Of a stretch of 64,000 nt of DNA, positions 1-64,000 are shown one piece after another. The stretch comes from Isoetes taiwanensis (taxonomy: Eukaryota > Streptophyta > Lycopodiopsida > Isoetales > Isoetaceae). The translations under genes and the position numbers were made by a program. How positions within the stretch are numbered: position 1 is the first letter of the stretch; every line of letters starts with the position of its first letter. Where the stretch lies: NCBI GenBank assembly GCA_021234155.1, contig JAJEKV010000060.1, positions 8,330,323 to 8,394,322 on the forward strand, written 5' to 3'. A model generated the notes under the pieces. That model was not told where the DNA came from and did no database searches. It worked only from the letters and a program-made list of their open reading frames with translations.

Positions 1-84
1 CATGCTCCTGACAATGTTCTTATACATCTTGGCATTAGAAGTTCCTGTTCTATATTTTTAAGTGATTGCTTTGCCTTCTTACAG

Positions 85-741
85 AAACTGGAGTGGGAGT
101 CTCTGTCTGTTGACTTGCTTCCCCATCCGGACATGTTCCTTGATGAACGGCTTACAAGTCCACCTCGAGGCAGTTCTGAACCTGATAATGATGGTGCTCG
201 TAGGGCTTTTTTTGGAGGGGAACGCTTTTTGGATAATGTAACTGGAGGAGCATGTGTATGTTACAACAGCGATATTCATTTGTTCTTTCTATGTTGGACA
301 AAATATCATCCATGTACTTTTAGTGGCTGATTTTTTTTCACCTATAGATAACAATGCACAGGACAGAGCAAAATAATCCATTAGGGCTTGAGGTGGACTT
401 CCATGTGCAAGAAGCCCTATGTCCAGCTCCAAGTGAACCAGGTAATTTAAATTTAATCCCGTTCCTAGACAGCACAGTGTTACTCATTTATGATGTTTTG
501 CAGGTTTAAGAGCCTTCTTGCGTTTCATGACTGGCATGTATGTTTGCTTGAATCGGGGAGATTTGCATCCAAAGACTGCTCAGGTGATGGACCATGGAGA
601 ATGCAAAAGAATCAATCTATCTTTGTTCAAAGTGTGCTGAATATATGATTTGTATCCTCTATATACTACTAATTGTAGACTGTGGAAGAGGTTGGACGTA
701 CCTATATAACTGTTACTGTGGAGCAGTTCTTTGCTGTGTAG
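85..741 (+). pseudogene. Truncated BLTP/UHRF1BP1-like (chorein-type) lipid-transfer protein, internal exons
   Basis: Four exons joined by GT-AG introns are visible: 85-255, 348-441, 504-583 and 679-741. They encode LEWESLSVDLLPHPDMF, then a FFGGERFL stretch, then NPLGLEV and RAFLRFMTGMYVCLNRGD. These match, from memory, the N-terminal third of the plant UHRF1-binding-protein-1-like family, which is related to VPS13 and bridge-like lipid-transfer proteins acting at membrane contact sites. The reading phase is kept across all junctions. In the fourth exon the conserved segment (VEEVGRTYITVTVEQFF) runs into TAG at 739-741, where relatives continue for several hundred residues. No later exon is seen in the window, and the N-terminal exons lie before position 1. 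Either this copy is a truncated pseudogene or it makes a short N-terminal form. Family assignment is fairly sure; gene status is not. Confidence 0.7.
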
Positions 742-1775
742 ATGTTAAGTTTTGCTATTTGAACAGGTGATGTTCATAAGTTTCAACTTTTATGAGACGG
801 AAGTCCATAAGCTTAGAGCATTATTGAGCATTCTAAAATAATTCAGGAGCAACAAAGAAATTCAATGCAAAGTGTACTTTTTGGAATATTTTCATGCACA
901 CTTGAAATTATATGGATTTCTTCTATTCTATTCTAGCAACCTTTTACAAATTAAAATGTACGGTCGAGTTATATTGCCTTACAATTTGTTGAATGCGCCT
1001 TCAAACTAACAAAATGAATGCGCCTTCATTGTGCAATGAGCTTAGAATATACTTGGTTGAATATAAAAACATCTACTAATCACGTCAAAGCACCATTCTT
1101 TTCTAATTTCTACTGTTTACCTATAAGTCCATTCTAGACTTTTAATAAGTTCTACTAAGTCCATTAATCTTGGAGTTTTATTAAGACAATCATATTCTAC
1201 TTCAAAATTCATTCTCATATAAACACATCCTTCACTTATGCGCGGCCACACATTTATTAATGTTATAAAATTGACAAACGTTGCCTTGCTAATATCAGCA
1301 TGTTGCTGTCGAAATAGCATATATGCATGATAAAGGGCGAGTAAAAATACATGTCAGGACACATTAGCCCGGCAATGCCGGGCACACGTTTACTCCCTAA
1401 TCAACTTAGATCCCCCTTTTAACCTTGCATTATGATGTTAATCCCCCTTTTAACCTTGCATTTAATATGGGCTTCTATTTGAATAATCAAACTCCAAACC
1501 CCAACAAACTAGCTTAGCTAGCTCTTGTAATGACTAAAAAAATATTCAAAAAATGATGTGTTACCATATGTGCTACAAGGGCTAGGACTTTTCTTATGGT
1601 GTCCAGTATATGTATGGGAAAGGGTATATGGATTGCTAGTTGGGACTGGAGTACATGTACGGATAAGGGGCCAAAAATTAAAATTCATATGTATGTATGG
1701 TTGCGGGGTTTCGCCCGCAAACAGCCGTATACAGGGGGGTTTCAGTCGACCCCTTGCACGCACATGCCATATGCT
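742..1775. other. AT-rich intergenic stretch with a GC hairpin and a short tandem repeat
   Basis: No coding sequence is recognised. A perfect hairpin GCCCGGCAATGCCGGGC lies at about 1369-1385 and is followed 13 bases later by CTAA. The phrase ATCCCCCTTTTAACCTTGCAT occurs twice around 1410-1462 as a short direct repeat. The remainder is AT-rich and could be intron or decayed repeat DNA. Confidence 0.5.
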
Positions 1776-2894
1776 CTATATAAAGGGGTGAAGCCCCCGG
1801 GATATTACCATGTTCGAGTCAAGGCAATCATTGCAGCTGCTGCAAGCATTGATAATATGTGCGGATGAAGCGCTCCGTCTTGCTGCGAGTATGGGAGCGG
1901 GCTGCAGGCCTATCGGGTCTGATCTTTCCAAATGCGTAGTCATCTCCTTGATTCTATTCTCACAGTTGGAATTAACTTCCAAATCCTTGCTGATTTTTTC
2001 AATGGCAGCTTCTAATTCTTGCAAATCAGCCTTTAAACCATCAATGGGAATCATTAGAGCATCTAAGTCAGCAATAAAACTTGATTTATCCTCCTCTAAG
2101 TGGGATGCCAAAGCCATTTGCACATCAGTTGGCTTCCTGCTTGCTTTTAAACGTGCCATAATACTGAACTGCTCACATATTTGTGCATCTTTATTCTGCA
2201 CAAGTCTTGTCAAAAAGCTCTTTATCACTCTCATGCTTCAACGGATCAATTTCCATTGCTTTCCTTTTCTCTTTTAGAGTTTGTATTTCATCAAGCATGG
2301 AGGATCTAATGCTCTTCTTTCCCTCCACCTTTTCATCATTTCCAACTGCTGCCCCAATTCTACCTGAGGCATACATTTAGTAGCGTTAACATTGGCAGAT
2401 TTTACTGTAGCTAATTCTGTCAGGTCAGATTCTTTTTGAGGGCCTTTTGAATGAAGACTTGCACTTGCTTTCACCTCATCCCAATCAATGCTTATTCCTT
2501 TATAATGAAGTGCATATGCTCGGGCAAAATACAATGAAATCTGATGATTTGCAATGTCCTTCCCACAAAAAACGTGCTCATAGACAGAAAAAAAATCTGA
2601 CATCCAAATAGGCTTAATCCTGCACTCTTGATAACCCCTAACAGCAGGGGTTTTAGAACCCCAAACATCTTGCACTATTTGCACTAGCCCTTGAAACATG
2701 CTATCAAAATTATTGCTCCTATGCTGTCTGATGCTTACCTTGTCAAACTCGGGCGGCAAGACCTCCCGATCTGAAGAAGACCCACTCTTGAGTTTTTGGG
2801 CGGCAGTTCTAGTGGGACACCTTGGCATGGGCTTTACAGGTTTGTTGCGAGGAGATTTTCTTGGAGATGTCTTTGTTCCAAGCTGCTTCGTCAT
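1776..2894 (-). pseudogene. Coiled-coil protein, decayed relative of the RING/Ulp1 gene of the 7.8-kb transposon
   Basis: Three consecutive minus-strand reading frames (2894-2274, 2376-2191, 2234-1776) cover one protein broken by two frameshifts. The start is basic (MTKQLGTKTSPRKSPRNK). It is followed by a block with VWGSK, W..DFFSVYEHVF and YFARAYALHYKG.SIDWDEVK, and then a long heptad-rich coiled coil. The same order occurs in the gene at 37557-36355 (WGPKDIWGFKES, YKHYEIVFG, YFARAFALQLTGKKVDWD, coiled coil, RING-like finger). Here the text fades after LQPAPILAARR and no RING is visible. I infer a truncated copy of the same transposon-borne gene family. Its own terminal repeats were not found. 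The exact function is unknown. Confidence 0.55.
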
Positions 2895-3119
2895 GATCTC
2901 TTCCCTGGTGCTTCAGCTCTCTGAAAATGCAAGCTTTTGGCTATGGAGGTCCTGATCTTGGCTATGGAGGTTTGATTATGGATGTCAAGCTTTCGGCTAT
3001 AGAGGTTCAAGCAGGAGCGAGGTTGAACAGAGCGGGAGGAGAGTTCAAAATTATTTCCCCTATTAATGATTCCTTCTAAGAATAAGGGAGGGGGTGGGGG
3101 ATTTCTTTCGCACTTTTTG

Positions 3120-3275
3120 CCCACCCTTTCAGTGCTTCTACCCTTTTGGAAAAGAGAATATGAAAGAACAAAAAGACAAAAAAAACATGCAAAAACTGAG
3201 AAAAGAAACATGGAAAAAAAAAAAAAAAAAAAAAGGGGAACATGAAAAAATTGAAAAAAAAAAGATGAAAAACTC
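3120..3275. repeat. A-rich low-complexity tract
   Basis: Purine-rich sequence including a run of about 20 A at 3214-3234. A pyrimidine-rich mirror of it (TTTCTTTTCTCAG, TTTTTGCATG) lies at 22250-22335. This fits the two regions being opposite-strand copies of one repeat. Confidence 0.6.
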
Positions 3276-3299
3276 TTGCACTAAAAGATAGTACTTGCA

Positions 3300-4150
3300 G
3301 CTAGTTTGGCCTGTAGATTTTGAAATTCGAACTGATGGCTTTCAGTAATGCATTGGTGATGAGCAAACTGAACGATAGATGCCTCATCAACATGTCCATC
3401 CCGCACTTGAACAAGAACAAACCCCTCTGGAACAAACTGTGTAGAGCTCTACATTGTCAACGTCATGACCACCACATACACTGGGGTGCTATGCCCCTTC
3501 TGGATATTCATCATGGCATGCTTGGTCAGATAAAATCCTCCCTGATATGCAGCCCTGTCCTTGGTCTTGTCTTCTTTGAACTTGCTTTCCAAGTCGTATC
3601 CACCAAGCCACTCCTCCCACCACCTCATAAATTTTGTCTCTTCAGAGGACGATCATCATATACATACAGTTCTCCATTAGCAAAATCTGTGGGGAGGTCT
3701 TCATCCTCCTCTAGCTCTACACTAAAACTTGTGGGGAAATCTTCATCCTCCCTTTCGATGACTTTTTTCGCACTATCTTTGGCAAACGAATGCCCATCAT
3801 GTTCCAATAGATCTTGAACTTCTCCTGTCTCTGTTAAGTTCTCACACCCAGTGTTTCTTCTTCAATGTTATCATTCTGAAATGCACATTTTCTTTTCTTG
3901 TACACACACTCATTTTGTTTCTCCACCTCAAGCTGCGACGACTTGGTAAAACACTTGAGCCTCAATCACCCAAAGTGATGGAAAAAACCCGTTTTTCATT
4001 TTCTGGAGCCTCAAACACGCGCGAGACTTCACACAGGTGATGTATCCACTTCTTTCTAGCTTCAAATGTCTGTGTCTCCTGGAGCACTTGACCCTCAAAC
4101 TTATCATGGACTAGAAAAATGATATATTTAACAAAATTTGGACTCATTCG
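3300..4150 (-). pseudogene. Repeat-borne ORF family A, copy 1 (unknown function)
   Basis: On the minus strand the sequence encodes FEG.VLQ.TQTFEARKKW followed by EVSRVFEAPENEKRVF, an acidic region around 3807-3625 (EDEDFPTS, DDRPLKRQ), and a tail near 3390-3320 with QFAHHQCITES. The frames are broken by several shifts. The same blocks, in the same order, occur on the plus strand at 21290-22175, so the two loci are inverted copies of one dispersed sequence. I do not recognise the protein family. The position next to the coiled-coil pseudogene at 1776-2894, on the same strand, suggests that both belonged to one mobile element. Confidence 0.5.
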
Positions 4151-5590
4151 TATTTAATAAACAACACTTCAAATATCTAATTATGAGCTTATGCGTATCA
4201 TTTGAAATCTTATTGATTTTAATAAATTTTATAAGTTTTAATTACTTAAGTTTATTATCAAATTTAAAATATGATGATTGTCATAACATAAAACTGATTT
4301 CTAGACTAATCTTTATTTGAAGTTATCTAGAATTAGAATTTTTGAATATAAAATTCAATTTTCAGTTTGAAATTTGGCAGAATGAAAAATGAATCCAGTT
4401 AGTTTGATAAGCAATTGACTTAATACAATTATGCATATTTGAAAATTTATAAAATCTTAGCGCATATCATCATAATGAATAACACATATGAATTTCTAAT
4501 TAAATTATAGATACTAAACTTATGTATGGTCTAGACTAATAGGTATTATGGTAGTAAAACATGAATTCTAACATTTCAATAGTTTGAAGTATTAGCTTTG
4601 TCTATCTTTTATAAACCATTATTTGTTAAATGACTATCTTTTTAATCTCTATTGAATAACTAGAAATTTTTAAAACTGTATCCTATAATAAAAACATCTT
4701 GAAGGAACTTTTAGGTTGAATTTAGATGAAAAAAATTATGTTTTAATAACCATTTTTCAGTTAGTTTATTCTTTGCATCATGAATAAATTAACTTACGTC
4801 CATCAAAATCAAGAGATAATCACCAAAACTAGATTACAAGACTCAATACCAACTTTGTTTTTGCAAAACACGAGGTTCTAAGTACTATAAACATCAATTG
4901 AGCACTTACTGCATGCAATCAAGGCCAAGACATGATCGCTAAAAACTAGATCATAAGACTCAATGTCGACTTTCTTTTTGCAAAACTTAAGGTCCTCTGA
5001 CTGCATATAAGTACTATTTATTAAATCAACTGGGCCCGATTGCATACATCAGAGCCAAATAGTATCCTTGATGTTGTATGATGAATAAAATAACTTATGA
5101 TGCATGTGTTAGCGGCTCGACATCATCTCATAAAAATCCTCAATCTTCATGTTTTAACAAGTCCCTTAGCTTTTAGAGCATAACATGGAAATGCAGTTGC
5201 AAATTTTATTTGAGCCTTAACTACGTGCTGCCACGTGGCATGTCCCTACAATCCAGAATAGATATTGGGAAGTCAATTCCCTGGACAAGAAATTTTACAA
5301 GGTTATTCCTGGTTGTCCAAATATTAACACAAGTTTAGGGCTAACATATTAGCACAAGTTTTACTGCTGCGCTAACGCTATCGGTTACATTATAGGTCCA
5401 AGGCCGAGCAGCTAACTAATTTTTCCAAACTTTATTGTTCATCCTAGACCCTGCAAAAAGGTCCATCTATCTCATGTTCTGCACATCCTACTCGTCCAAT
5501 TGACATCCTCATGGCATAATCCTAACGCCTCACCCTCCATCCCTGGTCGTATACAGGAAAGTCACTTTAGGTGACATTCCGGGGAGGAAA
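4151..5590. other. AT-rich non-coding stretch
   Basis: No convincing coding potential on either strand. Two related passages occur near 4820-4870 and 4935-4985 (ACTAGATTACAAGACTCAAT and ACTAGATCATAAGACTCAAT, each followed by TTTTTGCAAAAC), a diverged direct duplication about 118 bases apart. Nothing else is seen. Confidence 0.5.
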
Positions 5591-5592
5591 AA

Positions 5593-5904
5593 GTGCCGAC
5601 GCCGTTAGGCTTTGAGGTTGTGCTGACTTTTAGGCAGCTTGACAGACATTTGGCTCAGCCAAAAATTGATAAGGATGGGAGTTCCTTTAAATTCTGTTTC
5701 ATGCAGCCAATTCAGAATCCAAAAAGTAATCAATGGTATAATTCTATGAACAGGGTCAGTGCTAGAAAGTTTAAAATGTGTGAAGTATATGCTAGCTACT
5801 GTTGGCATTGAAGGAAAATATTCTGGTAAGTCAGGCCGTTCTACCGTGATTATTCGCATGTCTAGGGCAGGGGTTCCAATAGATGTAGGTTTCTTCTTCT
5901 TCTT

Positions 5905-5943
<39 letters not shown>

Positions 5944-6348
5944 GTAAAGTTCTGTGTATGCAGATATGATAAGACAATTACTCTTCAAGCCAAATGTGCA
6001 ATGTCTTTAGTTGAGAATCCATTTGACGAGAACGAGACTAGGAGTACACATGAATCTGTGTTGCAGGACGAGCTGAAGAAGATTGATGAGGGTCAAGTTT
6101 CTGGTGGTAATGCGATCAGTCTTGTTGATCAGTCTGTACAAAATGTTAGTTCAATATCTGTTGTTGTTGATTCTGGTCCAGTTGTGGAGTTTTCTCCTGC
6201 ATTGACAGCAGATGAAAATGAGTCAGATGAGATGAAGAGGGACTTAGCACAGCTGAATCATGATCTAAACGTGCTTGCAGAAACTTTTTCGATCGTTAGG
6301 CATGCAGTTATAGGTTGGAATTTTAGGAGGCAGCTTCCAGAACTGTAA
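5593..6348 (+). pseudogene. Crypton-like tyrosine recombinase remnant
   Basis: The first frame (from 5593) reads FKFCFMQPIQNPKSNQWYNS. After a frameshift near 5760, the second reads VKYMLATVGIEGKYSGKSGR, then STVIIRMSRAGVPID. A third block from about 5965, after a long T tract with a TGCAG acceptor, reads YDKTITLQAKCAMSLVENPF and continues as an open acidic tail to 6348. The pattern F-P-N-WY, then AGI-G-N/H-S-x-R-T, then AGV-I, then RY resembles the catalytic half of DUF3504/ZMYM-type Crypton tyrosine recombinases, in which an HSxR box precedes the nucleophilic Tyr. Here the His is Lys and the expected TGH box between AGVPID and YDK is missing, so the copy looks dead. Assignment rests on motif resemblance only. 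Confidence 0.45.
5900..5940. repeat. Poly-T tract
   Basis: A pyrimidine run ending in about 30 T interrupts the recombinase remnant. It may be the polypyrimidine tract of an intron (donor GTAGGT near 5886, acceptor TGCAG near 5963) or a slippage expansion. Confidence 0.7.
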
Positions 6349-6840
6349 AATCGTGATGCCAATCATTTCAGCACATGATTTCAATTAGTTGATGAAGCAT
6401 ATGATGAAGAAATGATATGGGAGGAATACAGGCTTTTGTGAACTTCTAGATTTGTATGTAATTGTTGCTTTTGGTAAAAAATTTGAGATCTGCAAGCTTT
6501 TATAAACTTTTCTGATATAAATCAATGCAATTATGACCTTGTCAATTCTATTTATTGAGTAATCTGAATAAATTGTGTGATCTTGAGGTAAGTGAATGAG
6601 TTAATTTACTGTTAGTAATGAATAGTAGTGAATAGTATAAATTGTGAATAGTGTGAATAGTAAACTGTGAGTGACAGAATGTTGAGTAAAATAGAATGTG
6701 AGCAGAATGTTGCCTAAAACAAGAATGTGAGTAGAGAGAGGAACATGAATACATGACATGTGGCAACTTGTGATTGGCTCAAATGTTAGAAAATGGTCCA
6801 GGCAACATTTACGTATACAAAACCATACAGATTAGGGTGG
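6349..6840. other. Non-coding, AT-rich with GAATAGT-like iterations
   Basis: The stretch 6600-6690 repeats GAATAGT/GTGAATAG motifs in an irregular manner. Open frames here are products of this low complexity. No gene is supported. Confidence 0.5.
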
Positions 6841-7137
6841 GGTCACAGAAGATATCAACATCTTCCATTAGACGTCAAAAACTCAAAACAGAAGGGTCAC
6901 ATGGAGCTTTTTGACATGAATGAATCCCTTCATGTTGACATCAATCCATCCCACAGGCTCTCTGCTCGGTTGGACGGATTCATGTCAACATGAATCTCTT
7001 GGATATCACCATGTGGTGGATCTCAGGGCACTTTGGCAGCAATCCAGAAATTAATGTCTGGATCTTCATGTGACCCTCTTTCTACTGCTGGGTTCATGTT
7101 GACATAAAAGAGTCGCTTTTGACATCTTCGTGTGACC
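6841..7137. mobile_element. Candidate MITE with nested inverted repeats
   Basis: The left end GGTCACAGAAGATATCAA (6841-6858) matches the reverse complement of the right end 7119-7137 (GGTCACACGAAGATGTCAA) with one gap and one mismatch. Inside, AGGGTCACATG (6893) pairs with CATGTGACCCT (7068), and CATGTTGACAT / ATGTCAACATG recur in both orientations. The 297-bp size, the lack of coding content and the palindromic build fit a miniature inverted-repeat transposable element. A target-site duplication is not obvious. It ends about 100 bases upstream of the CPR5-like start codon. Confidence 0.5.
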
Positions 7138-7151
7138 ATACCTCTTTTTTT

Positions 7152-7158
7152 TATAAAT
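7152..7158 (+). promoter_or_regulatory. Possible TATA box of the CPR5-like gene
   Basis: TATAAAT lies 80 bases before the ATG at 7238 and follows a pyrimidine run. The spacing would suit a short 5' leader. No other promoter element was confirmed. Confidence 0.3.
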
Positions 7159-7237
7159 CACATTTTTCTTCGACATTTTCTAAAGCGAGCAAAACCCTTA
7201 ATAAAATTGGTCTGTTTCTCTGTTTCTCACGTCGAAG

Positions 7238-10200
7238 ATGGCGATGGCGATGGCGACCGTGGTATTAGTTTTGATTCTGTTAATACAGGTTCGTTGTGAT
7301 GTGGAATCTTTGGGTATAAAATCCCACAATAGATCGTGCAATGGATCAGTCGGATGCCATTCTTATCAGAGTCCGATAGCTCAGCAGCAATTTAAATTGA
7401 AGATTGGGGAAAATCAAATCCTAGATATGCCTATGCTGTTCGAAAGAACTGGCAGATTTCTAAGATCGGCTGAGAATAGGTTGTTTAAACGATATGCAAG
7501 CATTATTGGAGATCTTGAACCTGATCAGCAGCATTTTAATCCAAAGATTTGGGAAAATCAAAGCGTAGGCATGCCTATGGTGTTCGAAAAGACTCGCAGA
7601 TTTCTAAACTCTGCGGAGATTGATTTCCTTAAACCATATGCAAGAATTGTTGACGATCTTGAACCTGATTCTGGATCCTTGTGTCAAGAAGTGCACGGAG
7701 TGGATGCTACATTTTGCGATCAGAAATTCGATGCCAAAATCTTCAAACCGTTCCACTTTTCCCTAATTGGTTCTACAGGGCCCGAGTTGCAGCGGCAAGA
7801 GTAAGTCTCTTAGTTATCGGGTAAGATCAATGTGACATTATTAGAAAGAATTCGTTTACAATTTTTCAGGGCAAAAGAAAAAAGGCAGAGTCCTGAGAAC
7901 AAAACCAAGGATGCTTATATGGTTTCAATATTATCTCATGTATCATCTCTTGTATGCTATATAGCCTGCGCCATGGTTGCCATGAAATTGATCCGTAAGC
8001 ATGACGAACCTATGATGGCCAGGCAGATGGAGCTCCGTTTCCTAGGGTCCAGGCTGGGATTGCTCTTCGCTATTCTTCTTACCGAGGTTTCAACCGTCCT
8101 TAACCTTCCTTAGTAATGTTTTTATATAGCCTTGCAACTCAAGTTTTTAACCTATATCGCTTATGCAGATGTTTCAAGTTTTTAACCTATCTATCTGATT
8201 TTGCAGAGCTCGAGCACGAAATTCACCTTAGAAGAAATTGCTGAGGTTTCCTGAGCTTTCTTTTAGATCAATTTTCTTAGCTAGGATCTTTAACAAATTT
8301 GTGCTAAACTGGTCGAATGCATTCAACAGCTGCTGGGGACATTGCTGCCGGAGTTACTATTCCCGGTAAGAAATAGTTTTGCCCTTTTAGAAACATTAAC
8401 GCAATAAGATGATTATCTGCAATAAGAATGATTATCTGTAAAAAGAATAATGATCGTGATTTTCTTTCGTAAATCTTTTCCTGTGATATATTGCAGCCAC
8501 TAGCATGTGTGGTCGTTTCTGAACTGGTACTTATAGTACATAAAATGTCTTACTAGCATTTAGTCTTTAGGCTACAATCAAGCACCATCTCCATTTGGTC
8601 TTGAGATTAAACAAATTGTGAAAATTTTCATTTTGTATCAATTTCATGCTTGAATTAACAACCATGCAGTCTGATGCTTGGATTAATCTCAAGACCTGAA
8701 TTGATGTTCTGAAGATAGGGTACTTATTGTCATGTAGTCAAACTGGATGGAATAAATGAACTCCAAACCAAGTTGACAGAGCTGTCACAACTATGAAATG
8801 AGTTAGGGTAAATCCCTTTCAGATGCATTCTTCTCTTCAATCCTCTGATTAACCTCGTGCAGTCTGAGGCCTGGATGCTGGGGTTAACCTCATGTAATTC
8901 TTTTCAATGCTTGGATTAACTTCATGCAGTCTGATACTTTAATATGTCCAATAAGATTCAAAGTAGGTGCTTGTTATGAGTGAAACTGCAAGGAATAAGT
9001 TAATTCCAAACCTATTTGACAGTGTCACAGTATCATCAATGAATTTATTGTCAATAGTAACATCTAACACCTGAAGCTAACGTGTGAAACATAGCACCAT
9101 CAGATGCATAGTAATTCTGTTATTGCTAAGTATGAACTGACTTCTGGTGGTACCTTCTTCAAAGGTACTCAAACATGACGACTCCTTTATAGAAGAGTTC
9201 AAAAGTTCCTTTAGGAGCGTAATGATTATCACTAAGTCCTTTCAAGATGCACGGAAAGAGAAGGAACAGGGGAATGATTATAATCAAGGAGATAACAATG
9301 GGCAAATTAAGGAAGAATACTTTTTTGAGGAGGGTGATGCTTGTGGCATGTCTGCAGAGAAACAACAATATCATAAGCTAGCTGATGAAATTGGACTTCA
9401 TTTTCAAGAACCTTTAGCGCTTCAAAAGGAAGTTGGACTGCTTGTTTTAGCAGAGGAATACAGAAAAGGAATATCAAGCTTATCGAGCGAAGGCCATCTG
9501 GCTAACCTTTCTTCAGATATCCCATTGGTCAGTTTTGAAGATCAGTACTTGAAAATTATGGAGAAATCTGTAAAAGAACAAGAACGTCTCAACAAGATCA
9601 AATCCATTGGGCTTTATCAAAAACAGAAACTTTTAAGTGTAGAGGAAGAGCATCTACGATTGACATCTGAGTCCAATTCACTGATGGAAAGGAACATAAT
9701 CCTAAGCAGAGCCAAACACCTTCTTAGATTGCAGGAGACAGAGGACTCTAAACTTATGAAGGCTTATGCTGGCTTAAGAAAGAGCATTGCAGAGGGGTTG
9801 TCAATAGGGATATTGGTGATGATTTTGGTGCTTATGTATGCTTCATGGACATATTCAGCAGAGAGAATCTTAGAGCATGTTTCTGTATGCCAACCTGCAG
9901 GGAAGGTATGTTGCAGTTTTTATTGTTTTCAGAACACACATTTTCTTTCTCTCATAGGAAGTTCGCTCGTTCTTGATGTGTAACTTAAGCGTATTTGCAG
10001 GACACTTCTCTTCTCTACTCACTGGAATCAATTACAGTCCCCTTTACTGGACTGATATGCAAGGGAATTGTCATAGGGCGGATGGTATTTGGTATACTTC
10101 TTCTGGCACCTGTGGCTTTGCTGCTTACATGGTATAGTAAATCAAATCAGGAAGCACCTGCAGCAAAAGTGTTTCTTGTGCTGGTATTTGTGTGTGCATT

Positions 10201-10504
10201 TTTAGGACATATTTCGATCGAAAGCTTGGGAGGCAATGGAATGTGCTGGTTGTGTTTGTATGAGATTTTCTGTCTCGCACATGTTTTTGCCTCATGGATA
10301 ACACCGTCGGTTTATCGTATCCTTAATGATCCCTTCAGTAGAGCATCTGGCAGTTATTGGATTTCTCCAAGGGTCCGCTATGCCGTGTTTTGGATCCTTT
10401 TGGACCTTCTCCTTCCAGCAATGGCTGGTCTGCTTCCATTTCAACCTTTGAGCAGAGCAATTCCGAAGTTTTTCTACGATACAAAGGATTACTTTTCTTG
10501 GTGA
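7238..10504 (+). CDS. CPR5-like: CPR5-like transmembrane nucleoporin/defence regulator
   Basis: Six exons keep phase: 7238-7800, 7870-8086, 8207-8245, 8330-8365, 9165-9905 and 10001-10504. The C-terminal 330 residues match plant CPR5: ERILEHVSVCQ after the first membrane helix, then LGHISIESLGGNGMCWL, YEIFCLAH, and LLPAMAGLLPF near the end, with five predicted membrane segments. The middle also aligns (RFLGSRLGLLFAILL, LEEIAELLGTLLPEL, FIEEFKSSFRS). CPR5 in Arabidopsis is a nuclear-envelope/nuclear-pore membrane protein restraining effector-triggered immunity and affecting growth. Unusual here is the N-terminus: a signal-peptide-like start (MAMAMATVVLVLILLIQ) instead of the nuclear-localisation-rich N-terminus, followed by a roughly 45-residue internal duplication (residues about 50-95 and 97-142, both ending in DDLEPD/GDLEPD). 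Donors after exons 2 and 3 are GTTTC, not GTAAG, so these boundaries are less sure. It seems intact. Confidence 0.8.
8366..9164 (+). other. Largest intron of the CPR5-like gene, with an internal diverged duplication
   Basis: Non-coding. The passages near 8655-8800 and 8900-9040 share CTTGGATTAA, GCAGTCTGAT, GGAATAA.T.AA.TCCAAAC and TTGACAG..GTCACA, which shows an old direct duplication with a spacing of about 250 bases. Confidence 0.5.
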
Positions 10505-11985
10505 GATTGGTGGATACTTTTCAACCAACCACCCGCTTTTCAGGCATATACGGTGAAACTGAAGAGATTCCAGATTTCTTTCCGTTAATCTTAGACAGTT
10601 ATTCTTCAAATAGGAATATCAATGGTTACAGAAAGTTAAAGAAACTAATTACCAAGCCAAGTCTTGTAAGGATTAATAAATCCAAATACCTTTAAAAACA
10701 AGGTGCTGCGCACGAAGGGTTGCCCTCCATTGGCCCGAGAGGGTGTTTTCATGGTTTCTGTTTTGTCATTTCGTGTTAGGTCTGTTTTGTTTTGTGTCGA
10801 GGCTTGTGGATGGTATGAACATAGGTTGCTGCTTTTGTAGCCCAGGAATTTCGAGTTTTGTTTAAAAAGCTATGGAGGTCAATTCATAGAGACTGAGGAA
10901 GGAAAGAGGAATTACCGGTAATCGAAGATCTTTATTCAACAAATAGATAGATAGATTTGATCTATATAAGGAATCACAATTGTATTTAATTTTGTAGCAG
11001 CCTCTTGACAAATTTTTCCATGTCCCCTTGAGTGGTCAATCATAATAATTGTCTCCTTCAAACTTTATAAAAATTATAGTGCTTCTTTGTAGTTCATCTT
11101 TCTTGTGAACAATTATGGTGCAATCACACGTATATATAGGGGAATCAGAGCATTCCAAGAAGCAAAGAGAAGTGGTCTATCTAAATCATGATATGAATTC
11201 AAAACCTCCATGCTTAAAGAAACAACTTGAAACATCCTTTGCTCCCTTCTGCAACAAGTAAACATAGGCTGTGCGCCCACAACAAGCTCCTGATCCAATC
11301 AACTATACTGGCATCATGTTATATTGCATGTAATCTTGTACAAAATCCACCATATTGCACCACATGGTTTTTCAAATTGGTTTCTTATGCAAAATTCATT
11401 TCTAAAATGAATTCGAGGAACTAAACACACATGACACATTAACTAGAATTTAATAACCGCATCGCCATGGCAAATTTCTTGAATTAACATGACAATTGAG
11501 CGCCTATGACACATCAAATGAAAAAGCTAATATGGACTACAATAAGAGTTACCTGGGCATCAATATCAATTTCAATCTCATCTGTTGTTGCATTAAACGC
11601 ATGATCCTTTCTTGCAATAAAGGACGTGGTTAAGGTTAGCTGTAGACAAACATCCTACGTTCTAATAAAATAACATGGAAGATTCCTTACAGAGCTATCA
11701 AAAATTGCCCGAGATATTTTATAGTGATAATAGGTAATTCACTTGTTTGCATACCTGATTCGAGAGGCTTTCCAATGCTTCTTCTCCAAAGACTCTCATT
11801 TCTGCAGACTATTTGCCATCAATTTTCATTGTTAATTCCAAATTGGTATAACAATCGTTGTTCCAAAGAAGCACCGCACAAGGTCATCCAAGATATAGAA
11901 ATTGCATCGAAAAACATATTTTTGATCGGATCCTCGACTTTTCAATCTATCTAGATCGATGAAGGAGGTCTCGCCATGCAAATGT
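10505..11985. other. 3' flank of the CPR5-like gene and intergenic DNA
   Basis: No confident gene. A short exon-like stretch on the minus strand at about 11550-11640 reads IARKDHAFNATTDEIEIDID, is preceded by CTACAG and ends in DAQ followed by GTAAC. I cannot assign it to a family. Confidence 0.35.
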
Positions 11986-11989
11986 AATG

Positions 11990-12520
11990 ATCCGATACTA
12001 GGCGGATTTTGCAATGCATGCTTGTGCAAAGGAAGAAATGACAACATCGTCAAAAGGCCAATAATATGACTACACACGTAAACAACAAGAGTCGCTTTAT
12101 TTGGCATCATGCTCAGTATTTGCATGTCTTGAAAGAGCTGAAGGGCCTTTTTTCCATCCCCATTTTGATCATAGGTTGTAGTAATAGTATTCCAAAAGCC
12201 CAGATCATGTTGATGCATTTCATCAAACACAATTTGGGCTTCGCTTAGATATCCTACAACTGCAATAAATACTGATTCAATGTTAACATCTCCAACAAAT
12301 CTTTTGCGGATGGCATACTCATGCAACCTTCTAGCTTTATCTAATACCCAATGCTCGCACAGGCATCTAGCATTGTTATGCAGTTACCTTCGAAAGAAGT
12401 ATACCTTCTAGCTCCATTTCCTTGGAAAGCTCAAGTGCTTGGGTGCCATATTTTCCTTGAGTTTACGCAGCAAGCATGGCATTCCAGGAGACCACATCTT
12501 TAAGAGGCATTTCATTGAAC
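11990..12520 (-). pseudogene. PLS-class pentatricopeptide repeat (PPR) protein fragment
   Basis: The minus strand encodes DVVSWNAMLAA (near 12500), then KALELSKEME-like text with stops, then the block AQIVFDEMHQHDLGFWNTI followed by QNGDGKKALQLFQDMQ and PNKATL (12330-12060). This is the typical repeat of plant PPR proteins (VFDEM..RDVVSWN.MI..Y.QNG...EAL.LF..M...G..PN..T), which bind organellar RNA. There are several in-frame stops in the upstream repeat and no start codon or E/DYW tail, so it is a relic. Confidence 0.7.
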
Positions 12521-13732
12521 AATGCATTTCATTGCTATAGTTATCGCAATGGCTACTAAAAAGAACCAATCACCGAAATTATTGAATCGTGGATAGTAAA
12601 CAAGAGGCAATAGGTAACTAGGTGTGGTTGAATTTTTCCATATTTGTTGCAATGTTTTTTTGTCTTTAGGAAGAATTTATACTTTCTTGCATTCTCTTTG
12701 GATGATGCAACTACCCAAAGGTCATGGTACTTTCAGAATTCAAGATCCTATCCGTTTGAAGGTTTTTCGTATTTTAAAAACTTAAAGTCAAGTGTCATGG
12801 TACTTACAAATGCATGTGTCATGGTAGTTTCAGGGTTCAAATCCCTATCTGTTTGAAGGTTTTTGGTATTTTCAAAATTTAAATCCATGTGTATGTTTAA
12901 ATGTTTCTTCTCATTTTTTTACAGTGTTTGCTCCTTTCCTATCATGTTTTTCCATATACAACAATGTTGTAATTAGTATAATAAATAGTTACAGCACATC
13001 TCATCTCATGTACAAGACATGTATGAAGGCATGGCCATTAAGTATATCTACTTGAAATCTTAAGGTATATAACTATTCAGTTGTACCCCACAAATAAGGA
13101 TCACTATATGCGGCCTGAATCATGGCATAAGTCACAAATAACAGTTGAGTTGACGAACATATTTGTTTCTCTATATCTTTATTTCCTTGTCAATGATTCT
13201 GACTTAATATGACTCTAGAGACAATGCATCCTCTTTGCTAACTAGCAAAAATATGCATCATTCCAATTTTAAACCACGAAATTGTGCCCAATAATTTTAG
13301 CATGGAAAATAGATTCTTGGCTTCAAAATACATGTTGTGCATATCTGACAACCTTTTTGGAGCTACATCCAGAAAATGAAATACAAATTTGTGCTTTGTG
13401 GGGCCATCACCGTATCTAGCATTACTGACTTGACCTTTACCACTGAGCAACCTGCACATATTCATCCTTTGTCACCTGTATCATTGCAAAGGAAACATAA
13501 CCAATTACCTCATCCATATATTTCACATGCTCCATTAAATTATTCAGATGCAAAAGACAGGATGGCAACAACAAGAAAAGAAAGTAAGGAAAGAATTAAA
13601 CGATGAATAGGGAAGGGGAAGAGATGAGTTGAACCGCATTACCGCGACCGTACATTGCTTCGTTCTTTGGGTTTTAGTGTAGAGAGCTTAGCATAAGGAA
13701 TTTAGTATATTAGAGTAGAAGAATTGGGTAGT
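12521..13732. other. Intergenic, with a diverged 100-bp direct duplication
   Basis: CATGGTA.TTTCAG followed by TCCGTTTGAAGGTTTTTCG at about 12722-12790 recurs at about 12822-12890 with scattered changes. No gene is recognised in the rest. Confidence 0.45.
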
Positions 13733-13838
13733 CTTCGTTTTGCAGCCCCCCCTCTGACGTGGCATTATGTCAGCCCTTGATTTGCAGATTGTATGGTCTG
13801 GATCCATGCCACGTCAGGTGGGGGGCTGTAAAACGAAG
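13733..13838. mobile_element. 106-bp inverted-repeat MITE
   Basis: The left arm starts CTTCGTTTTGCAGCCCCCC and ends TGACGTGGCAT (13733-13765). The right arm reads ATGCCACGTCAGG and ends GGCTGTAAAACGAAG (13806-13838). The arms pair over about 33 bases with few mismatches, and about 40 bases lie between them. Size and structure fit a small MITE. No clear target duplication is seen. Confidence 0.6.
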
Positions 13839-14521
13839 GTGTCCCGAAGAATTATCCTGCTTTCTTTGTGCGCTGCTTCAACTGAGGCTTCGATGATTAC
13901 CGTCGGGCTTCATGCATGTGGTCTGCGCTGGCTGGAGCAGAGAGGTCTTTCTGATTTGGGTTTTGGCATGTGTATGGTATGCTGACACGTGCATTAGATT
14001 ATTGGCAGAAATTTCACATCCAACGGCTGAGAGGACTTCTTGAATTTTTTTTGAAAGCAATCAGAGTTAGCAAGCGATTCAGTCTAAAAAGGTTATAGGC
14101 TGAATTGTAACAGAAGTTTTAATTAGCATAAACCGATAAAATTTCAACTGAATTGAGATAACAAATTCTCCAATCTTCACGTTGTTTTGGAGTACATAAT
14201 GAAATGGTAGGAACAGTACTTCCCACAAGAATCTTGGGTGGTCACCTGGACCATACTATGCATCTCACAAATCTTGACCACTAGAGCCCATCCCTTCCTC
14301 TAGATGCAGATGATATGGCATACAATTTCAGCAGTTTCCCTTTGACTTTACTTGACAACACCTCAGGTACACCGTACAAGACTGGGAGCAGCACAGAACA
14401 ACAATTGCTCCTAAACTAATTATATGATGTCCAACAATGCTCATTCACTGTATCTCCAGTCATCCTTGAGCAAACCACCTCCCCTACTGATATTTTAAAA
14501 CATCTCAGGAAATCGTGTCCG
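13839..14521. other. Intergenic, nothing recognised
   Basis: No coding or repeat structure could be supported here. Confidence 0.4.
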
Positions 14522-14870
14522 GTGCATTTAACACAAAAGGGTCATCCAACAGTTCTGATGCTCTGGGTTGCCTTCTGGATCCTTTCGCAAGCAACGAATG
14601 ATAAATTTTTTTGCTTCAGAGCTCAAGGTATCTGGTATGGGTGGAAGCTCCCCACTCTGTACTTTCACTAACAACCCCATCTGTGAATTATAGCATGTCA
14701 AAACCATATACAGCTGCTTTATTCTGTAAAACGGTAACCTACTCACAATGTTGGTGTCACCCAAAGGTGGTTTTCCACTTGCCATTTCAAGTCTTGTACA
14801 ACCTAAACTACCAAGAAGTCTGGCACGGGAGGCCATACTTCCTCTTATCGATGTCTCTATAACCCGCGAC
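14522..14870 (-). pseudogene. ANP/NPK1-type MAPKKK kinase-domain fragment
   Basis: Minus-strand pieces read LGCTRLEMASGKPPLGD (subdomain IX), then after a probable intron SGELPPIPDTLSSEAKKF and IIRCLRKDP (subdomains X-XI). Shifting the frame by one near 14570 recovers ASELLDDPFV. PPIPD.LSS.AK.FL..CL...P..RPTASELL.HPFV is characteristic of plant ANP/NPK1 MAP kinase kinase kinases, which act in cytokinesis and stress cascades. The catalytic lobe with HRD and DFG is absent and a frameshift breaks the RPTASELL motif, so this is a fragment or the tail of a dead copy. Confidence 0.6.
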
Positions 14871-16255
14871 TCAAGTTAAGAGTTGTGCCTCACACGAATG
14901 ATATTTTTTATAGAATAATTGAATCGACTTTGAGATAATATGATATAGTTCCATCAAAATGCAATACACATAATGTACACATTAACAAAATCACTTTCAT
15001 TGATGTAGTATCCGGGTGGCGTAAGACACTCATATGGTCATGGAGATGGATGGAGGATCCCAAGTCAAAAGAACTTAGAGTTGAGGAAAAGGATAGATGA
15101 ATTTGCTAACACAAAGAAGAAAGACCCATCGGAATGCACATCACCTAGTTGTAGATGCACGGGCGGGCGCTTAAATGCAAATGCATAACACATGCATGAT
15201 GTACCAACCATAAAATATAAAGAACTCGAATGCAAAAAGCAAGTTTTAATTTGTATTAGCAAAGGGATGAAGCGAGAATTATAAGAGATAACATGAGAGC
15301 AAGGAAGCTTGAGCTGAAGCATCCAATGTTGGAAAAACTTAGGATTTACAATGAAGTGATAATGCCCAACAAATAATGGAAACAATCCTCAAAGGTGGCC
15401 TTCCCTATGGAAAAGTAACATTAAGAAAATCTAGAATATGAACAAGGGTATGTTCTCATGAGCTCAACCCGTAGCTTTCTTTAGCACATTCTTGAAAAAA
15501 GAGAAGATCAAATTACGCCATAATATGCAAGTGAGCATCAATACAAGACAAAGGCGGATCACTAACCCTTAATCCCAAAGAGCACCAAATTTGAGTGTCA
15601 TGAGCTTGAATCTACTCCCACGATGGTCACGAGAATCCCTCCGGAATCAGCCTAAATCAATCTAATTGACTTGTTCAATAGCAATTCCAAGAGGTGCAAC
15701 ACCGCCGCCGCTTTCTTCTCTTACATTGCAAAGAACACGAGGGTCCCTTTGGAGCATTGGGCCACATTGTTCTTCACATTGGACCCGTATCCAACTTCTT
15801 AGCACCCTTTTTTTCTTTAGGAAAACGAAGCTTCTTTTCCCTAAAATACAATCACCGTGTCACAAGGCTTCATGGTGCTAGAAGAAATCACATAGAATTT
15901 AACCCTACCAGAATAAGAAAAACTTAAACAATTTAGAGCGGATACAATCCTTCCGCTTTATTGCCGTAATGCATGGCACTACTCTTACTTTTCGCTTCCA
16001 TGGCATTTTAGGGCCCAATGATCGAGTCTTGGTTTGATGCATTTTGCCAGCTCTGGGTTAGAACATCCGCCATCTAGAACGCATGAGACCGCCAGTTTAC
16101 AGCCTACAATGGGTTTTTAGCAGTCACCGGCATATCCTAGGTATATTCTAACATATACCTAGAATATACCATAAACCCACATAAACAAGGGTTTGCCCCC
16201 CTAGGGGCAACCCAAAAAGGGTGCCAAAAAAGACAAGACCTTTTTACAAGAAATA
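14871..16255. other. Intergenic, no gene recognised; short hairpins near the right end
   Basis: The part 15060-15200 on the plus strand resembles weakly a protein tail (RKRIDEFANTKKKDPSECTS) but has no context. Around 16135-16170 CTAGGTATATTCTA and CATATACCTAGAATATACC pair as an inverted repeat, and GGGTTTGCCCC / GGGGCAACCC pairs at 16188-16212. These lie just outside the pogo element. Confidence 0.4.
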
Positions 16256-16280
16256 GGCTGGGGTTGCCCGCTCCCGCGGA
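16256..16280 (+). repeat. Left terminal inverted repeat of the pogo element
   Basis: GGCTGGGGTTGCCCGCTCCC follows the TA target dinucleotide. It pairs with 20660-20684. Confidence 0.75.
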
Positions 16281-16610
16281 AGTACTATACCATGTGGTAC
16301 CAAAGTACCCTTATCTCGTTGTCCCATTCCCCCTCCCAACGCGTGGCAAGTGACACTCATTCGTCACCCCTGAACCCACGCTGCCCGTACCAGGGACCCA
16401 TCCTTCGCGCACCAGAGTACCCCCCATCGTGGCCACCCTGAGGCATGATTCAATGCTAGGGGCTAGAATTGGCAGGCTAATTCCAGCCATAATTGCCTCG
16501 AACGAGATGGATTATCAAGATTAATCACCTGGCTCGAGCAATTCTATCAACAATTTCTCAATCCGGCCAAGAATCAAGCTTGTCCCCTGTTTTCGCTGCA
16601 CACTGGAGCG

Positions 16611-18216
16611 ATGTTGTCGACTAGGGCCCGACCACAGATCGATGCCACAGTTCCGAGCACTGGCAGACCAACGGCAGCGGCTAGCAAGCGGGTTTGTGCG
16701 CCTAAAGCCAAGAAGAAAGGGGCATCAGCTAGCGGATTTGCACCCGCAATGCCAAGGAGACCAACAAAGCGAGGACAATGGACGGAGGAATCGACAACAC
16801 TTGACGAGGTTAGTGAGAATGGAATTTCAATTAGAGAGGCATCTACACAGTCAGGCATACCAGAGTCGTCTATCAGGGATTGGTTGTATGGGCGGATTTC
16901 TAAGAAGAATGCAAGGCATCCGCAGATCCTGACACCAGCCCAGGAGAAGGAATTGGTTGATTGGGCAATAGGCAGTGCAGAACAGAGAATGGGCGTGACT
17001 CTGACTGCTGTAAAGGAGCGTGCAGCCGAGATGGCGAGGGAGGGTAATTCGGCCTTTGATGGTGTGCTAGAGAGCAAATGGTGGAAGCTTTTCAAGCAAA
17101 GGCACCCTGAGATCTCCCTTAGGAGTGCCGAAACATTGGAGGTTTCACGTGCCCCGGCAATGAATCAAGCCAACTTGGATCTCTTCTACACAGGGCTGAA
17201 AGAAGTATATGATGAGTTCAGCTTTTCCCTCAAGAATTTGGAATGCAGACGAGACAGGTATCCAAGCTGGGAAAGTAAAGGGTTTGAGGATAATTGCCAG
17301 GAAAGTGGAGAATAGGAGGGTTAGCGAGCTAGTTATGAATACAAGGGAGTGGGTGACTATTTTAGTGTGTGTCAATGCAGAAGGATTCATGCTGCCTAAT
17401 CTCTATATTTTCAAGGGTACAAGGATGAGGCAAGACAACATAGCAAGGTGTGAAGAGGGAGCAATTCAGGCAGTGCAGCAATCAACTTCGATGACCACTG
17501 AATTGTTTAAGTCATGACTATTTCATTTTCAGTCTAGAGTCCCTAGAGGGGTGTCACTTGATCGACCTCATCTCATACTACTGGATGGCCATGGTAGCCA
17601 TGTGGAACTGGATGTCATCCTTGCTGCCAAAGAGATTGGTATACATTTTGCCCTACTACCTGCCCACACATCGCATAGGCTACAACCACTAGATGTATCT
17701 TGCTTTGCACCATTCAAAGCTGCATTCAAAAGACTAAGGGCAGACTATATGGTGAGGAAGGGTGGGACTGAACCAAAGAGGGAAGACATAGCTGAACTCA
17801 TTTCCCAGGCCATTGCAGCTGGTCTAACAGTGTCCAACATAAAGGCAGGTTTCATGGCAACTGGAATATGGCCATTTAACCCAACAAAAGTTGTTCCTGG
17901 AAGGGAAGGATCAAGGTTTGCAAGGGAAGACGTGTATGTGCCAGCACCACCCATTGGACAACCATCAACTGAGGTTGTAGATGAACACGAGAATGTTGTA
18001 CCTAACGTCTTGCATGAGAATGTTGTACCTAATGTCTTGCATGAACCATTGGAGCAATTCGAGGGCTGTGTGCAGGGCATGGATATGGAAACCAATGTTG
18101 TAGAGGGCTACAACATGCAAGAAGTGGATCTACAATGGGAAGAGCATGTCCATGCGTCACGTGAACATGCTGGGGCTACACATGGGACCATGCAGCAGGT
18201 CTCCACCAGCCTATAG
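16611..18216 (+). pseudogene. Pogo-like DDE transposase (psq HTH, CENP-B HTH, DDE_1)
   Basis: Three blocks form one protein. Block 1 (16611-17230) has a psq-type helix-turn-helix (LDEVSENGISIREASTQSGI ending SIRDWLYGR) and a CENP-B/Tc5-type second helix domain (LTPAQEKELVDWAI to WWKLFKQRHPE). Block 2 (17230-17514) begins PSRIWNADETG with the first catalytic Asp. Block 3 (to 18216) has LILLDGHGSH with the second Asp and SHRLQPLDVSCFAPFK with the third. A frameshift in a TTTTCCC run near 17225 separates blocks 1 and 2, and a TGA at 17515-17517 (probably from a Trp codon) separates 2 and 3. The enzyme would cut and paste the element. The start at 16611 gives a basic N-terminus rich in Arg/Lys/Pro; an upstream start cannot be excluded. 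Confidence 0.85.
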
Positions 18217-18927
18217 GAAATGATTGCGGCCAAACCTCACAGGTCCCAGCAGAGCCAAGCACACAAGGGACATCCTCGAGAAAGAGAGGCATTGCTCCTA
18301 ATCTGCATGGTAGAGTTCATATCAGCAGTGACGGCTTCTGCCAAGCTCTTGCAGCAGAGAAGACAAGAAGGGAAGAGGCTGAAAGGCTTAAGAGGGAGCA
18401 GGTAGCCCTCAAGAAGATTGAGGCAGCAAAGAGGAGGGTAGAGAAAGAGGAGGCCAGCAGAAGGGCTGCTATAGACAGGGCAGAAAGGGAGAGTAGAAAG
18501 CAAGCAGAGGCCTTGTATTAGGCCTCCACTAAGAGGCTGAGGGATTTCATGTATCCAGCTGGTCAATCAAGAGTTCGGGCTGTATTTGGTTGCCAAAGAC
18601 CACTGAACGAGGCTCCAAAGCAAAGGAGGCTGGCTGTTAGGCTCAGGCTGAAAGGCAGACAGGGTGGATGAGGATAATTCTGAGGCCTATGTTCAGAGCA
18701 GCCAACCAAACAACCTACTAGAGACACAAGATGTGGAGTGCAGTCTCGAAGACACTCACTTATGTGAGGGAGACGAGGTCAACCCTCAGTCAATCAGCAT
18801 AGAGGGGTGTATTCCTTTGGTCAGACCTACAGTAAACAAGGTAAGCAACATTAGGAGCCCCTTAAAGAGATGGGATCTTGCCAGCAGTCAAAGTCAGTTC
18901 AGCCCTCTTGCATGCTCCTTGAATTGA
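18217..18927 (+). pseudogene. C-terminal charged helical tail linked to the pogo transposase
   Basis: A second plus-strand frame reads REEAERLKREQVALKKIEAA and continues as a Lys/Glu/Arg helix to EALY followed by TAG. The next block begins STKRLRDFMYPAGQSR. A final block 18664-18927 is acidic (SLEDTHLCEGDEVNPQS). Such charged coiled-coil tails are common after the DDE domain in plant pogo proteins. The stops suggest either introns or decay. Confidence 0.45.
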
Positions 18928-19532
18928 CAAGGCCAGGCACATTAGGGAGATGGCTGAAATAGGGGTAGATGCCCAAGCCCTTGCAACAGCACGTGGCATG
19001 GATGAGGGTTTCTTCAGGGTTTGGAGAGCAGACATGGCAGAGGTATAACTCTTTTTATATACAATTCATTCAATATAGCATTTGGTAACACCTCATGCTG
19101 GTCCAAGAGGCTACACCAGTCATCTCCTTGAACCAGAATGTTACAGATAAGGTATGTCATCTGCTGGCCTGTGATTTGGGATGGACAAACCTGTGTGCCT
19201 TATTACTAAATTCTGTCAATTAATGCAAGGTGATTATGACTCGGACGAGACAGTAAAAGAATAGAAGATATAGCCTACTTAATGGCCATAGAAGCCATGA
19301 TAGAAAGATAAAGACAAAACTGTATGTGGTATCAGATTTTGTAATTGCAATAATATATTCCATTCAAAGTGCCTCTCGGGCAAATACATTGTTGCTTCCA
19401 CAAAATGCCTTTACAAAACACTATTGCAAAATGGCACTCTTTCATAATACAACAAAACATAAATAAAAAAACATAGAAGGGCAGGTTTCAAAGGGTCGTC
19501 CATTTAGCCAAGGATCACCAGCATTCACCAGC

Positions 19533-20026
19533 TTAGGTCTCCTGATTAACAGGACTTTCAAATTTTACATTATCCTCCTCAGCAACCGTGACACTGCAGT
19601 ACACTAGATCATGCTCGCCCTTTGCATGCTGGATTTGATCACAGATCTCTGGTGTGACCACCACAATCAGGTTAGATCCGGCGGCAACAGAGATCTCCTC
19701 ACGATTAACAAGGCAGTTCTTCAGAGATCCTCTGTCTGCACAGACGCATCAGAATACCGGCGCTCCCTCTTCTTCGATGGGGAGGGTGTCCCTGGAGAGG
19801 GCTTGCGGTAACCACCTCCTGCAATGCCTTGGCCCTTCCTCCAGTGCCCTTCCATAGTGCTGCAAATCAAACGGAAAAGAATTAGATAAACTGAAATCCA
19901 CAACCACAGTCTATGCAAAGAACAAACATTACCTTGAGTTCGGAGTTGATCGGATGCAAGAATACTGGGAGATGAGGATGCCAGGAGATGAGGTGCTGGG
20001 ATGTCAATTGAAAGAAAGCGCATCAC
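19533..20026 (-). pseudogene. Second, opposite-strand ORF of the pogo element (unknown)
   Basis: A minus-strand frame starts at 20026 (MMRFLSIDIPAPHLL). After a probable intron it reads MEGHWRKGQGIAGGG, then PSPGTPSPSKKRERRYSD. A one-base shift near 19720 opens the frame REEISVAAGSNLIVVVTPEI to a TAA at 19533-19535. The Ser/Pro/Lys/Arg-rich stretch could be a nuclear or DNA-binding segment. I do not recognise a family. Its position inside the terminal repeats makes it a candidate accessory gene, convergent with the transposase. Confidence 0.4.
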
Positions 20027-20659
20027 TTTTTATAGCCAAGATTGGCATGATGAAGGCTCTGCCGATTTGTGCAAGGCACTGGAATCTATAATCCTCCCAA
20101 ATCCTGCGGAGAAGTCCGATTTGGGGGTAGATCAAACGTCTGGAAAAGAGATTTATTTGGCGACAGCTCGAAAAGGGGCCAGAAATGGTAGCGAATGATG
20201 GTCAGTGCACCCTCGTTCAGTGGACTGTTGGGCCATGATGGCGATTTCGGGTTGCCCGACTGCGAGCACGGCGTGAGGCCCGTCGAGTGAGGCACCACCA
20301 CGACGCCAATAGGCAAAGGCACGTGAGACGGACCCTTGTGTCGTGAAAGAGGGTTACACCCATGGCGTTCTTAGGAATCCATAGCAGCGAAGGCTGGAAC
20401 ACGCCAACACGATAGCTGGCTACCTAGATAGCGACAGGAGGCCGTTGGGGGGCGCGAATAGTTATGGCGTGAAAGGCAAGGTGTATGGCGATGGGGGCAC
20501 TTACCTCCCCAATTTGGAGGCCCATAACGTTTTAATCATAGATAATTTAAGGGCATTTTTTCGACAAGCTTATGGCATATCTGATTAGGTATCCAATGAC
20601 ACCTGGATTGATGCCATTGGACAATTTTTTGACAATTTAATGGGTGCACGCCTCTTAAA

Positions 20660-20684
20660 TGCGCGGAACATGGCAACCCCACCC
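20660..20684 (-). repeat. Right terminal inverted repeat of the pogo element
   Basis: TGCGCGGAACATGGCAACCC then CACCC, followed by TA. The reverse complement begins GGGTGGGGTTGCC. Confidence 0.75.
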
Positions 20685-20970
20685 TATATACAATCCAGCG
20701 ACTCCAACCAATTCTCAGGACCCGCAGGCATATCCCATCTTATTGGAGAGGATGCTGAAGAGTATATTCTAAATTATCTATTCTTCCTAGCCTTTCCCAT
20801 ATTTGTCTTCACCATAGTGAAATTTTAGTGAGTGGAATCTCTAGTGTTTTTCATTGTATTTCCCTTTATTCTTTCCATTTTTCAAAATTAGAAGGTACCT
20901 TATTTTTTTCATCTTCCAAAATTTTCCAAAATTAGAAGGTATAAAGAAAGGAGGTTGAGGCAGGGTTTGA

Positions 20971-21052
20971 GAAATACCCGGTACGCCCCTTCGTTTGTCT
21001 GGTCCAATTTTGAAATACCCGGTACGCCCTTTCGTTTGCCTGGTCGAATTCA
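20971..21052. repeat. Two-copy 41-bp tandem repeat
   Basis: GAAATACCCGGTACGCCCC begins at 20971 and recurs (one base changed) at 21012. Each copy is followed by TTCGTTTG.CTGGTC.AATT. Confidence 0.8.
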
Positions 21053-21217
21053 AAAATTGCCAGTCTAAATTTTTTGTATTGAAAAAATTTCGATAGGATA
21101 AAAGCATAGTTTAATGTAAAATTTGGATATTTATATCTGCTATAATTTATATCCTCTACATATTTCATATAGACGCAAACTATCTGGTTGGGCCGAGGAG
21201 AAGGTAGTGGAAGGGAA

Positions 21218-22175
21218 AATGAGCGGTAAGAAGAAGAGGCCTAAGTGGAAGGTCACAGACCCTGCTGAAATCACTCCCAACTTCTATCATGAAGATCTCT
21301 TTTTTGCAAATTTCCCGTCGATAGACTTGGTGAAGGTTCCTATGAGAGTGCCTTTTTCAGTCCATAATAAGTTTGAGGGTCCAGTGCTCCAGAAGACGCA
21401 GACATTTGAAGCTAGGAAGAAGTGGGTGTGTCGCCTGTATGAAGTCTCGCACATGTTTCGGGCTCCGGATAATGAAAAACAAGTTTTTTTCCATCACTTT
21501 GGACTGATTGAGGCCCTCAAGTGTTTTACCAAGCCATCGCAGATTGAGGTGGAGAAACAAAACGAGTGTGTGCACAAGAAGAGAAAATGCGCATTTGAGG
21601 CAAAGATCCTAACAGGGATCCTGACACTGGGCTTGAGATCCTAACAGAGATAGGAGAAGTTCAAGATCTGTTGGGACATGGAGGGCATTCATTTGCCAAT
21701 GCAGTGCAGGAAGTCATTCCGGAAGAGGAGGATGAAGACTTCTCTACACGTTTTAGTGCAGAGCTAGAGGAGAATGAAGACCTCTCCACAGATTTTGCTG
21801 TTGGAGCACTGTATATACATGATGATCGTCCTCTGAAGAGACAAAGATTATATGGTGTGGTGGTGGGAGTGGGGTGGTGGATACGAAAAAAGTAGCGGCT
21901 ATATTGGGAAGGAAGTTCAAAGAAGATAAGACCAAGGACAGGGCTACATATCAGGGAGGGTGCTATGCAGTCAAGCATGCTGTGATGAATATCCAGGGGC
22001 ATGGAACCCCAGTACGTGGCGGTCATGACATTGACAATGTGGAGCTATGCACAGTTTGTTCCAGAGGGGTTTGTTCAAGTGCAGGATAAACAGGTCGATG
22101 AAGCATCTATGGTTCAGTTTGCTCATCACCAATGCATCACTGAAAGCTATCAATTCAATTTTCAAAATCTATAGG
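21218..22175 (+). pseudogene. Repeat-borne ORF family A, copy 2 (unknown function)
   Basis: From MSGKKKRPKWKVTDPAEI the frame runs through FEGPVLQKTQTFEARKKW, then MFRAPDNEKQVFFHHFG and KKRKCAFEAK to a stop at 21642. A shifted frame continues GLEILTEIGEVQDLLGHGG, then an acidic block (EEEDEDFSTRFSAELEENED) and DDRPLKRQRL. A last frame encodes RATYQGGCYAVKHAVM and ends near QFAHHQCITES at about 22150. The same blocks occur inverted at 3300-4150. This copy is longer at its N-terminus. It is not assignable to a known family by eye; a repeat-derived origin is inferred from the duplication. Confidence 0.5.
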
Positions 22176-22912
22176 CCAAACTAGCTGCAGATACTATCTT
22201 TTAATGCGAGAATTTTTGCCTTTTTTTATTTATTTAAATTTTTCGTGCTATTTTTTTCTGTTTTTCTGTGTTTCTTTTCTCAGTTTTTGCATGTTTTCTT
22301 TTTTCTTTTTGTTCTTTCATGTTTTCTTTTCCAGAAATATTGACACTATCTTTAACTAGTGTATGAATTGAGATCTAATTATACAGCTCTAGATCCTTGC
22401 TTAGCTTTAGATTGTTTTATACAAACTAGTCAGGTTGATCTTAACACTGATGAAAAATATGTTAAAACTAGAGGGATGACTATTCTTGAATATTCTACCT
22501 TCGATTGGTACAACAATTAATAACTTTAAGATGAATAATTTAATGAAAGATAAATGATAATTTGGCCTGATCGTTGGAATGTAGAGCTCAGATCTAGGGC
22601 TCTAATAATAATCTTTGTGAATAGCTAAATGGTAGACGAAATAATCTAGGGTACTCTCTAATAAGGTATAACTGGTTATGATCTTGAAAGTTGAGCTCTA
22701 TTACTACTTTAGCTATCCTTTGTCTAAATGGGAAAGGCTTTTTTCATGTAGAACTATTAGAATGATTCATAAGGAAATAATCCATTGGTGCAGATATTAG
22801 GCCTAGATCCATTATATTTATATATTTGAAAGTAGATATAGGTGCTTTAGATTTGACACTACAATTTTCATAATTTTGCTACGCAGAAAGGAGGTTAATT
22901 ATTTTGCATATA
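22176..22912. other. AT-rich, pyrimidine-rich stretch without a gene
   Basis: 22250-22335 mirrors the A-rich tract at 3120-3275. The rest up to the gypsy-1 LTR shows no coding signal. Confidence 0.5.
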
Positions 22913-25656
22913 TGTTGAAGGTGTTCCTGGCAAAACCTTTAACCTCAGTGGTTTAGAACCTCCAGGTTGCTTGAGGAAACCACTCTGAGTGCAAATAATC
23001 CAAGAAGAAAGCTCAAACATATATTAAGAACAGCTTTCCCAAAAGACAAAAAAGTCTGGCTTGCTAAAATGCATGCCAAATGCAAAGTAATTGGATTTTG
23101 TTCCTGATTCTTGATTCTAGAACTGCTCAAGACCTTGAAGTATATTGGCAAAAAAGTCAGATGGATTTTGATGATGGCAAGCTTCTCAAATAAGCAACCC
23201 TGACTGGGTCAATTTTTGGTCAATATCCCTGGCAGAGAGCTAGAATTTTCAGCTCGATAAAGGTGGCTCTTTATTGAGATCTGAGACTTCTAACACTCTC
23301 TGAAATGCCTGCATACAATGTTCCTGAAAGTTCTTTTGCAGAAAAGTGTGTCTCAGTATGAATTTTTTTATTTTCCTGACAACTGCCTGCTATGAGATAA
23401 TAACAGTAAATGAATTTGCGTTTGCTAGATATTCAAATGCTGCTTTTTTTGCTATTTTATAGAATATCAATGCCTAGGGTGCTTGAGAAAGGATTGGCAA
23501 ACTTCACTTGATCAGAATATGAGTACGGATTTTGCACTTAACAGATCCTTAAATCTATGGAACAGACTTTGATGTGTGCAAATGAATCAAGCAGGCTCAA
23601 TAATTCTCATCTATCTGTGCTACAAATGTTCATATGCAATACTTCTACTATTCTTCTATTGCTAAATGAGATGCAAAGACTCAATAAGGTATGAAAATGA
23701 TTTCAGTCATGCAAATCAGTAGAAATTAGTCACAAATTTTTCAACAAAGCTCGGATTTTCATTTAACTCAGTGTCACACAAGCAAACAATAATGATCCCA
23801 AGCTCTAAGTCTTGGGCACAGGATTCAAAAGGTACACAATCAAGCAAATAACATAAATTTCTCAGTAATTCAAGTCGAATAGGATGTTTGGAAGGCGGAA
23901 TGAAGCTCCAGATCTTCAAGCTGGTCCTTCTTCAAGGTAATCAATCACTCTTTCACCTCAAAGCCCTCGGTCTTTCTCTGAGCACAAAAGCCCCTTTTAA
24001 AATTCCTCTGTTTTGTTCCAATCTTGGCTAATTCGGTTTGATTCTCTGTCTTTTTGCTTCTGTGGTGCATTCTTGTCATTATACAGGGTAATTCGACAGC
24101 TTAGAGTCATGATTGCATGGTTGTTTCAGGCGAATTAGACGAATCTTGGCATTGTCCGGATTTACGGTTCTTGGCAATTCTGGTGAATATCCCACAGGCC
24201 CAACTCGATCTGGCAGATCAAGGTATATAACAACAAATAAATCGATTATTATAAAGATTTACGTGTAATATCCACGTGGGCCTCGGTACCTCCACCGCCC
24301 CACACGCCCAGATGTTCCACGTGGCAAGGGGTGATTGGCTAAGGAAAATAGGCTTTTGTTGGGGGGGTGTGGTAGATAGGACAATTTTTTTTGCAACATA
24401 GGCGCGATTCCCAAAAAACCAAATTTGAAGGCCAAGATGAACGATTTCTTTTATTTCCTTTTTTGCTAAAATGATCTTTTTTATGCTCTAGAAGATGCTG
24501 GAATATTTTTTTGCAAATGAGCACTTTTGAATTTTGGCCTTATAATGGTGTTTATGGAAGGTGATGTGGCAAAAGGGCATGATGAGTTGGCAACGTAATG
24601 GTGACATGGCAAATAAGGGTGGTGAGGTGTCAAACAACTTGGCTAAGAATATTTTTTCTAGTCAAAACTTTGGATGAGGTGGACATGATGTGTATGACAT
24701 GTAGATGATGATGTGGAGGTGTTGGTGATGATGTGGCATGATGATGTGTCTCCCTTAAGGTTTCAAAGATGTAATTTGAAGAACTTTGCAAAAAGTAGAA
24801 TTTCAATGGGAAGACACGTGCATGGTATGACATGGCAATGTGAATGACATGTATGGTGACTTAGCCTCTTTAGAGTGTTGTCATAGGTCAATTTAGGCAT
24901 TAATGCATGTAATTTGCATTTTCTAGGCAAATTTTGACTTTGGGTGCTTCCCTTAGAAATTTTGCATTCTTTCTCTTCTTTTGACTTATAGGGAGAAGAA
25001 GTTGACCTTTGACCATATGTATGACCAAGTCAAGAGGAATTTTTGTGCTTTGAATGATATGGTGATGGCATGGCAAGTGTGTGGAATGTGAATGACATGT
25101 AAAGAGGAAGTTTTGACTAGAAAAAATCTTCAAGGCCAAATTGACCTGGGAGATGAAATGTAGGCATGGAACTTGAGATCTCATGAGCATTTCTTCATGG
25201 AAAAGGGTATGGAGGATGTAGGATGGGAATCAAAGGGTGTAATTATGCCAAGAACTCAAATGATAGCATCACATACCAGGAACTCTTTAAGGGATCTTCA
25301 AATCTTCAAACTTTGCTTGATTCTCCTTCATGTATTGCTTGTGTGACCTAAGTCAAACGTCCTCACCTTGCTCTTCAAGACTTCAAAGTGTGCAAATATG
25401 AATTCTCCTTGTATCTCTAAGTTCAAATCAAAGTGTGAGCATAGAAATGTGAAATGTGCCTTGCTCTTCCATGCTGCCATAGCATGGCAGCAATATCATA
25501 TACTTACATAGGGTGCTTTTCGAAAATTGAGAGCTTAGAATGCATTTTAATCCTTGCTCAGAATTGTTGCCTCTTCTCTTGATTATACCCTCCCTCAGAC
25601 TAAAATAAATGTGTGGTCAGCTTTTGATTGCTATCTCACAACTATGATATGCAACA
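22913..25656 (-). repeat. Gypsy-1 left LTR (3' LTR in element orientation)
   Basis: Starts TGTTGAAGGTGTTCC, ends ATGCAACA. It is uninterrupted and serves as the template for recognising the fragmented right LTR. Numerous point differences from the right copy show that the insertion is not recent. Confidence 0.85.
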
Positions 25657-26697
25657 TGTTTTTTTTTTGTCAAAGGATGTGCAGATGGCATTAATGATTT
25701 TGTCAAAGGATTCCTGACACTCTTCATTCCAATCAACCAGAATATGCTTGCTTTCACTCTTGGAAAATTTCCCAACCTTTGTGAGGTTAGAAATTGGATT
25801 CATAATGTGTGAGAAGTGAGGGATATACATTGTCAAAAAACTAGTCATTCCCATGAAGCTTTTTACCTATTTGAGTGTTTTGGGAGGTGCTAACTTTTTT
25901 AAAGCCTCAACCTTGGCTTCAGCCACTTGAATGCCTTTTGTAGACACAACATGCCCAAGCAATTCTCCTTTTGAACACAAGAAAACACATTTTTTTGGAT
26001 TTAAACTGACTCCTCCTTTTTTGCACAAGGCAAATAACTTAGTTAGAACCTCAAAATGACTTTTGAGAGAGGTTCCTAAGCAAAGATCATCCAAGAAGAC
26101 ACGAAAAGCATTAGTAGGCATGTCTTTGAAAATGGTGTGCATAGCTCTTTGGAAAGTTGCAGATGCATTCATTAATCCAAAGGGCATCCTTTTCATGGCA
26201 AATGTTCCCCATGGTGTAATGAATGAGGTCTTTGGCTGATTCTCCTCCCTTATGCTTATTTGGTTGAAACTTGAGAAACCATCTAAAAAAGAATATATAT
26301 CTTTACGTGCAACAGCATGCAAGACTACTTCTAAAAATGGTAAGGGGTAACAATCTTTGATGGTAGCTTTATTTAAGTCCCTATAGTCAATGCAAATCCT
26401 TATGGTTTTATTTTTCTTTTCTACTGGGACAATGCAAGATAGCCATTCAGGGTTTACAATCTCTGCAATCACACCTGCATCCTTCATTTTATACAACTCC
26501 TCTTTAATTAGGCCTAGCAAGGATGCATTAATTCTTCTGAGTTTTTGTACCACAGGTTTCATATCTTCCTTAATTTTTATCTCAAACTCACAAATACTTC
26601 TGACAACACCAACCAATTCATCATAGTCCCAAGCAAAAATATCCTTGCAATCATCAAAGAAATTAGTAACAAAGGTGTTATCTTCTTCTTTGAACAA
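25642..26697 (-). pseudogene. Gypsy-1 reverse transcriptase
   Basis: The frame from 26697 shows the RT order: IRICIDYRDLNKATIKDCYP, IYSFLDGFSSFNQISI, FITPWGTFAMKRMPFGLMNA, then FRVFLDDLCL with the catalytic Asp pair (FLDD for YxDD), and LGHVVSTKGIQV. A continuation (25854-25642) holds WNEECQESFDKI, the connection before RNase H. The coding sequence then runs directly into the LTR, so Ty3 RNase H and integrase are lost. A stop near 25866 and a frameshift at the upstream border with the RNase H frame make it a pseudogene. Confidence 0.85.
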
Positions 26698-27401
26698 ATC
26701 TCCAACATTACATACATAACTCTATCTAAACCCTTCTTGTTCAATTTGATTTCCTTTACCTGTTTTTTCTCACTATCATTGATTACCAGAATGGGATAGA
26801 GTTGTTGCAGGTCTTTCTTCTCCAGTTCTTCCTCTTGAATTGCTCCCTCAGCTAAGTGCTTGAGAAGAACACTTTTGCAAAGTGCATCAGCTTCACCATT
26901 CTGCTCCCTTGGCACATGACAGAGCCTCCAAGTTTTGAAATTCTTTAACTCGCACATAGCTTGATCTCTAAGTAAGATCATGTCTTCATTCTTAGCTTGA
27001 TATTCTCCCAATATTTGCCTGCAAACAAGTTGAGAATCTCTAGAGATAACAACTTCATTAATATTCAAATTCTTTGCCTCTTGGAGACATGCTATCAAAA
27101 CCTTGTATTCTGCCATATTTGAGGTTGTATTAAGAAAAATTCTGCCTACTTTTGCAAGCAATCTGTTGGAGGAATCTTTGAAAATAGCAGCAGATGAGGC
27201 CACACTCAGTCTCTTGGAAACACCACCATCAAGCCACAAGTAAGCAAAATTACCTTGTTTTGGCAATGCTAGCTGAATGAGGAGCTCTAAGTTGGGTATT
27301 TGATTGCTTGCATTTAATTCAAATTCTCCACATGGGTTTGACAACATCATTTCTTCTTCAATGAAATTCAAGGCCTCAAATTCACCCACTTTGTTGTACA
27401 A
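26577..27401 (-). pseudogene. Gypsy-1 extra RNase H domain located upstream of RT
   Basis: Residues from about 27250 down to 26850 read LWLDGGVSKRL, then TSNMAEYKVLIACLQEAKNL, VISRDSQLVCRQILGEY and HVPREQNGEADALCKSV. This is the RNase H fold with D (DGG), E (AEY), D (RDSQLV) and a final D (EADALC). It is the RVT_3/plant-archaeal type and lacks the usual Ty3 RNase H signature. In most Ty3 elements RNase H follows RT; here this domain lies between protease and RT. Frameshifts separate it from both neighbours (near 27402 and 26690). Confidence 0.75.
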
Positions 27402-27403
27402 CG

Positions 27404-27754
27404 TTACCTTTTTCTTACCATTGGAAATAGTGCATTCCCTTTTTGACCAAACAGGCCTAGCATCAACTGTAGAAAGCCATTCCTTCCCAAAAGCAAATCA
27501 TAAATGTCTGACTTGTCTTCTATCCCTTCAAAAGCAACCACAATAAAGTTAGCTGCAACAATTATACCCTCAACATCAATAGGCACATTGCTGACTATTC
27601 CCACAGGGTTGATCTTTGTGTTTGAGAAAGATTTTAAAACCATTGGAGCTTTCTTATCTATCTCAAGGCCACACAATCTCATGACATGATGAGGCATAAC
27701 ATTCAGAGGTGATCCCCCATCCAATAGGACCTTGGTCAAGATTTTCTTGCCCAT
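27404..27754 (-). pseudogene. Gypsy-1 aspartic protease
   Basis: The motif VLLDGGSPLNVMPHHVM is the active-site DGGS variant of plant Ty3 proteases, followed by DVEGIIVAANFIVVAFE and YDLLLGRNGFL (the second hydrophobic-G motif). The protein would process Gag-Pol. A one-base frameshift (AAAAAGG run) at 27400-27410 separates it from the RNase H frame. Confidence 0.8.
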
Positions 27755-27793
27755 TCTGGCAACACAAGTGAAAGCCCCTGGGTCATAATCCTC

Positions 27794-29236
27794 CTAAGTC
27801 AGCATGTGTTCCTCAATATGATTAGTCAGAGCAAATTCATCTTCTTTGGTCAAATTGAGCACTTTTTTGCTGTAGGATGGAGCCATCTTAAGCAGAGTTA
27901 GCAAGGCAACACTGATTTTAGAAATTTTCAGCACATACTCAAAGTCCTCACTATCTTTGTCCTTTTTCAAATATTTCTGAACAGGGGGAGGATGTACAAC
28001 CATATTTTGCTCAATCTCCTTGTGTTTTACAACATTAACTTCATCATTGGCACGCGTTGGCTCTTTTTCCTTTGCATTGTTCATCCCTCTAGTGTGCATA
28101 GCCATAATCTCCTCTTGTTCTTCAATTTCCTGCACAAATCTGATAGAAGCATTTTGCTCATTAGGCTTAGATTTTTCCTGCCTAGCAAAATGTTCTTTCA
28201 CACTACACCTATCTTCATAATGTCCCACAGCTTTGCAAAAGGCACACACAGGGCATTCCTTACCAAAATGCCCTCTTTTACCACATTTTGTACAAGGCCT
28301 ATACCAACAGTAATCAGAGGAGTGGAGAATTTCTTGAACAGTGAGCACAAGGTGGATAAATTTTCTTCCCAAATTTTGAGTTCTTTATCTCTTGAAGTTG
28401 CTTGGTCACTTCTACTAAGGCCTCTGACACTTTAGTGATCTCAGCTCTCACATCTACAGCAGGACCTTCAGCATCCTCCACCTTTGTTTTTTTCTTCTCC
28501 TTTTGAATGGTATAGACTGGTACAGGTCCTGGTCCCATGTATTCCTGTTCATAATCTGGAAAAAAAGAGTCATGAGGTGAGTGCATATCATCAGGTAGGT
28601 ATGAAATCATGTCTGCAATTTCAGTAGCTTTTGTGAAAGCCTTATGTATTGTGTCAAAGCCTTCTTGTTTTTGGATCTTGAGCATCTTCCTGTGTATTCT
28701 TGGTCTACTGTTTAAACCTCCGATAGAAGATGCCACAAGATGCAAAGTATGGTTAGGAACTTGATTAATCTGACACTTGACAAGATAAAGATTAAACCTT
28801 TCCACATATTGGTGAACACTCTCACCATGCTATGAAAGGTTTGCAGTTCAAAAATTAAATCCTGTGGATCCAAAAGCTTACCAAACCTTGCCAAGAATTT
28901 CTTGACCAATTCATCCCAAGAGTTAGCTCCTAAACTCATAACATACTCAAGCCAAGCTCTAACCTCATCATTCTTAAAACATTTTTTAAACTCAGAGAAT
29001 TTGCAACCTTTCTTGTGTTCATATTCTTGGTAATACTCCTCAAAGGTCTTTAAAAAATTGTTAGCATTCATGCTTGGATCAAAAGTAGGAACATGAATTG
29101 GCATATTCAACTCAAAGTAATGGCAAGGCATACCTGAGTTTGCTTGTATAGTAACAGTAGGTGCTGCAGCAGAGGCTTCATGATTCTCCTGTGCTTCAGC
29201 AGGCTCAGAAGTTTCATTTGTTATTCTAGGCGCCAT
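27794..29236 (-). pseudogene. Gypsy-1 gag
   Basis: The ATG at 29236 opens MAPRITNETSEPAEAQENHE. A retrotransposon gag block follows with VPTFDPSMNANNFLKTFEEY and WDELVKKFLARFG. After two frameshifts (near 28800 and 28340) come paired zinc knuckles CTKCGKRGHFGKECPVC and CKAVGHYEDRC, then a charged tail. It would build the virus-like particle and bind RNA. The start is chosen because it is the first ATG after the primer-binding site. Confidence 0.75.
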
Positions 29237-29257
29237 GAGTTCAAATTCCAGGAAAAG

Positions 29258-29275
29258 ATCTCGGTAGAACCTCCA
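29258..29275 (-). other. Gypsy-1 primer-binding site, tRNA-Gln type
   Basis: On the plus strand ATCTCGGTAGAACCTCCA equals the 3' end of plant tRNA-Gln plus CCA with one difference (GTGGAACCT in the tRNA). It stands three bases from the LTR border at 29279, which is where minus-strand priming is expected. Confidence 0.65.
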
Positions 29276-29278
29276 AAA

Positions 29279-30091
29279 TGTTGAAGGTATTCCTGGCAAA
29301 ACCTTCAACCTCAGTGGTTTAGAACCTCCAGGTTGCTTGAGGCAACCACTCTGATTGCAAATAATCCAAGAAGAAAGCTCAAACATATATTAAGAACAGC
29401 TTTCCCAAAAGACAAAAAGGTCTGCCTTGCTAAAATGCATGCCAAATGCAAAGTAATTGGATTTTGTTCCTGATTCTTGATTCTAGAACTGCTCAACACC
29501 TTGAAGGATATTGGAAAAAAAGGGAGATGGATTTTGATGATGGCAAGCTTCTCAAATAAGCAACCCTGACTGGGTCAATTTTTGGTCAATATCCCTGGCA
29601 GAGAGCTAGAATTTTCAACTCGATAAAGGTGGCTCTTTTTTGAGATTTGAGACTTCCAACACTCTCTAAAATGCCTGCACACAATGTTCCTGAAAGCCCT
29701 TTTGCAGAAAAGTGTGTCTCAATATGAGATTTTTGATTTTCTTGACAACTGCCTGCTATGAGATAATGCCAATGAATGAATTTGCGTTTGCTAGATATTC
29801 AAATGCTGCCTTTTTTGCTATTTTATAGAATATCAAAGCCTAGGGTGCTTGGGAAAGGATTGGCAAGCTTCACTTGATCAGAATATGAGTACGGATTTTG
29901 CACTTAACAGATCCTTCAATCTATGGAACAAACTTTGATGTGTGCAAATGAATCAAGCAGGCTCAATAATTCTCATCTATCTGTGCTACAAATGTTCATA
30001 TGCAATACTTCTGCTATTCTTCTATTGCTAAATGAGATGCAAAGACTCAATAAGGTATGAAAATGATCCCAGTCATGCAAATCAGTAGAAG
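29279..30091 (-). repeat. Gypsy-1 right LTR, piece 1
   Basis: Co-linear with 22913-23735. It stops at CAGTAGAA, where the 7.8-kb DNA transposon is inserted. Confidence 0.85.
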
Positions 30092-30115
30092 GCAAAAGTT
30101 TTGCTAGGGTGTCTT
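30092..30115 (+). repeat. Left TIR of the 7.8-kb transposon
   Basis: GGCAAAAGTTTTGCTAGGGT then GTCT. The last 12 bases are identical to the inverse of the right end. Confidence 0.8.
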
Positions 30116-30133
30116 ACATTTGGCCAAATGTAG
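30116..30133. repeat. Left subterminal palindrome
   Basis: TACATTTGGCCAAATGTA is a perfect 18-bp palindrome next to the left TIR. A similar TACATTATACATAATGTA lies inside the right TIR. Possible transposase binding sites. Confidence 0.6.
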
Positions 30134-30405
30134 AGTAAGAGATGTATCACATTTCAAATACATAACTGTTTTTTCAGTATGTACATAATAGCTATATTAA
30201 GGAATCTTTTTTTTTCGGAATTACTTGCCACATCAATTAAAACGCAATCATGAAGCAGATTTCAATTCCCGCCACTCTAACCACTCCAAGAAACGCCTGA
30301 ACGTTAGGAGAATTTTCCACTTTCTGGCTAAAACTTCGCCCAGCTCCAGGATTTCCCTCCTTCTTGCCAGAATTCCTCCAGCTAACCCTACACCACGCAA
30401 GAACC

Positions 30406-31319
30406 ATGATGAACAACGAAGTGGCGCAAGAAGATTGCAATATCGGGAATGTGACAAAGAAAATGAAGCGTAAGATTGATGAAATTTATAAATTTATATA
30501 TGATCAGGTTCAAGATTTACGTCCTGTGCAAAGGAGAGCTTTAGCAGTGAAAACTGTTCGGGATGAAAGGCTGCACTTCTTTTTTGAACCTGCCATTGGA
30601 GATCCAGCGCAAGCAATTGTGAAGGATACTATGCTACGGATATACTCTGCTTGCACTTTGCTGAGACAAAAGAAGTGCAAAATGGACAGAGTCATATGGG
30701 GGTGATGGCAGAAGACATTAACAGGGACCCTCGTTCAGCTTGTGAGACATTGCCTGGTACTCTAACCATACATTGTGTGTCTGCTATTAATCCAGCTGAC
30801 CCAACACTTGTCATGTATAGATCCCTGTCATGTTTTTGCAATGGTTGCTTGAATTTCAGATGGGGAGAATGTGAGAATCTCCAGCATTGTGGTGCGTGGA
30901 AGCTGCACAAACTGGAGCCTAGTTCGATCCAGGTCGACGAACAAGAAGAGCTAGTTGGTTTTTATGCAGCTGATGAGCAAGAACTATCCGATATACTCCA
31001 AATTGGAGACATATTTGCATCTTTTGCTGCTCCGGGGAATCATGAAAATGTTCCATACTTTGTCCTCCTATGCGTGAAGGAGATGCATATTCTTCAGGAA
31101 GATGTGATTGACGACGATGGAAATAGAATGCTTGCTGGGGTTATAGCTGGTCATTACTATCAACTGCTACAAGGCACAAACCACAAGTACAAGTTGTTGG
31201 ATGACAAAATAGTATTGGTACCAGCTGAATCTGTAATTGGAGCAAAGTTCACGATGCAGCAGGTCAAGCATGTTGAAGGGGGCACGTACAGCATATACGA
31301 TCACACGAGAGGTGCATGA
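30406..31319 (+). CDS. Cys-rich protein of the 7.8-kb transposon, possible transposase part
   Basis: The frame from ATG 30406 (MMNNEVAQEDCN) runs through RRALAVKTVRDERLHFFFEP to about 30670. There a one-base frame change (frameshift or hidden intron) leads to ETKEVQNGQSHMG and then an open frame to 31319. The second part has LPGTLTIHCVSA, MYRSLSCFCNGCLNFRWGEC, and ENLQHCGAWKL. The CxC..C....C.N...C pattern is probably a zinc-binding knuckle. It resembles, from memory, Cys-rich segments near the C-terminus of large proteins carried by eukaryotic DNA transposons. The tail is a globular domain (PYFVLLCVKEMHIL, GVIAGHYYQLLQGT). As the only plus-strand gene within the TIRs it is the best transposase candidate, but no catalytic triad is evident. 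Confidence 0.5.
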
Positions 31320-31758
31320 CATGCTTATATCAAGCCTACCTGAGATTGTTGAGTGCACATGACTAAGTTCTTGCCATCATGTTATGTTATGTTTCATATT
31401 TGCCATCATCTTCTGTTATGTTGAGAAAACTAGTCGATTGCTGCAAGTTTTTTCTTATTTACTTATTTTTTAATCTGAAGTGCATTTTGATACTTCAATT
31501 TCAGTATCACAGAATATCTTCTGTTTCCAAGCACAATGTATATCAGAAAGTACAAAATGTTCATCAATTGTTGCATGAAGAAGTTAAACTATTCTGTGAA
31601 CTTGTTCTGTTATAAAGGATATCAATAGCTTTTCTTTTGATTCATGAAACAAAGCAGAAAGTGGAACATGTATGGAGACAAAAACTCTTGTATTACATAT
31701 CACAAGATATACAACCTGGTCATATCAGATATGATGCCAATATATACAAGTATTAACA

Positions 31759-32504
31759 TTAAATTACATTCAAAATCTGGTCACATCCGATGTGAAGCCA
31801 GTACATACTATTCTGCTGTTTCAATATGTTACTTTCTTGCAGCTTGTCCATAGCCTGGACATGCCATCTCTGTCCTTGTAGCCCTCTGAAAGCATTTGCC
31901 TCCAGACAGCTGTTGTTAGTACATCGGTTGGATTGCGTAAAGGATTCTGCTTCACATACTGTTGCAGGGTCTGGTGCTATCAACAAACCCTCTAGCCATG
32001 GTTTCAGAAGTGTCAAGAGACCTGTGTCTTCAACATCACTTTCCTGCCATGAAGGTGGACATATGCAATTTTCGTTGGGATTGAAGAGCATCTTGTACTC
32101 GGAGTCGTTTACTATTAGTGTGTTGCTCTCATTCCTGTCTGGATACTTCTCGTATATAAACTCAATTGGCTTAAGATACAAAGGTTTGTCTTCAGAAGCT
32201 GCAATCCGGAAAGGCAGCTCCAAACAGTGGCTTCCATCAAAGGTGAACCTTAAGTCCCTTATCTGCGTCATTGTGAAGATTTTATCCACTACTCTTGTCC
32301 ATGGAGCTATTGATGACCATATTCCTACTTCAAAGTGTTCAAATACAAATTCGAGGAATTCGTCTAGGTGGGGCCTTAAAAACAACACTTTCTTGCCTAT
32401 TATGTCATAATTTCCAACTAGGTGATCATCTGATACCAAAGTCCTATGTATTTGTTTTTCCAAAACATTATTGATATCAAACACTATCAACCTTTTCTGT
32501 ACAC
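31759..32504 (-). CDS. FCP1/NIF-like HAD phosphatase homologue in the 7.8-kb transposon
   Basis: The exon starts after a GCAG acceptor at about 32504 and ends with TAA at 31759-31761. The beginning VQKRLIVFDINNVLEKQ corresponds to HAD motif I. FEVGIWSSIAPWTRVVDKIF fits motif II. LKPIEFIYEKYPDRNESNTL and IVNDSEYKMLFNPNENCICP fit motifs III-IV, with TLLKPWLEGLL at the end, as in the plant FCP1-homology family. In motif I the second Asp (DxDxT) is Asn, and the later DDSP motif reads NDSE; both argue against normal phosphatase activity. The N-terminal exon with the start codon was not identified. A gene captured from the host is plausible. Confidence 0.65.
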
Positions 32505-32644
32505 CTGCTATGAAAGAACATGCAATTTATCAATAAAGTATGGTGGAGTTGAATAAAAAGAGATTTTATTCATTAAAATTCAATGAAAAAATGTGTATTT
32601 TATAATCAAATAGTGTTTAGCAGTGACAAGGGGGATAGGCTTTC

Positions 32645-35600
32645 TCAGCCACATTTATTAGTACCAGGTGGTCTAATGGTTTCGGGTGCGATGTGAATGT
32701 GGTCTAACTCCTGAAGTAGTGCTCGGATGAGAACATCACGACGATCCTCCGCATACTTTGGCAAGAACCAGTTTCGGGTAATCTGCAGATGTGACAACAA
32801 TACTTACATAATAAGTATTGGAAACCATTTGTTTGCAAGACAAAAGACATGAGACACTCACATTGGTAGTTTTACCACACACGATTGTGTCTACAAACTT
32901 CTGCATATAAGCTGCAACATAGAGGCCACATGAATCCCCATCTTTCTGTTGTGGACACTTATGAACCTTCACAATTGATGAAAGGTTTTGTCCATGCTTC
33001 AAGAAAGTGGGACACTCGATACAACCGCATGCCATAGTGAGGATGTGGAGCCTGCAAAAGACCAGATCAACTTAGCAAATGAATGAAAGAAGCTGCTAAC
33101 ATGGTATCCAATCTACTCAATATCTCCATCATATAAAATTGTGGGAGTGAAAAAAAGGATGAGGTGTACAGGGGCAAAAAAATCCACGTCAGCAAGCTAG
33201 ATTAAAATGGAGGGCCAAGATTTCTTTAGGCAAAATAGGGCAATTTAGTGCCCGCCTATGCACGCGATCCTGCCTTCAGCACTTGATTGTGCAATTCTTA
33301 AGCTGCAATAGGCTTGCTGGAGTGGTGCGGTAGGCGCTTTATTCATTTGGACAGAGATTTGAAAGCGCCGATTGGAGTGGTCTTGTGCTGCAGAATCTTG
33401 TAAAATCGGCTTTTCTTTCCATTTCTTTTGTTTTGGATCAAGAACTGTGTGTCAGAAAGGTTTATGCGCATCTGAGTGTCTTGGTCTGTTCTTTTATAGA
33501 ATCCAGATCATATTCCATGCTTTTGCAGGTATTTTCTGGGGGTCCAAGGATTCAAGAAGCCCATAGCTGAGGCAGCGGGCAATTTAGGTTGTACAGAGGA
33601 AAGGGGCAGGGGCAGGGGATCTGGGGTGAAGGATTTAGGAGGAGGAAAATTTGGCTATTTGTGGGTTCAAATCCACATTCACAGGGTACTGTAGATCCAA
33701 TTTTCTTACATTGTCTGTGCACAAAGCTTAAGCTTAGGCAGATGTTCTTAGTTTGTGTGGAGGCTGCAGAACATTGTGTAGCGGCTGCTATCCTCTGGAC
33801 CTGTTTTTTGGTTGCAAGGCGCTCTTACCTGGTGGCGAAGGCTAATAATACCCTGTTTTCTTTACTTGCTTCCAGGCCACTGTTCACGCTAAAATCGCTA
33901 TTTTACACCATTACTTCTTGCATTCAAAATTTTGGTTGAAATTTTGATAGCCTTTGATCCGGCATAAATCAAGGAATATTCATGGTCACAGATAAAGAAT
34001 GATGCAAAGAAAATACGACCAATTGACTGACAACCTCAAAGACAGACACAATAACCACATCCTCTTGGTTGCCACGTTTCCAACGTGCTCAGTTATTTTA
34101 TCCGTTTATAAAATAACAAAAGTTGATTCTCAAATCTTTCTTTATTTACCTCCCAAACCTGACCAAATGTCAGTTTCCTCTTCGACGACCTTCAATAACA
34201 ATAACAGTTGCATTCTCACAGATGGAGAAATATAATTTAGAAAGAATGAATTCTGCTGTCAAGATGCATTCAGCATACTCTTATTTTATTTGGACTAAAT
34301 AACTCTTTACCATCATTTATCTAACATATCACTCACATCACCCCAAAAAAAAAAAAAAACCTTCGAACTATAGCGGCGGCAACGCCGCCGCACCATCACC
34401 TTGTACTTTAATAAAAGAAGATGTGAAATACAAAATACCTCTTAAGTGCAAGCATGTCAACGTCAATGTCCTCGGCAGAATTGAAGATCTAAATGTTGAT
34501 GGTGTTTTTACTCTTAGTAAGTGCCATGTTGAAGATGGCCAAAGTGTGATGTTCAGTAACATCACATAGCATTGGAATCATGATCCATCTGCACTTGAGC
34601 CAATTTATCCCTGTAAGAGCTCCCTTTACAATCTCTCTTCCACGCTCGGAGGCTGCCATAGATTTATCTTTTTTGCTTGCCTTGCAGTGTGCTGCAAATT
34701 CCATGAAGCTGTCCGGTGGGAAGAACCAGACGTCGGCGTTCTTATCATCTGGAACACAGAGCTGCAGGTACCTATAACAAGTTGAAAAGGATGAAATTAC
34801 TAACTTGACTTACACATACAAATGATTAAGTTCAAAGTCCAGTACCTGGCATACATATCCACATGCCGGTTGGAAAATTTTCCAACATCCATGTCCAGCA
34901 CATCTTGTTCAAATAAATAAGACTCCATTTCAGGCAAAGATCCTGGGAAGATCCTTGCCTTCTTCAGCTTCATCATTCGGTTGAGCAAAGCATCATATGG
35001 CATGTATTCAGAACTGCAGTCTGGGTTCAATGACCAGTACATTTACACAAATCATCTACATTCGTCTACTACTATCCATAGTATTTTAAAGTTTTTAACT
35101 TGGATACTAGATGTAAATAAAAATGTAAGATATGTAGATCAAGTTACCTGTAGAGATCATTCTTATGCTCTGCTGATACTGTTTTCTCGGAGTCAGTATC
35201 CATTTCCTTCCCTTCTTTTTCGGTTTCCTCACTCAGATTCTTCTTAGGTCCAGAATCCTCATCTTCAACCTCTCCTGATTTCGCATTGTCCTGAACTTCA
35301 ACCTCCTTTACTATGTCAGAAGCAAGATTTGACACAAACTTAAGAGTATCCTGCTCTTGTTCTTGACGCTCGGAAGATTCCTCTTGATTAGGACCTGTAA
35401 ACATAGGATGTCATGGACTTCTCTACTGCTATACACTGAAATAAAATGCTTTCTTACCTGTTTCTACTGCTTTAATTTTCTTCTTCTGTGCTTTTTTAGG
35501 CGTGGACTTCTTCTTTGGAGTCACATTTTTTGATGCTGCCTTTCCTTTTGCAGATGTGGCCTTAGCCTGCTCCCTCAATCTCTCGAGTTCCTCGTCATAA

Positions 35601-37557
35601 TCTGGAATGTCACCATGCAGACCTGAAGTGCCAGCCTCCTCAACTTGTATCACCGTAGGAATAGTGAGTTTGCTTTTTTCTTCAATCACTGCTTTCTTTC
35701 CCTCGGCTACATCTTGTACCTCAATGTTTTTTGGAACCTCCAAAACTGTGAAAACAGAACCAAGAATAAGAAATTGCTTCCTCAGACATAATGCAAAACA
35801 ATTTGAAAACAAGTGCACCTGATCTGTGGTGTAATTTCTGCTCAGTTGTTTTTTTTGCACTTTGAAGCTCTGAAAATAAATCACATAACAGTCAGATATC
35901 AGTCTCTAACTAATCAGTCTCTAATTATTCTGTTGAAAAATAGCAGTACATATTACTAGAACTGATTTACATTGAAGTACTTTGAATACATACACATGTA
36001 AACAACTATTTATCTAGATGGAATGTACATGTAATGTACATGAATGTGCTCCAATGTATGCACATGTACGCATCAGACATTACATAAAATACCTCTAAAT
36101 GTTCTGCCACACCTCCTAATTTTATGTATTTAAGTTCTACATCTAGGACCCTACACTGTGAATGTACAACATGTATGTAAGAAACACATATATGTATGAC
36201 ATGCAAGCCATGGAACTATAAGTATAAAATAACCAGTACACTCCTACATGCTGTAGCAAAACCTTAAGTGCAGCAATCTACATGTAAACGGATTCTACAT
36301 TGCAGTAATCCTGGGTGCAGCAAATTAAACATAAATCATGAAATACTGCTTACCTCCAGTGTACACACCCAAGATCTTTGAAATGTTTTCGTCCCATTTG
36401 CATGCTCTTGGGCAGGATAGTCCAGCAGAAATAGAATATGAGAAACAGAAGATATGAAATGAATGCTCGCATGGAGCAACTAGGATAGGTTCATTATTAG
36501 CAAAGCCATTACTACAAAACACACATCCATGCACAGATATGAATTTTGCTTCAGCTGGAGAGATCATTAAGCTTGTTTTGGGCTGAAGGAGAATCGCTGC
36601 AGAATGCATCATGTAATTATGCATATCATCAAGCCGTTTGCAGCACTCAAACTGAACTTTGTGAGCCTCCTCAAATTCTGCAATCCTCTTTTCACATAAC
36701 TCCTTTTCCCGAATGGCTTTCTCCAATGGCTCCTGAATTCTCTTCAGCATTTCTTCCTTCCTAGTTCTATCCCTCATCAAAAGGTCAACCTCCTGCTGCA
36801 CATTCTTGATGTCTCTCTTATTCTGCTTAGCGTCGTCGAGAACACCATTGATGTCTTCTTGTATCTGTGCTAGGTCCTCTTCATGTGCATCCTTTCTTCC
36901 TGAAATCTTATTTATATTGTCACGTAGTTCTGCCTGCTGAATTTTCAGTTCTTCAACCTTGGATGTGCTGCTAATTAACTCTCCATGACACTGCTGCAAC
37001 AGAGTTTCTGCAAATTCAAGTTCTTCCTTAGGGTAAAATCCTTGCTGAAATTTAGGAACCTTGGATGTGGATTTAGAGGTCCCAATTTCTTCTGTAATAG
37101 CAGATTCTTTTGCTCCTCCCTTTGCCAAATCTTTGGCCAAAACTTTAAAAGTATCCCAATCTACTTTTTTACCTGTCAATTGAAGGGCAAATGCACGAGC
37201 AAAGTACTCAGGTACATGACGATTTGTGACCTCCCGCTTACCAAAAACAATTTCATAATGTTTGTAGAAGTTCTCGGCCCACTCTGGCTTCACGCTAGAT
37301 TCTTTGAACCCCCATATGTCTTTGGGCCCCCACTGCTCGTCCATGATCTGTTGTAAATCTGGAAAAATTTCATCTGCATTGACACATCTTACATGCTTTG
37401 CTTCCACAACAACGGGTTCTTCACAAATAAGTCTTCTTTTTGGCCCTGGTTCCTCAAAAGCTTGAACCTTCCTCTTGTTTTTTTCGGCTTTCTTGCTAGA
37501 ATCGACTGTTTTCAAATTTTTGTTTAATCTGGGTGACTTCCGGGAGGCAAAAGGCAT
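32645..37557 (-). CDS. Coiled-coil / RING-like / Ulp1 (C48) protease gene of the 7.8-kb transposon
   Basis: Exons read on the minus strand: 37557-36355, a short one near 35870-35825, about 35745-35461, 35395-35149, about 35020-34846, about 34772-34438, 33046-32866 and 32782-32645 (stop). Exon 1 (from MPFASRKSPRLNKN) has a basic start, the YFARAFALQLTGKKVDWD block, a 130-residue coiled coil and a RING-like finger (GCVFCSNGF, PCEHSFHIFCFS, LSCPRAC). Middle exons are acidic or Lys-rich linkers (TPKKKSTPKKAQKKK). The last exons form an Ulp1 cysteine protease: FSNRHVDMYARYLQL, WFFPPDSFMEF, catalytic His in DVTEHHTLAIFNM, and the oxyanion/Cys motif QQKDGDSCGLY. An in-frame TAG (34487-34485) precedes IFNSAEDID, where the triad Asp appears as Asn. 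The design suggests removal of SUMO- or ubiquitin-like modifiers. Confidence 0.65.
33047..34437 (-). other. Large intron in the Ulp1 gene
   Basis: No protease exon is seen here. A perfect GCGGCGGC/GCCGCCGC hairpin lies at 34372-34390 beside a 15-A run. Open frames on the plus strand near 33370-33940 have no recognisable features. A small secondary insertion is possible. Confidence 0.45.
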
Positions 37558-37835
37558 CCATTGCTTGGATTTGGGCAAGGATTTCGAGGAAGAAGAACAA
37601 ATTACAGTCGAATTAGTTCGTTGATCACACAGAAACACAAGGAATTGGAACGGCGGCAAATTTTTTTCCTAAACAAGAAACACTTCGCAATCTCCCTCCG
37701 AAAAATTGCAATGAAGGTCCGTTCTGGTTGCCACTGCCACTCATAATTTTGAATTGCTGACGTGGCTACTCCTAATGATTACATATCCCACTTAACTAAA
37801 ATTCAAAAAAATAACAAAAACAGGTGCCTACATGC

Positions 37836-37855
37836 CCTACATTATACATAATGTA
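37836..37855. repeat. Right subterminal palindrome
   Basis: TACATTATACATAATGTA forms a near-perfect palindrome close to the right TIR and mirrors the palindrome at 30116-30133. Confidence 0.55.
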
Positions 37856-37869
37856 AGGGCATTTTTTTT

Positions 37870-37893
37870 AGACACCCTAGCTTTCTTTTACCC
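37870..37893 (-). repeat. Right TIR of the 7.8-kb transposon
   Basis: AGACACCCTAGCTTTCTTTT then ACCC, followed by target copy AGAA. The reverse complement shares GG..AAAAG and GCTAGGGTGTCT with the left end. Confidence 0.8.
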
Positions 37894-37897
37894 AGAA

Positions 37898-38321
37898 ATT
37901 AGTCACAAATTTCCAACAAAGCTCGGATTTTTATTTAACTCAGTGTCACACAAGCAAACAATAATGATCCCAAGCTCTAAGTCTTGGGCACAGTATTCAA
38001 AAGGTACACAATCAAGCAAATAACACAATTTTATCAGTAATTCATGTCGAATAAGATGTTTGGAAGGCGGAATCAAGCTCCAGATCTTCAAGCCGGTCCT
38101 TCTTCAAGAATATCAATCACTCTTTCACCTCAAAGCCCTCGGTCTTTCTCTGAGCGTAAAAGCCCCTTCTAAAATTCCTCTGTTCTGTTCCAATCTTGGT
38201 TAATTCGGTTCGATTCTCTGTCTTTTTGCTTCTGTGGTGCGTTCTTGTCATTATACAGGGTAATTCGGCAGCTTAGAGTCATGATTGCATGGTTGTTTCA
38301 GATGAATTAGACGGATCTTAA
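37898..38321 (-). repeat. Gypsy-1 right LTR, piece 2
   Basis: Continues piece 1 from ATTAGTCACAAATTT and is co-linear with about 23736-24150 of the left LTR. It is cut by gypsy-2 at the target CTTAA (38317-38321). Confidence 0.85.
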
Positions 38322-38902
38322 TGTTTGGGGTCTGGGTTCGGGAACTCCTGGAAGACAGCCCTCTGTGAGGACCCGTGGATCTAACAGGAGAGTCCGGGGG
38401 ACTATGTCACGCGGGATTTGCTGAAAGAGAAGAAAAAGAAGAGAACAGAGCAAATGAGAGAAAGATGATAAGCTTCCTTGATATCAATGATGAAAATACA
38501 TGAGCTCTCGCAATAGAGAGAAAACTGAAAGGAGACAAGACTCAAAACTCATCTAAAAACTTATGAGCTAACTCTACTCATATATATAGTACAATGGCCT
38601 TGGGCCCAATATAGACACTCCCCGATCGATCTCGGTGCCGACTCACGGAAGGAGGCCTGATTTGAGAATGTTGGCGGTGCCTCTTGAAGTGCCTAGAATC
38701 ACTTGGCCCGGCGACCTTGCGGTGGCGGGCCATCACTTGTCTGGCGCCTTGTTGACAAACCAAAGGCTTTGACTGCGTGGTCTGCTGCTGGTCTTCTGCG
38801 GAGCCTTGGATGTCTGACCCGTGGTTGACTGAGGATCCTTGAGCTTGACCTGGTCTGTCGTATGCATGAATAGTCCTGTACCAGGAGGCACAGGGACACT
38901 AA
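38322..38902 (-). repeat. Gypsy-2 3' LTR
   Basis: Starts TGTTTGGGGTCTGGG. Compared with the other LTR it differs by many short indels, often in GC-rich words. A TATATATA box on the minus strand at about 38578-38587 is kept in both LTRs. Confidence 0.85.
38578..38587 (-). promoter_or_regulatory. LTR TATA box of gypsy-2
   Basis: TATATATA on the minus strand. The same box occurs at about 49014-49021 in the 5' LTR and at about 58285-58293 in the related gypsy-3 LTR, which supports it as the core promoter. Confidence 0.45.
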
Positions 38903-39159
38903 CCCCACCAAACGACACTCGAGTGAAGAAAAGGAGGAAGCGTTTGGGAGGCTGAAGCCATCGGTCTGAAAGTGATCCTCACGGGAGTGAGGACGGCACC
39001 ATTATGGTAATCGGCTTATGAGATCCTGGCGTGATTGAAGAGCTTGAGGAGTGTTTTGGCCAAGGGCGGGATCGCATCGATAAGAAAGCGAGAGCGGACC
39101 ATGTCTTCAAGGGCGGCGCATGCGAAGAAATTTACCGACATTCCATGAGGAGACAGTCT

Positions 39160-41958
39160 CAAGGCCAAAGGCACCGACCGGCATTTGGATTGCGATGAAA
39201 AATGGGACGCCTTGCCGATTTAAGGAGCTTAGCAAAATGCATTTGAGGGGCAGCGCCAAACCGCTTGAAGATGGATGTAAGGATCCCGGTGAGGTGGAGG
39301 CATTCGCAAGAAGGTGTTGAGACCATGAAGCGCATCCGCTGGTTTGCCAACCACGCCATTAGCAATGTAGATCCAATTGGTGGTGTTGTCCGTAGTGGCA
39401 CCTTCTTCCCAATGTGAGCGGCGAACAAAACGTGGATCCCACCGGAGATCCGTCGAGATCCGGGTGGTGTCCGGCCTGCATGACCATCCATGACCTTGGT
39501 CCAAAAAAGGAAGGCGTCAATCGTCAGGGAACCTGGGGCGTGGAGGTACGCCCGGGGAAGCATAGGGAGAAGGAACCATGCCCGTGGGCGTGGGTTCTTG
39601 GCGATCTCCACGAATTGGCCGACAAGATCTGGATCAAGTGCGACACCAACGATCCCAAAGAGAAGCGGAGAGGGGAGAGTTGACGGGGAGGGCTATCCCA
39701 TCCCGGTGGGGACCGCCTTGCTATCCAACGAGCTTATGGCCGATTGTAACCGGCGAGGTGCTTTGCATATAAATTTGTGCATAGGGAAGATCTTGGGATG
39801 TCCTAGATACTTCCTAATTTGTTGCAGCGCTTCCGCTTGCCAGAGAGATAAATGATTGGCAAGCTCAGGCATGTACTCCTGATGAAGAGTTTGGGTCTGA
39901 GCCGGATCCGCAAGATATAGAGTGTTATCCTGAAGCACCCATTGCACGCTGGGGTCACCACGAAAAGTCGGCGTGGCCCATTTCCAAAGTTTTCCGCGGT
40001 ATCACCCAGGATAGAAATCATGAAAGATGTAAGCCATGGGCTGAACCACTCAAGGTGAGAAAAGTCCGGATCGGCACAGTGTATGAGATCAAAGACGACA
40101 AGGGCACAGCACAACCCTTTGTCTTCAATGGAGAGTTCTGGCCAAATCCGAAGAAAATCAGCACTGCTCAGTGGGATATCCACAGGGCCATCGGCCGCGT
40201 GCCACTTTGAAAGGAAGAGGTGGCGTCGAGCAACCACATAATCATGATAGCAGGAGGGAGCGGGGAAGTCAACTGGCATTCTGTGAAGAATTGCGATCAC
40301 GGGCGCAAGTTTTGCTTGAGCCTCATCGCCAGACCCAATAGCTTGCTGCGGTTGTTGTTGTTGAGATCACGGATCCGATTGTCCCTTTCGAGTAGCAGGC
40401 GGACCGGTCACGGACCGTTCGTTTGAAGGATTGACCCGGGAGGAAGATTTCCCGGTGTATTGAGGCGAAGCACCCAATCAATCGCGTCATCTAGTATTTT
40501 ACGTTTCGCACCTCGTAAGCTGATCTTGAAGAGGTGAGTTGAGAGGTGCAATGGCCCCTGAGCCGTCAAGGAGGCGACTTGAGCGTCCCGGGCTGAAAGA
40601 TTTTGAACTTGAGTGCTGAAATTTTCACACAGTTCTGAGTACAAGGCATTGAGTTTAGCAATATCTGCGTCCTTGGTACTCAGGAGAGCGGCTTTGGACT
40701 TGTTGTGCTCCAATAAAGTCTGAATTTCTGACTGGAGCTGAGCCTGCTGATCTGCGAGTTGGCTGACTTGAGCTTGTGTACTTTTTGAGATCTGCATGAG
40801 CCATAAGAGAGCTTCATGCTTGTCTTGGAAGTTTGGCCTCAAAGTGGCAACTTGGGCGATTGCGGCTTGAAGGTCTTGGTGTACCGCATCGAGGGCCTCG
40901 AAAATGCCGTTGAACCCCGCTCATAAGAGCGTCTTGGGATTCTTGTAACTTAAGAGCAGCAGCTTGAGCATCCTGCTGATACTGATACAACAACTGACGA
41001 GGGTGTTGTGGTGGTGGAGCTGGCTGTTGCCTGGTTTGGGAGGTCTGGGAAAAATGGTGTGAAGTGGATGGTGTAGCGGAGGAGGAGACAAAGGACATGA
41101 GTGTGACTGTGGTCATGACCCGAGGGAAGACAGGCGTGAAGTGCCAACTTGGTGAGTGATTGGAAGGGAGCCGAGTGGGAATTATGAGAATTTGGTGGTG
41201 TGGGAGGGAAGTAATGACGGATGAGGGCTTGAAAGTGCCCTCCCACGTAAAACTTCGTAAATGGAAGTGGTACCAAGGCGGTCCATTTCTTGGAGAAGAC
41301 GATAGAACATCATTTGGGGCCAATCTATGTGGTGTTTGGAGTGTGTAGCAGTGAGGACCAGGTTATAGAAAGGCTTATTGATATGGGTGTTCTTGATAGA
41401 ATACCCAAGGAATTTTCGCCACAGAAATTTAACAAAGGTCTCGTGAGGCTTGTCGATATTGGTCAGACGATGGACATTGGCATGATAAGCAGGTGCACCA
41501 AACTCTGTGACATCGATATCCTGTATAGCAGACCATGATACACAAGGGGTGTGCAAGGGAATATGAAATACCTCAGAAATCAAATGTTGAGTCAATGAAA
41601 TAGTGGTGCCATCGACCACAGTGGTGTAACCTTGCGGGCTGTTAACGATATTGGCGATGAACTGCTGCAACTGGTCAGGATTTGGAGCCGGAAGTTCCAT
41701 TTGAGAGAATTCGTAAAGCTGGTGTCGTTCAGCGACTTCTTTATTTGGGCCAACAAGGGCTTCACGGAAAGTGGGCGTCAAGAAGGATACGGTCAAAAAG
41801 GGCGGATCCTTGGGAGCAAAGTGGCTGAAGTGTAGAAAATCTTGGGGCAGCCATGGGAATGATGTGAAATTAAGAGGGATGCCAAAGGCGGAAGACGAAA
41901 GTCGAGCACGGAGGACGAAGGCGCAGAGGAACGAAAAGGTGTGTTTTAGGGCGCACAA
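39160..41958 (-). pseudogene. Gypsy-2 third ORF in env-like position (unknown function)
   Basis: Minus-strand frames in succession: 41958-41182 (a globular domain with LTQHLISEVFHIPLHTPCVS, KPHETFVKFLWRKFLGYSI, HIDWPQMMFYRLLQEMDRLG), a Pro/Gln/Ser-rich linker (41276-40930), a coiled coil 40842-40408 (QLADQQAQLQSEIQTLLEHN) and a C-terminal domain 40300-39160 (VARRHLFLSKWH, FLRIWPELSIEDKGLCCALV, YMPELANHLSLWQ, TDLRWDPRFV). The first domain resembles the 'putative plant transposon protein' domain of plant Ty3 elements. No membrane anchor or signal peptide typical of an envelope protein is visible. Gypsy-3 has the same coiled coil and C-terminal domain in the same order, so the ORF was conserved in this lineage. 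Frameshifts break it here. Confidence 0.65.
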
Positions 41959-41959
41959 C

Positions 41960-43018
41960 TGGAGGCGAAGAGGTATGAAGAGTGCGAAACCGGAACCGTT
42001 GATGGTGCCAGTGTCGGAAAGATGCTAAGAAGGGTATTGAGAGGCAAAAATTTGGCTAAGTCCCAAAAAACGTAAGGGAGAAGCAATGAACGGTGAGGAT
42101 GAGACGTGAAAGAAAGATCGGATGTGACAGATGGCAAAGGACACCCTTTAATGTTCGTGGGCGTGGAAAGAAGGAATGGCATTCAATGTTTGGCGACTTC
42201 AAGTGGGATATCATTAAAAGGAATGTGTCAAGGTACCATGGCTAGATATCTCGGCGAGAGAACAGATTCTCATTTTAGAAACAAACCTTGCATTGCAAAC
42301 ACGTTGGCGATTTGTGTGATTGGTCCACGCCGACAAGGAGTTCCTCGGCTGGCTATATAAGACGAACCGAGAAAACGAAGGCATCCGATGGCGCTTCGGT
42401 ATGGTCTGCTGGGGCTTGAACGAAGATTGCACAATGCCCACTAACCGCCGTCGAGTGGATCACTTGTAAGATGAATTGTTCGGATCTCGGCGCCGCCACA
42501 ACCGTGGCATTCGCATGGACGGCCTGGTGTCGGGATGGCTGAACATCCCGACCAAGACCAACGGGGATGGAGGTGGTTCTGCACCTTCGCCGGGATCCGG
42601 AGCGGAACCTCTACCATCTCCTCGCATCACCTCGCTCCCGAACCCGAGTAGAGGGTTTTTCCTCTTAGGACTTAGTAAATAGGGCTCTGAGCCCGTTTTT
42701 GTATATAGGGGCGTGCCCATAAGCGGAAATAGCCGGGGCTGCGCCCACATTTTGTAAAAAAAAATCTCCACTATAATATAATATACCGCCTTTCTAGTCA
42801 CTTTACGTGGTGTTTGCATCTTGAACTGTCTCTCGTGTGTTGATGTTCACTCTACGTGTGATGAAATGCTTTGAGGCGAAAACCATTAACCAATGTAGGT
42901 AATGGAGTGCCATCTAACTTTCGGATAGTTGGAAAACGCTTGGTCTAACCACTTGAACAATTTGATAAGGGCCAAGCCAACGAAACTTGAGTTTACAGGA
43001 AAATTTTTGAACACGGAA
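41960..43018 (-). other. Spacer between integrase and third ORF of gypsy-2
   Basis: Mostly non-coding. A GC-rich, Gly/Ser/Pro-like low-complexity block lies at 42480-42660. On the plus strand TTTTGTATATAGGGGCG is followed by GGGGCTGCGCCCACATTTTG near 42700-42760. It could hold a promoter or splice signal for the third ORF; this is not demonstrated. Confidence 0.35.
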
Positions 43019-45908
43019 TCATAAAGAAGAACCAAATCTCCTTCTTTGAATGTTTTTTTTCTTCAAACGTTTGTCATGTAAAGATTTTTGCAATCTGTTG
43101 TCCATGAAGAACACGAATATAAGCATCCCTTCAAGTTCATCCAACTGTTCTAATTGATAGACCCGTTCTTTGAGAGCAGCTGGTGGATTATGAGCAGTAG
43201 CCAGTTGAAAACGGAGTGTTGGAAGGATGTATTCAAATGGCATGAGAGCTTCCTGACCATAAACCAATTTAAAAGGAGTGTGACCCGTAGCAATCTTGAA
43301 ACAAGTATTGTAGGCCCAAAGAACAGTAGGAAGTTTTGTCTGCCAATCTGTGCGGGAAGCGTCACAAATTTTCTTGAGAATGGTGACCAGAGTTTTGTTG
43401 GTGCTTTCCGCCAACCCATTGCCTTGAGGATAGTAAGGTGTGCTCTTGTGATGATGTATCGGGGAGATAATCCGTCGGCTCTTTGATAGTATGATTGATG
43501 AAATGAACACCACGGTCAGCGACCCGCTCAGGTAGGGCGTAATCGCGCGTGATGATTTGTTGATAGAGGACTCTAGCCGTTAGCTGCCCGGCCGTTGTTA
43601 TGCGGAAGTGCACAAGCTTCCCCCATTTGGTGGCGTAGTCGGTGAGAACGAGAATGTATCGGCACGCGGTGTGCCTCGCAGGAGGATCTATAGGTCCCAC
43701 AAAGTCCATTCCCATTTCTTTGAAGGGAAGTGGCGTGGCGGCCGGGCGTCAAGGGAAGAGCGTCACGGGCGTGGGGACGTCCCACCGGCCAGCAAGCGTC
43801 ACACGTCGGGCGTGGCGTGAGCATCTTTGAAGAGTGGGCCAATAATACCGGCGAAAGGATTTTTGCGTCGTGCGTGGTGTCACCATGAAAATGACCACCA
43901 CCGAGCCCTTGATGAGCTTCTCGAACAATGTCTGGAACTTCATGAGGTAGAACACAGCGTCGAAGGATGGTGTCCTTACCCTTTTTGTAGAGATGTCCGG
44001 CAACCATGGTGTAGTCACGGACCTCTGAGAAATTGATGGCGACGGATTGTCGCTTGGCGGAGAGAGCGCTCGTCTTACGGTGGAAGAGCACCTGTGAGGA
44101 GGTACGCTGAAAATCATGGAACCAATGTGGTGTTGCCGTGACTAAAAAGAGTTGAGCATCAGGGAAGGCGTCTGAGACCCCTGTTGCGGGATCATCCGTG
44201 TGGATGCGTGAAAGATAATCCGGAACAACATGAGATTTGCCCGCCTTATGAACGATTTCAAAAGGAGCAAATTCTTGGAGAAGAAGGACCCAACGAGCAA
44301 TGCGGCCCGTGGGCGTGGACTTGTTGATCAAATAGAGGAGTGCTTGGTGGTCCACAAAGAACTTGATTTGACTGCCCAAAGGTAATGACGGAGGCGTTGG
44401 ACCGCGAGAAAATGAGACCCAAAGCTTCACGCTCGGTGGCGAGAATAGTTCCAGCGGCGAGTTTTTCGGCTGGCATAGCGATTTGGTTTATCGGTGTCGC
44501 ATCATATTCTTGAGAAAAGAACAGCTCCAATAGCAAACGCCGAGACATCGACATGAGCGTGAAAGGGCTTGTCCCATTGAGGAGGAACAAGAACCGGCTA
44601 CTGAGTAAGCAAAAGCTTCAATTTGTTGGAAAGCGACTTCACACGGGAATTCAAGCCCAGTGGATTAGATCACCGATGAGTTTATGAATGGGATCTGCAA
44701 TGGCTGCCGGTCCGGGTATGAAGGTGGAGTAATAATTGACCTTTCCGGGGAAAGAGCGTGTCTCTTTGATATTGGCTGGTGCTTGAGCCTTGAGCACACA
44801 AGCCGATTTTGGCGGGGATCGGTGGTGATTCCCGCTTCTTGACAACATGGCCCTATGTAACACGGAAGTGGCGCAAAAGGTGCATTTCGGGATTGAGACT
44901 AATGCTTGGGACTCATCACATTTCTGGAAGACGAGTTCCAATTTATCCAAATGGTCAGCCATGGAACTGTAGGCAGAGAAGTCATCTTGAAAAATTTGCA
45001 AGAAGGGATTTTCCTTCATGAAATCATGAAAAACTGAGAGCATGATGCGTTGAAATGTTGAAGGAGAGTTGGATAATCCAAAAGGAACCACCTTGTAGGC
45101 AAAAGTGCCCCACGGGGTGGTGAAAGTGGTCTTGAGTTGATCAGATTCTTTGATGGAGATCTGATTGTAGCCAGAAAAACCATCCATAAAGGAGTACATC
45201 TCATGTCCGACCACTTCTTCCAGAACTTGGTCTGTGAAGGGAAGTGGAAAATGATCACGCTCCGTGGCCTGATTGAGTTTCCGATAGTCTACACAGACGC
45301 GGATCTTACCATTGTGCTTAAGGGCAATGACGATGGGGCTCACCCATTCAGAATGTTTGACCTCATAGATCAAACCCAAAGCAAGGGAGTTTGTCAATTT
45401 CCGCCTTGACGATCACGCGGTAATTAGGGTTGAGCACATGCTTCGTCGTTGCTACCGGTCGGTCGCATGTCGATTTGGTAGGAAATGGTGAGTTCCCCAA
45501 GCTTTTGTTGATTCCCAGAAGATCTTTGTAACTCCAGCGAAAATGTGTTTGAATGTTTTGAACGGCGTGGCGGCCTGATACGATAAGGGAGCCGAAGGTT
45601 TGCGGCAATGCGGACCGGGTTGATTGTTGCCAACGTCCACAATCTCGACCGGGAGTCCGAATATGGGGTATGACTTCGTATCACGGACAATGTGTGCGGA
45701 GGTTGGAGCATAACGGATCGCGTGGCACTGCGTGGTGAAAAAGAGAGGTTGCTCGGTGTCATCTAGCGATGGTTGCTTCATGACGGCGTGTACATCAACG
45801 GGGAGTTGCGGGGGTGTCGGTGATCCCGAAAAGTGATCAACGTTGGATTCGATTGCAAGGGGAGCGGATAGAGGGGTCAAGTAAGGCAGCCACACGGTCC
45901 TGATCAAG
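43019..45908 (-). pseudogene. Gypsy-2 pol: RT, RNase H, integrase
   Basis: RT (45397-44651): IRVCVDYRKLNQATERDHFP, MYSFMDGFSGYNQISI, TTPWGTFAYKVVPFGLSNSP and catalytic LQIFQDDFSAY. RNase H (44590-44200): VDHQALLYLINKSTPTGRIA and KSHVVPDYLSRI. Integrase: a zinc-binding HHCC region (HQGLGGGHFHGDTTHDA, CDACWPVG), the core start MGMDFVGPI and YILVLTDYATKW with the first two acidic residues, and STPYYPQGNGLAESTNKTL with the catalytic Glu. Frameshifts fall near 44640, 44420, 43700 and 43510. It copies RNA into DNA and inserts it. Frame breaks show that the copy is dead. Confidence 0.85.
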
Positions 45909-45910
45909 AG

Positions 45911-48537
45911 TCATTTCTCCCAAGGATCAAAGATATTCGGGGTAGGATGACAGAGGCGCACTCGCAGTGGAGCCCCGAACTTGATAAATATTCCGAGCTT
46001 CTTAATCGATGTCCGAGAGAAGGTTCGCATTGTCACCGAAATGATCCTGCCTGTTTGCAAGTCCATGGTGGCATTGAGATGACCATCAGTGATGACTAAC
46101 TGGTCCGTGGCCCAGTAATGGATACTCTTTGCCTGGCGGAGAAAAGGTCTGCCGACCAGCATTTCATAGTCACCTGGATCTTCGCCAGCTTTCCACACTC
46201 CAAATTCCATGGGAAAGCGGAGATCACCTATGTTGATGTGAAGAATAGGTGTGACGCCTTGAGGTCTCGTGATGTGGCCATTAGCCAATTTGATGTCATA
46301 TGGGGCCGCGAAAGAGTTGTGTGATGCCCATTTGTTTGCGGAGTTTATCCGTGATGAGATTGACTGCGCTACCTCCATCGATTTGAACATGGTTGACTTG
46401 CTGATTTCCCACCGTGGCATGGACCGTGGGTGTAGAGGTAGCCACAGCCCCAACTAAAACAGTTGGGAGTGGTAACTGGTCCTTGAGAGCAGGACAGAGT
46501 TTTAAAATGGTTGCCAAGCTTAAAGGAATTTTGATCTTAGCGAGCTCCTCTTGGAGTTCGAGAGGTACATGAGAAAAAGGATCTGCTGGTTCCACTGGTG
46601 CGGGAGTGCGTGGCAGGGAAGCAGCAACTTCTTTGAGTAAGTCAACCTCGGCTGCAATATTGGGATATGTCTGAGAGCGTGGAGGTTGAGATGTTGAAGG
46701 TGTATCTTGTCTTTGTTGAGCTCTAGTGGTGGCATGAACATTTGCCAATGTGCGGCCTTCAGCAGCTTGCATGAGGTTCAAAATGCTTTGTCGAACTTTG
46801 GGCATAACATGTGGCATGAGCTTTTCCAAGTCAGGTGCAAAGTGAACCTTTTTTTCGTCCCCAGGAGGAATTGTGTCAACTGCAAAGGCAGGTTGCGTGC
46901 CCTTTTGAATAATAGTCAAGGGACGTGATGCCTTGGTCTGGCGTGAAACTAAACCAACCCAATTTGACGGCTGGACTGGAGGATTAAGTGCCTGAAAAAT
47001 TTCCTCTTGGGCTTGTTGATCCAAATTGAGGTTGATTTGGCTTGGAGCTGGTTGATAGCGTGATTCTTTGGGCTCTTGGTGGCTTCTTAAGAACTGGTCG
47101 GGGCCTTGTTTGCCATTAGCGAGCGAGTTGGTAAGCCGTGAGGCGGACCGATGTGGTCTGATTTGTGCCAGGGAAGTCATTATTACGAACTTGTGGAAGT
47201 TGAGGACACGCCCGTGGTGGTATGACCCCATTCTTGACGGTGATAACACCGAGCTTTAGAAAGATCAAAAGGAGGACGTTGGTTGGATCCCCGTGGTTGG
47301 TCCTGTTGCTGATAGAGTTGCGTGGGCTGCACCCGAAGAGGTGGCTGCTGATAGTGCGATTGTTGCTGAGGTGTGGTTTGCACTTGATAAACCATGTTGT
47401 TGCGGAACGGTGTGGGATGAGTGCGAGTGCACTCTTCCGTGGCATGATTGCACATGTTGCATCGCTTGCAATGAGGCGGGCCATTGGTGGAGTTGCACTC
47501 ATTGGCCAAATGGCCTTGATATTTGCAAATATGGCACCAGATTTGACTCAAGGCCATGGATTAGCGTGTTGAGGCTACCTGGCCGTTTGTGGAACCATGA
47601 CGTGGAATGAACGGGAGCTCTTGAAGAGCCACGCCTTGGGAGGAAACATTGGCGGAGTGATTGACAAGGTCGATAGCCCGCTCCAAAGTTTTGGACGAGT
47701 ATTCATCATGAGTCGAATAGCGGGAGGAAGTCCTTGGAGAAACCCGGACCAAAATCCGGCTGTGTAGGGTACTCCTTGAGCTTACTTAGCGTAATGTGAA
47801 GTCGATCCAAAAAATCCGGGCGCATCTCAGGGGGCTCTTGTTGAAGTTCATTGAGTTGCTTGAGATGAAGTTGATCATCATCCGTGGTCCCGTAATGAGA
47901 CAGAAAAGCAGTGCGCATTTCGGACCAGTCTTGTTTCCAATGGCTTTTGTTGGACATGAGCCATTGGTGAGGAGAGCCACGCAGGGTGGTGGAAAAGATG
48001 TGGAATTTCAGTTGAGGTTGCGCGTGACCATTTAGGACAGCTAGAGCCTCAAATTCTTCCATGTGGGCCCCGAGCACTTTGGTCTAACGGTTTGCCTTTA
48101 TGTTGCCAAAGGTGGGATAAGTCGGTTCCAGTCCGAAAGGTAGATGTGAAAGTCTTTGGGCTGGGCAGAACGAAGATAGTGAGGATATTGAGGTTGAGGT
48201 GGATGTGGCATTGTGCCTGACAAACCCTGATGAAGGGGTGACTGCGGTTGAGAGACTGAAGTAGCCTGAGCATTGGTTTTGAGATCTGTAAGGTTGTAAA
48301 CAGGAAGAGCAGTTGGAAACGTAGGAAAAGGATATTCACGGGTAGGCGCCAAGGGAGACATGTGGATAGCCGTGCCCACCCCGGGAGATGATGGCTGGGG
48401 CGAAGAGGCGTGATGGGCCCGAAGAATGATGGATGTAGGCATGTTCGTGGGGTGTGAAAGCACGGTTGGAGAAGGTTGAGCCCGATAAGGCTCCCCGATA
48501 GTGATGAGGAGACCGAGGTTGTGAGCAATGTTTGCAC
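45911..48537 (-). pseudogene. Gypsy-2 gag and protease
   Basis: Gag (48077-47706) has the capsid signature FHIFSTTLRGSPHQWL and MRTAFLSHYGTTDDDQLHLK, preceded by a Pro/Ser/His-rich leader (48537-48098). A zinc knuckle region with CHICKYQGHLANEC and CKRCNMCNHATEEC is at 47557-47440. A linker rich in Pro/Gln leads to the protease with VQIDGGSAVNLITDKLRKQ (about 46400) and YEMLVGRPFLRQAKSIHYW (46170). Frames shift several times (near 47700, 47250 and 46300). Confidence 0.75.
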
Positions 48538-48766
48538 GCTGGGGGGGAACCGGACGAGACCGACACGAGGGGGTGGGTGGCGCTGAATGAGCCTTAGACC
48601 AAGATGGCCTCCTCTATGTCATAAGCGCATCCATACATGTCGCGAATAAGCTTCCGACATGGCGCCCAAGCGAGAGGCCGCTGGAGAAAGGAGTTCTTCC
48701 GGCGTGAAATTACTTTACGCATATGGCTACGTAAGCAAGTAGGATAAAATCGCACCCGGCAGCGCA

Positions 48767-49345
48767 TGTTTGGGGGTCCGGGTTCGAACTCGGAAGACAC
48801 CTCTCCGTGAGGACCCGTGATCTAATAGAGAGTCCGGGGACTATGTCACGGGGATTTGGAAAGAGAAGAAAAAGAAGAGAACAGAGCAAATGAGAGAAAG
48901 ATGATAAGCTTCCTTGATATCAATGATGAAAATACATGAGCTCTAATAATAGAGAGAAAACTAAAGGAGACAAGACTCAAAACTCATCTAAAAACTTATG
49001 AGCTAACTCTACTCATATATATAGTACAATGGCCTTGGGCCCAATATAGACACTCGACCGATCTCGGTGCCGACTCAAGGAGGCCCCGATTTGGGAAATG
49101 TTGGCGGTGCCTCTTGAAGTGCCTAGAATCACGCCGACGGCCGGCCCGGGCGGTGACGACGCCATCACTTGTCCGAGCGGCGCCTCTTGTTGACAGCCAA
49201 AGGCTTTGACTACGCGTGGTCTGCCCGCTTGGTCTTCTGGAGCCTTGGATGTCCGACCCGTGGTTGGCCGAGGATCCTTGAGCTTGACCTGGTCTTACAT
49301 TTGTATGCATGAATAGTCCCGTGCCGGGAGAGGCAGGGACTAACA
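48767..49345 (-). repeat. Gypsy-2 5' LTR
   Basis: TGTTTGGGGGTCCGGGTTCG to GGCAGGGACTAACA, followed by CTTAA. Upstream on the plus strand CGCACCCGGCAGCGCA touches the LTR and should be the primer-binding site, but I could not match it to a specific tRNA. Confidence 0.85.
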
Positions 49346-49350
49346 CTTAA

Positions 49351-50861
49351 CATTGCCCGGATTTAGGGTTCTTGGCAGTTCTGGTGAAATATCCCACAGG
49401 CCCAACTCGATCTGGCAGCTTAAGGTATATAACAACAAATAAATCAATTATTATTAAGATTTACATGTAATATCCACGTGGGCCTCAGTACCTCCACCGC
49501 CCCACATGCCCGGATGTTCCACGTGGCAAGGGGTGATTGGTTAAGGAAAATAGGTTTTTTTTTTTTTGGGGTAGATAGGACTTTTTTTTTGCAACATAGG
49601 CCAAGGCGCGATTTCCAAGGAACCAAAGTTGAAGGCCAAGATGAACGATTTTTTTTATTTCCTTTTTTGTTAAAAGGATCTTTTTTATGCTCTAGAAGAT
49701 GCTGGAATCTTTTTTTGCAAATGAGCACTTTTGGATTTTGGCCTTATAATGGTGTGTATGGAAGGTGATGTGGCAAAAGGGCATGATGAGTTGGCAATGT
49801 AATGGTGACATGGCAAATAAGGGTGGTGAGGTGTCAAACAACTTGGCTAAGAATATTTTTTCTAGTCAAAACTTTGGATGAGGTGGACATGATGTGTATG
49901 ACATGTAGATGATGATGTGGAGGTGTTGGTGATGATGTGGCATGATGATGTGTCTTTCTTAAGGTTTCAAACATGTAATTTGAAGAACTTTGCAAAAAAT
50001 AGAATTTCAATGGGGAGACACGTGCATCGTATGACATGACAATGTGGATGACATGTATGGTGACTTGGCCTCTTTAAAGTGTTGTCATAGGTCAATTTAG
50101 GCATTAATGCATGTAATTTGCATTTTCTAGGCAAATTTTGACTTTGGGTGCTTCTCTTAGGAATTTTGCATTCTCTCTCTTCTTTTGACTTATAGGGAGA
50201 GGAAGTTGACCTTTGACCATATGTATGACCAAGTCAAGAGGATTTTTTGTGCTTTGAATGACATGGTGATGGCATGGCAAGTGTGTGGAATGTGAATGAC
50301 ATGTAAAGGGGAAGTTTTGACTAGAAAAAATCTTCAAGGCCAAATTGACTTAGAAGATGAAATGTAGGCATGGAACTTGAGATCTCATGAGCATTTCTTC
50401 ATGGCAAAGGGTATGGAGGATGTAGGATCAGAATCAAAGGTTGTAATTATGCCAAGAACTCAAATGATAGCATCACATACCAGGAACTCTTTAAGGGGTC
50501 TTCAAATCTTCAAACTTTGCTTGCTTCTCCTTCATGTATTGCTTGTGTGACCTAAGTCAAACGTCCTCACCTTGCTCTTCAAGACTTCAAAGTGTGCAAA
50601 TATGAATTCTCCTTGTATCTCTAAGTTAAAATCAAAGTGTGAGCATAGAAATGTGAAATGTGCCTTGCTCTTTCCATGCTGCCATAGCATGGCAGCAATA
50701 TCATATACTTACATAGGGTGCTTTTCGAAAATTAAGAGCTTAGAATGCATTTTAATCCTTGCTTTGAATTGTTGCCTCTTCTCTTGATTATATGCTCCCT
50801 CAGACTAAAATAAATGTGTGGTCAGCTTTTGATTGCTATCTCGCAACTATGATATGCAACA
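49351..50861 (-). repeat. Gypsy-1 right LTR, piece 3
   Basis: Resumes at CATTGCCCGGATTTAGGGTT and is co-linear with the left LTR from about 24150 to its end GATATGCAACA at 50861. Confidence 0.85.
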
Positions 50862-50977
50862 TGTTTTTGTTTTTGTTTCTCCATATCTATTCTGTTTTCA
50901 TTGTTTTTTTCCTCTTTTTTTCGCGGTTTCTTTCCCTAAATTTTGATGTATAACCCTAGCGCATGTTGGTTGCAGGT

Positions 50978-51239
50978 ACTACCTTTTACCGCAAGAATTA
51001 ACCCTAGTGCCTGTTACCGGGATGGACCCATGCCTGTTAGAACGTACTACGTAAGTTCTGAATGGTTTCCCCTTCCCAAGGTTGATAGTGCTAAGAGTGC
51101 TGGAGTTCGTAGACTTTTCGATGGGATGATGAGGGTGATAGCTGGTGATTCCATGCTTAACCTGACCAAAGAAGGATATCGTGCTAGATTCAATGCTTGG
51201 GATGAGATGATGAAGAAGTTGGCAGTGGATGCGATGTAA
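50978..51239 (+). CDS. Orphan exon with stop codon (unknown protein)
   Basis: A TTGCAG acceptor precedes an open frame: RINPSACYRDGPMPVRTYYV, then SSEWFPLPKVDSAKSAGVRR, LTKEGYRARFNAWDEMMKKL and AVDAM followed by TAA (51237-51239). The composition looks like real protein (mixed, amphipathic helices), but I do not recognise the family. It begins about 115 bases after the gypsy-1 LTR. If it is the last exon of a gene, the retrotransposon nest may have separated it from upstream exons; none was found before 22913. Confidence 0.4.
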
Positions 51240-53190
51240 TGATGGAGAGGGAGCAGTTAGATTACTATATACGCAGTATCTCCGTTTTATAATTGTAATA
51301 GCTTGTCTTACGACTATGCCCTGCATATGACTAGAGTTGTTAAGTATTACAATGCATTTATTTATCACCCAGACCATCAAGGAGATTTTTATACGTTCAC
51401 ATTTGAACACATTCATTATATAGATTCCTCATATTTTACATGAATGCATGACAATACATGGATTCACTTAGACGGTTAAAGGCAATTTTATAACAACCAG
51501 ATCGTATGGATGGCGGAATTTGGCATTTAAACAGATCGTGTCCTTGTTCAGGTCTTTTAAAATGGGGCATTGGATATTTGTTGCAAATGTTTTAAAATAA
51601 TTCTTCTTAATAAGCCATTGAAGAGTTCAAATAAATAACAAGCATGTAATGATCTAAGATTGTAATAATTTTTAGGTTGCCCAAAGGGCAAACCCTTGCT
51701 GGGTGGATTGGAAGGATATTCTTTCTATACCGTTGTGTGTACCAATTTGACGGTGTAGATGATCAAACCCCTCAATGTTCTGTGAAGTTACTAGGTGCGT
51801 GGGTTGCCATTGGTCGACGTGAGCCTGTGTTAGGGGTTATCCCCAACCCGCCATCGAAACAAAGTACTCTGCCTAGAAGATGCAAATAAAGTACTCCGCA
51901 CTAGAGTACTCTATCATTGGATTTCACCCCAAAGGTCTTATTTATTTTTTTTTGATCTAGTTTCAATCTTTGGTCATAGCTTTTGGAAGATAGATATATT
52001 ATAAATTACCGTATATCTATTATGCCTATGCAGAAGGGGCCGAACTAGTTTCATACCATTTCTCTTTTTGTACACGCTTTCTCCCAAGCTTTTGCCCTCT
52101 ATAAATTGTTTATAGACTCTGTGGAGTTCAGTTCTGTTAGAGGTTTGAACATATATAGATGATTTGCAGGTCGCTTTCAACTTGCAGATCCATTACAACA
52201 ATCTTTTGGGAATAACGAATTCGACCTGGTTTGGTCTACGGAAAGTGGAGACCATATGCCACACAAAGAGAAGGACGCGCAATTGTTTTGAGTAAATAAT
52301 ACATATTGTATGGTCCTTTTAGCTTAGTTGTTTTTATATTTTGATAGCTTAACAGTTGCGTAAGCTAAAGCCAAGTTCTGGCCATAATTTTCAAATAATA
52401 GTACATAGAGTTCATAGTCTATGTAATTGCATAGAATTCAAGTTGATTATTGTAGCAGATGACTTACTTCTTATGATTTTGGTGATAATGGTCTTCATGT
52501 TAAATTTCGTAGGCTTGGGAAAAAGAGGTACTATTCTAGACTGACTTGTTCAGTTCGGATATATAGCATGGATTGACCAAGGCAGATGCTAGTTCAGACT
52601 GTGTTTTTTCTTTTTCTTTTTTCTTAAAGGCATTTTTAATGTGTCTTTTCCTCGAAAATGTGGCGAGTTGTAGATGGTCAAAGATGGCAGTTTGGCTTTC
52701 AAGGGTTTCTTGCAGGTACAATTCACAGCCACTTCAGGAAGTCCCAACTGACTTAGTCGGTGTTGGTTTTGAAGAGGTGTTTGAAGTCAGGGTGCATATA
52801 CTCTAGGGGAGGCTAAGGGCTCACTTATCCCTGGAACTAGGATGATGTGCATGAGATAGATGTTGAGCCAGCACCCCTTGACCATTAGATTTTGTAGGGT
52901 TAGTTTATTTGCATAGATGCACATCAAACCGAAATATCATAGAAACCCCTACTAACCTGATAGATGACAATTAATGTTCTGACTGCTTTATGTCCAAACT
53001 GGTAGATGATACAATTCAATTAGAACCTGATTATTTGCTGAAAGGTGTTTTATTTTTTTCTTTTTCCCTTTTTTTTTTTTGGGGGGGGGGGAGGGGGGAG
53101 GAGGTAGGCAAAGGGCCTTAAAAGTGGCGATTGCATAATTCAAACAACCCAAATGACATCATGCCTTGCAAAAAAGACGTCATGGCTTCG
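51240..53190. other. Intergenic; only weak exon-like stretches
   Basis: A plus-strand stretch at 51780-51890 (GVIPNPPSKQSTLPRRCK) and one at 52640-52806 (VPTDLVGVGFEEVFEVRVHI) look slightly protein-like but lack context. A T-rich tract followed by a run of G lies at 53050-53105. Nothing else is supported. Confidence 0.4.
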
Positions 53191-53264
53191 GCTAGAATAC
53201 ACCCCGCAAGTTTCACAACACAACATGCCTTCACCCAGAAGTCAATCTAGATTAAACCCCCTCT

Positions 53265-53835
53265 GTGTATTCTCAACTCGCGAATTGGTGATGCAACCCG
53301 CACCATATGCCTTCAGCCTCACTCCATGCTTTCTCGACTCGCGAGCCGAGAATGCATGTTCTCGACTCGCAGGTCGAGAACACACCCTCACCCAAACTTT
53401 GTGAGTCGAGAATATTTCCTCATACAAACCTCAACCCAGACTAACCCCCTTGGCATATTCTCAATTCGAGAGTCAAGAATATGCCCTCACTCAAACCTCA
53501 ACCCACACTAATCCTCTCGGCGTATTCTTGACTTGCGAGTTGAAAGTACAATCCAGACTAGACCCCTTAGGTTTCTGTCCATGCTTTCCTGATTGGCTTA
53601 TCAAGAAAATATATATTTGGACTTGTCAGTGAAGGTGCCTCTAACCAGACTAGAACCCTCACCTTCAAATCTAAAGAGGATAGAGGCCTAGTATGGGTGG
53701 AGGCATCTTCGAGTTGCAACTCGAGAATGCATTCTCAATTCATGAGTTGGAAAATGCCTCAATCCAGTCTAATCCTCTAGTTTTTTTGGACTGGCTAGTT
53801 AAGAAGGCATATTCTCGACTCGCGAGTCGAAAATG
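53265..53835. repeat. Palindromic minisatellite
   Basis: About nine imperfect copies of a palindrome with core TCGACTCGCGAGTCGA flanked by ATTC/GAAT occur at 53270, 53330, 53359, 53400, 53457, 53523, 53706, 53730 and 53811. Between 53400 and 53560 they are embedded in a roughly 67-base unit with the linker CTCAAACCTCAACCCA.ACTA. Copies differ mainly by C to T and G to A changes, which suggests decay of methylated CG sites. Confidence 0.75.
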
Positions 53836-53879
53836 CCTCTAAGTATACTAGATCCCCTTCCTTCAAATCTTCAGAGGTG

Positions 53880-55640
53880 TGCCTATTCCAATGCTCATAG
53901 TTAACCCTCATCAGGCTACAGCTCCATTGCTTATACATGATCCATTTAACTATGAAGAAATAGGAAGAGGTTGATATCCTACATGTTCAAACTTTGTGTA
54001 TTTATTTCAGTAAATACGTCTATCTTTTCTTTTTGAGGATCATTCTCAAGATTAGTCTTGAATTTTACATTATATTGTATGCTATCATCTCATAACTTGG
54101 CCATTCATTGATATGAAGGTCTGGGTCCTTCTTGGATTTGCAGAGGACAACGCTGGCCAATGAAACAATGGAAATACAACTTTCTTGTTAAAAATACATG
54201 CTGACCTCATTCATAGCACTTTTATCAAAAGCAATACAACAAGATTAACTTTGTCTTGTAATATTGATAGTCGATATACTTATGTGGCACAACATTCCGA
54301 AATCAACAACGATCTTTGGTGTAGGAACCTTTTGTATGTTGTCATCATCATACATGCGTGGCATACCTTAGAAACTTGTGCCTTCCATCCTTATTATTTG
54401 AAATAGATTGTCCCTACATGAAAATTTATAACTAATCTGTGGTCTTGCATCATGATCACTATAATGTCTCATACTGGATTATTATACTTCTCAAGGATGT
54501 TTTGTTAGGAATTTTTTATGGAGGTGACTTCTTGCAGCGTGATCACTATAATGTCTTATATCGGATTATTATGTTTTCTCTTGCATGAAAGTTATCACTA
54601 TTTTAATGCCATGAGCAGACACGATTCTTGTGGGGGAGGGCCATGCATGCATGGTTGATACTCTTGATCATGCCGGGGATCATGCATGCCATTTGCATCG
54701 AGCACACCATCTATTATATCTATGCTACTTCAATCTAGTGTTATGGGGTGGATGGTCTTACTCAATGATTGTGAAAGGCCGTGCAACATATCTCAAAATC
54801 TTGCAGCCCTTGTATTCCTTTCAAATACTTATGTTGTAGCTGGCATACGGAAATAAGGAAAATAATGGAAGGGATTGAGGAGAAACAATGTTCTGAATAG
54901 AAAATTTCCTAGATTGGAGCATTATGAGAAAATAATGATAGGCTAGGTGAAGAGGATGCACATATTGGATATTATTTACACCTGTATTTTATACAGAAGT
55001 CTCACTCTATGAATTTTTCCACTATTATGTTGTTTTTTATTCATATTGTCTCTGCTATAGGGCTCATTCTCTAACCTTGGATCTCTACAAACATTTGCCA
55101 TTACAAAATGCATAAACATTGCAAGAGTTTCAATGGCTAACTTTATTGGGTGCCAAAAATGTATAATAATTATAGAATGCACTTTCTTGACAGTTTTTTC
55201 TTTGAACTTTAAGACATAATGGTTTTCAACCTCTTGTCAAAGTATTATGTGTCTCAAGAAGAAATGTGGAGTTGCATCATTAGAGATGTGAATGAACACA
55301 TCATAGTTGCAAAAGCCATTATCATAGTTGCAGAAATGTGTTAGCTTTAAAATGTAAGATATTAGCAGATTAGTTCCAATGTTTCACCCACTAGCTCCTC
55401 GGGGATGCACTTATACAAATGGAGGTATGTCGTGTCATGTATATTTTTTGAAAGGAAGATCCAACACCTTCCATACAAAGTTTGCCCTAGGGAGTGGCAG
55501 AACCTCCATTCCTACGTATAAGTGTGAAAATGGTTCCAAATAAACCCCCTATGAGTCATTCCGGCACGTTATATGGCATCCACATTGAACCCCCCTTGTA
55601 CTAGCTCAGGGCCAGAACATGAACCACATGAAGATCCATC
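53880..55640. other. AT-rich intergenic stretch without a recognised gene
   Basis: Only short direct repeats were seen: GTGATCACTATAATGTCT-like phrases near 54452-54470 and 54539-54557, and ATCATAGTTGCA near 55303 and 55321. No coding sequence is supported. Confidence 0.45.
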
Positions 55641-55644
55641 CATA

Positions 55645-55975
55645 AAACAAAGAAGAAGAAGCATATTTTTACCTGATTAGCTCTGGGCTGATAACTGCGT
55701 AAGCCGATGAAGTCTGCCATGTTATGACAAAATAGGCACAGTTGGAGTATATAACATGTTTTCCTATATCCGTACTCCCCTAGACGATTGGGATACCCCT
55801 AATAAACCATGTATAAAACAAAAAAGAAGCATATTTTTACCTGATTAGCTCAGGGCTGATAAATGCATAAGCCAATGAAGTCTACCAATATGGGCCAAAT
55901 AGGCACGGGAGGAGTATATAACATATTTTCTTATATCCATACTCCCCTAAACGATTGGGATACCCCTCAAAACTA
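55645..55975. repeat. Two-copy 168-bp tandem duplication
   Basis: GCATATTTTTACCTGATTAG starts at 55661 and again at 55829. The copies continue through AGGCAC..GGAGTATATAAC and ATACCCCT with scattered substitutions. Confidence 0.8.
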
Positions 55976-56209
55976 TATGTAAAAACGGCAACAAACATTG
56001 CCTTATAAATTTCCACAATTGTAGAGCCTTTTAGCGACATTAATCTTAGATTCTAGATTCTAAACCTGGGACCACCTATGATTTTTAATTATGAAATATA
56101 GATATATTTAAGGTTTGGAATATGAAATACAAGGACTCGAACCTCTAAAGAAATAATTTAATATCCTAATAAGAATGCTTTAAGCAATGCAACCATCAAA
56201 CTAACACGT

Positions 56210-56480
56210 TTTTTTTTTTTTGAAGAACTATGTCATCAATATATTAAAAGAATGGTAATGTTAAAAAGCAAGTGAGGAGGAAGGAGAACTGCCCCAAAGA
56301 GACATCGATACCTCGACACTCCACAACAAACTCACAAAAAAACTGCAACTCTACTACTGTACAAACCGACCATCACCATCTACAACACCAAAAAGTCCCG
56401 TCAAATGGTAAACTTCCGCTCTACTAATCCCGGGAACACCAGAAAGCGGGAACTAATCACCAGAAAACTAATACGTTTCT
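56210..56480 (-). mobile_element. Possible LINE/SINE 3' end remnant
   Basis: A run of 12 T followed by GAAGAACTATGTCATCAATA would be a poly-A-tailed 3' end on the minus strand. The sequence up to about 56470 differs in composition (CA-rich) from its surroundings. No coding domain is present, so this is weak. Confidence 0.25.
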
Positions 56481-56590
56481 TCAATGGAGTCTATGTTAGT
56501 TTTCCCATTCAAGTGTTTTAGGGGTACGGCCTATGATCTTCGAAATTGTGATTTATGCATCAATATCAAATCCCCTTGGAACCCCCTGGT

Positions 56591-56775
56591 ATTGTGAACC
56601 ATTGGTTTAGTTTGGTGCATGCGTGTTCTTGGACATACATGCATAGTATCTTCTGTGAACCATTGGTTTGGTTTAGTGCATGCATGTTCTTGGACATGCA
56701 TGCATAGTATCTTCTGTGATCCATTGGTTTGATTTGGTGCATGCATGTTCTTGGACATGCATGCATAGTATCTTC
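56591..56775. repeat. 61-bp minisatellite, three copies
   Basis: GTGAACCATTGGTTT followed by GGTGCATGCATGTTCTTGGA begins near 56594, 56655 and 56716, a period of 61 bases. The unit contains a self-complementary ACATGCATGC stretch and stays open on the minus strand because 61-bp steps cycle through frames. Confidence 0.85.
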
Positions 56776-57239
56776 ATATGGCCTGCTGTTCTTGGCCCCA
56801 ACCCTCTCTTGTGTGTGACACATTCGAAGTTTTTTTATCATGGAGTTTTTTGCCACGACGAAAATCATGCTAATCCTTTGTGTACAAACAATGTTAGGTA
56901 TGGTTCCGAGCCTTTCAATCCATGCCTATATTGTTTGAATAGTATGTTCAATCGGTTTTCACAGGTCTATTTTTGGTGCATTCAATTGGTTTTTGCAAGT
57001 CTATGACTTATTTGAGCAAGGCATTCCTTTACTATATGCCGAGCATATGAAACTCCAAGCCCCTACATAATCTGTTGGCAGGGCATATAACTGTAATTCC
57101 ACTCTGAATTCCATATAAACCCATCGAAATAGCATGCAAATCTGTGTTTGTTTGCGAAAAAAATAACTAGATAGGGTCCCTTCAATAAACCTAAAGCTGA
57201 AAATAGACATCAAAAGATTTTTTATTGTAATGAAGGAAT

Positions 57240-58019
57240 GTCCATTTTTTAAGCCTGCCTTTATTATTCTCAATGCTTTTCCGTTTGTCCTTATTTTGCA
57301 TCTTCAAGACTCAAATTACTAATGTCAATGTAAATGGCCTTGGCAAAATGACTACAGGCACAACGATGCTTCGTAACTCAACACACATTCCCCACACATT
57401 CCTCACACACATTTCCTACACATTCCCCACAGATTTTGTACATAATTCATACAAATACAACATTAAACCATTGAAATAGCTATTAACAAACTAAACCATT
57501 GGATTAAACCCCAAATCCCCCAATTGTTTTTGCTGATATTCGTACAGGGCGTCGAACGGAAGGCTTGAACTGTATCGTATGATGTCGATTTCGGGCGATC
57601 TTGGCCATCGTTAGGTGCGACTCATTTTTAGCAAGTTTTAGTTAACTGTCAGTTAGGAATACAGAATTATTGTAAAGGTTGTAAAGCGCATTATACGCAT
57701 ATACTGGCGTATGTATTGGAGCTCCTTGCCTCCGTTGGATGCCCCGTATGAATATCAGCAAAAACAATTGGGGAATTTGGGAGGTTTAATTCAGTGGTTT
57801 AGTTTGTTAAAGGCCATTTCAATGGTTTAATGTGTTGTATTTGTACGGAATATATACGGAATGTGTGGGGAATGTGTGTGGGAAATGTGTGGGGAATGTG
57901 TGTTGAGTTACGATTGCCAAGGCAATTTCCATTGACATTAGTAATTTGAGTCTTGAAGATGCAAAATAAGGACAAAGAAAAAACATTGAGAATAATAAAG
58001 GCGGGCTTAAAAAATGGAC
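57240..58019. mobile_element. Fold-back element with long terminal inverted repeats
   Basis: The left arm (57240 to about 57555) starts GTCCATTTTTTAAGCCTGCC and the right arm (about 57740-58019) ends GGCGGGCTTAAAAAATGGAC. They pair over about 280-310 bases, including AAACAATTGGGG and an ACACATTCCCCACACATTCC array, leaving a unique centre of about 190 bases. No transposase is present. Long TIRs recall MULE-type or foldback transposons. No clear target duplication was found. Confidence 0.75.
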
Positions 58020-58024
58020 CTCCA

Positions 58025-58601
58025 TGTTTAGGGTCTAGGTTTGGAATCACCTGTGAGACATGCCTCTATGAGAACCCCTGAATCAAGCAGGAAAATCCTA
58101 GCTGAGTGTCATGCGGGATTTTGCAAAAAGAACAGAAAGAGAGAAAAAGAGAGAACAGAACCGAAGAGACAATATGCAGAAATATAACTTCCTTGATATC
58201 AATCAGAGTACATGAACCCTCGTCAAGCGAGAGGAATAAAGCGAGACAAGGCTAAAATCTCATCTAAAAACTCAAGATCTATTACTGATATATATAATAC
58301 AATGGCCTCAGGACCAAAATAGGTAGATGGCAGATCTCGGTCACCAATTCCTGGATCAACGCATGTTTTCAGGGAATCTAGCAGTGCCTTCATTAGTGCC
58401 TGGAATCCTAGTAACTTAGGGCCGCACTCCCTGGAGGCCGTCATTTGTCCGTTCTGACTCTATTCTTTGATGGGGGCATGGACTTCTGTTTGGCTTTGGG
58501 GGGGCATGGGTATGCTACCTGATGCTTGACCTACTCCCTTGTTTCTGGCCTACTGCGTGGAACTTAAGAATAGCCATGTGCCTGGTGATACAGGACTAAC
58601 A
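58025..58601 (-). repeat. Gypsy-3 3' LTR
   Basis: 577 bases with TG...CA ends, and AGAGAGAAAAAGAGAGAAC and TATATATAA boxes in positions matching gypsy-2. Confidence 0.8.
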
Positions 58602-58861
58602 CTCCCCCCCCACCAAAGAACACTCAGAGGAGAGAAAAGCAGGAACAGTCTCGGGAGGTGGGAATCCAAGAACCTTCTCAAAGTCATCATGTCGACTATG
58701 AGGGCGTGCCTCAGTGTGATACCTATGGATAAGATCTTGCCTATCTTTGAGCGCGTCAGAAGTATGTACCCCAATTGAAGGTGACGCATCAATAAGAAAC
58801 CCAGACTGCGACATATCTTCAAAGGCACGGTTGGCTTCTGCGGGGACATACTGGCATTTGA

Positions 58862-60404
58862 TTAGGAGACAAGTCTGAAGACAAAAGGCACCAGCACTGG
58901 CGTTAGAACTGCAGTAGTAGATAGGGCACTTCCGCGCAATAGAACACTGAAGGAGACACTTTGGGGCTGCACAGAATCCAGGTTGACGGTGAATTGAGGG
59001 ATCAGGAGACGTAATAGCATGCTCCAGAAATTGTGTGAGGCCCCAGACTGCTTGAGGGGGGGTTTGCCAACCTCGTTCATTGGGAATATAGATCCAATTT
59101 CGAGTATGCTCAAATGTTTCTCCTTCCTGCTAGACAGAATAATGCACAAAGCGTGGATCCCACCGAAGATCTGTAGAATTGTGAGGGGGGGTCAAATCAA
59201 TGTGACCAACCAGAGTCTTGGTCCAAAAGGAGGAGCGCCAATCTGACGTTAGAAATTGACGGCGTGGAGGTGCTCCTAATGATGCATACTGATGGTTTTG
59301 TGGAGGAGGCTGCATCATGGACTGCTGAGCTTGATCACGGAATTCTTGAAGGAGATCAGCATCTACTGACACCATCGTTCCCAATCAGAACACGAAAAAA
59401 GAGTGTTGACAAGAGGAGGAATCCAGTCCGTGAGAATGGTCTCACTTTCAAGATATGCACGGAGAGTGTTGAAACCTCCAATATGCTATAAATATATTTG
59501 AGAAAACTGAATTCCCATATCTTCATGCAAATTCTTGCGAACCTGTTGCAGAGTTTCTGCAATCTAGAGTGGCAGGTGATGAGCAAGCTCAGGCATGTAC
59601 TCGACCTTGAGGGCGTTGGTCCATGTCTGATCATGAAGATATTTGTTCTCGGGCATCAAAAACCATTTTGCATCAGGGTTGCCTTGAAAAGCACGGTTTG
59701 GACCATCAGTGAATTTGTCTTGGATGTCTGCCAAATAAAAATCATAAATCACATACGCCATGGGTTGAACCAGATGAAAGATGAAGAATTCAAGATCATC
59801 ATAAGTAATAAGCCCATATATCAGGAGAGCACACAGAAAACCTTTATCTTCAATGGAGAGATCAGGCCAAATGGTGAGAAAATCATTAGTGCTGAGAGAT
59901 CCTCCAAGCTTGCCATTAGCACAATACCACTTAAGCATAAAAAGATGTCGTCGAGAGACCACATAATCCAGATAGCTCGTTGGTGTGGAAAAATCATCGG
60001 GAACATGGACTGCTAATGAAATATAGGTCTCGTGCTACTTCTAAGCATCTTCAGCAGACTGAATGGCCTGCTGCAATTGGTGTTCCATGTCACAAATCTT
60101 ATTGTATGATATTCCTATGAGAATGCGTGGCATGTGATGATGACGGGCCTTGAGTGGAGAGCTGCAACTGAAGGCTCGCAAGTTCTGTGTCATCAATCAA
60201 CTTCTATTTCTGAGGATCGAGAAGCTGAGTTTGCAACTGAACTGCTATTAGTTGGCCTTCTAAAGCAGACATGCGAATTTCAGTTTGTTCGACAGCATGT
60301 AGCTGACGGGTGTACTCATTGTGTAATCCTGTATACAGGGTCTGACTGTCAGCCAGAATTTTATCTTTGTCTTTAAGTTGAGCCAGAAGTTCTTGGATAG
60401 TACC
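58862..60404 (-). pseudogene. Gypsy-3 third ORF, C-terminal part
   Basis: A coiled coil (60419-60204: LAQLKDKDKILADSQTLYTG) is followed by VSRRHLFMLKWYCANG, FLTIWPDLSIEDKGFLCALL, YMPELAHHLPL and TDLRWDPRFVHYS. These align in order with the gypsy-2 third ORF (VARRHLFLSKWH, FLRIWPELSIEDKGLCCALV, YMPELANHLSLW, TDLRWDPRFVRRS). Frames are interrupted several times. The protein is not an integrase or RT part; its role is unknown. Confidence 0.65.
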
Positions 60405-61040
60405 TGTTAGGATCAACAATGTCTAGCTAACTCAAATTATTCTTTGACAATGCAACTTTGAATTATATTCAAAGTGAAGTTATAACTCATACAACCATTG
60501 AAAAATGAAAGAGAACTTTAATCAATGTATTGATAACTATCCGACAGCTCGAGCATTCATATTTCTTATGAATCCATTACATCCGAATGAGTTTATCTGT
60601 CTATTCTCCTTCCATTTAAGTTCAGGCTCCGATCCACAAGGAATCGGCACCGATCAAGCCACTATCGGCCCGCTACATTCTAAGTTTGAATTGGAGCTTG
60701 GCGGATTCTCATTCGACCGAGAATGAGAATTATTTCCATCAAATAAACCTAAGGTTCATACCCCATCAATGTTAACCATTGAACCATACCTTTGATCATC
60801 ACAGTTCTTAGCCACTACCACTAGATGACTAACAGCCTGCAACTTTGTCCATGTTTTTCACAATGCTTAGGTATCACAGATATGTCTATCACAATCTGTA
60901 TCTTCCCCTTTTTTTTATGATCTCAGGCTGTCAACATAAGAACCTATAATGAGTCTGTATTCAGCACTTTATAAGAATTATCTTAATTCACCACTGTAAA
61001 TCATTCAAGCATTATTATAATATGAACCTTAACTCTCACA
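60405..61040 (-). repeat. Copia 3' LTR
   Basis: 636 bases, TG...CA ends. The next LTR lies outside the window. Confidence 0.75.
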
Positions 61041-61358
61041 TTCCCCTTTCATATTATAATCTCTGCAACTTATTAGCCTCCTCAAAAGTCTGAACCTTGC
61101 ATCTGCCAGTGGCTTAGTAAGAATATCTGCCAGTTGCTGATCTGTATGCACATATTGAACATGTATAATATTTTCATTACTAAATCCCTGATGAACCTTA
61201 ACTCTCACATTCCCCTTTCATATTATAATCTCTGCAACTTATTAGCCTCCTCAAAAGTCTGAACCTTGCATCTGCCAGTGGCTTAGTAAGAATATCTGCC
61301 AGTTGCTGATCTGTATGCACATATTGAACATGTATAATATTTTTATTTACTAATCCCT
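61022..61358. repeat. 169-bp tandem duplication across the copia LTR/PPT border
   Basis: ATGAACCTTAACTCTCACAT starts at 61022 and again at 61191; both copies end in TCCCTG followed by ATGAA. The unit covers the last 19 bases of the LTR, the polypurine tract and about 140 bases of internal DNA. Confidence 0.85.
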
Positions 61359-61395
61359 GATGAAATGTGCCTCCAATTCAATATGCTTAGTTCTC

Positions 61396-63184
61396 TCATG
61401 GAATATGGGATTCTTTGTCATTGCAATGCAGCTTTGGAGAATACAAACTTAAAGGATCACTTTGATGTATTCCCAACTCATTCAACAATCTTCTGCTCCA
61501 GACAATCTCCTTTGCTGCAAGAGTGATTGCAGAATATTCTGCTTCAGCAGATGAGAGAGCTATAGCATTTTGCTTTTTGCATTTCCATGAGATAGGTCCT
61601 CCACCTAACATTAAAATAAACCCTGAAGTAGACTTTCTTTCATCAAGGTCGCCTCCCCAATCTGAATCACAATATGATTCTAATTTTAGATTGTTCGAAT
61701 CATACATAAAACCATGATTGATAGTTCCCTTCAAGTATCTAATGACTCTTTTTGCTGCCTGCCAATGCATTATTCCAAAGTTGTTATTGTATCTGCTCAA
61801 TATGTTAACAACAAAGGATATGTCTGGTCTGGTACAATTTGTCAGATAGAGTAGACAACCAACCAATTCCCTGTAAGGTAATTCTTGTACTTCAATTCTT
61901 TCTTTATCATTCTGGGGACAATGTTCTTTTGACAATCTACTTCCTGGCACCATAGGAGTTTTCACAGCTTTACAATCTTCCATGTTAAACCTTCTTAGTA
62001 TTCCCATGATGTTTTGACTCTGAGACAATGCCATTATTTTGTTCTTCCTGCCTCTTTGTACTTCAATACCTAGGAATTTTTTTAATTCCCCTAAATCTGT
62101 CATTTTGAACTTGTTCTTCAGTATATCTTTGCATTTTTACAATATGCTCAAGTTACTGCTTACCATTACATTGTCATCAACATACAATGCTATGTAGCAG
62201 AATTCTGAATCTTCACTAAACAAATAGACATTCCCATCATCTTTGAGTTTTATGAATCCTTGTTCTCTTAAATATGAATCCATACATAAGTACCACTGTC
62301 TTGGGGATTGTTTCAATCCGTACACTGCCCTTTTTAATTTCCAAACCTTGTCTTTCCCTTGTTCAAAGCCAGGGGGCTGCTTCATGTAAATATCTTCTTC
62401 CGATTTTGCATTAAGTAAGGCAGTGTATGGTGTGCCTCCAGATCTTTTGCATTTGCCATTGCTAGCAGCATTCTAATGCTTGTCAATTTCACAATAGGAG
62501 AAAATGTATCCTCATAATCAATCCCTGGTTTTTGAGAGAATCCTTGTGCTACAAGTCTGGCCTTATGTTTGATTAAGTTTCCTTCATTTTCTTGTTTCAC
62601 TTTAAAAATCCATTTGCAGCCAACTGCACTTCTGCCCTTAGGAAGATCTGTTAATTCAAATGTTTTTGTTCTCTTGAAAGCATTTAACTCCTCTTCCATA
62701 GCATTAATCCATTCCTTTGCCTCTGAGCTATTCAAAGCTTCTTCAACTGTCTTAGGTACTTCAAAATCAATCATTGCCAATATTTCTATAAGATTTATTT
62801 CATTTGCATTATGTTTTAACCTCCTACTTCTACCTGTTGAATCCCTGCCAAATAATTCATTACTAACCTCTTTTGCTTCATCTTGTAATAATTGTGCATT
62901 TGTCCTCCTTGTAGGCTTAGCCTTGCCCTCGATTCTTTGCTCCTCATTTTCTTCTTGTACTTGTATTTCCTGCAAATTAGTGGCTTCATTTTCCTGCAAA
63001 TCTTCTGGGTTAGTTTCAGAATTATCATCATCATATATATTGGACAACCTTTCTAGTTGTTCCAGATTTTGAGCTGTTTCCCTTTCTTCTATTGGTGCAG
63101 CAGGTAATTTTATATCTTTGTAGTGTTGTCCTTCATCAAAAAGGACATCCCTACTGATCACAACTTTCCTTTTAGCAGGGTCAA
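61396..63184 (-). pseudogene. Copia pol: reverse transcriptase and RNase H
   Basis: From 63184 the frame reads DPAKRKVVISRDVLFDEG (C-terminal end of the integrase region), a charged linker, then RT with AMEEELNAFKRTKTFELTDL, VGCKWIFKVKQENEG, KARLVAQGFSQKPGIDYEDT and FSPIVKLTSIRMLLA. After a small deletion/frameshift at about 62385 it continues MKQPPGFEQGKDKVWKLKRA, VYGLKQSPRQWY and the catalytic IALYVDDNVMV. After an in-frame TAA near 62136 come MTDLGELKKFLGIEVQRG and RNase H (LESYCDSDWGGD, SWKCKKQNAIALSSAEAEYS) to 61396. Three lesions show inactivity. Confidence 0.85.
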
Positions 63185-64000
63185 TGTGACGTCCCCTACT
63201 CCTTATACGATGCCCGCATTGTATTCGAAGGAGGAGCATTCCCCCGGCAACTGCCTGACAGGGGCCATCCACCCGACTCTACTCCCATGGGGCGAGCCAA
63301 AGAAGGGAAGAGTGGATGTGTCATTCACCCGCCTTCCATCGGTCGACCTATCTCAAGGAAGCGTGAGTAAACAAACGTGAGCACAACTAACAATATACAA
63401 TCACCATAGAGATAGCAACATCATAGAGATAACAATACCTTCATAGCAACAACAACAAGGGGAGTCCCTACCCAGGGCTCCGACTCAAGAGGGATGACTG
63501 ACGGCTAGGTCTCCAGAGTTCATTGCAGACAGAATTCATGGCAATGGATTTGGCTGGCATAGAACATGGCTTAGGGTAGTCCACTCCATCCGCCCCTCCC
63601 GTGCACACTTTGCAGAGTAGGCTGAAAAGTGTTGGGACTTGACCGTAGCCTGCCGGGTGAATAGCCAAAGGGGCTACTACTGCTGGAATGCATCTCCCCA
63701 GCCCCGATGAGGCAGGAAGAGAGTTTCCTCTCCTCCAGAGGCATCCATGCTCATCGCAGGCGGCTAGAGGGCCACTGCCCTTATTCGACTTGAACTCACT
63801 GGAAGGTCATATTCACCACCCCACGAGTGTCGAGCTCATGCCTTGCCCACACGCAGTGACAAGCCATTAAGCCTAGCCCGCAGAGACCCCCGATAGGCCT
63901 TACTACCAGAGGGGTCAGTCCGCGATGAGACAAGTTCCTCCTTATCAACCGGCCTTGCCCCTTCACCCACAGCCAGGTGGGCTCCTGTGCACGGGCCGCA
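63185..64000. mobile_element. GC-rich insertion, probably an LTR (start of another retroelement)
   Basis: Copia coding sequence stops abruptly and is followed by TGTGACGTCCCCTACTCC, a typical LTR opening. Base composition rises to clearly GC-rich up to the window end, unlike its surroundings. No coding domain is recognised, and the other end lies outside the window. Confidence 0.45.

Follow-up and report, generated by a model that had tools for sequence, protein, structure and literature searches.

Two questions are raised by a stretch of Isoetes taiwanensis DNA (the 64,000-bp window, to which all unprefixed coordinates refer) in which an earlier note had recognized a DNA transposon carrying a RING/coiled-coil/Ulp1 protease gene and an FCP1-like phosphatase gene. 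Is this cargo a genuine part of a transposon family, and what could such proteins do for a transposable element?

The window element belongs to a repeated transposon family

The DNA transposon described in the earlier note proved to be exactly bounded, with the correction that its left end is at 30091, one base before the 30092 originally given. Its boundaries and surroundings are as follows.

30091..37893, no strand: DNA transposon, an internally deleted copy of 7,803 bp; each end recurs at at least 39 other places, and the sister LTR has an empty site
30087..30090, no strand: target site duplication AGAA, left
37894..37897, no strand: target site duplication AGAA, right
23721..23724, no strand: unoccupied insertion site in the sister LTR, with AGAA once
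30091..30114, plus strand: left inverted repeat; family sequence GGGTAAAAGAAAGCTAGGGTGTCT, from which this copy departs in its initial 12 bases
37870..37893, minus strand: right inverted repeat

The transposon splits one LTR of a retroelement whose sister LTR, at 22912-24147, is uninterrupted. AGAA flanks the transposon on both sides and is present once, without the element, in the sister LTR, in agreement with the duplication first proposed; the 12-bp core GCTAGGGTGTCT likewise matches perfectly at the two termini. In the window copy the initial 12 bases (30091-30102) read GGCAAAAGTTTT and are unlike the family end, yet the duplication is perfect. Since the LTR pair is 95% identical (61 substitutions), the retroelement is not very recent and the transposon arrived later. 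Elsewhere in the window, 24150-25670 and 49351-50876 are 95% identical over 1.5 kb and 38321-38897 is 87% identical to 48766-49340, these stretches perhaps representing a second related retroelement, and a tandem pair of ~170 bp with 98% identity is located at 61022-61364.

Genome-wide searches with the terminal sequences (109 bp for the left end, 141 bp for the right) each found at least 40 places, the window included, the best 40 being scored out of 290 and 289 candidates respectively. The window element is thus no chance arrangement but a member of a repeated family, each of its ends being listed at at least 39 other places. We took 20 of the 39 other listed left-end places as 10-kb stretches (L009 to L028). 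The left end is exactly GGGTAAAAGAAAGCTAGGGTGTCT in 17 of these 20 copies (the exceptions are L015, L020 and L021), and the inverted repeat is slightly altered in L020, L025 and L026. Both ends were found in eight copies, at a spacing of 8.9-9.5 kb; perfect 4-bp duplications surround six of the eight (TGTT, ATGA, ACTA, GACA, ACCA and TTGA), and the flanks of the other two, L009 and L020, have no 4-bp duplication. L030 represents a second subfamily with 75% DNA identity to L022 across its length and with variant ends GGTAAAAGAATGCTACGGTGTC, the first base lying outside the stretch. Indels among the 20 copies concentrate at CG and C[ACT]G sites. This is the pattern to be expected if nanopore reads err at methylated cytosines and the repeats are beyond correction with short reads, and apparent frameshifts in these copies are unreliable.

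The family encodes its own transposase

The earlier note counted three genes in the element. One of the three, the first and the only one on the plus strand, is what is left of a transposase, so that a lack of a transposase of the element's own is not supported.

30406..31316, plus strand: transposase remnant, comprising an N-terminal part, a ~2.1-kb core deletion near 30636-30644, a frame change near 30700, and then a C-terminal part with a Cys cluster and a predicted BAH-like domain

Compared with other copies, the window copy carries a ~2.1-kb deletion, bounded by element positions 547 and 554. The catalytic core of the transposase sits in this deleted segment, and an active transposase cannot be made from the window copy. 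The family has the inverted repeats and fixed-length target duplication of a DDE/D DNA transposon, and the transposase of complete relatives retains three conserved catalytic acids. The transposase is predicted to adopt the RNase-H fold, on a strong match, and to have a BAH-like chromatin-reading domain at its C-terminus. The fold matches are to DDE cores in general, and a comparison with Pfam produced no integrase match, the best (OPA3, E 0.13) being at chance level. A distant family with the same type of transposase is present at L040:1-8001, where a 630-aa frame is uninterrupted and no accessory gene is in view; this transposase type appears to be very abundant in the genome.

RING, Ulp1 and NIF modules are predicted to form a single protein

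The remaining coding pieces, all on the minus strand, most likely belong to one RING-Ulp1-NIF gene rather than two.

36354..37557, minus strand: first exon, with a basic N-terminus, coiled coil and RING-like finger
35148..35869, minus strand: three linker exons (35869-35819, 35745-35458 and 35394-35148), two of them measured and weakly constrained
34846..35013, minus strand: exon upstream of the Ulp1 core
34439..34771, minus strand: Ulp1 exon with the His; contains an in-frame TAG
33124..34408, no strand: 1,285-bp insertion in the intron between Ulp1 exons; absent from the copies compared, no duplication
32862..33051, minus strand: Ulp1 exon with the Q..C residues (CPQQKDGDSCG)
32665..32782, minus strand: last Ulp1 exon, to the proposed donor; alternative stop at 32645-32647
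31762..32504, minus strand: NIF (FCP1-like) exon; tail frame unlike L030 and L031, and no in-frame upstream start codon of its own
31421..31590, no strand: single ~183-bp repeat unit, of which the eight two-ended copies and L030 have three

The exon chain from the basic N-terminus through the coiled coil, RING-like finger and linker to the Ulp1 domain has GT-AG borders and encodes 872 aa if one TAG is read over, all joins being in phase once the acceptor of the exon beginning at 35013 is shifted by 7 bases. That TAG is private to the window copy, with Gln or Arg at the position in all 10 readable other copies (three more are unreadable). L030 is not intact as assembled either: this Ulp1 exon contains a TAG of L030's own, and there are frame changes both in the transposase and in the first exon. 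The proposed donor of the last Ulp1 exon agrees in phase with the NIF acceptor, and joining them would yield ~1,114 residues in the window copy; on this basis RING, Ulp1 and NIF are predicted to lie on a single spliced protein about 1,100 residues long. Since the stop just past the proposed Ulp1 donor is conserved in L030 too, the products may also be separate or alternative. The window NIF tail shows a frame change, as judged by eye, relative to both L031 and L030.

The domain assignments of the earlier note were upheld for the protease, which matches Peptidase_C48 above the Pfam cut-off in the window copy (E 9.8e-6) and also in L030, and for the FCP1/NIF-like domain, which matches Pfam NIF above cut-off (E 1.1e-14 in the window copy, 5.9e-16 in L030). 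The RING-like finger resembles zf-RING_11 (E 6.7e-5) but stays under the curated cut-off of 27 bits, at 22.9 bits in the window copy and 23.8 bits in L030, and its last pair is C-x3-C. Among solved structures, NIF matches UBLCP1 (E 7.3e-6) and CTD small phosphatase-like protein (E 5.1e-5), and Ulp1 matches SENP7 alone (E 0.099).

The catalytic set of C48 peptidases is His-Asp-Gln-Cys. His, Gln and Cys are retained in Ulp1, and in all nine readable copies (seven of the 14 main-comparison rows together with L030 and L031) Asn occupies what we judge by eye to be the place of the Asp, a place at which papain-type proteases use Asn. NIF/FCP1 phosphatases have the motif D-x-D-x-[TV]. The corresponding residues here, aligned to DLDETL of 2hhl, are D-x-N and so depart from the motif, with the first Asp kept and the second replaced by Asn in 15 of 15 rows as well as in L029, L030 and L031. 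As all readable copies thus seem to lack a canonical catalytic acid in each of the two domains, enzyme activity of Ulp1 and NIF is not to be assumed; being constrained despite the replacements, the domains may bind instead of cut, or may make use of the Asn.

Two non-coding features accompany the genes. The ~183-bp unit is situated between the converging 3' ends of the transposase and accessory genes, and is present three times in the eight two-ended copies, L028 and L030, once or twice in other carriers, and once in the window. The 1,285-bp intron insertion has TC at its start, provided that the cut is placed between A and T, and an 8-bp GC hairpin ~12 bases from its other end. This sequence is Helitron-like, though it lacks the CTRR end that is the rule for Helitrons.

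The accessory gene is a conserved component of the family

Chance capture of the cargo, which the earlier note had considered in case copies with the same inverted repeats should lack these genes, is not what the family displays: protease, RING-like finger and NIF are present in all eight two-ended copies and look selected. All seven tested pieces have the same order and strand in these eight, as they do in L030 and in L027 (which has lost its right end). In the remaining 11 of the 20 copies the set is incomplete within the stretch covered; among them are L021 with none of the seven, L013 and L014 with the transposase only, and L017 without the transposase. The accessory gene is a conserved part of a real transposon family that has its own transposase.

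Further matches bear in part on the related concern that the genes might occur in host loci apart from inverted repeats. The genome has at least 150 NIF places (4,526 candidates) and at least 150 for coiled-coil/RING (1,564 candidates), several with long open frames. A NIF match lies inside 19 of the 40 listed left ends and 21 of the 40 listed right ends. Of the 150 NIF matches listed, 36 can in this way be assigned to an end among the 80 listed, and the others belong to unlisted ends or to none. A diverged NIF at L029:4658-5281 (51% identical, with the same D-x-N) has no Ulp1, RING or family transposase within 10 kb and is perhaps the remainder of a third subfamily. The same stretch contains, at L029:2032-4462, a separate 2.4-kb family present at at least 150 places, with a frame that by eye resembles a MULE-like or SWIM-type transposase and has no Pfam match above cut-off.

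We estimated dN/dS with our own NG86 script, dropping stops and masking codons near indels. Between the window copy and L030, values are 0.26 for the C-terminal part of the transposase, 0.14 (0.10-0.20) for the coiled coil and RING, 0.32, 0.20 and 0.26 for three Ulp1 exons and 0.67 for their short last exon (Ulp1 pooled 0.30), 0.32 (0.18-0.54) for NIF, and 0.79 and 0.68 for two linkers. Within the main subfamily the signal is weaker, with values of 0.85 for the transposase C-part, 0.51 for coiled-coil/RING, 0.85 for the linker, 0.79 and 0.40 for Ulp1, and 0.53 and 0.41 for NIF, a set that we regard as noisy because apparent indels cluster near CG/C[ACT]G sites.

Relationship to known transposons

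A RING-Ulp1-NIF gene set in a transposon was not found among the best matches of our literature searches. MULE and VANDAL duplications are about 9 bp long, and the 4-bp duplications and inverted repeats of the Isoetes element speak against membership of VANDAL. There are likenesses to the VANDAL elements with VANC or KIU (Kaonashi), non-TIR MULEs of Arabidopsis, which also have a separate conserved Ulp1 gene beside the transposase and tandem repeats outside the coding parts. Unlike them, the Isoetes element has inverted repeats with a 4-bp duplication, a DDE transposase with a Cys cluster, a predicted BAH-like domain and no real Pfam match, and an Ulp1 accompanied by coiled-coil, RING-like and NIF modules. 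KIU are Ulp1-carrying VANC genes that demethylate their own VANDALs (PMC13317346), and Arabidopsis VANC targets are frequently tandem repeats (PMC5735166).

Ginger1 shares with the Isoetes element the 4-bp duplications, DDE transposase and Ulp1 domain, and has a TGTNR start, CCGG/CCGT targets, a Gypsy-type integrase (zinc finger, GPY/F) and Ulp1 on the transposase itself (PMC2836005). The Isoetes element instead has GGGTAAAAG ends, varied duplications and Ulp1 on the opposite strand. Ginger1 is ruled out by its TGTNR ends, CCGG/CCGT duplications and transposase-borne Ulp1.

The two remaining comparisons are by description only. Zisupton/KDZ elements are similarly large, with extra protease-type genes, and their 8-bp duplications do not agree with the 4 bp of the Isoetes family. 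Sola1 duplications are 4 bp long, and by this length membership of Sola1 is possible; neither an Ulp1 nor a NIF gene is known to us from Sola1. Occurrence in early land plants is a further likeness, Sola1 being recorded for Physcomitrella in a table of PMC9033089.

A possible anti-silencing function

We favor, with a probability of about one half, the interpretation that this is a DDE transposon family, represented in the window by a defective copy, in which the RING-like, Ulp1 and NIF parts (predicted to be one gene) act as the element's anti-silencing factor. This interpretation draws mainly on the parallel with VANC/KIU, with their tandem-repeat targets and demethylation of their own VANDALs. 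Cleavage at the inverted repeats would fall to the transposase, which its BAH-like domain might guide to marked chromatin. The RING-Ulp1-NIF protein would act at the element on silencing factors carrying SUMO or ubiquitin, or on phosphorylated polymerase tails; a candidate docking array is the ~183-bp triple repeat that separates the converging genes. Through this protein the family would stay expressed, in the manner of VANC/KIU in Arabidopsis VANDAL elements.

The best placed rival, which we nonetheless consider doubtful, is that the accessory gene serves transposition or its repair, the Ulp1-like module loosening a SUMO-regulated repair or synaptic complex. Such a role has been named as a possibility for the Ulp1/OTU domains of Ginger1 and other transposons (PMC2836005) and proposed for MULE proteases, and the pairing with the transposase is constant in the eight two-ended copies; set against this, L040 has a related transposase with no visible cargo nearby, and the closest tested plant precedent, VANC/KIU, works on methylation. 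It is less probable still that the protein is a decoy or reader, whose Ulp1 and NIF domains bind SUMO and phosphorylated tails without catalysis and so shield the element or transposase. The Asn replacements in every readable copy of domains that are still constrained would fit this, but the Ulp1 His, Gln and Cys and the first NIF Asp are retained, and papain-type proteases use an Asn in that place. Selfish capture of host Ulp1, RING and NIF pieces as functionless, Pack-MULE-like passengers is the least credible and already disfavored: host-type NIF and Ulp1 domains, the solitary diverged L029 NIF and the main-subfamily dN/dS of 0.40-0.85 speak for it, but the gene set is identical in the eight two-ended copies, and dN/dS of 0.14-0.32 for coiled-coil/RING, Ulp1 and NIF across subfamilies 75% identical is as low as in the transposase part.

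Extending the anti-silencing interpretation, we tentatively suggest, as a scenario with the odds against it, that a DDE lineage which extends from algae up to seed plants and also to molluscs, unmatched here to a named superfamily, fused a BAH domain to its transposase, and that one lycophyte branch added a single RING-Ulp1-NIF protein which attacks silencing via ubiquitin, SUMO and phosphorylation while docking on the triple repeat. The family offers a ready test system, with two subfamilies that differ by 25% in DNA and with both the accessory gene and the candidate docking repeat defined, and a BAH-like reader on the transposase would provide a testable route to chromatin-guided insertion. 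If the scenario is true, Ulp1-based counter-silencing arose at least twice in plant transposons, on unrelated transposases, and SUMO would be a general weak point of transposon silencing.
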